Shown here: piece after piece, positions 1-34,606 of the stretch
Position numbering within the stretch: position 1 is the stretch's first letter
Layout of the letters: each line of letters opens with the position of its first letter
From: Treponema sp.
GTDB lineage: Bacteria; Spirochaetota; Spirochaetia; Treponematales; Breznakiellaceae
NCBI GenBank assembly: GCA_031257195.1
Contig: JAIRPD010000085.1
Location: 1 to 34,606, forward strand
Direction of reading: 5' to 3'
DNA length: 34,606 nucleotides
The notes under the pieces: model-generated
Seen by the model: the letters and a program-made list of their open reading frames with translations, nothing else
Database searches by the model: none
What the model was told of the DNA's origin: nothing
Translations under genes and position numbers: made by a program

Positions 1-30
1 CAAACCGCGGAATTTACCCATCATCTTCAT
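1..30 (-). CDS. 5' end of an unidentified minus-strand gene (partial)
   Basis: An ATG lies at 30-28 on the minus strand and opens a frame reading MKMMGKFRGL before it leaves the window. A good ribosome-binding site, AAAGGGAG, sits 7 bases upstream on the minus strand (about 38-45), which is the main support. Only ten codons are visible, so no function can be given. The upstream side (31-142) shows no convincing promoter. Confidence 0.5.
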   Translation of the reverse strand, partial: MKMMGKFRGL

Positions 31-142
31 TGTTTAACTCCCTTTGTTACCAGTCCGTAACTGTACCCCAGTAAAAACGAGACCCACCGGCGGCGGTACT
101 GGGGCGTACCGCCCGCCGGCCCTGCCAGGCGGCGGCCCCCAG

Positions 143-303
143 CCTTATTACACGGCGACCTCCGTCCTTATTACACGGCGGCCCCCAGCCTTATTACACG
201 GCGACCTCCGTCCTTATTACACGGCGACCTCCGTCCTTGTTACACGGCGATCCCCGTCCTTATTACACGGCGATCCCCGTCCTTGTTACACGGCGATCGC
301 CGT
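143..303. repeat. 23-bp tandem repeat array, seven copies
   Basis: Seven head-to-tail 23-bp units start at 143, 166, 189, 212, 235, 258 and 281, with a decayed eighth after 303. Each carries the core TTA(T/C)TACACGGCGA or the variant TTGTTACACGGCGA. Units 1, 3 and 4 are identical; units 5-7 share a G for A change and a changed 3' end, so the array has two sequence blocks. The unit length is not a multiple of three, so the array has no coding periodicity. It looks like a minisatellite; no spacers separate the units. The rest of 31-366 shows no gene. Confidence 0.9.
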
Positions 304-366
304 CCTTGCCGGCATTGACGGCGCTCCCCGGGGAAGGAGCGAGGCCCGCGCCGCCGGCCCCATGCT

Positions 367-549
367 CTAGGGCTCCCGCTTGTCCGGGGCGGCCCGGTCC
401 TCCGCGGGGGGGTCCCCGCCCTCCCCCCGGGGGGATACGGTGATAACGGTTGCCGCGCCCCGCGATTCAACGCTCTCCACGGTATAGCCCGCCTCGGCAA
501 GGGCCGTTCTGTACTGCCCGTAAAGCGGGTCCGGGCCGCGCGTTTCCAT
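367..549 (-). CDS. small hypothetical protein, divergent from XRE regulator
   Basis: A 60-residue protein of unknown function starting METRGPDPLYGQYRTAL. I chose the ATG at 549 because AAAGGGG lies a few bases upstream of it, and because the longer version (TTG at 606) would use the -35 box of the gene's own promoter as its start codon. The sequence has a short helix-like stretch (TALAEAGYTVESV) followed by a strand-rich part (RGAATVITVSP) and a charged, proline-rich tail. No membrane segment or signal peptide is visible. It is transcribed away from the XRE regulator at 693, so the pair may be functionally linked, but no family is recognised. Confidence 0.55.
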   Translation of the reverse strand: METRGPDPLYGQYRTALAEAGYTVESVESRGAATVITVSPRGEGGDPPAEDRAAPDKREP

Positions 550-564
550 ATATCCCCTTTGATG

Positions 565-606
565 TTCTAGTTTAGAAAGTATATGTTCTGTATTGATAAT
601 TTTCAA
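565..606 (-). promoter_or_regulatory. Promoter of the small minus-strand gene, with inverted repeat at the start site
   Basis: On the minus strand TTGAAA (606-601), a 17-base spacer and TATACT (583-578) form a near-consensus sigma-70 promoter. Just downstream, at 565-577, TTCTA-GTT-TAGAA is a perfect inverted repeat covering the expected transcription start. It could be an operator for the neighbouring XRE protein. The leader would be roughly 20-25 bases and carries the AAAGGGG ribosome site for the ATG at 549. Confidence 0.75.
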
Positions 607-650
607 GCCCTTCCCCCCGTCTCCGGTGTCGGAATGATAAAAAAAAGTGC

Positions 651-692
651 GAATATGATGATATTCTTCCGGTTTTATAAGATACTTAGGAG
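651..692 (+). promoter_or_regulatory. Palindromic operator candidate and -10 box of the XRE gene
   Basis: GAATAT-GATG-ATATTC at 651-666 is a perfect 6-bp inverted repeat with a 4-base centre, 27 bases before the regulator's ATG. GATACT at 681-686 is exactly six bases before the ATG at 693, which places the start of transcription at the start codon. No good -35 hexamer is found at 16-18 bases. The AGGAG directly touching the ATG is too close to act as a normal ribosome-binding site. XRE proteins often repress their own gene through such palindromes; that role is inferred here. Confidence 0.55.
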
Positions 693-1127
693 ATGAAACA
701 GAACTACGGGGAACGGCTGGCGGCGGCCCTTAAGCTTAGGGGCCTGAAGCAGTCGGAACTGGCCAGGGAACTGGGCGTTACCCGGACCGCCGTTTCAAAG
801 ATTATCAACGGAATCCAGTATTTTGATTTTGATTTGGCCGTTAAGGCCTGCGCGGTTCTGCGGATCTCCCTGGACTGGCTGGCCTATGGCGGCCCCCCGC
901 CGGACCGGAACGCCCCCCTCCCCCCGGGGGAGGGGGAAACCGGGCGGCCCTTTTACCGTAACCCCGAACGTCAGCGGATTGAATACCTGCTGTCTATTTT
1001 GAAAGAGGCGGAATACCCGCTGGTTATTGTGGCCATGGAAGAAATTATCGAAATCAGGCTTAAGGACGCGCGGGATGGGCAGGGGGCGCTGAATAAGCCG
1101 AAGGTTACCGCGGATACCGCCGGTTGA
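693..1127 (+). CDS. XRE-family helix-turn-helix transcriptional regulator
   Basis: A 144-residue protein. Residues 5-65 are a Cro/CI-type HTH: YGERLAAALKLRGLKQSEL, then the recognition helix ARELGVTRTAVSKIINGI, then helices ending LRISLDWLAYG. A Pro/Gly-rich linker (about 68-85) leads to a C-terminal helical part (EYLLSILKEAEYPLVIVAMEE) that could dimerise or bind a ligand. It is divergent from a small gene at 367-549, and two inverted repeats lie between them, so autoregulation and control of the neighbour are likely. It converges on hemW with only 17 bases between the ends. The fold is clear; the target is unknown. Confidence 0.9.
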   Translation: MKQNYGERLAAALKLRGLKQSELARELGVTRTAVSKIINGIQYFDFDLAVKACAVLRISLDWLAYGGPPPDRNAPLPPGEGETGRPFYRNPERQRIEYLLSILKEAEYPLVIVAMEEIIEIRLKDARDGQGALNKPKVTADTAG

Positions 1128-1144
1128 CGGGGGGGGCTTCGGGT

Positions 1145-2455
1145 CTATACGATCCGGCGATCCGCGGCGCCGTCCAGTTCGGCAAAGGCGTCCAGTAAAA
1201 AGGGGTTGAGGAAGAGCAGCCCCTCCGGGTCCAGGGCCGTAATCCCGCCCGCCGTCCCTTCCCCGGCCCGGCCCGGCCCGGGGGGTTCCCCCCGGGGAAG
1301 GCCCCACTTCGCCAGGGTCCGGGGGATCGTCTCCTCCAGGGTTTTGCCAAACCGTTCCTTGAACAGCGCCGGGTCCGGGCCCTCAATGTAGCGGAAGCCC
1401 ATCAACAGGGTTTCCTTTAGCGCCGTGGGCCGGTCCAGTTCCTCGGTAACGGCGCACCCGGCGGGGTCCGCCAAAAAGGCCGCCGCGTCGGGAAGGTAGC
1501 TTACCCGGCGGCCTGTCCCGGTCTTTTCCAGGATGGTCCCCGACGCGGCGGGTCCCAGGCCCAGCCAGTTTTGTACCCGCCAGTACCGGATGTTATGCTT
1601 CCGGCGGTTTTCCGTCCCGCCGTCCGCTTCCCGCCGGGCGAAGTTCGATACCTCGTACTGCTCATACCCCGCCTGTACCAGGGCGTCCCTGCCGGCGATC
1701 CAAAGCCGGTCCGCCTCGTCCTGGTCTGGAAGAAGGCCCCGCCGGCGCGAAGCCCGCGCGGCCAGGGGGGTTCCTTCCTCCACGGTCAGGGCGTACAGGG
1801 AAATGTGGCCGGGGCCGTAGGAAAGGGCTGTCGCGATGTCCCTAAGCAGAATGTCCAGACTTTGTCCCGGAAGGCCGCTCATCAAATCCAGGGAAAGGCC
1901 GGGGCCAAAGATCTCCGCCGCGGCCGCTATCCGCCCCGTCGGCGGGTCCGTCCCGCCCCGGCGGCCCGCCAGCCGCCGGACGGTTCCGTTAAAGCTCTGC
2001 GCCCCCAGGGAAAGGCGGTTTACCCCCTGGTCCGCGCAGGCCCGCAAAAAGGCCTCGTCCGCCGATTCGGGGTTGGCCTCCAGGGTGATTTCCCGCCGGG
2101 CCCCGGGGGGGTCCGACCCGGGGTTCCCGCCGGACAGGTTCCCGGGGGTTCCCAAAAGCGCGGCGATCCCCCCCAGCAGCCGGGCCGCGCCCGCCGCCCC
2201 CAGCAGGGCGGGATCGCCGCCGCCAATGTACACCGTGGGAAAGGTGAGGCCCCCCTCCCCCGGGGTCCCGGCGGTTTCCGCGGCGAGGAGCGCCAGGCGC
2301 CGTTCCGTTTCCCCCAGCAGCGCTCCGGTGTAGGCGTCCAGCAGGCGGTCCCGCCCGGCCGCGTCAAGGCCGCCGGCGGCGCGGGAATAAAAGCCGCAGT
2401 AATCGCACCGGGCCCGGCAGAAGGGTATATGAAAGTACAGGGAAAATTCCGCCAT
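1145..2455 (-). CDS. hemW: Radical SAM haem chaperone HemW-like protein
   Basis: A 436-residue member of the HemN/HemW radical SAM family. The N-terminus has IPFCRARCDYCGF, the CxxxCxxC that binds the 4Fe-4S cluster, followed by YIGGGDPALL (the GGGxP-type SAM-binding region), TLEANPES and LSLGAQSFN. HNIRYWRVQNWLGLGPAASG contains the HNxxYW motif of HemW, which argues for the haem-chaperone branch rather than true coproporphyrinogen dehydrogenase. It is the last gene of the minus-strand unit after two signal-peptidase-like genes, 45 bases downstream of the second. No clear ribosome site precedes the ATG at 2455. Gly/Pro-rich insertions lengthen it slightly beyond the usual ~380 residues. Confidence 0.9.
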   Translation of the reverse strand: MAEFSLYFHIPFCRARCDYCGFYSRAAGGLDAAGRDRLLDAYTGALLGETERRLALLAAETAGTPGEGGLTFPTVYIGGGDPALLGAAGAARLLGGIAALLGTPGNLSGGNPGSDPPGARREITLEANPESADEAFLRACADQGVNRLSLGAQSFNGTVRRLAGRRGGTDPPTGRIAAAAEIFGPGLSLDLMSGLPGQSLDILLRDIATALSYGPGHISLYALTVEEGTPLAARASRRRGLLPDQDEADRLWIAGRDALVQAGYEQYEVSNFARREADGGTENRRKHNIRYWRVQNWLGLGPAASGTILEKTGTGRRVSYLPDAAAFLADPAGCAVTEELDRPTALKETLLMGFRYIEGPDPALFKERFGKTLEETIPRTLAKWGLPRGEPPGPGRAGEGTAGGITALDPEGLLFLNPFLLDAFAELDGAADRRIV

Positions 2456-2500
2456 CGTCTTTTTGGTCCGCCGGCGCCGCGTCTTTTCCCCGCGGGGGGC

Positions 2501-3223
2501 CTAGAACGGTCCCAGGCGGGTCAGGGGCCAGTACCGCGCCAGGGCCCGGCCCGTGATGGAATCCGCCGGTATGGGACCCCAGGTCCGGGAATCGTTGGTA
2601 TTGCCCCGGTCATCGGAAAGGACAAAGCACTCGTTTTCCTTCAGGGTAACGCTGTCCATGGAACCGGAAAAGGGGATAGTCCTGTCCCACAGGGGGGAAA
2701 CCTGGGGAAGTTCGGGGGTGTAGTCCTTTTCGGTAAGCTCGAATTCAACGTACTCGTAGGTTTCCCCCGCGGGTTTTATCCTGACCACATAGTTGTTTAC
2801 GCTCAGCGTATCCCCCGGAAGGCCGATCACCCGTTTAACAAAAACCGTGTCTTCCCGGGGAAAAAAGCTTATCCGCTGGAGGGTAAAAAACCGGACCCCG
2901 GCGTCAAGGAGGATGTGAAGCGGGTTTCGCCGGGAGCCCGCGGACCTGTCCACCAGCACCACCTGGCCCCGGCGAAAGGGCAGGTTCCCCTCGAACCTGT
3001 CCCGGATAATATGGTGCAGGGTAAAGGACAGAAACACAAACCGATCCCCCTCCAAAAGACCGGGGCGCATGGCGTCGCTTTCCAGTGTCCGGTTGGAAAA
3101 AAAGAGCCCGGCGATCACCGTGTGGATGACAAAGAAAATCAACACCCAGACCAGAATAACCCGCACCCGGCGCAGATAGTTTTTCTGGGCCACATAGGAA
3201 TACCGCCGCCACCGATTCGCCAT
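2501..3223 (-). CDS. Signal peptidase I paralogue lacking the catalytic serine
   Basis: A 240-residue S26-family protein with one N-terminal membrane segment (about 20-42). Family boxes can be aligned throughout: LESDAMRPGLLEGD corresponds to the nucleophile box (usual form SxSMxPTL), VFVKRVIGLPGD to the Lys box, and VLSDDRGNTNDSRTWG to the GDNxxxSxDSR box. The residue directly before the Met, which is the nucleophile Ser in active enzymes, is Ala51 (codon at 3071-3073). Lys130 is kept, while the usual GDN is SDD. It follows the canonical lepB by six bases, so the two are co-transcribed and probably partner in the membrane. It may be an inactive or altered paralogue, as known for SpsA beside SpsB in Staphylococcus aureus. 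Confidence 0.85.
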   Translation of the reverse strand: MANRWRRYSYVAQKNYLRRVRVILVWVLIFFVIHTVIAGLFFSNRTLESDAMRPGLLEGDRFVFLSFTLHHIIRDRFEGNLPFRRGQVVLVDRSAGSRRNPLHILLDAGVRFFTLQRISFFPREDTVFVKRVIGLPGDTLSVNNYVVRIKPAGETYEYVEFELTEKDYTPELPQVSPLWDRTIPFSGSMDSVTLKENECFVLSDDRGNTNDSRTWGPIPADSITGRALARYWPLTRLGPF

Positions 3224-3229
3224 GCCGCC

Positions 3230-4210
3230 TTACCGTATCCTTCCCAGCCGGGAGAGGGGCCAGTACTTAAAGGACCCCCGCCCCAGGATTTTGGAAACCT
3301 TCACCGCGCCAAAGAAACGGCCGTCGTGGGAATTGTCCCGGTTATCCCCCAGGGGAAGAATCCGGCCCTCCGGCACATACCACCCCCGGAGCCTTACCGC
3401 CAGGTTCCTGTACCGCGTATCCTGGGGGTAAGCGCTCCTCAGCACGGAAAACCGGGCCTCCTCTTTGGCGAAGTTGTCATGGTAGGAAAGGCCGTACCCG
3501 GCGGCCCGGTCCGTTAGTCCCGCGGGGGGGGCCAGCCCCAGGTCCATGTAGGCCTCGGCTTTTCCCATGGCCTCTATGGCGGGGTACTGGTCCTCCCCCA
3601 CCAGCCGGGAAAGGCGGTGGACAAAGCCCCGGCCGGCCAGGTAGTCCCCCTCCCGCGTCCAGCGGTCCTCCCCCGGGAAGCGGAAGTAAAGTTCCCCCCG
3701 GCGGGTCTCAATTCTGTCCCCCCCAATCCCCGCGGCCCGCTTGATCAGAAAATGAACCCGGGGCTGCCCCGATTCGTTCCGGTCTATGTCCACCAGGGAA
3801 AGGGTAAGCATGTAGATAATCCGCTGGGCTATGTCAAAAAGGGGGCCCCGGGAAAAGTATTCGGGGCTCTCAAAGATGATCACGTCCTCCCGGGCAACCT
3901 TTACGGGGCTGGGGAGCTTGCCCAGGCCGGGAAGGATCTCGGGGCCATAGATTAGCTTGTTCACAAAGATATGATCGTTTTCCAGCAGGGTGTCGTTCAT
4001 CGAGCCCGAGGGAATTTGATAGGCCTGAAAGAGGTACTGGTTAATCAGCAGCACCACCCCGGCGGCCCAGATAAAGGCTTCTATCCAGTCTACCAGGGGA
4101 TTTTTCGCCCGCTGTTTTTCTTTTTTGATCCGCTGAAGCGCCCGCCGCCGGGTTAGAAAACCTTCCGTCGCGATCCGCAGTTTGTCTAAAAAAGCCGGTT
4201 TTCCCGCCAT
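3230..4210 (-). CDS. lepB: Signal peptidase I (canonical)
   Basis: Membrane-bound S26 serine/lysine protease that removes signal peptides from exported proteins. Starting from the ATG at 4210 it has 326 residues. A basic cytoplasmic leader is followed by a membrane segment (about 40-60), then QIPSGSMNDTL with nucleophile Ser70, FLIKRAAGIGGD with the general-base Lys, and LPLGDNRDNSHDGRFFG. A longer-than-usual insert lies between the Lys box and the last box. A TTG at 4246 would add 12 residues, but it overlaps the -35 box of the divergent gene and has only a weak ribosome site, so ATG 4210 is preferred without certainty. It leads an operon with the serine-less paralogue and hemW. Confidence 0.9.
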   Translation of the reverse strand: MAGKPAFLDKLRIATEGFLTRRRALQRIKKEKQRAKNPLVDWIEAFIWAAGVVLLINQYLFQAYQIPSGSMNDTLLENDHIFVNKLIYGPEILPGLGKLPSPVKVAREDVIIFESPEYFSRGPLFDIAQRIIYMLTLSLVDIDRNESGQPRVHFLIKRAAGIGGDRIETRRGELYFRFPGEDRWTREGDYLAGRGFVHRLSRLVGEDQYPAIEAMGKAEAYMDLGLAPPAGLTDRAAGYGLSYHDNFAKEEARFSVLRSAYPQDTRYRNLAVRLRGWYVPEGRILPLGDNRDNSHDGRFFGAVKVSKILGRGSFKYWPLSRLGRIR

Positions 4211-4238
4211 TTCCCAAAGCTTAGCATAAAACGTCCGG

Positions 4239-4268
4239 TTGAACAATACCCGCCGGAGGGCCTATACT
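4239..4268 (+). promoter_or_regulatory. Promoter of the PEGA/FGE-like gene, leaderless geometry
   Basis: TTGAAC (4239-4244), an 18-base spacer and TATACT (4263-4268) form a good sigma-70 promoter. The ATG of the gene starts at 4275, exactly six bases after the -10 box, so the predicted transcription start is the A of the ATG. No ribosome-binding sequence fits between them. Confidence 0.75.
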
Positions 4269-4274
4269 GACAGC

Positions 4275-5765
4275 ATGTTTCATCGGCGGCCCGAAATCCG
4301 GGGGGAAGACCAGGTAACGTTTAAGCCTATTCTGGGGGTCGAGCCCGGCCTGTACCTGGCTTTTCTCTACGGGGCGATCCTCCTGGGGGTCCTCTTTTTC
4401 GCGTTGATCTTTCCGGGGATCGCCAGGCCCGGAAGCCTGGGGATCTTCCGGTCCGAGCCCTCTGGGGCGGCGGTACGGGTGGACGGCGTTACCATGGGAA
4501 CCACCCCCTGCGAGGTCTTTATCCCCCGGGGAAAGCGGGTGATAGAATTTGTCCTCCCCGGTTTTAACCCCGACCGGAAAGAAATTGAGGTGAAGGGAAG
4601 CCTCTTCGCCTCGGCCTTTTTTCCCCGGCGGGTTTCCCTGCGGGGCGTCCTGGTTTCCCCGGATCCCCCGGCGGCGTTCGCGGCGGCGGCGGCGGAATAT
4701 ATCCACTGGTCCTTCGCCGGGGAACCCTCCGAGGTTTACCAGATACCCCAGGTCCTTTCCGAGGGGGCCTACCGCGCGGGTCCCGCCGCCAGGGATCCCG
4801 CGGTCCGGGGGGCGTTAAAAAACATTTGGGGGAATTCCCTCCGTTACGCCGTTACCCGGGCCTCCACCCGGGACCTGATCCGGGCGAAGTTCCTCCTGGA
4901 CAACGGCGGCCAAAGCCCCTCGCCCCTAAGCCTGATCCGCTCAATCCAGGAAGCCGCCGCCCTGGTGGGGGCCAGTCCCGGCGCCGCCCCCTGGCTGGGG
5001 GAATTCCTTTCCGGGGACGCGGCCGCCGCCTGGGCGGCCTCCCCCTGGACCGCCGCTTCCCGCGGGGAGGGGCGGACCGGTCCCCTGGACGCGGGTTTTC
5101 AAGTGCCCGGCGCGCCCACGGTGGAGGGCCTTGGTTTTGTTTCCCTGGGCCCGGGCTACCTGGAGCGTTACGGTCAAAGGGAAACCATGCCCCCCCTCTA
5201 CATCGCCCGGGAACCGGTGTCCCTGACCGCGTGGAACGCGTTTACCGCGGAAAACCCCTTCTGGTCGGCGGATAACCGGGAGGCGTTGATCGCCGGGGGT
5301 CTCGCGGGGGAAGACTACCTTGTCCCGGTGGATACCCCCGCCTTTCCCTCCCCCCCCGCGCCGGGCGTCTCCTGGTACGCCGCGGCGGCCTACTGCGAGT
5401 GGCTTACGGGCAAACTTCCCCCGATTCTTTCCGGCTGGGAAGTCCGGCTGCCCTCCGAGGCGGAATGGGAATTCGCCGCCCCCCGGTGGCCCGGCCCCCT
5501 GGGCCAGCTGTGGGAATGGTGCGGCGGCGTTTACGCCCCCCTGGACTTCTTTCCCCTTTCCGGGGAAGCCCAGGCCGCCCTGGAGGCGGCCTTTGACGCG
5601 GCCTCCGTCCCGGCGCCGGAGCGGCCCGTCCGGGGCGGTTCCTGGATAAATCCCCCGGGCTCGGTAAACACCTCCGACCGGGGATCCCTGCCGCCGGATT
5701 GTTCCTCCCCCTTTGTGGGTTTTCGGCCCGTAATAGTCCCCCGGCCCGGAAACGGGGGAGAATAA
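4275..5765 (+). CDS. Membrane-anchored PEGA and FGE-sulfatase-like domain protein
   Basis: A 496-residue protein. One membrane helix (about 28-48, LYLAFLYGAILLGVLFFAL) is followed by a PEGA domain (about 55-120; SEPSGAAVRVDGVTMGTTPC and IPRGKRVIEF). After a helical Ala-rich middle, residues about 305-495 form an FGE/SUMF1-like C-type-lectin fold, with VSWYAAAAYCEWLTGK, RLPSEAEWEFAA, LWEWCGGVY, RPVRGGSW and a final GFRPV. The cysteine pair of true formylglycine-generating enzymes is absent near the end, and the usual segment between EFAA and LWEW is shortened, so it is probably a binding module rather than an enzyme. The ATG at 4275 was chosen from the promoter position. It is followed by smpB after two bases. 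Confidence 0.85.
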   Translation: MFHRRPEIRGEDQVTFKPILGVEPGLYLAFLYGAILLGVLFFALIFPGIARPGSLGIFRSEPSGAAVRVDGVTMGTTPCEVFIPRGKRVIEFVLPGFNPDRKEIEVKGSLFASAFFPRRVSLRGVLVSPDPPAAFAAAAAEYIHWSFAGEPSEVYQIPQVLSEGAYRAGPAARDPAVRGALKNIWGNSLRYAVTRASTRDLIRAKFLLDNGGQSPSPLSLIRSIQEAAALVGASPGAAPWLGEFLSGDAAAAWAASPWTAASRGEGRTGPLDAGFQVPGAPTVEGLGFVSLGPGYLERYGQRETMPPLYIAREPVSLTAWNAFTAENPFWSADNREALIAGGLAGEDYLVPVDTPAFPSPPAPGVSWYAAAAYCEWLTGKLPPILSGWEVRLPSEAEWEFAAPRWPGPLGQLWEWCGGVYAPLDFFPLSGEAQAALEAAFDAASVPAPERPVRGGSWINPPGSVNTSDRGSLPPDCSSPFVGFRPVIVPRPGNGGE

Positions 5766-5767
5766 CC

Positions 5768-6232
5768 GTGGCCGGCGGGGGGGTCAAGGTAATCGCGGTA
5801 AACCGCAAAGCCCGGTTCGACTATACCGTGGATGACACCTACGAATGCGGCATAGAACTTTTGGGAACCGAGGTAAAATCCTTCCGGGACGGGAGGATCT
5901 CCTTTCCCGACGCCTGGGCGGAGGTGGCCGGGGGGGAGGTCTGGCTTCGCTCCCTGCGAATCGCGGAAAATCCCTTTTCCTCGATTTTTAACCATGACCC
6001 GGACCGGAAAAAAAAACTCCTCCTCCACAGGGAGGAGATAAAGCGGGTCGCCCGGAAAACCGAGGAAAAGGGCTATACCCTTATTCCTCTGTCGTTTTAC
6101 TTTAAAAACGGCCGGGTCAAGGTGGAGCTGGGGCTCTGTAAGGGCAAAAAGCAGTACGATAAGCGGGCGGATATCCGGGACCGGGACATAAAGCGGGAAG
6201 TGGCCAGGGAATTCAAGGGTAAGCTCAGTTAA
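5768..6232 (+). CDS. smpB: SsrA-binding protein SmpB
   Basis: A 154-residue tmRNA partner for rescuing stalled ribosomes. Recognisable family blocks are VIAVNRKARFDYTVDDTYECG, the GIELLGTEVKSFRDGRISFPDAW core, and the C-terminal LGLCKGKKQYDKRADIRDRD followed by a basic tail ending FKGKLS. The start is GTG at 5768, two bases after the upstream stop, with GGGGGAG seven bases before it; upstream in-frame codons run inside the previous gene. The size is normal for the family. It is translationally linked to the PEGA/FGE-like gene, an unusual partner with no obvious functional connection. A 22-bp palindromic repeat array begins at its last codons. Confidence 0.95.
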   Translation: MAGGGVKVIAVNRKARFDYTVDDTYECGIELLGTEVKSFRDGRISFPDAWAEVAGGEVWLRSLRIAENPFSSIFNHDPDRKKKLLLHREEIKRVARKTEEKGYTLIPLSFYFKNGRVKVELGLCKGKKQYDKRADIRDRDIKREVAREFKGKLS

Positions 6233-6326
6233 AGCCTAGCTTTAACTGGGTTAAAGCCGCGCTTTAACTGGGTTAAAACCTAGCTTTATCTGGGTTAAAG
6301 CGGTGTTTTACCTGGGCGAAGGTCCT
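6217..6326. repeat. 22-bp palindromic tandem repeat array after smpB
   Basis: Three clear 22-bp units start at 6239, 6261 and 6283. A decayed unit lies on either side (6217 and 6305), and the first of these contains the smpB stop codon. The unit core CTTTAAC-TGG-GTTAAAG is a perfect 7-bp inverted repeat. The junctions between units (AAAGC-CTA-GCTTT) form a second set of inverted repeats, so alternative hairpins are possible. The array sits between the convergent ends of smpB and the FtsB-like gene and may end or stabilise transcripts from both sides. It lacks the T-run of a classical terminator. Confidence 0.85.
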
Positions 6327-6369
6327 GGTTTGTCCACCCCGCCGGCGGCTCGTCCGGCCGCCGACGCGT

Positions 6370-6873
6370 CTAGCCGGAAAAACCGGCGCCGTCCCGGGAA
6401 TACCGGGCCGCCCGGTTAAAGGGCCCGCCCGGGTCCCTCCGGTGGAGTACGTCCCAGGCGAGAAAAACGGCGAACAGCGCCAGGGCCGCGCACCAGGAGG
6501 CAAGTTTGGGCGTTACCCCGGAGCCCTCCAGGGGCCGGGCGGCGGTCCTGACCGTTCCCGGGTTCAGCTCCTCCCGCCGGACGCCGGGGACTCCCGCGAT
6601 TCGCGCGAACCGTTCCCCCTCCTCCCCATAACCCAGTTCCCGGGCTTTAACCCGGATGGTTTCGGAATCGTAGAGCAGGGCGTCCATGGTCCCCTCCAGT
6701 TCTTTGTTAACGACCCGGAGATCCTCGATGTTTTCCCGTATCTTTTCCCGCTCCCTCAGCAGCGCCCGGTAAGCGGCGATCCCCGTGGTTCCGTGGTAAA
6801 CCGAAACAAAACTATACACCGCCACGGCGATCCAGGGAACAAAGAGGTACTTTAAAAGTCTCATTACCTCCAT
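6370..6873 (-). CDS. FtsB/DivIC-like septum formation protein with a second membrane segment
   Basis: A 167-residue protein with the layout of FtsB/DivIC divisome proteins: an N-terminal membrane segment (about 5-25), a coiled coil (about 32-62, LLREREKIRENIEDLRVVN), and then the short block DSETIRVKARELGYGEEGE typical of the family. Unlike usual members (about 90-110 residues) it continues through an Arg/Pro-rich region to a second hydrophobic segment (about 126-146, CAALALFAVFLAWDVL). The start is ambiguous. ATG 6873 has no ribosome site; ATG 6864 has GGAGG only two bases upstream. It converges on smpB and is transcribed alone as far as can be seen. Confidence 0.75.
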   Translation of the reverse strand: MEVMRLLKYLFVPWIAVAVYSFVSVYHGTTGIAAYRALLREREKIRENIEDLRVVNKELEGTMDALLYDSETIRVKARELGYGEEGERFARIAGVPGVRREELNPGTVRTAARPLEGSGVTPKLASWCAALALFAVFLAWDVLHRRDPGGPFNRAARYSRDGAGFSG

Positions 6874-6960
6874 TTACGGATTTTTTCCGCCGGTCCTTTA
6901 ACCGGCGGCCCGGGAACCGGCCCTTCGTAAAAACCCGCCGCCTTCGCCCCACAAAGCCCG

Positions 6961-6990
6961 TTGACAAGCGCTAACCCATGGAATACCATG
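6961..6990 (+). promoter_or_regulatory. Sigma-70-like promoter overlapped by a palindrome, upstream of the acidic repeat gene
   Basis: A perfect TTGACA (6961-6966), a 17-base spacer and TACCAT (6984-6989) form a promoter candidate about 80 bases before the ATG at 7069. CATGG-AATA-CCATG (6977-6990) is an inverted repeat laid over the -10 box, where a repressor would block RNA polymerase. The weak -10 lowers confidence. Confidence 0.45.
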
Positions 6991-7010
6991 TAAAATTGAT
7001 GGAATTGTCT

Positions 7011-7037
7011 TCAAAATTCGAGGAAAATACCGATACT
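7011..7037 (+). promoter_or_regulatory. Sigma-28-like promoter candidate for the DUF115 operon
   Basis: TCAAAATT (7011-7018) is followed after 10 bases by ACCGATAC (7029-7036), resembling the sigma-28 (FliA) pattern TAAAGTTT-N11-GCCGATAA. The same CCGATACT octamer occurs at the flgF promoter. The leader would be about 25 bases and contains GGGAG (7058-7062) ahead of the ATG at 7069. This is a pattern match, not proof of sigma-28 use. Confidence 0.4.
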
Positions 7038-7068
7038 TAATGATATATCTGTTTAGCGGGAGCGGCTA

Positions 7069-9240
7069 ATGGCTGGAAAAAACGATCCTTCGATATACGA
7101 TGACAGAAGCACCATCGGTTCCTCCGATGAACTGGATGAATACGGGGTGTGGGTAAAGAGCGAGCCGGAGGATCTGGGGGCTTCACTGCCCGAAATTGGG
7201 GACCTGCCGGACCTTGACGCCGGGTTCGTCAAGGACCTGGATCCGCCGGATTTTTCCGGCGACGCCTTTCCCGGCCTGGACGAGCCGGAAATTCCCGACA
7301 GCCCCGCGCCGGATTTTGGCGATCTGGACTTTGACGATCTGGGGCTGGATAACCCCTTTGGGGAGGCCCCCGGCGAGGGGAATACGCCGGACGGCCCGGC
7401 CCCGGACGCGGAGGCCCTGGGGATTCCGCCGCCGGATCCCACTCCCGAAACCGGCGTGGAGGCCGCGGCGGAAAACGGGGATGAGGAGGATTTCGCCGAA
7501 ATGCCCCTGGTGGACCTTATCGGTTTTGAGGATCCAATCAGCGGGGAGCCCGCCATGGAAGATGAGGAGCCCCCCCCGGGGGGGGAACCGGGGAAGGATC
7601 TTGCCGGGGAGGGTTTTACGAAAACGGGGTTCCCCACGGAAGAAGCCGCCCGTTTTTCCGCCGCCCCCCCCTCCCCTAACGCCGTGGAACTTTCCAATCA
7701 GCTCCTGATGAAGATCGCCGATGAGCTTTCCTCCATAAAAACCGAACTGTCCAGCCTTAAAAAGGAACTCGCCGTGGTCCGGGTGGAACCGAAGGGCGAG
7801 GGAACCGAGGCCAAGGGCGGCGGTTTCTTTGACGAGGAGGAGGATGAAAAAATCGCCCTAACGGGGGACGAGATGGACACCATCCTCAACACGGCTAATT
7901 TTACCGGGGAAACCGGCGCCGGCGAGGCCATACATGACGGGCTTCCCCCGGACGCGGGGAGCGCCGCCGGCTTGGATGATCTTTCCGGTTCGGATATCAG
8001 TCCCGGTCTGGAAAGCGCCCCCGCTCAGGATGATTTCTCCGATCCGAGCGGCCTTACCGGCCAGGATGATCTTTCCGGCTTGGACGCCCTTTCCGGCCTG
8101 GAGGGCTCCCCCGCTCAGGATGAACTTTCCGATCCGAGCGGCCTTACCGGCCAGGATGATCTTTCCGGCTTGGACGCCCTTTCCGGCCTGGAGAGTTCCC
8201 CCACCCAGGACGATTTCTCCGATCTGAGCGGTCTTACCGGCCTGGACGATCTTTCCGGTTCGGACGCCCTTTCCGGCCTGGAGAGTTCCCCCGCTCAGGA
8301 TGATTTCTCCGATCTGGGCGACGTTACCGGCCTGGATGATCTTTCCGGATTGGATACCATTCCCGGCCTGGACGAAGCCTTCCTTTCCGATGGGGTGGAC
8401 ATCCTCGGCGAAAACCCCGCGGAAGAACCCCCCGGCCCGGAAAACCTTACCTTTGAGGAAGTGAACATCCCCGGCCTGGACGGGGAGATCAGGGAAGAGG
8501 ACGCCCTCAAAGACCTGGACGAGGATTTTGACATGGCCATGAATTTTGGCCAGAACGAGCCGGGCGGCCCGGAGGAATCGCCGGATGAACTGGGGAAACT
8601 CCAGGAACCGGAGGCGCCGCCCCTGAGCGCCGCGCCGGAGGACAGCAGCTACCTGGAAGAGGATCCCCTGAGCCTGGGGGCGGAGGACTCCATCGATCTT
8701 TCCGGGGCGGTGATCGATGAGCCGGACCTGAGCGCCGGAATAATGGAAAATCCCGTAACCGAGCCGGCGATTGAAAACATCTCGATCGATCTTGACATGG
8801 AAGATTCCACCGGTTCGGGGGAAAACTTTTTAAGCATGCCCGGGACGGGGCCGGATGATTTTACCTTTGAGACCGAGGACACCATGGAGATCCCCCCCCC
8901 TGACGGCGGCGGGGAAGATTTTAACCTTCCCGGCAAAGACCTGGAAACCCTGAACCTTTCCGCGGGGGAAACCATTCCGGGGGAGGACTTGCTCAAAGAA
9001 GACGCCCCCCCGCCTCCGGCGGCGGAGTCTTTTCCGGCGGCCCCGGGCGCGGCGGTTTCCCCGGCGGCGGCGGCCCTGGGGGAAGAGATCCCTTCCAATC
9101 TTAAACGGGAATTGAAGACGGTGCTTTCCTACATGGACCGGCTTCTGGAATCCCTGCCGGAGGAAAAGATCGAGGAATTCGCCAAGTCCGAATATTTTGA
9201 CACCTACAAAAAACTCTTTGAGGAATTGGGATTGGTATAA
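7069..9240 (+). CDS. Large acidic repeat protein of unknown function
   Basis: A 723-residue, strongly acidic, cytoplasmic-looking protein without signal peptide or membrane segment. The N-terminal block (1-45) contains DELDEYGVWVKSEPEDL and looks like a conserved motif rather than repeat. Residues about 45-200 are a low-complexity region rich in Asp, Gly and Pro. Residues about 205-235 (LLMKIADELSSIKTELSSLK) are a likely coiled coil. Residues 303-422 are four 30-residue repeats, and a folded helical end follows (about 675-723, LSYMDRLLESLPEEKIEEF). Ribosome site GGGAG at 7058. It is the first gene of an operon with an unknown protein and two DUF115 proteins. Such architecture suits a scaffold or hub; no function is recognised. 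Confidence 0.85.
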   Translation: MAGKNDPSIYDDRSTIGSSDELDEYGVWVKSEPEDLGASLPEIGDLPDLDAGFVKDLDPPDFSGDAFPGLDEPEIPDSPAPDFGDLDFDDLGLDNPFGEAPGEGNTPDGPAPDAEALGIPPPDPTPETGVEAAAENGDEEDFAEMPLVDLIGFEDPISGEPAMEDEEPPPGGEPGKDLAGEGFTKTGFPTEEAARFSAAPPSPNAVELSNQLLMKIADELSSIKTELSSLKKELAVVRVEPKGEGTEAKGGGFFDEEEDEKIALTGDEMDTILNTANFTGETGAGEAIHDGLPPDAGSAAGLDDLSGSDISPGLESAPAQDDFSDPSGLTGQDDLSGLDALSGLEGSPAQDELSDPSGLTGQDDLSGLDALSGLESSPTQDDFSDLSGLTGLDDLSGSDALSGLESSPAQDDFSDLGDVTGLDDLSGLDTIPGLDEAFLSDGVDILGENPAEEPPGPENLTFEEVNIPGLDGEIREEDALKDLDEDFDMAMNFGQNEPGGPEESPDELGKLQEPEAPPLSAAPEDSSYLEEDPLSLGAEDSIDLSGAVIDEPDLSAGIMENPVTEPAIENISIDLDMEDSTGSGENFLSMPGTGPDDFTFETEDTMEIPPPDGGGEDFNLPGKDLETLNLSAGETIPGEDLLKEDAPPPPAAESFPAAPGAAVSPAAAALGEEIPSNLKRELKTVLSYMDRLLESLPEEKIEEFAKSEYFDTYKKLFEELGLV
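7975..8334 (+). repeat. Four in-frame 90-bp repeats in the acidic protein gene
   Basis: Four complete 90-bp units start at 7975, 8065, 8155 and 8245 and encode 30 residues each, with the pattern DDLSGxDAxSGLExSPxQD followed by a short F/LSD.SGLTG stretch. A fifth partial unit begins at 8335 and fades after DDLSGLDTIPGLD. Units 2 and 3 are the most alike, which suggests recent copying. The units are acidic and contain no Lys or Arg. Confidence 0.9.
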
Positions 9241-9996
9241 ATGGGGCTTTTAAGCAGAGCCGCGGAAAGCGCGCCTTTTACCCTGGATGAAATGGGAAAA
9301 GCCCTGTGCGCGCGGCTCCTTTCGCTTCAGGGGGAGGACAAAGCGGAGACGGCCCTTAACCTCCTCAAGGCCTATGGTTCATTTCAGGCCGGGATGTGCC
9401 TGGCCCTGAACGGGGAGTCTTATACCGTTTACGCCTCAACGGGAATGGGGGGCCGCCCCGCCCTGAGCGTTCCCCGGGAACAGCTTAAAGCCCTGGAGAG
9501 GAAGAACCACTATGTCCTGGATCCGGGGGAACAGTTGCCCGGGACGGGGGAATTTCCCGCCTTTTCCCTGGATTCCTCCCCAAAGCGGTTTCCCTCTTCC
9601 ATCCTGGCGATAGGGGGGAACCAGGAATTCTTTAACCCCGGCGCGGTTGAGGCGGTTATCGTCCAGGCCCGGCGGGTATTCCTGCCGGAAACCCCGGGGG
9701 AGGGACTGGGGATTATGGAGACCCTCGCCTCCGCCCACGCCCGGTTCGGCGCGTTCCAGGGGGTTATCGCGCGAATTCCCGGCGGCGCGGCGGCGGATCG
9801 CCTCCAGTCCGCGGCGGGGGACTTTTGCCTGCTCCATCCCCTTGAGGGGGAAAGACACCTGGTCCTTATGAGCGCCGCCGAGGACGGGGAACTCCTCGCC
9901 CGGCACCTCGCCAAAACGTTTAACGGCGAAATGGTCTTCAATTTCCGGGCGGAAAACCCCCAAAGCGCCCTGACCCTCCTTAAAACGCGGCTTTAA
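9241..9996 (+). CDS. Hypothetical protein between the acidic repeat and DUF115 genes
   Basis: A 251-residue soluble protein I do not recognise. It begins immediately after the upstream stop codon, and its own stop directly precedes the next ATG, so it is part of one operon. The visible layout is an N-terminal helix region (LDEMGKALCARLLSLQ), a strand pattern around residues 50-75 (AGMCLALNGESYTVYASTG) that could be a sensor-like alpha/beta domain, and a second alpha/beta half (about 150-250) ending in LTLLKTRL. No membrane segment, signal peptide or enzyme motif is seen. Its place suggests a partner of the acidic scaffold or of the DUF115 proteins. Confidence 0.8.
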   Translation: MGLLSRAAESAPFTLDEMGKALCARLLSLQGEDKAETALNLLKAYGSFQAGMCLALNGESYTVYASTGMGGRPALSVPREQLKALERKNHYVLDPGEQLPGTGEFPAFSLDSSPKRFPSSILAIGGNQEFFNPGAVEAVIVQARRVFLPETPGEGLGIMETLASAHARFGAFQGVIARIPGGAAADRLQSAAGDFCLLHPLEGERHLVLMSAAEDGELLARHLAKTFNGEMVFNFRAENPQSALTLLKTRL

Positions 9997-11571
9997 ATGA
10001 ACGAACGGCTTGTCGCGGCCAAAAACGGGTATACCGTTTACGCGGGCGCGCTGGCGCTTCATTCCCGGTACAATCCCGCCCTGGAGGCGGAAAAGTACGT
10101 CGCCTCCCTGGGAATCGAAAAGCCTTACGGGTACTTCATTTTAATCGAGCCGGGACTGGATTATTTAGAGAGGGTTTTACGGAAACGCTTTCCCCGGTCC
10201 ACGGTGATCAGCCTCCACTGTTCCCCGTTCTTTTCTTCCGCCGCCGGCGGGGAAAAATCCGGGGGGCCCCCGGCGGAACAAGGGCCCGGAACGGCCCTAA
10301 GCTGGGATCCCTCCCATAAAAAGGGGCTTGAGGAATTTTTAGAGGAACGCCTCACCGGCGCGGACGCCTCGGGGATCAGGCTTATCGAGTGGCGGCCGTC
10401 GATCAACGCCTACGGAAAAGCCTGCCTGGAGTTGGCGGGGAGGACCGTGGAATGCGTCCGGCGGATCACCGCCAACAGGGTTACCCTGCGGAACTTTGGC
10501 CGCCGCTGGCTCCGCAATGGGCTGCGAAACCTGGAGATCCTCCGCAATCCCGTACTGCCCCGGCGGGGGACGGGACCGGTTTTGATTTGCGCCGCGGGGC
10601 CAAGCCTGGAAGACGCGCTGGACAGCGCGGCCCGGTGGAAGAAAAATTCCCCGGCGGCCTTTATCATCGCCGTGTCATCCGCCGCCCCGGCCCTGCTTAA
10701 CCGGGGGATCCCGCCGGACCTGGTAATCAGCGCCGACGGCGGTGGCTGGGCTTTTTTTCACCTCATCGAAAGCTGCCGCCGGCCCGCGGCGGAACCGGGG
10801 AACGGCTTCCCCGCCGGAAAAAACGCCGGGACCCCCGGGACGGGCGGCCCGGTAATCGCCTCCCTTCTGAGCGCCGCTCTTCCCTCCCAACTGGAAACCT
10901 GGCCCTCCTTGATCCTCAGCGACGGGAGCCTTTGGCAGGAACTGCTTCTGCGCTCCCGCCGCGTACCGTTTCTAAGCTTTCCCCAGCGGGGTACGGTCAG
11001 CGCCTCCGCCCTGGACCTGGCCTTTTCCCTCACCAAAGGCGGCGTTTACATCGCCGGACTGGATCTTTCCCACCGGGATCTTAAAACCCACGCCCGGCCC
11101 TACGCTTTCGAGACCATGATGGAAACCCTGTCTTTCCGGCGCAGGCCCTTTTACTCCCAGGCCTTTGAACGGGAAAGGATCATCCGCCGGGGGGGAAGCC
11201 ACGGGATCTACGCGGCGTGGTTTAAAACCTACCTGAGTTCCTTCCCCGGCAGGATCTACCGCCTGAACGGGGAAGAGCCGGGGGCGCTGGGGGCCGTTCT
11301 TCCCAGGGCGGCCTCCATGCCTGGAGGGGCCGGGGAAGGCGGAGCGGAAGGGGAACCGGAACGGCCGGCCTTTTTTTCCCCGGAACCGGCGGGGGAAGGC
11401 TTTGGGGGAATAAACCGGAAACAGGGAGTCCGGGTACTGTTAGAGGCCCTTTCAAACCCCCTCATGGAAACACAGATCGTCCGGGAACTGGGGGAACTCT
11501 TTTTCCCCGACGAGGACGGGGGAGCCGGCGCGGCGGGTAAAATAAAAGAGGAGCTGCTGGCCCTGCTTTGA
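9997..11571 (+). CDS. DUF115 / MptE-like (motility-associated factor type) protein, copy 1
   Basis: A 524-residue protein with a DUF115 (6-hydroxymethylpterin diphosphokinase MptE-like) domain, a family that includes proteins called motility-associated factor glycosyltransferases. The key block is LICAAGPSLEDALDSA near residue 197, followed by AFIIAVSSAAPALLNRGIPP and DLVISADGGG, a Rossmann-like nucleotide or sugar-nucleotide binding pattern. A later GVYIAGLDLSHRD block fits the second half. An Ala/Gly-rich low-complexity stretch lies near residues 440-460. Its ATG follows the previous stop directly, and its TGA overlaps the next ATG by one base. The substrate is unknown; a role in modifying flagella or surface proteins is inference. 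Confidence 0.8.
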   Translation: MNERLVAAKNGYTVYAGALALHSRYNPALEAEKYVASLGIEKPYGYFILIEPGLDYLERVLRKRFPRSTVISLHCSPFFSSAAGGEKSGGPPAEQGPGTALSWDPSHKKGLEEFLEERLTGADASGIRLIEWRPSINAYGKACLELAGRTVECVRRITANRVTLRNFGRRWLRNGLRNLEILRNPVLPRRGTGPVLICAAGPSLEDALDSAARWKKNSPAAFIIAVSSAAPALLNRGIPPDLVISADGGGWAFFHLIESCRRPAAEPGNGFPAGKNAGTPGTGGPVIASLLSAALPSQLETWPSLILSDGSLWQELLLRSRRVPFLSFPQRGTVSASALDLAFSLTKGGVYIAGLDLSHRDLKTHARPYAFETMMETLSFRRRPFYSQAFERERIIRRGGSHGIYAAWFKTYLSSFPGRIYRLNGEEPGALGAVLPRAASMPGGAGEGGAEGEPERPAFFSPEPAGEGFGGINRKQGVRVLLEALSNPLMETQIVRELGELFFPDEDGGAGAAGKIKEELLALL

Positions 11572-13166
11572 TGGATAAACAGTTGTTTGAGCGGAATTTA
11601 CTGGCCCTCTCCAAAATGGACGGCGATCTCTGCGCCCGGCTTTCCTCGGCCATAACCACCCGGGGGCTGTACCGGTTCATTGAATCCCGAACGGGGGAAT
11701 CGATCCCCGCCTTAACCGGCCCTGAGGGGGCGGCCCGTCCCCTCCATTCCACGGTGGATCCCCGGAAGGAGGGGGAACGGCTTATTTCCACCCTGAGCGG
11801 GGAGGGTTACGTGATCCTCCTGGGTCTGGGGGGGGGCTTCGCCGCGGAGGCGGCCTTAAAACGGGAGGAAACCAAAAAGGTTCTGGCCATTGAGTATGAC
11901 CGCGACGGACTCGCGGAACTGTTGAGCGCCAGGGACTACATCCTCCTCTTTCAGGACCCCCGGTTCCGGCTTCTCGCGGACCCTCCGGGGGAGCTTATCG
12001 CGGAGTACCTCCTGAACAGTTACTTTCCCGCCCTGGACGGGGGAATCCGGGTTTTTCCCCTGCGGGCCCGCGCCGACGGGGATGGGCGTTTTACCGCCGC
12101 GGGAGACGCCATTAAGGGCGCCATTGACGCCGTTTCCCGGGATTATTCGGCGCAGGCCTACTTTGGAAAGCGGTGGTTCTCCAACATTATCCGCAACCTG
12201 CCCCTGGCGGAAAGACAGCGCTCAACCCTGCCGCCGGTAAAAAAGGCCCTGATCTGCGCCGCCGGTCCCTCCCTGGAGGAGGACCTCCCCCGGATCCGGG
12301 ACCGGCGGCAAGGGGCCTTTCTTATCGCCACGGACACTTCCCTTCCCGCCCTGCTCCAGGGGGGAATAGAGCCCGAGGGGGTTATTTCCATCGACTGCCA
12401 GCATATCAGCTACCACCACTTCTTCCTTGGCCTGCCGGCGAAGACCGCGTTGTTCCTGGACCTGGCCAGCCCCCCGCCGGTGGCGGCCCGGACGGAAAAT
12501 CGCTTCTTTTTTTCCAGCCCCCATCCCCTGGGGGTCTATATCCGGCGGCTTTGGCGGCCCCTGCCGGCGCTGGATACCTCCGGGGCCAACGTTACCTACG
12601 CCGCCTTTTCCCTGGCGGAAACCCTGGGGGCGGGGCGGATTGAGGTTTATGGGGCGGATTTTTCCTATCCCCGGGGAAAAACCTACGCCCGGGGAACCTA
12701 TATCTACCCCTATTTCGAGAAACTCCAGACCCGCTTCCTGCCCCTGGAAGCTCAGCATTCCGGGTTCCTTTACCGGGACAGCTCCCTGCGAAAACAGGAA
12801 GAGGGGGACCGGTGGTACTACGAAACCCAGTCCCTCCGTTTTTACCGGGAGGCCCTGAAACGAAAAACCGCGGCGGGGGCCGGCGGTTTCGGGGGGGGCC
12901 GAAAAAACCTGCCGCTCTTTTCCCCCGGCCCCATGAGACAAAGCGCCCTGGATTTTCTGCGATCCTATCGGCGGTCCATCGAGGGGCTCCATTCCTTCGC
13001 GGCCCTGGAGAACCCCTCCGGCCAGGAAGAAACGGAATTGGCCGCCACCCTGCTGCCCCTGGCCGCCTCCGTGCGAAAGAACCACCCCTCCTTTAGTTCC
13101 GGGGAACTCTTTGAGGAAGTCCGGACAACCTCCCTGCGGGAACTATCCATCCTTATTCGTAGCTGA
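11571..13166 (+). CDS. DUF115 / MptE-like protein, copy 2
   Basis: A 531-residue paralogue of the preceding gene. The same blocks recur: ALICAAGPSLEEDLPRI near residue 228, FLIATDTSLPALLQGGIEPE and GVISIDCQH, then GRIEVYGADFSYPRGKTYARG. The N-terminal half contains a strand-helix unit, GYVILLGLGGGFAAEAAL followed by VLAIEYDRDGL, that looks like a second Rossmann-type domain. The ATG at 11571 shares a base with the upstream TGA (TGATG), so translation is coupled. The two copies differ enough to suggest distinct substrates. The 3' end overlaps the convergent lptD stop by 14 bases. Confidence 0.8.
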   Translation: MDKQLFERNLLALSKMDGDLCARLSSAITTRGLYRFIESRTGESIPALTGPEGAARPLHSTVDPRKEGERLISTLSGEGYVILLGLGGGFAAEAALKREETKKVLAIEYDRDGLAELLSARDYILLFQDPRFRLLADPPGELIAEYLLNSYFPALDGGIRVFPLRARADGDGRFTAAGDAIKGAIDAVSRDYSAQAYFGKRWFSNIIRNLPLAERQRSTLPPVKKALICAAGPSLEEDLPRIRDRRQGAFLIATDTSLPALLQGGIEPEGVISIDCQHISYHHFFLGLPAKTALFLDLASPPPVAARTENRFFFSSPHPLGVYIRRLWRPLPALDTSGANVTYAAFSLAETLGAGRIEVYGADFSYPRGKTYARGTYIYPYFEKLQTRFLPLEAQHSGFLYRDSSLRKQEEGDRWYYETQSLRFYREALKRKTAAGAGGFGGGRKNLPLFSPGPMRQSALDFLRSYRRSIEGLHSFAALENPSGQEETELAATLLPLAASVRKNHPSFSSGELFEEVRTTSLRELSILIRS

Positions 13167-16100
13167 ACCCTTCTTTGTTGTAAGTCATCTGGGTCTTGAA
13201 TTCCTTAATCGGCTTCCACTGGACCAAAAAAGAAACTTCCGTGTAAAACTGATACTGCCTCCTGCCCCCCCCCAGGGTAACCAGTTCCGGGGTCAGTTTT
13301 ATTCCCAGGGTGGCGTCCCAGTCACCCAAGTAGTGGGTTAGATCCAGGTTAAAGGATTTTAATTTAAACCCCGACGCCCGGCGTTTTTCAACATCGTCAA
13401 ACCGGAAAGAATTGATCAGGTCCAGCAGGGGGTTCTTTTCCCCCGGCAGATCAAGATCAATGTCGTTATAAAAGGGAAGACCCTGGAAGTAGCGGAAAAT
13501 TTCGGTGTTCCGCGAGGTAGAGCCCAGGGTCAGCTGGAAAAAACGGTTGACGGTGGCGCTGATATTCAGGTTAAAGTAAAAACTGGAATAGGTATAGCGC
13601 TGGAGATCGAAACTAAGGCCGGTATTGACGCCGCCGTTAAAGGTTATTCTGCCGCCCTCGTTGATCGTTCCCGATTTCTGATAGCCGAGGCTGAAAGTCT
13701 GGGGATTGAGTTTTTCTTTTCCGGTGTCAAGGTACCAGCCCGTGGGCCTGTTGAGGAGATTGTTCGGATCGTCCTCAAGCACATAACCCCGGGAACGGGT
13801 GGCGGTAAAGGCGGCGGAAAACCCGCCCCAGGATAAACTGGTGGTAAGGCTGGTAAAATCCGATAATTCGGGATCGTAGACCATATAGTGGCGCAGAGAG
13901 GCGTTGCTGAAAAACTTAAGGGTCTCGGTAAAATACACCGGCTCATAATAGGGATCTTCCAGGGGCTTGCGGATCCTGCTCCGGGCGTTGGTCTCGGATA
14001 TCCAAACCCTGACGGTGGCGTCCCCCGTCAGGGCGCTCTCCTCCGGCGGCACGTCCGCGGTAAGGGAAAGATTCTGTGTTTTGTCCATCACATTGGCGCT
14101 GAAATTCGCCTGAACGCGGTGGTACTCAAGATCTTCCTGGGTCCACTTTCCCCACAAAATATCCCAGGAATCACCCGTTGAATTGTACCTGGATTTTACC
14201 AGAAGCCCCCTCAGGTTATAACGGAAATTGGTTTCCTTCCATACCTCGCTCCAGAAAAAAGGCCGAAGGGTAAAATCGTACTCCCCGGAGGTGGTAAAAT
14301 AGGTCATGTTGTGGGTCTGTTTTTTGGCGTACTCCCGTTCCGCGGGGGTGTCGTACTCGGAGGCCGTCTCATTAAGGTACGTGTAATCCTGCCAGGAAGA
14401 GGACCCGTAAAACCTAAGGGAACTGGTATAGATGTTCCGTTTTTCCGACAGGGTTAAGCCTATGTTGCCGTCGGCCCTGAAGGTATACAGCTGGTAGGCC
14501 ATGTCCCCCCAGTCTATATCGGCGGCTTTGTTCCAGGGATCGCCCGCCTTTGAGGAGTTAAATTTAAATTCCGAGGAAGCCGAAGGGGTGATCCGGTAAT
14601 CCATGACAAAACTGTGCCCCCCCAGGACAGGGGCGCTCACCGTCCTTGTCAAGGAGGGAAGCTTAAAATCCAGGGGGTCCCCCGGGGAAGGGGCGGTTTC
14701 CTCCCCCTCTTTCCAGGGGGAAACCGCCGTCCCCCAGCCCTCGATAACCGCCTCTTCCGGAGCCGCCGCCGCCGCCGCGCCCCGTTCCCCCAAACTGAGG
14801 GGCCTTCCCCCAATGGAGGCGGACAGTGAAAAAAGGGTAAATTTGTCGGGGTAGAAAAACTGGGTGGAAGGGGGATAGGACAGCTGGGGATCGGGCACGT
14901 CGGCGGGATTTACCGAGGGGCTGGGATGCCGGGCGGCGAAGGAAACGGAAACCGCGGCGCTGTTGATGGAGAAGTCGGTAATAAAGGGTTCCAGGGCGGT
15001 GGTAACAAACGAAATATTTCCATTAAGCCGCCAAACCTGGGAATCTATATAGTCGGAGTGGATGGTGGTATCCAGCTTGGAACTTTCCCTAAGGAGGGTA
15101 AAAATATTTGAATCCTCCGAACGGCGCGAAAAATCGTTTTGTATATAGGGATCCGAAAACAGCGGCAGCCCCCAGGAAAGGCCCGCGGAACGGGCGAACT
15201 TTCCCGAACCGCTTACCGAGCCATCGGCGGTAAAGCGGTAACGGAAAGGAACCTCGTTGCCAAAAAAATTGGAACGGTGCCAGTTGCTGGTCCCGTCATA
15301 GTTGGGATAAAAGGGGGTATAGTTTCCCCGGTCCAGGGCTATATCCCGGCTAAAGGCTATCCCCGCGGAAAAAGAAAGCGCGCCGAACTTTCCCTTGGCC
15401 GGCAGGCTTAGATCGGATCCCACATAGTAACCCAGGTTCGCGTAGGCGTCCGCCATGAGGGAAAGCTTTACCTCGTTTTCGCCACTAACCTTACGTCCCG
15501 TGCTTCGCAGGAACACCCCTTCCATTTTCTTTTCCATCCCCTCGCCGCTTCCCATGATGGCGGTGATGGAACTTTCCTCCGACGAGGCCGCCGGTTTGGG
15601 CCTTCCCAGAATATAGGTGGTGGTTTGAAGAAAGGTTCCCTCCCGGGCGCGGACCCCGAATACGGGGTGAAAGATAACCTCGTTGCCGGGATAATAAAAG
15701 GCGGGCAGCCAAAGCACGGGAATCTCCCCTACCTTGATCACGGCGTTAAGCACCCCCCAATCCGAACCGGGGAGCAGCCAAAGTTTGGAAGCGTTGATCG
15801 ACCAGAAGGCCCCGTCCTCGTTGGCGTTGGTTATTTCCGCGCGCCGCAGAACCGTGGAATCCTCCCCGCTCCGGGAGATCACCTCCCCGGCGAAACGGTA
15901 CTTTGTTTCCCCGCCGCTGATCTCGTGATCCGAAATTCCCCTCATAAAAACCGTGGACCAGTTGTCCAGGTTAACCGTTATGCCGTCCCCCTTAAAGGTC
16001 TCAACCTTATCGCCCTCTTCTTTAACGTAAACAACCCCGCCGGAGGCGGTCATCAACTTTCTGGTCCGGTTATAGAGGATCTCCCCCGCGTCTATGTGGT

Positions 16101-16551
16101 GAACGATCTCCCCGTCTTTAAGGCTTATCGAAACCCCGTCCCTAAGCCGGACATACTCCTCGTTAACCGACTCAACGGTAAAATACTCCGTGGTCCTCGC
16201 GGAGTTGATCGTGATTATCAGGGGCCGCTTTTCTTCCCCGCCGTCCTCTTCCGCGGCGGGCGGGGCCGGAACGGGGGCCTTGAAGTATTCCCGCAGCCTG
16301 GCGGCAAGTTCCTCCCTGTTTCCCCCGGGGCTTAGGCCCAGGGACTCGCACCACTCGGCCAATTCCTGAAAAGACGAGGTGGCGATATCCCGTTCCAGCA
16401 CAAATTCCGGACTCAGCCCGCTCCCCTCCCCACCGGCGGCGCCGGACCCGGCGGGCGGCCCCCTGTTGGTTCCCTGGGAATGCAGACCCCCGGGGCCGGC
16501 AAAAACCAGGACGAGGAAAAAGCATATAAGGCGAAAAAGGGGCCTTGGCAT
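13153..16551 (-). CDS. lptD: LptD-like outer membrane assembly protein with an N-terminal SAP-like segment
   Basis: A 1132-residue outer membrane beta-barrel of the LptD/OstA family. A signal peptide (about 1-25, LICFFLVLVFAGPGGLHSQ) is followed by a helix-loop-helix resembling a SAP motif (about 57-90, SFQELAEWCESLGLSPGGN). The jellyroll LptA-like domain follows (about 110-250; AGEILYNRTRKLMTASGGV), then VKVGEIPVLWLPAFYYPGN, a hallmark junction of the family, and a long strand-rich barrel ending in MTYNKEGFSYE. Treponemes are thought to lack classical LPS yet keep LptD, so the cargo is uncertain. The ATG at 16551 overlaps the uvrA stop (TGATG) and has AGGAA upstream. It is the last gene of the ten-gene unit. 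Confidence 0.85.
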   Translation of the reverse strand: MPRPLFRLICFFLVLVFAGPGGLHSQGTNRGPPAGSGAAGGEGSGLSPEFVLERDIATSSFQELAEWCESLGLSPGGNREELAARLREYFKAPVPAPPAAEEDGGEEKRPLIITINSARTTEYFTVESVNEEYVRLRDGVSISLKDGEIVHHIDAGEILYNRTRKLMTASGGVVYVKEEGDKVETFKGDGITVNLDNWSTVFMRGISDHEISGGETKYRFAGEVISRSGEDSTVLRRAEITNANEDGAFWSINASKLWLLPGSDWGVLNAVIKVGEIPVLWLPAFYYPGNEVIFHPVFGVRAREGTFLQTTTYILGRPKPAASSEESSITAIMGSGEGMEKKMEGVFLRSTGRKVSGENEVKLSLMADAYANLGYYVGSDLSLPAKGKFGALSFSAGIAFSRDIALDRGNYTPFYPNYDGTSNWHRSNFFGNEVPFRYRFTADGSVSGSGKFARSAGLSWGLPLFSDPYIQNDFSRRSEDSNIFTLLRESSKLDTTIHSDYIDSQVWRLNGNISFVTTALEPFITDFSINSAAVSVSFAARHPSPSVNPADVPDPQLSYPPSTQFFYPDKFTLFSLSASIGGRPLSLGERGAAAAAAPEEAVIEGWGTAVSPWKEGEETAPSPGDPLDFKLPSLTRTVSAPVLGGHSFVMDYRITPSASSEFKFNSSKAGDPWNKAADIDWGDMAYQLYTFRADGNIGLTLSEKRNIYTSSLRFYGSSSWQDYTYLNETASEYDTPAEREYAKKQTHNMTYFTTSGEYDFTLRPFFWSEVWKETNFRYNLRGLLVKSRYNSTGDSWDILWGKWTQEDLEYHRVQANFSANVMDKTQNLSLTADVPPEESALTGDATVRVWISETNARSRIRKPLEDPYYEPVYFTETLKFFSNASLRHYMVYDPELSDFTSLTTSLSWGGFSAAFTATRSRGYVLEDDPNNLLNRPTGWYLDTGKEKLNPQTFSLGYQKSGTINEGGRITFNGGVNTGLSFDLQRYTYSSFYFNLNISATVNRFFQLTLGSTSRNTEIFRYFQGLPFYNDIDLDLPGEKNPLLDLINSFRFDDVEKRRASGFKLKSFNLDLTHYLGDWDATLGIKLTPELVTLGGGRRQYQFYTEVSFLVQWKPIKEFKTQMTYNKEGFSYE

Positions 16552-19388
16552 CACTTCCTGTCAAGCATTTCTTTAAGGTAAATTCCCGTATAGGACCGGG
16601 GAGAGGCGGCGACCTTTTCCGGGGTTCCGGTGATCACCACCTCCCCTCCCCGGTCGCCCCCCTCGGGACCCAGGTCGATCAGGTGGTCCGCCTGGAGCAG
16701 CACATCCAGGTTATGCTCGATCATCACGACGGTGTTCCCCTGATCCGTCAGGCGCTGGATCACCTCCATAAGCTGCTTTACGTCGGCGAAGTGGAGCCCC
16801 GTGGTGGGCTCATCCAGGATGTAGAGGGTCTTGCCCGTGGATCGTTTGGACAGTTCCAGGGAAAGCTTGACCCGCTGGGCCTCCCCCCCGGAAAGGGTCA
16901 GGGCGGACTGGCCCAGTTTAACATAGCCCAGCCCCACGGAAAGAAGGGTATCGAGCTTCCGGGCCACCTGGGGTATGGGGCGAAAAAATTCCGCCGCCTC
17001 CTCTATGGTCATATCCAAAACATCGGCGATATTTTTACCCTTGTAGCGGATCTCCAGGGTTTCCCTGTTGAACCGCCTGCCGTGACAGACATCGCAGGTG
17101 ATGTACACGTCGGGAAGAAAATTCATCTCGATCTTGATGGTCCCGTCGCCGGAACAGTTTTCACACCTCCCCCCCCGGACATTGAAGGAAAAACGTCCCG
17201 GCTTATACCCCCGGCTTTTAGATTCCGGCAGCGCGGCAAAGAGGTCCCGGATGGCCCCAAAGAGCTGCACATAGGTGGCGGGATTGGACCGGGGGGTCCT
17301 GCCTATGGGGCTTTGATCGATGTCTATCACTTTGTCGATGTTCTCTTCCCCCTCCAGGCCGCCGTAGTCTCCCTCGATGTGGCCGGAACCGTAGATCCGG
17401 TTCGCCAGGGCCGGATACAAAACGTCGCTGAGCAGGGTGGACTTTCCCGAACCGGATACCCCGGTGATACAGGTAAAGGCCCCCAGGGGAATCTCCACGT
17501 TGATGTTTTTTAAATTGTGTTCCCTTACCCCCCTCAGGCGGAGGAAGAGGCCGTTTCCCTTCCGCCGGGTTTGGGGAACGGGCATGTTCAGGGTCCCCGC
17601 CAGGTACTGACCGGTAAGACTTTCCTTAACCTTCATCACCTCCCCGGGCGTTCCCTGGGCCACTATCCTGCCGCCGTGGACCCCCGCGCCGGGCCCCAGG
17701 TCCACAATATGATCCGCGGTCCGCAGGGTCTGCTCGTCATGCTCCACCACGATCAGGGTGTTTCCCAGGTTCCTCAAATAGAGGAGGGTATCGATAAGCC
17801 GCTGGTTGTCCCGCTGGTGGAGGCCAATGGAGGGCTCATCCAAAATATAGAGGACCCCCACCAGGCTTGAGCCAATCTGGGTGGCCAGCCGGATCCGCTG
17901 AGCCTCCCCCCCGGAAAGGGTGGCGCTCTTCCGCTCCAGGGAAAGATAATCCAGCCCCACGTTCCGCATAAACCCCAGCCGGGCGTTGATCTCCTTGAGG
18001 ATCTGGTGGGCGATGGCCTTTTCATTTTGACTAAAGGTGAGGCCCTGGAAAAATTTCAGGGAATCGTCCACCGAAAGGCTTGAAAGCTCCCAAATGTTCT
18101 TTCCCCCCACGGTAACCCCCAGGGCTTCCGGCTTAAGCCGTTTTCCCCCGCAGTCATCGCAGGGTTTCTGGCTCATAAACTTTTCCAGCCATTCCTTGAT
18201 TCCGCTGGACTGGGTCTCAAAGTAGCGGCGCTTTAACTCCTCCAACACCCCGGGAAAGGGGGAATGGTACTCAAAGCGCCCCGTGCCTTCCCGGTTTTCA
18301 TAGCGGACTTTGATGGCGTCCTTGGTGCCGTACAGAATCGCCCGGAGGATGTTTTTTGGCAGATCCTGAAAGGGGGTTTTAAGGCTGAACTTGTAATGCC
18401 GGGCCAGGCTTTCAAAACGGCTGCGATGCCAGGCGCTGTCGGGGTTATAGGGAACGCAGCCCCCCTCATCAAAGGAAAGGCCCTTGTCGGGGATCACCAG
18501 GTCCGGGTCGAATTCCATTTTTATCCCCAGGCCGGTACAGGAGGGGCAGGCCCCGTAGGGGTTGTTAAAGGAAAAGAGCCGGGGCTGTAGCTCGGGGATC
18601 GAGAGGCCGCAGTCCGGGCAGGCGCTTTTCTGGGACACAAAGTACTCCCGCGCTTTTTCTTCCCCCTGTTTCTGGGCCAGGATCAGCATGATCCCGTTGG
18701 CGGTTTCCAGGGCGGTTTCCACGGATTCCGCCAGCCGGGACCGGATCTCCGGCCCTATCACCAGCCTGTCCACGATGATCTCGACGCTGTGCTTCTTCTG
18801 CTTGTCCAGCTTGATCTGGGCTTCCTCGTCCAGGTTCACCGGCACCCCGTCGATCCGGACCCTGGCGAATCCCGCCCGGCGGGCGTCCTCTATGATGTTC
18901 CGGTGTTCCCCCTTTTTCCCCCGGATCACCGGGGCGAGGAGCTGCACTTTGTCTCCCTGTCCCAGGGCCAGGATCGTCTCTATGATCGAGTCCACCGACT
19001 GCTCCCGAATTTCCCTGCCGCACTGGGGACAGTGGGGTATCCCGATCCGGGCGTAGAGGAGCCGGTAATAATCGTATATCTCCGTTACCGTTCCCACGGT
19101 GGATCGGGGATTGCGGTGGGTGGTCTTCTGTTCTATGGAAATGGCCGGGGAAAGGCCCTCAATATAATCCAGGTCGGGCTTGTCCATGCGGCCCAAAAAC
19201 TGCCGGGCGTAGGCGGAAAGGCTTTCCACATAACGCCGCTGGCCTTCGGCGAAGATCGTGTCAAAGGCCAGGGAACTCTTTCCTGAACCGGAAAGACCGG
19301 AAACCACGATAAGTTTATCCCTGGGGAGTTCCAGATCTATGTTTTTTAAGTTGTGTTCCCTGGCGCCTTTGATGATAAGTTTATCCAT
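16551..19388 (-). CDS. uvrA: Excinuclease ABC subunit A
   Basis: A 945-residue UvrA, normal in length and complete. It has two ABC ATPase modules. The first Walker A is [14 protein letters not shown] near residue 31 and the second is [15 protein letters not shown]; signature sequences are [13 protein letters not shown] and [13 protein letters not shown], each followed by ILDEPS or [10 protein letters not shown]. Zinc-binding pairs are visible as CPDC with CPSC, and CENC with CDVC. UvrA finds helix-distorting DNA damage and loads UvrB. The gene starts nine bases after the upstream pseudouridine synthase and is coupled to lptD downstream, an unusual operon partner. Confidence 0.98.
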
Positions 19389-19397
19389 TATCTTAGT

Positions 19398-20288
19398 TTA
19401 GCCGGGAAAGGGGTAATTTTCAATGGACCGGGGATAATCCGGCCCGGCGGATCGGGGGAGCCGGTATTCCCGCCGTTCCCCCGTCCCGGGCTGGGTAAAT
19501 TCAAACCGCCAGGCCCGGAGGGCCAAAAAGCCCGGGACGGATCTTCCCCCATAGAGGGGATCGTTTAACAGGGGCCGGCCAATCCAGGCCAGATGGCAGC
19601 GGATCTGGTGGCGGAAACCCGCGCTTATCCGCGGGCGGAAAAAGTACGCGTCCTCCCCTTCGGTAACGGAAAGTATCTCCGTGCGGTACAGGGTCCCGCC
19701 GCCGGAAACGGCCGCCGCGCCCGGGGGAACCGGCGAGGGCCGAACCGCCTTCCGGCCCTCACCATAGGCCCGGAAGGCGCTGACAATCGCGGGGGGCCCG
19801 GAACCGCCGGAGGACCAAACCGGGGCCGGGGGGAAACCGGGAAGCCGCTCCCCCGGCCCCCCGGACACCGCCTCGTACTCCTTGAGAAAAAGCCCCCGCC
19901 GCTGCTGGGCCGCCAGATCGTCAAAGGCTTCCTGGGTCCGGGCGATAAGGACCAGCCCCTGGGTTTCAAAATCCAGCCGGTGAAGGAGCCCCCCCTCACC
20001 CTCCCGGCGCCCCCGGATCGCCCCCGCCTCGGGAAACCGGGAAAGGACCCAATCCAGAAGGGTTTTGTCCAAACCGGCCTGAGCGGTTTGACCGCCGGGA
20101 TCGCCCAGACCAACCGGACCGGTTTGTCCAAAGACCGCCCGGGCTCCGGGGGCGGTATGCGTCCGGGGGGGTTTGTAGACCACCAGCCAGGAGGGTTCCT
20201 CGGCGATAAGCCGGGGTTCCATGGGGGGGTATACCCAAAAGTTCCCCCCCGCCGGAACGGAGCCGGTTTCCTCCGGGGGAACCTTCAT
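19398..20288 (-). CDS. RluA-family pseudouridine synthase (no S4 domain)
   Basis: A 296-residue protein of the RluA/RluC/RluD pseudouridine synthase family. The block [19 protein letters not shown] carries the catalytic Asp of the HRLD motif. [15 protein letters not shown] corresponds to the usual conserved strand before it, and [20 protein letters not shown] to the GRxHQIRxH block. An Ala/Gly-rich insert (about 50-75) separates the first two blocks. There is no S4 RNA-binding domain, unlike the neighbour at 20285-21256, with which it overlaps by four bases. The target uridine in rRNA or tRNA cannot be told. Confidence 0.9.
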
Positions 20289-21256
20289 CGCCGCTCCAGG
20301 GCGGCCATAAGCGTTTTAAACCGTTCCGGCGGGGGGGCCCTAAACCGGGAAATCCCCCCGGGGAAGGCCGGCAGGATCAGGGCGAGGCTGTAGGAATGGA
20401 GCATCAGGGAGGCGCCGGGGAAAAGCCCGTCCCGCCGGCCATAGAGGGGATCCCCCAGGATGGGATGGCCCAGGTGCCGGAGGTGTACCCGGATTTGATG
20501 GGTCCGCCCCGTCCTGGGCCGGCATAGGATCAGGGAATAGTCCCCCCAGGCGCGGATCACCCGGTAACCGGTAAAGGCCGGCTTTCCCGGCGCGGGCTTT
20601 CCGGCCCCGGCGCTTTTTCCCGGGACAAAACGTTTCCGGTTCGCCGGATCCCGGACAAGCGGGACATTAATCGATCCCGTTTGTTCCCGGGGAGTCCCCT
20701 GTACCAGGGCCAGATAGCGTTTTTCCACCTTCCTCGCCTTAAACTGGGCGGCCAGAAAAGCCAGGGCCTCGTCATCGTAGGCCGCGGCGATCACCCCGGA
20801 GGTGTCCTTATCCAACCGGTGGACTATGCCCGTCCGAAGGGAGACCACCCGGTTTCCGGCGGCCGAACCGGTTTCCAGACCGGCGCCGGGACGGCGGGGC
20901 CGCCGCCAAAGCAGGGCGTTGGCCAGGGTACCCGAGGGGTTTCCCGCCCCCGGATGGACCACCATGCCCGCCGCCTTGTTGATCACCACCGTCCGGTCAT
21001 CCTCGTACAGAATGTCCAGGGGGATCTCTTCCGGCTCCAGGTTTTCTTCCCGGGGGGGGAGCCAGGAAAATTCCAGGGCGTCCCCGGTTTTAAGGAGCCG
21101 GGACCGTTTTACCGGCTTTCCGTTGACCTTCGCCTCCAGGAGCCGGCCCCTGATTTGGGAACGGCTTAGGAGGCCCAGGTTTTCCGCGGCGTAACGATCC
21201 AGCCTGATTTCACCGGGGATTTCCCCCACCATCCCCGAATACACGCGGCGTTCCAT
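20285..21256 (-). CDS. RluD-type 23S rRNA pseudouridine synthase with S4 domain
   Basis: A 323-residue RluA-family enzyme. The N-terminal S4 RNA-binding domain (about 14-65) contains IRLDRYAAENLGLLSRSQI and VNGKPVKRSRLLKTGD. The catalytic part has VINKAAGMVVHPGAGN, then GIVHRLDKDTSGVIAAA with the catalytic Asp, KRYLALVQG, and GRTHQIRVHLRHLGHPILGD. The architecture fits RluD, which modifies helix 69 of 23S rRNA, but RluA-family members with S4 domains are hard to separate by eye. It starts two bases after the preceding small membrane protein and overlaps the second synthase by four bases. Confidence 0.92.
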   Translation of the reverse strand: MERRVYSGMVGEIPGEIRLDRYAAENLGLLSRSQIRGRLLEAKVNGKPVKRSRLLKTGDALEFSWLPPREENLEPEEIPLDILYEDDRTVVINKAAGMVVHPGAGNPSGTLANALLWRRPRRPGAGLETGSAAGNRVVSLRTGIVHRLDKDTSGVIAAAYDDEALAFLAAQFKARKVEKRYLALVQGTPREQTGSINVPLVRDPANRKRFVPGKSAGAGKPAPGKPAFTGYRVIRAWGDYSLILCRPRTGRTHQIRVHLRHLGHPILGDPLYGRRDGLFPGASLMLHSYSLALILPAFPGGISRFRAPPPERFKTLMAALERR

Positions 21257-21258
21257 GG

Positions 21259-21726
21259 TTATTCCAGCGCGGCGGCCCGGCTTCGTTTAACCCGTACCAC
21301 AATGTAATCCGCCAGCGCCACGGTCAGGGAAACCGACGCGGCCACCCCAAACAGGACCTTTAGCTCCGTAGTGGTCAGGGGAACCGCCCCCGATGATTTG
21401 GCGGGCCAGGGGGCGTACCTCCTGTCCCAGTCATGGGCGGCGCAGCGGTAGAGGTCCATGAAGAGGCCGGTAAAAAACACCGCGAAGGGAAAGGAACCGA
21501 AAGCGACAATTTCCCCCCGGTGAAGGTCCTTAAGCCACAGGGGGACACTTTTTTTTACCGGGACCTTCGCGCTTTCCGGATCTTCGGGAGTAAAGGTTTC
21601 CAGGGAAAATTCGGGGAATTCGGGAAAGAGCCCCGGCGGGGTTTCCGCCGCCCCGTCCCCGGGATTCGTCTGGGCGAAAAGGGGAACCCCCGCGAGCAGC
21701 AGAGCCAGCAAAAACCACTTCCTCAT
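21259..21726 (-). CDS. Hypothetical secreted or membrane protein
   Basis: A 155-residue protein with an N-terminal signal peptide (MRKWFLLALLLAGVPLFAQ, likely cut after AQ). Two further hydrophobic segments follow, one about 77-95 (IVAFGSFPFAVFFTGLFMDL) and one about 124-145 (VLFGVAASVSLTVALADYI), with a basic C-terminus (RVKRSRAAALE). It is therefore probably an inner-membrane protein with a periplasmic N-terminal loop. It overlaps yggS by four bases upstream. I recognise no family. Confidence 0.8.
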   Translation of the reverse strand: MRKWFLLALLLAGVPLFAQTNPGDGAAETPPGLFPEFPEFSLETFTPEDPESAKVPVKKSVPLWLKDLHRGEIVAFGSFPFAVFFTGLFMDLYRCAAHDWDRRYAPWPAKSSGAVPLTTTELKVLFGVAASVSLTVALADYIVVRVKRSRAAALE

Positions 21727-22418
21727 GGGGACCGCTCCCCAAAAATCGCCGTGCCGATCCTGACCAAGGTGGAGCCCTCCTCCAGGGCAATCTCAAAATC
21801 GTTGGACATTCCCATGGAAAGGCAGGAAAGATCCGCCTGGGGAAACCGCTTTAACAGGGCGTCCCTGGCCTTGACCAGCGCCCGGAAAGAACGCCGGATA
21901 AGCCCCCGGTCCTGGGTGTAGGGGGCCATGGTCATCAGCCCCGAAAGCCTGAGGCCCTTGAAGGACAGGACCAGCTCCGCCCCCCGGAAAAGGGAATCCT
22001 CGCCGGGATAGCCCGATTTTGACTCCTCGCCGGTATGGAGTTCCAGCAGCGTCATTAACGGTTCTTCCCGTTCCCCGGTTACCCCCCCCAGGGCGGTGAT
22101 AAGCTCGTCCCTGTCCAGGGATTGGATCCCGTCAAAGATCCGGGGAACGGATTTTGCCTTGTTCCGCTGAAGCCTTCCTATCATGTGGAGTTCAATGTCT
22201 TTATGGGCCTCCTTAAGGGGCGGGAATTTCCCCAGCGCCTCCTGGACCCTGTTTTCCCCAAAAAGGGTTATCCCCCCCCGCAGGGCCTCCTCAATTTCAA
22301 GGGCGCCGTGGAATTTGGACACCCCCATAAGCCGGACCGCGGCGGCGTCTCTTCCCGAACGGAGACAGGCCTTTTCTATCCGTTCCCGGATCTCCCCAAT
22401 CCGTTCCCCCATGGTCAT
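21723..22418 (-). CDS. yggS: YggS/PROSC-family PLP homeostasis protein
   Basis: A 231-residue protein of the YggS family, which binds pyridoxal phosphate without known catalysis and balances cellular B6. The PLP lysine sits in RLMGVSKFHGALEIEEAL. Other family blocks are LFGENRVQEALGKF, ELHMIGRLQRNKAK, the segment around IQSLDRDELI, LSGLMTMAPYTQD and LSMGMSNDFEIALEEGSTLVR (here interrupted by none of the usual gaps). The size is standard. It overlaps rsmA upstream and the small membrane protein downstream by four bases each. Confidence 0.95.
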   Translation of the reverse strand: MTMGERIGEIRERIEKACLRSGRDAAAVRLMGVSKFHGALEIEEALRGGITLFGENRVQEALGKFPPLKEAHKDIELHMIGRLQRNKAKSVPRIFDGIQSLDRDELITALGGVTGEREEPLMTLLELHTGEESKSGYPGEDSLFRGAELVLSFKGLRLSGLMTMAPYTQDRGLIRRSFRALVKARDALLKRFPQADLSCLSMGMSNDFEIALEEGSTLVRIGTAIFGERSP

Positions 22419-23323
22419 TCGCGGTTCTCCTCGAAGTACAATTCCAGCGCGGCGGCCAGGGAAACAAAGGCCTCCGGGGAAAGCCGTTCCGCCCTTTCCC
22501 CGCCTTCAATCCCGCTTTGATCCAGGGCCGCCTCCATGGCGTCCCTCAGGGCGGCGGCGGTTCCGGCGGTCCCGGCCTTAAACTTGCAGGAACCGGCTAA
22601 AAAGCGCTCCAGGTTGTTGGCGACGGTTTTACGCCGGGAGGCGAAAAGGGCCCGGGCCAGGGGATAAAAGAGGGGTGGCGGCGGGGCAAGATCCCGGCGG
22701 CGCTCAAAAACCAGGGCGGTGGATTCCACATGGGGCGGGGGATAAAAGGAACCTCCTTTAAGGGTCATAATCACCTTTACAGTATAAGCGGAAGCGCTGA
22801 GAACGGAAAGGGAGGAATAATCCCCCGAACCCGGCGAGGCGGCGGCGCGGCGGGCCACCTCTTTTTGAAGGGTAACCGCCAGGCGGGTAAAAAAACGGCC
22901 CCCCTCAATAAGATTCCCCAGGAGGGGGGCCGCCACGGTATAGGGCAGATTCCCCAGGAGATAGGGGCTCCCGTCATCGAGGGTCTCCCAGGTTTTGAGT
23001 ACGTCGCCCCGGATCAGCCTAAACCGTTCCCCATAGGGGGAAAAGAGTTCCTCCAAAAACGAGCACAACCCCGGATCCACCTCAAAAGCGGTAACCTCCA
23101 TTCCCCTTTGAAGCAGTTCCCCCGTCATGCAGCCCATGCCGCTCCCTATTTCCCAAACACCGCCCCCTTCCTCCGCCCCCAGGGCGTCCACGATGGCCCT
23201 CCGGGCCGAGGGATTGATCAAAAAATGCTGCCCCCACTGTTTCCGTATGGAAAGGCCCCGTTCCTTCAGACAGGCCCGGAGGGCAGGCCCGGAATTGTAG
23301 GGCGGCTCAAGCGAAGGGGGCAA
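22415..23323 (-). CDS. rsmA: 16S rRNA dimethyladenosine transferase (KsgA/RsmA)
   Basis: A 302-residue methyltransferase that dimethylates two adjacent adenines near the 3' end of 16S rRNA. Family motifs are KQWGQHFLINPSARRAIVD, VWEIGSGMGCMTGELL (SAM binding), LIRGDVLK, and LGNLPYTVAAPLLGNLI with the catalytic NLPY. ILxPPPHVES-like YPPPHVESTALVFERR follows. The C-terminal helical domain carries the usual arginine-rich RKTVANNLERF. The ATG at 23323 overlaps the end of comEC by 17 bases. The size is slightly above average. Confidence 0.96.
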   Translation of the reverse strand: MPPSLEPPYNSGPALRACLKERGLSIRKQWGQHFLINPSARRAIVDALGAEEGGGVWEIGSGMGCMTGELLQRGMEVTAFEVDPGLCSFLEELFSPYGERFRLIRGDVLKTWETLDDGSPYLLGNLPYTVAAPLLGNLIEGGRFFTRLAVTLQKEVARRAAASPGSGDYSSLSVLSASAYTVKVIMTLKGGSFYPPPHVESTALVFERRRDLAPPPPLFYPLARALFASRRKTVANNLERFLAGSCKFKAGTAGTAAALRDAMEAALDQSGIEGGERAERLSPEAFVSLAAALELYFEENRE

Positions 23324-24851
23324 GGTAACTCCTGTACCGCCTTCGCCGTTCCGCCAGAAAAAAGACCAGGGCGGCGATCAGCGGAAGGGCCGCGCACAAA
23401 ACAGGGAGGGACGTTTTTAGCCCCGGGGCGCGGGAAAAAAAGGAAACGGTTCCCCCCAGAATAAACAGCAGGAACGAAAGGGCCCGGTCAAGGAGAAACC
23501 CTAGGAGGGGAATGTTCCCACAGCCCAGGGCCGCCAGGGAAAGGGTCATAAAAAGCCCCGAAAGGGGGGCGGCGATAAGTCCCGCCGCGACGCCCACGGG
23601 CCGGAGAACGCCAAAACAGGCCGCCGCCACCGGGGCGGTCGCGATAAAGGCCCCCAGGGCGGCGGAAAGGCCGCCGGAAAGGAGGGGGGGCATCATCCCC
23701 CGGAGGAGGACCTCCAGGGGACCGCTCAAAAGGAGGAGCCCCCCCAAAGCCAAATAGGAAAGGATAAAGGAAAGCCCCAGGGCGGAAGGGGGATCCCAGA
23801 GGAGCTGGATCAAAAACGACAGACCCAGCAGGGCCAGGGGCTGGCGGATTGTCCCGGAAAGGACTAAAACGCTCCCCAGGACGTACATGATCGCCGCCCT
23901 AACCAGGCTCGGCTGGGGGCCGACAAGAAACACGTAGAGGATGATAAAAGCCAGTCCCCCCAGGACCGCCCCCTTTTTTCCCAGGGGTCCCTTTAAGGCC
24001 AGGGCCAGCAGGGCCGATAAAAAGGCTAGGTGCATCCCCGACAGGGCCAGGATGTGGGACAGCCCCGCGTCACGAAAGGAAAGGGAAAGGCCGTCATCCA
24101 GGTTTTCCCTGGTTCCCAGCAGCAGGGCGGCGGCGAGCCCTCCCCAGGATTTACCGCCCAGCCGTTTAAGCAGGCCGCCCCGCAGGGCGGTACGGAACCG
24201 TTCCAGCGCCGGGGCGGTCTTTACCGTATGGACAGAGACCGCCTTAAACCGGAAGCCCCGGCCGGCGGCACTACCCCCGGTGGAAGCGTCCTCCGGAAGA
24301 AAACCGCCCTCCACATAGATCTCCGCCCCCCGGCCAAATTCCTTGACCCTGGGCATGGTCCCGGCGGGAAAGTAAACCAGGGCCCGGCCCCGGGCGGAGG
24401 CGCGGACGGAGGAAGCGCCGGGCAGGGCCGCCGCCGCCTCTTCCAGCCGCACGGAGGCCATGCCCCGCTCCTCCTCAAGAGCCGCCGCCGGGGAGGCTGC
24501 CCGCCGGGGGCCGGCAAAACCGGAGGACAAAATCCGGGGATCGTCCAAAAGCCTTCCCCGGATGGCGCCGATCCTTTCCACGGGAAGCCCCGGCGCGAAG
24601 GCCCTGGTTCCCGGTCCCGGCAAAAAACCAATGACCATACCCAGGCAAAGGGCGGCGAAAAAAAGCGGGGGAGGGACAAGGGGATCCGGAAAACCAAAGA
24701 CCCGGCGGAGCGTCCGGGGAATTCCGGTTCCCCGGACCAGGACAAAACCCGCCGCCAAGGCCCCCAGGATCAGGAACCAAACCAGAGGCGGCGGGGGAAG
24801 GTAAAAAACCAGCGCGGCGGCCAGGGCCGCGATAACCAGGGGGCTTACCAT
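23307..24851 (-). CDS. comEC: ComEC/Rec2-family membrane protein without the hydrolase domain
   Basis: A 514-residue polytopic membrane protein. Three N-terminal hydrophobic segments precede an OB-like periplasmic part (about 90-205) with ARGRALVYFPAG. The competence domain then follows with the diagnostic block RDAGLSHILALSGMHLAFL and many membrane helices, including GPQPSLVRAAIMY. ComEC forms the channel for single-stranded DNA uptake in competent bacteria. The C-terminal beta-lactamase-like domain of full-length ComEC (about 750 residues) is absent; the protein ends in a basic RRRRYRSYL tail. It overlaps the HEAT-like gene by 7 and rsmA by 17 bases. Confidence 0.9.
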   Translation of the reverse strand: MVSPLVIAALAAALVFYLPPPPLVWFLILGALAAGFVLVRGTGIPRTLRRVFGFPDPLVPPPLFFAALCLGMVIGFLPGPGTRAFAPGLPVERIGAIRGRLLDDPRILSSGFAGPRRAASPAAALEEERGMASVRLEEAAAALPGASSVRASARGRALVYFPAGTMPRVKEFGRGAEIYVEGGFLPEDASTGGSAAGRGFRFKAVSVHTVKTAPALERFRTALRGGLLKRLGGKSWGGLAAALLLGTRENLDDGLSLSFRDAGLSHILALSGMHLAFLSALLALALKGPLGKKGAVLGGLAFIILYVFLVGPQPSLVRAAIMYVLGSVLVLSGTIRQPLALLGLSFLIQLLWDPPSALGLSFILSYLALGGLLLLSGPLEVLLRGMMPPLLSGGLSAALGAFIATAPVAAACFGVLRPVGVAAGLIAAPLSGLFMTLSLAALGCGNIPLLGFLLDRALSFLLFILGGTVSFFSRAPGLKTSLPVLCAALPLIAALVFFLAERRRRYRSYLAPFA

Positions 24852-25801
24852 TTTAGGCGGCTCAAGGAATCCTGGGCGGCGATCTGAATTTCCTCCGTAT
24901 ACGGCAGGGTAACCGCTTGACGGAGGACATCGGAGGAAGCCTTATAGCCCAGCCGGCCCAGGGCCCGTACCGTGGACAAGACCAGGTCCCGGTCATCGTC
25001 ATTCAGGGAATCCGCCTGGGAATGGTACAACCCCAACTGGAGGCTCAGGGTCTGGGCGGCGCTGACACTTCCCAGGGCGGAAAGGCAGTCAATGGAGGCG
25101 ATCAGGTCTTCCTTGTAGGAAGGATCGGAACGGTAGGACGCCATGGAACGGTTATAGTACATCAAAACCAGGGTAAGGGCCCTAACCCAGGCGGTTTCCC
25201 CTATAACCTTCGCGGCGGCGGCCCGCAGTTCCCGAATCTCCCCCCGCTCCCCGTTTTCCTGGTAGGCGAGTCCCGCTTCCAGGGCCGCCTCCGCCATTTC
25301 CCCCCTTTCCCGTACATCGGGGTTCCCCGCGGTGAGGAACATGTTAAAGGCCGCGAGTTTTTTTACCGGATCACCGTTGAGCAGGAGCCGCCGGAAAAAC
25401 GCCGCCAGGTCCCCCTCCACCAGGAGGGGAAGGGTCTTCAAAACCGGATAACGGATCACGTTGTCCTCGTAACAGAGGAAGACCTGAATCAGGGTTTCCG
25501 AGGCGGGCTGGTAGCGGGTTTCCTCCACCCCCTTGAGGGCGAGGACAACGACGTTGATCATATCCGGATCCCGCCAAAAGAGACCGGCGTTGTCCACGGC
25601 AAAGCGCAGGGCAAAATCGCAGAGCGGGCCGTAAAACTCCGCCGCGGAGTCATCGGTGGCGGCGTCCCGCAGTACATCCGCCTTGGCGGCCAGGCCGGAA
25701 CGGATAAAGATCCGCTCATAGGAGTGGAGCGTTTCCTCCGCCTGGGCCCCCAGGGCCGCGGCGCAGACCAAGACAAGGAAACCGGTAAACGCTGTTTTCA
25801 T
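24845..25801 (-). CDS. Secreted helical (HEAT-like) protein of unknown function
   Basis: A 318-residue protein with a signal peptide (MKTAFTGFLVLVCAAALGAQA). The mature part is built from amphipathic helix pairs of about 35-45 residues with hydrophobic patterning like HEAT or armadillo repeats, for example LALKGVEETRYQPASETLI, YPVLKTLPLLVEGDLAAFF and LVLSTVRALGRLGYKASSD near the end, where an alternation resembles PBS/HEAT units. It probably lies in the periplasm as a binding scaffold. It is the second gene of the unit, 18 bases after the PilZ gene. The exact family is not recognised. Confidence 0.8.
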   Translation of the reverse strand: MKTAFTGFLVLVCAAALGAQAEETLHSYERIFIRSGLAAKADVLRDAATDDSAAEFYGPLCDFALRFAVDNAGLFWRDPDMINVVVLALKGVEETRYQPASETLIQVFLCYEDNVIRYPVLKTLPLLVEGDLAAFFRRLLLNGDPVKKLAAFNMFLTAGNPDVRERGEMAEAALEAGLAYQENGERGEIRELRAAAAKVIGETAWVRALTLVLMYYNRSMASYRSDPSYKEDLIASIDCLSALGSVSAAQTLSLQLGLYHSQADSLNDDDRDLVLSTVRALGRLGYKASSDVLRQAVTLPYTEEIQIAAQDSLSRLKW

Positions 25802-25819
25802 AGTATCCTCCTCACTCCC

Positions 25820-26977
25820 CTAAAGGGCGCTCTCCACCGCCGCGCTTGCGCCGGCGGAATTTTCCTCTTCCATTTCTTCTTCTTCCTGGAGTTCCATTTC
25901 TATTTCTTCTTTCACTTCTTCCGCTTCCGCTTCCAGTTCCGCTTCCGCTTCTTCCTCCGGCAGCCGGAAGGGCAAATCCTCTTCCTCGTCGGGGACCACG
26001 CCGAACACCTCGCCCAGGATATGATTCCGGGTCTCCAGGGACATCGGGTCCGCCTCCACATGAAGCAGGGACTGGTTTTTCTCCCCGTTGTACTCCAGGA
26101 AACGGACCGTTCCAGATAAACAGACCGGCGCGTTGTTCAGGATAAACTGAACCTTGATCCGTGAACGCGCCGCGGGGCGGCCTCCCACCAGGACCGCGCA
26201 GCCTGAATCGGAAAGGTTCTCCACAAAGCACTTAAACCCCGGGTTTACCTCTATAGTATCCGAGGGAGTTTCGCCTTCCAGCAGGTACAGGTACGCCGGC
26301 TTATGGGTTTTTATCCGGATCGATCGCCGCTTCTGGGTTCTAAAGAGGCGGTCCCCGCGGCTTATCTTGAGAGACGCGTTTCCCCGGGAAAAAACCTCGT
26401 CTTCCACCACGGCGTCAAACACATAGCCCGCGTCTTCCTCCCGCCAGAAATAAACGGAAATCTTAAGCCCCTTCCAGTCAAAACCGCCGGGAACGCTGGC
26501 GCTGCTGGGCCAGGAGATGATCAGGCACTGGCCTATGTTCTTTACCAGCCGGGAATCGAAGATCCCCTGGCCTTCCACCAGTATCCGCAGGCGCTGGCCC
26601 TCATCAATCTGCCGGGTGTCGGCGATCCCGTTTTTAATCCGGGGTTTTTCCAGCTCAATCTTCTTCCGGTAATCGTAGAGCCGGGAAAGAAAGTCGTTGG
26701 TGGCCTGATCCCCCCCGCCGGTCAAGCGGACGCTTCGGACCAGGTTCCTGATGCAGGAATCAAGCCGGGCCTGGGACCAAAACAACGAGGAGGGATCCTC
26801 CAAATCGCTGGTTGCCGCCAAACGGCGGAGCAGTTCCAGTTCCTTAACGCTAAACCCCGCGTCCTTGCCTTTGGCGAAAAACTGTACCCAGGATTTTCCG
26901 CCCACCCCCATCCGAAAAAGATACAGGACCCCCGCCCCCGAGACCAGGATGACAACCGCCAAAACCACCGTAAACAT
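25820..26977 (-). CDS. Membrane-anchored PilZ-domain cyclic-di-GMP receptor
   Basis: A 385-residue protein. An N-terminal membrane helix (MFTVVLAVVILVSGAGVLYL) is followed by a helical linker (about 40-130) and a YcgR-N/PilZN-like beta domain (about 133-210). The PilZ domain (about 211-325) carries both ligand motifs, KRRSIR (RxxxR) and ENLSDSG (N/DxSxxG). The last 45 residues are a Glu-rich tail (EEEAEAELEAEAEEV and following). c-di-GMP binding is thus likely; in spirochaetes such proteins affect motility. It is first in the ten-gene unit, with promoter TTGTCT-N17-TATACT and AAAGGA ahead of the ATG. Confidence 0.9.
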   Translation of the reverse strand: MFTVVLAVVILVSGAGVLYLFRMGVGGKSWVQFFAKGKDAGFSVKELELLRRLAATSDLEDPSSLFWSQARLDSCIRNLVRSVRLTGGGDQATNDFLSRLYDYRKKIELEKPRIKNGIADTRQIDEGQRLRILVEGQGIFDSRLVKNIGQCLIISWPSSASVPGGFDWKGLKISVYFWREEDAGYVFDAVVEDEVFSRGNASLKISRGDRLFRTQKRRSIRIKTHKPAYLYLLEGETPSDTIEVNPGFKCFVENLSDSGCAVLVGGRPAARSRIKVQFILNNAPVCLSGTVRFLEYNGEKNQSLLHVEADPMSLETRNHILGEVFGVVPDEEEDLPFRLPEEEAEAELEAEAEEVKEEIEMELQEEEEMEEENSAGASAAVESAL

Positions 26978-27010
26978 CGTTACATTCCTTTTTTTATTTC
27001 CCCGTTATCA

Positions 27011-27052
27011 AGTATACTCTTTGAGTATACTGTCCGTCGTTCTCTAAGACAA
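27011..27052. promoter_or_regulatory. Divergent promoter region with two AGTATACT palindromes
   Basis: AGTATACT occurs twice (27011-27018 and 27024-27031), separated by CTTTG. Because it is self-complementary, each copy offers a TATACT -10 box on both strands. For the PilZ operon (minus) TTGTCT (27052-27047), 17 bases and TATACT (27029-27024) make a strong promoter. For the CPBP gene (plus) TATACT at 27026-27031 is the likely -10 but its -35 is poor. The two promoters overlap, so they probably compete. Confidence 0.7.
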
Positions 27053-27063
27053 AAGGAGGAGCC

Positions 27064-27711
27064 ATTAAACCTCTTTTCGAGGCCCTGATCCTTTTCTTCG
27101 TCCTCTTCTTTCCCCGGGGGAATTCCTCGTCCTACGCCGGGGAATTGGGGTATTCCCTTTTCTGGCGAATTCCCGCCCTGATCCTGATCGCGCTGCTCCT
27201 GGAAAGGGACCGGTTTAACCCCTTCCGCCCCGGGAAAGGGGATCTTCCTGTTTTGGCCCTTTGCCTGCCCGTTCTTTGCCTTACCGGTTTTCTTACCGCC
27301 CTGGCGGCCCAGGTAACGGGTCTTTTCCCCGGCAAGGAAATTCCCGCCCCCCGGGGCTCTTTTCCCTGGACCTCGGTGATCCTTACCTCCCTCTGCGCCG
27401 GTTACCTGGAAGAGGGCTACTTCCGCCTCTACCTGCCCCGCCGGTTCCTAAACGCCGGCCTGGGAACGCTCAAAAGCTTCGCCGTACCGGTTCTTGTCTT
27501 CGGCCTCCTCCACGCGTGGGAAGGACCCTGGGGGTTCGCCAACGCCCTTCTGGCGGGGCTGTTCCTTTCCCTGGTGTATAACAAAACCGCCTCCTTCCAC
27601 GGCATAGCCCTGGCCCACGGGCTCTACAATACGCTGGTGTACCTCGCCGCTTCCCGGTCCTTGGGGAAGGGCCTGGAAAACACCGTCCAGGGTTTCGCGG
27701 CGGGCCCCTAG
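27064..27711 (+). CDS. CPBP-family intramembrane metalloprotease, apparent ATT start
   Basis: A 215-residue polytopic membrane protein of the CPBP (CAAX protease and bacteriocin-processing) family. The motifs are YLEEGYFRLYLPRRF (EExxxR), FGLLHAWEG (FxxxH) and ALAHGLYNTLVYL (HxxxN). The first conventional start, TTG at 27145, would drop the N-terminal membrane segment (LFEALILFFVLFF) and has no ribosome site. A near-perfect AGGAGG at 27054-27059 instead points to ATT at 27064, in frame, and an in-frame stop at 27022-27024 rules out anything further upstream except rare codons. Its substrate is unknown. The TAG stop overlaps the convergent phosphorylase gene. Confidence 0.85.
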   Translation: MKPLFEALILFFVLFFPRGNSSSYAGELGYSLFWRIPALILIALLLERDRFNPFRPGKGDLPVLALCLPVLCLTGFLTALAAQVTGLFPGKEIPAPRGSFPWTSVILTSLCAGYLEEGYFRLYLPRRFLNAGLGTLKSFAVPVLVFGLLHAWEGPWGFANALLAGLFLSLVYNKTASFHGIALAHGLYNTLVYLAASRSLGKGLENTVQGFAAGP

Positions 27712-29594
27712 GCCGTGGAAAGCCGGGAAACCCCGCCGTTCCCGTCAAAAACCAGCCACAGCGTTTCCCAGGCCTCCAGGGGAACCTCGGGGGGAACATG
27801 CCGGGCGTATTCCAATGGGAGGGAATCGCCGGGCTTCCAGACCGTTCTTTCCGGGGCCAGATTTTCCGCGCACAGCGCCCAGTGCCCGTCTTTATCAGGC
27901 CCCCGGAACAGGATGAAGAGGCTGTTGTTCCCCGGCCGGGTCCCCGGCTCCAGTACCCGCTGGGGCGCTTCGGGATCGAAGATCCCCCGGCTTTGCCGAA
28001 AAGCCAAAAGCCTGTTTATCCCCCGGTATACATGGAAGCGGAAGGTCCCCGGATCCTCCAGTTCCTCCTCCACCTTGTCCATGGGGGGCTTTTCCCGGTT
28101 GATCGCCCGGCGATACCCCAGGATCCCCGGCCCCTCAACCCAGGCCCCGGAACCTATCCAACTGTGAAAGTACACCGCGGGCAAGCCCGAAAGGGACAAC
28201 AGAACCCCGTGGACCGCCAGGAAGGCCCGGGCCCGCAGTTCCGTCCCCCCCGGCCCCGCCGCCCAGGGCGCGCCGCCGGGGGCCACTATGGAGGCGTAGG
28301 AACAGTTCAACTCATAGGGAATGTCCCCGGCGGGGGTGGACTTGTGGGAAACCAGGGCGCCCCGGCGCCGGACCTCCTCTATGGTGGCGTTCAGGACGTC
28401 CTCGTCCACCAGCCCCCTGGCGGGGCCCAGCCCCACCCCGTCGTGGCTGGCGAGGAAATTCAAAAAGTACCGCCGGTTCCCCGCGCCGGAACCGCCCTCC
28501 CCGCGGGGGGAAACCGGCAGGGTTCCGGCCCAGTTCCGCAAGGGGGCGGCGTCGCCGGAAACGGCGGCGTGCAGTACCAGGGGCGGCAGGGCGAAGTTGT
28601 ACACCATGTGGGCCTCCGGCAGATCGTCCAGGGCGTTGTCCCCCAGGGGGCCGCCGAAGTAGGAAATATTTTCCCCATGGGGCACGTTGGTTTCCGTCAG
28701 GATCAGGAGCGGCGACCCCAGGTAATCCACCATGGCCCGGAACAACCTAACCACGGCGTGGGTCTTGGGGTGATGCAGGCAGCGGTGGCCATCCTCTTTC
28801 CAGAGGTAGGCGATAGCGTCCAGCCGGACGATTCCGGCCCCCCGCCGGATGTATTCCAGAAGGATCCCGGCGAATTCCAGCAGCACCCGGGGGTTGGAAA
28901 AATCGTAATCCACCTGATCGGCGCTAAAGGTGGTCCAGACGTACACCTTGTCTTTTCCGGGCCCCCGCTCAAAGGCCGTGAGCAGGGGATGGGTCCTGGG
29001 CCGGACCACGGAGCGATAATCATAATCCGCGGGGCGGGTAATATACCAGTCCCGGTACGGTTCCTCCCCCGCGAGGAAACCCTTAAACCACCGGCTTTGG
29101 ACGCTGCCATGGTTTATCACAAAATCAAAGGCCAGCTTCAACCCGCCGGCCCGGCCGGCGGCGGTTTCCCGGCCCGGCGGTTTCCCCAGGACCTCAATAT
29201 CCTCCCAGGTTCCCAGCCGTTGATCCACCTCCCGGTAGTCGATTACGGAAAAACCATCGTCCGACGAATAGGGGTGGAAGGGCAGAATATGAAGATAGGT
29301 AAAAACCCCCGGGTTTCGTCTTTCCAGAAAACGCCCCAGCCGGGCCAGGGCCGGCTCATCCGGGGGAGCCTTCTCCCCCGGGGCCAGCATGTCCCCGTAG
29401 CTGATCAGAAAAGCGTCCCCCTGGGTAATAGGCGGCCCCGCCCCCGGCCGCCCCTCCGCCGGGGGGGGAATCGGCCCCGCCCGTTCCAGGAGTTCCATGA
29501 ACCGGGGCAAAACCGATTCCGCCGTTTTTTCGCCGTAGATAAACCTTAGGAGATCCTTAAAACACTTTTTCCCCCCCGGGGCCCCGGCGCTCAC
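27708..29594 (-). CDS. GH13 sugar phosphorylase (sucrose / glucosylglycerate phosphorylase type)
   Basis: A 628-residue alpha-amylase-superfamily protein resembling GH13 subfamily 18 phosphorylases, which split glucosides with phosphate to give glucose 1-phosphate. It has HILPFHPYSSDDGFSVIDY, LAFDFVINHGS, then IVRLDAIAYLWKE with the nucleophile Asp near residue 258, LLILTETNVPHGEN with the acid/base Glu near 300, and LNFLASHDGVGL with the third carboxylate. NALDDLPEAHMVYNFALPP is typical for the subfamily. Glucosylglycerate phosphorylase is one plausible activity; sucrose phosphorylase is another. It overlaps flgJ by four bases, an odd link between carbon metabolism and motility. Confidence 0.85.
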   Translation of the reverse strand: MSAGAPGGKKCFKDLLRFIYGEKTAESVLPRFMELLERAGPIPPPAEGRPGAGPPITQGDAFLISYGDMLAPGEKAPPDEPALARLGRFLERRNPGVFTYLHILPFHPYSSDDGFSVIDYREVDQRLGTWEDIEVLGKPPGRETAAGRAGGLKLAFDFVINHGSVQSRWFKGFLAGEEPYRDWYITRPADYDYRSVVRPRTHPLLTAFERGPGKDKVYVWTTFSADQVDYDFSNPRVLLEFAGILLEYIRRGAGIVRLDAIAYLWKEDGHRCLHHPKTHAVVRLFRAMVDYLGSPLLILTETNVPHGENISYFGGPLGDNALDDLPEAHMVYNFALPPLVLHAAVSGDAAPLRNWAGTLPVSPRGEGGSGAGNRRYFLNFLASHDGVGLGPARGLVDEDVLNATIEEVRRRGALVSHKSTPAGDIPYELNCSYASIVAPGGAPWAAGPGGTELRARAFLAVHGVLLSLSGLPAVYFHSWIGSGAWVEGPGILGYRRAINREKPPMDKVEEELEDPGTFRFHVYRGINRLLAFRQSRGIFDPEAPQRVLEPGTRPGNNSLFILFRGPDKDGHWALCAENLAPERTVWKPGDSLPLEYARHVPPEVPLEAWETLWLVFDGNGGVSRLSTA

Positions 29595-30052
29595 GGCGTT
29601 ATCACCTTTCCCCGCTGCCCCGTCAGCTCCAGGTAGGCCAGGTCCGCCAGGCCGAAGCCGGCGCCCTTGACATAGCCCTTGGCGTACTCATCCCAGAGCA
29701 TATCCTCGTAGATCTCCCCGGCGTACCCCGCGTCCAGCAAGTTCGATTTAAGCACATTTTTCCGCATTCCCGAAAGGATATTCTTTACCAGAAAGGTTTC
29801 CAGCGCCTGACACTGCTCGTAGAGTTTATCCGTCTTGTCAACCCGGGCGGCCTGGGGAACAAACCCCGGCCCGGCTTTACCGGGCGGAGCGGCGGCCGGC
29901 GGGGAAACGGCCTCCCCCCCGGGCCGGTCCTCCGCCTCCCTGGCCGCCCTCAAGAGCCGGGAAAAATCACCGCCCCTTCCATCCGGCCCGGCGCCCCCGC
30001 TTAAAGGAACGTACCCCGGGTCAAGCCCGCCGATTCCCCGGATCCCCGCCAT
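29591..30052 (-). CDS. flgJ: Flagellar rod-binding protein FlgJ, N-terminal domain only
   Basis: A 153-residue protein corresponding to the FlgJ rod-assembly domain; the peptidoglycan hydrolase half found in enterobacteria is absent. The family block is ALETFLVKNILSGMRKNV, then YEDMLWDEYAKGY and GFGLADLAYLEL. The first 80 residues are Gly/Pro-rich and probably disordered. It follows flgG after six bases and overlaps the phosphorylase gene by four. It should act in the periplasm during rod assembly. Its position downstream of flgG fits. Confidence 0.92.
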   Translation of the reverse strand: MAGIRGIGGLDPGYVPLSGGAGPDGRGGDFSRLLRAAREAEDRPGGEAVSPPAAAPPGKAGPGFVPQAARVDKTDKLYEQCQALETFLVKNILSGMRKNVLKSNLLDAGYAGEIYEDMLWDEYAKGYVKGAGFGLADLAYLELTGQRGKVITP

Positions 30053-30058
30053 AAACCG

Positions 30059-30859
30059 TTACCTCTTCAGGGTGGTGGCCGTGCCCAGCATATTGTCCGT
30101 GGTCTGGATGGTCCGGCTGTTGAACTCATAGGCCCGCTGGGCCACAATCAGGGCCACCATCTCTTTGACCACCGACACGTTGGACATTTCCAGGAATTTG
30201 TGGTAGATCTGACCCATCCCCAGATCGTTGGGCCTCCCCGGTATGGGGTCCCCCGACGCGTTGGTTACCTTAAAGAGATTTTCCCCCAGGGCCGTAAGGC
30301 CCACGGGATTGGGAAAGCGGTACAACTCTATCTGGCCCACCGGGATAGGCTCCTCGCCGTTAATCTCCGGCGCCCTCACCTCCACCCGGCCGTCCTTGCT
30401 CACGGTGATGCTTTCCGGCAGAAAGTGTTCGGGCATCACGATATCCGGCAAAAGCCGGTAGCCCTCGCTGGTGAGCATCCGGCCCGTGTTGTCCACCTTA
30501 AAGTTTCCGTTCCGGGTATAGGCGTAACTCCCATCCTGAAGCTGGACCCGGAAAAAGCCCTCCCCCACAATGGCCATATCCGTGGGAACCCCCGTATCCT
30601 GGGGCGACCCCTGGCTAAAAACCCGCTGGGTATCCGCCAGCTTAACCCCGTGGCCCATCTGGGTTCCCACGGGCACCACCGTCTCTTCCGTGGCGGGGGT
30701 CCCCGCGGTCCTGATGGTCTGGTAAATCAGGTCCTCAAAGTCCGCCCGCTGCATTTTATAGCCGTGGGTATTCACATTGGCCAGGTTGTTGGAAATGGTG
30801 TCCATGTTGGCCTGCTGGCCGATCATGCCGGACGCGCCGGTCCATAAACTACGTACCAT
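30059..30859 (-). CDS. flgG: Flagellar distal rod protein FlgG
   Basis: A 266-residue axial flagellar protein. The N-terminal rod motif is LWTGASGMIGQQANMDTIS followed by NNLANVNTHGYK; GEGFFRVQLQDGSYAYTRNG is the central conserved block, and the C-terminus EMVALIVAQRAYEFNSRTIQ is typical for FlgG. Length matches the family (about 260). It lies between flgF and flgJ in a flagellar gene set, 27 bases after flgF. An AAGGAG-type ribosome site (AAGGAGATATC) precedes the ATG. Confidence 0.97.
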   Translation of the reverse strand: MVRSLWTGASGMIGQQANMDTISNNLANVNTHGYKMQRADFEDLIYQTIRTAGTPATEETVVPVGTQMGHGVKLADTQRVFSQGSPQDTGVPTDMAIVGEGFFRVQLQDGSYAYTRNGNFKVDNTGRMLTSEGYRLLPDIVMPEHFLPESITVSKDGRVEVRAPEINGEEPIPVGQIELYRFPNPVGLTALGENLFKVTNASGDPIPGRPNDLGMGQIYHKFLEMSNVSVVKEMVALIVAQRAYEFNSRTIQTTDNMLGTATTLKR

Positions 30860-30886
30860 GATATCTCCTTAATCGGCGGGCAGCCC

Positions 30887-31762
30887 CTAACCGTTATATT
30901 TCGCGTACTGGTTGATCAACGTTCCCAGCATGGAGTCGTGGCTTTGGATGATCTTCTGGTTCGCCTCGTAGGAACGGTTTACCTCGATCATCTGGACCAT
31001 CTCCCGGACCGGCTCCACATTGGCGGCCTCGTTAAAGCCCTGGAATACCTGGGGACGCGTACCGGCCCCCGCGGGCTCCCCGGCCTCCGTCAACTCCAGG
31101 GGTTCCCCGGAAAACTCGTCCGCCCGGTAGAGGCTGGAGCCCTGCTTTTTCAGATACCGCTCCCGCTCAAACCCCACCAGCCGCAGGGTATCCAGCAGCA
31201 CCACCTGGCCCCACTCGTTGTCCTCCCGGCCTATCATCTGGTCCGGATCTTCCGCGTACTGGGCGTTGATCCACACAGACCCCTCCCGGTCCACCTTGAA
31301 GTTATTGGCCTGGATCCGGATGGGCCCCTTTTGCCCCAGCACGGGGAAGCCCTCTTTGGTTTCCAGAAACCCTTCCTTGCCAAGCTGGAAGCCGCCGTTC
31401 CGGGTATAGCGTTCGCCGTAGGGGGTGGCGACGACAAAAAAGCCCCGGCCCTCCAGGGCCAGGTCGTAATCATTTTCCGTTTCCTTAAAGGCCCCCTGGG
31501 AAAAATCCACAAAAAGCTCGTTCAGTTCCACCCCCGTACCCAGCTTGCCGATGATCGGGGCGTTATCGGCGGAGCCAAAGGGAATCCGGTACACCCCGTC
31601 GTCGTTGGTCCGGCGGAGGAGCATCTCCGGGTTGGCCTTAAAGGAAACCAGTTCCCGCTTGTAGGAATCGGTATTGAGGTTGGCCAGGTTGTTGGCCACC
31701 GAGTCGAGCCGCCACTGCTGGGCCCGCATGCCGCTGGCGGCGGTATAAATGCCTTTTACCAT
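30887..31762 (-). CDS. flgF: Flagellar proximal rod protein FlgF-like
   Basis: A 291-residue flagellar rod protein of the FlgF/FlgG group. Motifs: VKGIYTAASGMRAQQWRLDS, NNLANLNTDSYKRE, GRGFFVVATPYGERYTRNG, and the C-terminus VEPVREMVQMIEVNRSYEAN. As the first of two rod genes and with the more divergent sequence it is assigned FlgF; FlgG is clear from the neighbour. The ATG at 31762 is fixed by the conserved N-terminus and has no ribosome-binding site, while a -10 box sits six bases upstream. Confidence 0.9.
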   Translation of the reverse strand: MVKGIYTAASGMRAQQWRLDSVANNLANLNTDSYKRELVSFKANPEMLLRRTNDDGVYRIPFGSADNAPIIGKLGTGVELNELFVDFSQGAFKETENDYDLALEGRGFFVVATPYGERYTRNGGFQLGKEGFLETKEGFPVLGQKGPIRIQANNFKVDREGSVWINAQYAEDPDQMIGREDNEWGQVVLLDTLRLVGFERERYLKKQGSSLYRADEFSGEPLELTEAGEPAGAGTRPQVFQGFNEAANVEPVREMVQMIEVNRSYEANQKIIQSHDSMLGTLINQYAKYNG

Positions 31763-31768
31763 AGAAAG

Positions 31769-31797
31769 AGTATCGGCAAACCGGGGACCGGGCCTTA
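31769..31797 (-). promoter_or_regulatory. Sigma-28-like promoter of the flagellar rod operon, leaderless geometry
   Basis: On the minus strand TAAGGCCC (31797-31790), 12 bases and GCCGATAC (31777-31770) resemble the sigma-28 pattern TAAAGTTT-N11-GCCGATAA, with seven of eight bases matching in the -10 part. Alternatively GATACT (31774-31769) is a sigma-70 -10 box, but no TTGACA-like -35 accompanies it. In either case only CTTTCT separates the box from the ATG, so the transcript should begin at or near the start codon. Confidence 0.55.
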
Positions 31798-31897
31798 GAG
31801 ACCCGGGCCGCCATCCCCCGCGCCCTGAACCTCGCCCGCGCGGGGGTCAACGGTAAGGTCCATCGCCTCCAGGGGAAGACTACCCCTTCTACGGTTC

Positions 31898-32013
31898 GGG
31901 CCGGGGCCCGAGCCGCGCGAGCCACGGCCCGAATGACGCGGGCCACGGCCCGAGCCATCCGGGCCACGGCCCGAGCTATCCGGGCCACGGCCCGAGCTAT
32001 CCGGGCCACGGCG
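31898..32013. repeat. 21-bp GC-rich palindromic tandem repeats
   Basis: Five 21-bp units start at 31898, 31919, 31940, 31961 and 31982, with a partial sixth to 32013. The last two full units are identical and the first two are diverged. Each unit centres on the inverted repeat CGGGCC-AC-GGCCCG. Because 21 is a multiple of three, both strands stay open and give artificial Ala/Arg repeats (ARAVARI, ATARAIR), which I do not regard as proteins. It lies between divergent flgF and asnS. Confidence 0.85.
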
Positions 32014-32097
32014 CCCCACATCCGCCCTCCTTGGCGGATGTGGGGCTGGGAGTTTCCGGCTTCGCCGGAAACTCCACCCGCCCGGCTCCGCCGGGCG
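32013..32097. repeat. Three stacked perfect hairpins
   Basis: Hairpin 1 (32013-32046) has a perfect 14-bp stem, GCCCCACATCCGCC, with loop CTCCTT. Hairpin 2 (32049-32075) has a 12-bp stem, GGAGTTTCCGGC, with loop TTC. Hairpin 3 (32079-32097) has an 8-bp stem, CGCCCGGC, with loop TCC. None is followed by a T-run, so they do not look like simple terminators. Both flanking genes point away, so termination is not needed here; a mobile or structural role fits better. Confidence 0.85.
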
Positions 32098-32195
32098 CGT
32101 TGGTCACAGCCGCGTCCATGCGGCCCATCCTGGGCGGATGTGGGGCCGGGAGTTTCCGGCTTCGCCGGGCGCGTTGGTCACAGCCGCGTCCATGC
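32033..32195. repeat. Duplicated repeat unit, second copy shortened by 26 bp
   Basis: Segment A (GGCGGATGTGGGGC and the next ~20 bases) occurs at 32033 and 32133, and segment B (CGCCGGGCGCGTTGGTCACA and the next 13 bases) at 32089 and 32163. A repeats after 100 bases but B after 74. The 26-base difference is the stretch between two CGCCGG copies, which the second unit lacks, as expected for a deletion between short direct repeats. A diverged third copy of B lies at 34382-34424. Confidence 0.85.
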
Positions 32196-32203
32196 CGCCC
32201 GCA

Positions 32204-32370
32204 CCGTACGGCCCGGGGGCGGGGAGGCCGCGCGGAACATTATGGCAACCCACCGCCCCAGCCAAAGGGCCTCACGGAGCGGCCTGTTTACCCATCCCGT
32301 AACCGCCCTCATCCCCGTCAATCCGTTGTCCATCTGTTCCACGCGACCTCCCCGCCCCCGGGCCATGCGG
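32204..32370. mobile_element. MITE-like element with ~29-bp inverted repeats
   Basis: The arms 32204-32232 and 32342-32370 are inverted copies of each other with three mismatched positions (one of them a possible G-T pair). The inner 18 bases, GGCCCGGGGGCGGGGAGG (32210-32227), match perfectly to 32347-32364. The arms enclose 109 bases with no convincing gene, for a total of 167 bp. No target-site duplication is visible. This fits a small non-autonomous transposable element or a long RNA hairpin directly upstream (24 bases) of the asnS -35 box. Confidence 0.65.
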
Positions 32371-32394
32371 CGGGGCCGCGGACGAACCCCGGCC

Positions 32395-32423
32395 TTGTTT
32401 CCCCCCGGCGGACAAGCTATACT
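32395..32423 (+). promoter_or_regulatory. asnS: Promoter of asnS, leaderless geometry
   Basis: TTGTTT (32395-32400), exactly 17 bases and TATACT (32418-32423) form a good sigma-70 promoter. GTCCCC is all that separates the -10 from the ATG at 32430. The start codon would thus be the first transcribed triplet and no ribosome-binding sequence is available. Confidence 0.8.
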
Positions 32424-32429
32424 GTCCCC

Positions 32430-33836
32430 ATGGTTCCACTGATAAAAGAAATCCTGGCCGCGCCCCCGGACCGGCGGGAAGTACTGGTCCGGGGCTGGGT
32501 GAGGACCCGGCGGGACATGAAGAACCTGGTCTTCGTGGAAATCCACGACGGTTCCTGCTTCAACGGCCTCCAGTGCGCCTGCGACGGCATCCCCGTGCCG
32601 CCGGGGCTTACCACCGGGGCCTCGGTGGAGATCAGGGGAACCCTGGTCCCCTCCCCCGCCCAGGGCCAGGCGGTGGAAATCGCCGCCGCCTCCATAACCC
32701 TCATAGGGGAAGCGCCGGGGGAGGAAAAAAACGGAATCCCCCCCTATCCCCTGCAAAAAAAGCGGCACACCCTGGAATTCCTCCGGGAAACCCCCCACCT
32801 CCGGGGCCGGACCAACACCATCGGGGCGGTTACGCGGGTCCGGGGGCGGCTGGCCTTCGCGGTACACCGGTTCTTCCAGGACCGGGGCTATCACTACCTT
32901 CATACCCCGGTTATCACCGGCAGCGACGCGGAAGGGGCGGGGGCGATGTTCCGGGTTACCACCCTGGACCCCGCCGCCCCGGCGAGGCCCCAGGGGCCGG
33001 CGGCCAAACCGGACTACCGGGAGGACTTCTTTGGGCGGGAAAGCTTCCTCACCGTCTCCGGCCAGCTCGAGGCGGAAGCCTACGCCATGGCCCTTTCCCG
33101 GGTCTACACCTTCGGCCCCACCTTTCGGGCGGAAAACTCCAACACCGCCCGGCACCTGGCGGAGTTCTGGATGATCGAGCCGGAAACCGCCTTTTTCCAC
33201 CTGGCGGACAACATGGACCTGGCGGAGGACTTTCTTAAATACTGCCTAAAAACCATCCTGGAGGAGTGCCCCGGGGACCTGGACTTCTTTGACCAGCGCT
33301 ACCAGAAGGGCCTCACCGGCGGCCTGCGGGCCGCGGCGGAGGCCGCCTTTACCCGCCTGACCTACACCGAGGCCATGGGGGAACTGGAAAAGGCCGCGGC
33401 GGCCCGGCCGGGCCGCTTCGAGTTCGCCCCCGCCTGGGGCCGGGACCTCCAGAGCGAACACGAAACCTTCCTCACCGAGGAACTTGTCCGGGGGCCGGTG
33501 ATCGTTACCGACTACCCCAAGGAGATCAAGGCCTTCTATATGAAGCTGAACGGGGACGGCAAAACCGTCCGGGCCATGGACGTGCTGGTCCCCCGGCTGG
33601 GGGAGATCATCGGCGGCTCGGAGCGGGAGGAAAACCTCGCCGCCCTGGAACACCGCATGGCGGAGCTGGGGATGGACCCGGACCGCTACGGCTGGTACCT
33701 GGACCTGCGCCGCTACGGTACGGCCCCCCACGCGGGCTTCGGCCTGGGCTTTGAGCGGCTGGTCCAGTACGTTACCGGCATGGCCAACATCCGGGACGTA
33801 ATCCCCTACCCCCGGGCCGCGGGGCGCTTGTACTAA
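32430..33836 (+). CDS. asnS: Asparaginyl-tRNA synthetase
   Basis: A 468-residue class IIb aminoacyl-tRNA synthetase that charges tRNA-Asn. The N-terminal anticodon-binding OB fold has VRGWVRTRRDMKNLVFVEIH. The catalytic domain has TPVITGSDAEGAGAMF, FLTVSGQLEAEAYAMALSRV, motif 2 TFRAENSNTARHLAEFWMIE and motif 3 GFGLGFERLVQYVTGMANIR followed by DVIPYPR. The length is that of the family. The reading frame is open further upstream (from 32031) but the promoter and family N-terminus fix the start at ATG 32430. It is divergent from the flagellar operon and appears to be transcribed alone. Confidence 0.97.
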   Translation: MVPLIKEILAAPPDRREVLVRGWVRTRRDMKNLVFVEIHDGSCFNGLQCACDGIPVPPGLTTGASVEIRGTLVPSPAQGQAVEIAAASITLIGEAPGEEKNGIPPYPLQKKRHTLEFLRETPHLRGRTNTIGAVTRVRGRLAFAVHRFFQDRGYHYLHTPVITGSDAEGAGAMFRVTTLDPAAPARPQGPAAKPDYREDFFGRESFLTVSGQLEAEAYAMALSRVYTFGPTFRAENSNTARHLAEFWMIEPETAFFHLADNMDLAEDFLKYCLKTILEECPGDLDFFDQRYQKGLTGGLRAAAEAAFTRLTYTEAMGELEKAAAARPGRFEFAPAWGRDLQSEHETFLTEELVRGPVIVTDYPKEIKAFYMKLNGDGKTVRAMDVLVPRLGEIIGGSEREENLAALEHRMAELGMDPDRYGWYLDLRRYGTAPHAGFGLGFERLVQYVTGMANIRDVIPYPRAAGRLY

Positions 33837-33840
33837 CCCC

Positions 33841-33915
33841 AAACAGGGAGAGCGGATGGGCGGCCTTTTTATTGGGGGTAAAGCGCCGCGCCCCCGGACG
33901 CCCTATGGTCTGTAG
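33841..33915 (+). other. Translation-start module with a 19-codon ORF (remnant or leader peptide)
   Basis: AAACAGGGAGA (33841-33851) followed after four bases by ATGGGC (33856) matches the start regions of the two genes downstream (33962 and 34548). Here the frame runs only 19 codons (MGGLFIGGKAPRPRTPYGL) to TAG at 33913-33915. It could be a decayed copy of such a gene, or a small peptide. It begins five bases after the asnS stop. Confidence 0.45.
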
Positions 33916-33961
33916 AGCCCCCCTAAGGGAAGGCGGTATACGAGTAAACAGGGAGAAGAAG

Positions 33962-34399
33962 ATGGGCAGTTTTACGGAAGAAATCACCCTGGTGAACGCG
34001 GCGGACAAGGTGCGGGTTGAGGGCGGCCTGCGCAAGGATGTCCGCGGCCTCACCATCCAGGCCACCCCCGACACCGGGGCGTGGACGCTGGTCATCAACG
34101 AGGAGATCCGGCGGAAGCTGGGACTGGAGGTTGAAAAACAGGTCCGGTCCACCCTGGCCGACGGTTCCTCCGCCGCCTACGGCGTTACCGAGCCGGTAAA
34201 GATCCACTGGAAAGACCGCTCCACCAGCCTGGAGGCCCTGGTCATCCCCAACGCCCGGGGCGTCCTGCTGGGCGCCCTCCCCCTGGAGGGCCTGGACCTG
34301 CGCGTGGACCCCGTACACCAGCGGCTCACCGGCATCCACGGCGACGAGGAATGTTACGAGGTCTACGAGGCCCACCCATCCGCTTCGCGGACGGCTTGA
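33962..34399 (+). CDS. Retropepsin-like clan AA aspartic protease
   Basis: A 145-residue protein with the single-lobe, retropepsin-like pattern. ATPDTGAWTLVINEEIRRKL carries the catalytic DTGA, and VIPNARGVLLGALPLEGLDL is the second conserved block (hydrophobic-hydrophobic-Gly then LEGLDL). Such proteins work as dimers, since one chain gives one Asp. The start is ATG 33962 with AGGGAGA upstream; the in-frame ATG at 33872 lacks a ribosome site. The last residues (PSASRTA) lie in a dispersed repeat, so the C-terminus may have been altered. TATACG at 33937-33942 could be a -10 box but a -35 is not seen. Substrate unknown. Confidence 0.8.
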   Translation: MGSFTEEITLVNAADKVRVEGGLRKDVRGLTIQATPDTGAWTLVINEEIRRKLGLEVEKQVRSTLADGSSAAYGVTEPVKIHWKDRSTSLEALVIPNARGVLLGALPLEGLDLRVDPVHQRLTGIHGDEECYEVYEAHPSASRTA

Positions 34400-34424
34400 T
34401 AACAGCGCCATCCATGGCGCCCGC
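34382..34424. repeat. Third, diverged copy of the intergenic B repeat, over the protease gene's end
   Basis: GCTTCGCGGACGGCTTGATA and the following 23 bases match the B repeats at 32089 and 32163; in the last 23 bases (from ACAGC, 34402) 19 positions agree with the copy at 32163. GCGCCAT-CC-ATGGCGC inside it is a perfect inverted repeat. The first part encodes the last residues and TGA stop of the retropepsin-like gene. Confidence 0.55.
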
Positions 34425-34463
34425 CTCCCCGCGGCCGGCCGGCGCTGGGGTTCGCGGGGGTAG

Positions 34464-34490
34464 CCCTTCCCCGGGGAAGGGTGATATACT
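34464..34490 (+). promoter_or_regulatory. Extended -10 promoter next to an 18-bp palindrome
   Basis: TGATATACT (34482-34490) is an extended -10 box (TGn-TATACT) without a recognisable -35. Directly before it CCCTTCCCCGGGGAAGGG (34464-34481) is a perfect 18-bp palindrome that occupies the spacer, a natural place for a regulator. The transcript would run about 50 bases to the ATG at 34548. Confidence 0.5.
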
Positions 34491-34547
34491 TTAAGGGCGG
34501 CGTTGATGAACGTCATGTCCATCAGCGCCCCCAAACAGGGAGAGCAC

Positions 34548-34606
34548 ATGGGCACTGTTATAGAAAAAGCCGCCCCGGCGTACGCGATCGCCGCGGCGCT
34601 TATCCT
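34548..34606 (+). CDS. 5' end of an unidentified gene sharing the protease leader (partial)
   Basis: The frame opens at ATG 34548 after AAACAGGGAGAGCAC and reads MGTVIEKAAPAYAIAAALI up to the window end. The leader and first codons resemble those of the retropepsin-like gene (MGSFTEE), but the following residues differ, so it is probably another family member or a partner protein. An in-frame ATG at 34506 is possible but has no ribosome site. Confidence 0.5.
   Translation, partial: MGTVIEKAAPAYAIAAALI

What the first reader, a model, noticed from the sequence alone, without database searches (positions are those of the whole stretch)
2501..4210. Serine-less signal peptidase paralogue fused in operon with active LepB
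The gene at 2501-3223 keeps the S26 fold motifs and the catalytic Lys130 but has Ala51 (GCC at 3071-3073) where the nucleophile Ser belongs. The neighbour six bases upstream has a full IPSGSM box. The pair recalls SpsA/SpsB of S. aureus. The protein may be a regulatory or chaperone subunit, or may use the nearby Ser49 instead. Strict retention of Lys but not Ser is unusual.
Basis: partly seen in the sequence, partly recalled or inferred. Interest (0 to 1): 0.62.

Follow-up and report, generated by a model that had tools for sequence, protein, structure and literature searches.

The report
Degenerate signal peptidase beside active LepB
In gut-dwelling relatives of Treponema, a gene always sitting next to the enzyme that trims export tags from proteins encodes a look-alike whose cutting site has worn away in different ways in different branches, so it most likely binds or escorts proteins rather than cutting them.

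Summary
Window 2501-3223(-) encodes a 240-aa LepB-like protein with Ala51 at the nucleophile position and Lys130 kept; a full Ser70/Lys157 LepB lies 6 bp upstream. Ala51 is neither unique nor fixed. Among 134 orthologues of the family, position 51 is T67, S41, A21, G2, I2, N1 and changes at an average rate (29 changes; column median 27), while Lys130 is kept in 133. The adjacent LepB keeps Ser and Lys in 137/137 and adjoins in 131/131 testable loci. Ser49 is not a conserved substitute nucleophile. Syntenic orthologues keep the dyad in much of one sister family (11/19) but lack the Lys in two others (0/33, 0/16). I read it as an old second signal peptidase that lost catalysis but kept fold and cleft, probably a LepB-associated substrate-binding subunit; that role is inferred. 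Inactive SPase homologues are known (SpsA, SipA): a new variant of a known kind.

The parts
2501..3223 (-). degenerate signal peptidase paralogue (240 aa): N-terminal membrane helix plus periplasmic S26 domain
   Evidence: AlphaFold2 pLDDT 86; E. coli SPase Z 15.4
3071..3073 (-). GCC, Ala51, nucleophile position (E. coli Ser90)
2834..2836 (-). Lys130, general-base position (E. coli Lys145)
2615..2617 (-). Ser203 in box E, at the position of invariant E. coli Gly272
   Evidence: PMC4049620
3230..4210 (-). active-type LepB (326 aa) with Ser70, Lys157, GDNRDN
   Evidence: 137/137 Ser and Lys
3224..3229 (-). 6-bp gap; LepB stop TAA overlaps an AAGG (Shine-Dalgarno-like) before the paralogue ATG
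1145..2455 (-). HemW/HemN-like radical SAM gene, conserved downstream neighbour
4239..5765 (+). PEGA + FGE-sulfatase-domain protein, divergent upstream neighbour where lepB is present
5699..6232 (+). smpB, anchoring neighbour of the syntenic block

Best explanation
The gene is an ancient second type I signal peptidase of the Treponematales that has lost proteolytic activity in this family while keeping the fold, the membrane anchor and much of the signal-peptide cleft. Shown: the nucleophile column drifts, the box-E Gly is replaced in every family member, Lys130 is frozen, and the gene stays in tandem with a fully active-type LepB. Inferred: it is made together with LepB and works without cutting, binding signal peptides or clients at the outer face of the inner membrane and presenting them to, or regulating, LepB. 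Lys130 is probably kept for a structural or hydrogen-bonding role next to Ser203/Thr209 rather than as a catalytic base.
For: Position 51 is T/S/A/G/I/N with 29 parsimony changes (52nd percentile of columns) against 1 for Lys130 and 0 for Met52, Arg131, Asp204, Asp211. Ser/not-Ser flips at least 15 times within the family. Box-E Gly is Ser/Ala in 133/133 family members, including 41/41 with Ser+Lys, but Gly in 10/11 dyad-intact orthologues of sister family f5; any side chain there is said to clash with the catalytic Lys in E. coli SPase (PMC4049620). Partner LepB keeps Ser 137/137, Lys 137/137 and box-E Gly. LepB immediately upstream on the same strand in 131/131 testable loci, mostly within -4..30 bp. 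The gene is present in 195/198 near-complete genomes of the order. Fold matches E. coli SPase (Z 15.4) and inactive SipA (Z 14.8). Met52 (E. coli Met91) 134/134 and the aromatic-aliphatic pair 128-129 are kept.
Against: No assay and no interaction data. 81% of family members have Ser or Thr at 51 with Lys, so some could cleave. Lys130 retention is what a catalytic base would also show. Correlation of evolutionary distances does not single out LepB as partner (partial r 0.44 with LepB against 0.34 with neighbour HemW). In sister family f3 and part of f4/f5 the gene is not next to lepB, so its role need not involve LepB there. The structure model gave no coordinates here, so Lys130 geometry was not measured.
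Confidence: 0.55

Rival explanations
1. A client-specific, SipA-like escort that does not work through LepB: it binds particular exported peptides in its cleft and helps their assembly; the tandem position is only history.
For: SipA lacks both catalytic residues, keeps the cleft and is essential for pilus assembly (PMC4049620); the model matches SipA 4n31 at Z 14.8. In f3, f2 and parts of f4/f5 the gene sits between smpB and hemW without lepB.
Against: In this family the LepB tandem is kept in 131/131 testable loci with near-zero spacing; no client gene was seen among the immediate neighbours.
Confidence: 0.22
2. A still active protease with a relaxed nucleophile: Ser or Thr at 51 with Lys130 cleaves a narrow substrate set, and the Ala/Gly/Ile/Asn lineages, including the window, lost it secondarily.
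For: Lys 133/134; Ser or Thr in 108/134; orthologues in f5 and f2 have full Ser-Lys and mostly a GDN-type box E.
Against: Site 51 changes at the average rate, hydroxyl/no-hydroxyl at least 14 times within the family; box-E Gly lost even in every Ser-Lys member; the Ser88 position is Asn in 75%.
Confidence: 0.18
3. A decaying pseudogene or a sequencing/assembly error in this draft genome.
For: Draft of 135 contigs; loss of an active-site residue.
Against: Full ORF; 22 columns invariant across 33 divergent family members; Ala shared by near relatives; gene present in 195/198 near-complete genomes of the order.
Confidence: 0.02

Closest known systems
Staphylococcus aureus SpsA (inactive SPase homologue paired with SpsB)
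   Same: LepB-fold paralogue without catalytic competence alongside an active SPase; described as inactive and dispensable (PMC12445088)
   Different: SpsA lacks two conserved catalytic residues; here Lys is kept in 133/134 and the nucleophile and box-E Gly are lost; found across an order of Spirochaetota; gene order (active first) differs from the spsA-spsB order I recall
Streptococcus pyogenes SipA
   Same: SPase fold, cleft conserved, no catalytic dyad, also lacks box-E Gly272 (Asn140) (PMC4049620); structural match Z 14.8
   Different: SipA has Asp/Gly in place of Ser/Lys and sits in a pilus gene cluster with sortase and pilins; here the neighbours are lepB and hemW
Type I signal peptidase LepB/SPase I (S26)
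   Same: Pfam PF10502, membrane helix, boxes B-E, Met91, Arg146, Asp280 and Arg282 equivalents
   Different: no fixed Ser, no box-E Gly, box-B IPSGSM replaced by LEN(D/N)xM-type motifs

Membership tests
Catalytic type I signal peptidase (S26A, LepB) | S26 sequence domain | tested here: met
   PF10502 E=1.5e-25; TIGR02227 74.4 bits over cutoff 47
Catalytic type I signal peptidase (S26A, LepB) | SPase fold | tested here: met
   AF2 model, pLDDT 86; E. coli SPase 1t7d Z 15.4, rmsd 2.8, 154 aligned
Catalytic type I signal peptidase (S26A, LepB) | nucleophile Ser in box B | tested here: not met
   Ala51 in window; Ser in only 41/134 orthologues
Catalytic type I signal peptidase (S26A, LepB) | general-base Lys in box D | tested here: met
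   Lys130; 133/134. Lost in f3 and f4 orthologues
Catalytic type I signal peptidase (S26A, LepB) | box E Gly-Asp next to the Lys | tested here: not met
   Ser203 in window; Gly in 0/133 family members
Catalytic type I signal peptidase (S26A, LepB) | cleaves signal peptides | not testable with these tools
   needs an assay
Inactive SPase homologues (SpsA/SipA-like) | SPase fold with dyad not conserved | tested here: met
Inactive SPase homologues (SpsA/SipA-like) | beside an active SPase gene (SpsA) | tested here: met
   131/131 testable family loci
Inactive SPase homologues (SpsA/SipA-like) | pilus gene cluster with sortase (SipA) | tested here: not met
   neighbours are lepB, hemW, PEGA-FGE gene, smpB
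Inactive SPase homologues (SpsA/SipA-like) | non-proteolytic function demonstrated | not testable with these tools
   needs genetics and pull-downs

The most novel reading that the evidence does not exclude
LepB of these spirochaetes is a two-subunit bacterial signal peptidase complex: an active LepB plus an obligate non-catalytic SPase-fold subunit that selects or presents substrates, a bacterial counterpart of accessory subunits of the eukaryotic signal peptidase complex, with the degenerate subunit also persisting in Treponema pathogens whose copy is likely taken for an active peptidase.
Probability: 0.15. Interest if true: 0.78.

Novelty: new variant of a known kind. Interest (0 to 1): 0.45.

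Why it matters
The same orthologous gene can be followed from an intact Ser-Lys enzyme (families f5, f2) to versions that lost the fixed Ser and the box-E Gly (this family), the Lys (f3, including an apparent T. pallidum genome), or the Lys with more (f4). That is a natural series for asking what a signal peptidase fold does without cutting. It also warns that a Lys-less gene in Treponema that family models score as signal peptidase I is probably not a peptidase, which matters when signal peptidase is considered as a drug target.

Tried and rejected
Ser49 as replacement nucleophile: rejected, Asn in 101/134, Ser in 28. A replacement nucleophile in the second SGSM motif (186-189): Ser186 126/134 but Ser188 only 26/134; no supporting geometry, not pursued. 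Stop-codon readthrough making a LepB-paralogue fusion: in the window the two ORFs are in frame with one TAA, but frames are 59/29/43 and stops TAA/TAG/TGA vary across 131 loci, so rejected. Correlated-distance test for partnership with LepB: not discriminating. Fold search in the PDB shows SPase and SipA as well as the wider LexA/UmuD fold, nothing unexpected. Literature: no paper on TP0185 or on this paralogue found in the held library; absence in that library is not proof of novelty. A heterodimer model was not attempted: only single chains can be folded here.

Full report
Observation. Six bases upstream, 3230-4210 encodes a 326-residue LepB with IPSGSM (Ser70), Lys157 and LGDNRDN. A third S26 protein of 148 residues lies elsewhere in the genome (contig C114); its sequence shows a Ser and a Lys in the expected motifs.

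Orthologues. A search of relatives found the gene in 56 of 59 genomes, and a profile search of the order found it in 372 of 394, and in 195 of 198 near-complete ones. Named records close to it are gut Spirochaetaceae MAGs. The genome's family is labelled f1 here; its identification with Breznakiellaceae (Treponematales) is an inference from relatives.

What varies. In 134 non-identical f1 orthologues position 51 is T67, S41, A21, G2, I2, N1; Lys130 is Lys in 133; Met52, Arg131, Glu160, Glu162 and Asp204 never vary. The window's nearest relative (77% identity) also has Ala, and somewhat more distant ones have Thr. The linked LepB has Ser and Lys in 137/137. On a tree built without the two trait columns, position 51 changes at least 29 times in f1 (52nd percentile; median column 27), Lys130 once; Ser/not-Ser changes at least 15 times and hydroxyl/no hydroxyl at least 14. 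Shuffled Ser labels gave a mean of 35, so the state is inherited, but it turns over quickly.

A second lesion. Box E of E. coli SPase reads GDNRDNSADSR; here it is SDDRGNTNDSR, gapless. The residue at the Gly272 position is Ser in 132 and Ala in 2 of 134 f1 sequences, including every one of the 41 that have Ser and Lys (133 f1 sequences in that set). Young et al. [quoted passage not shown] So f1 keeps the Lys but in an altered pocket. The Ser88 position is Asn in 75%. Thr209, Asp211 and Arg213, at the Ser278, Asp280 and Arg282 positions, are kept.

Other families. Orthology is supported by synteny: smpB(-), paralogue(+), hemW(+), with a PEGA/FGE gene and lepB inserted in f1 and parts of f4 and f5 (Pfam). 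Dyad states: f5 mostly Ser-Lys (11/19) with Gly in box E in 10 of those 11; f2 Ser-Lys (one genome); f3 no Lys in 33 (Arg 32, Phe 1), nucleophile S/T/A/V/G/N; f4 no Lys in 16 readable sequences (V, Y, Q, E, L). In one f4 genus the gene is reduced to 184-197 residues in the three loci read. The f3 set includes a 1.1-Mb single-contig genome that I take to be T. pallidum or a very near relative (locus L054, Ser with Arg in place of Lys); from memory its gene is TP0185, annotated signal peptidase I, not checked here. That genome has a separate S26 gene of the LepB type elsewhere; its dyad was not verified (one search did not list it).

Operon. LepB is immediately upstream on the same strand in 131/131 loci where it could be seen; three others have contig ends too near. 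Spacing is mostly -4 to about 30 bp. In the window the LepB TAA overlaps AAGG; SD-like motifs near the stop occur in 65/131 loci. The two frames are not consistently in phase, which argues against a readthrough fusion.

Structure. AlphaFold2 with a 50-sequence alignment restricted to the window and the search for related loci proteins gave pLDDT 86, pTM 0.80, one long N-terminal helix (2-41) and the S26 beta domain. Best structural matches: E. coli SPase 1t7d Z 15.4, rmsd 2.8, 154 residues; SipA 4n31 Z 14.8, rmsd 3.5, 139 residues.

Mechanism. Shown: no conserved nucleophile, altered box E, frozen Lys, frozen tandem with an active-type LepB. Inferred: no cleavage; peptide binding by the conserved cleft; action in the inner membrane with LepB. 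The distance-correlation test did not separate LepB from HemW as partner. A LepB-independent escort like SipA remains a serious rival, more so in f3 where lepB is elsewhere. An active Thr/Ser-Lys enzyme in some lineages is not excluded.

Known context. S. aureus SpsA is described as inactive, lacking two conserved catalytic residues, and dispensable (PMC12445088). SipA lacks the dyad and is essential for pilus assembly (PMC4049620). The present family differs by keeping the Lys in f1, by losing different halves of the dyad in sister families, and by its strict LepB tandem in f1. I found no paper on it in the held library.

Noticed in passing
L054:2079-2933 (1.1-Mb genome, probably T. pallidum): The syntenic orthologue there has Ser at the nucleophile position but Arg instead of the catalytic Lys, so an annotation as active signal peptidase I would be doubtful.
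   Followed up: partly
L059, L060, L061 (one f4 genus): The paralogue after lepB is shortened to 184-197 residues with the Lys and box-E motifs no longer recognisable in the alignment: an extreme stage of erosion.
   Followed up: partly
6228-6316: Four copies of a 22-bp repeat, GTTAAAGCC..GCTTTAACTGG, each with an internal inverted repeat, just after smpB.
   Followed up: no
130-307: 7.7 copies of a 23-bp tandem repeat (CGGCGACCCCCGTCCTTATTACA, 88% matches) in a region without an obvious gene.
   Followed up: no
7967-8372: 4.5 copies of a 90-bp repeat inside the acidic 723-aa ORF 7069-9240 (DDLSGLDALSGLE-type repeats).
   Followed up: no
4239-5765: Divergent gene with PEGA and FGE-sulfatase domains that accompanies lepB where lepB is inserted between smpB and the paralogue.
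   Followed up: partly
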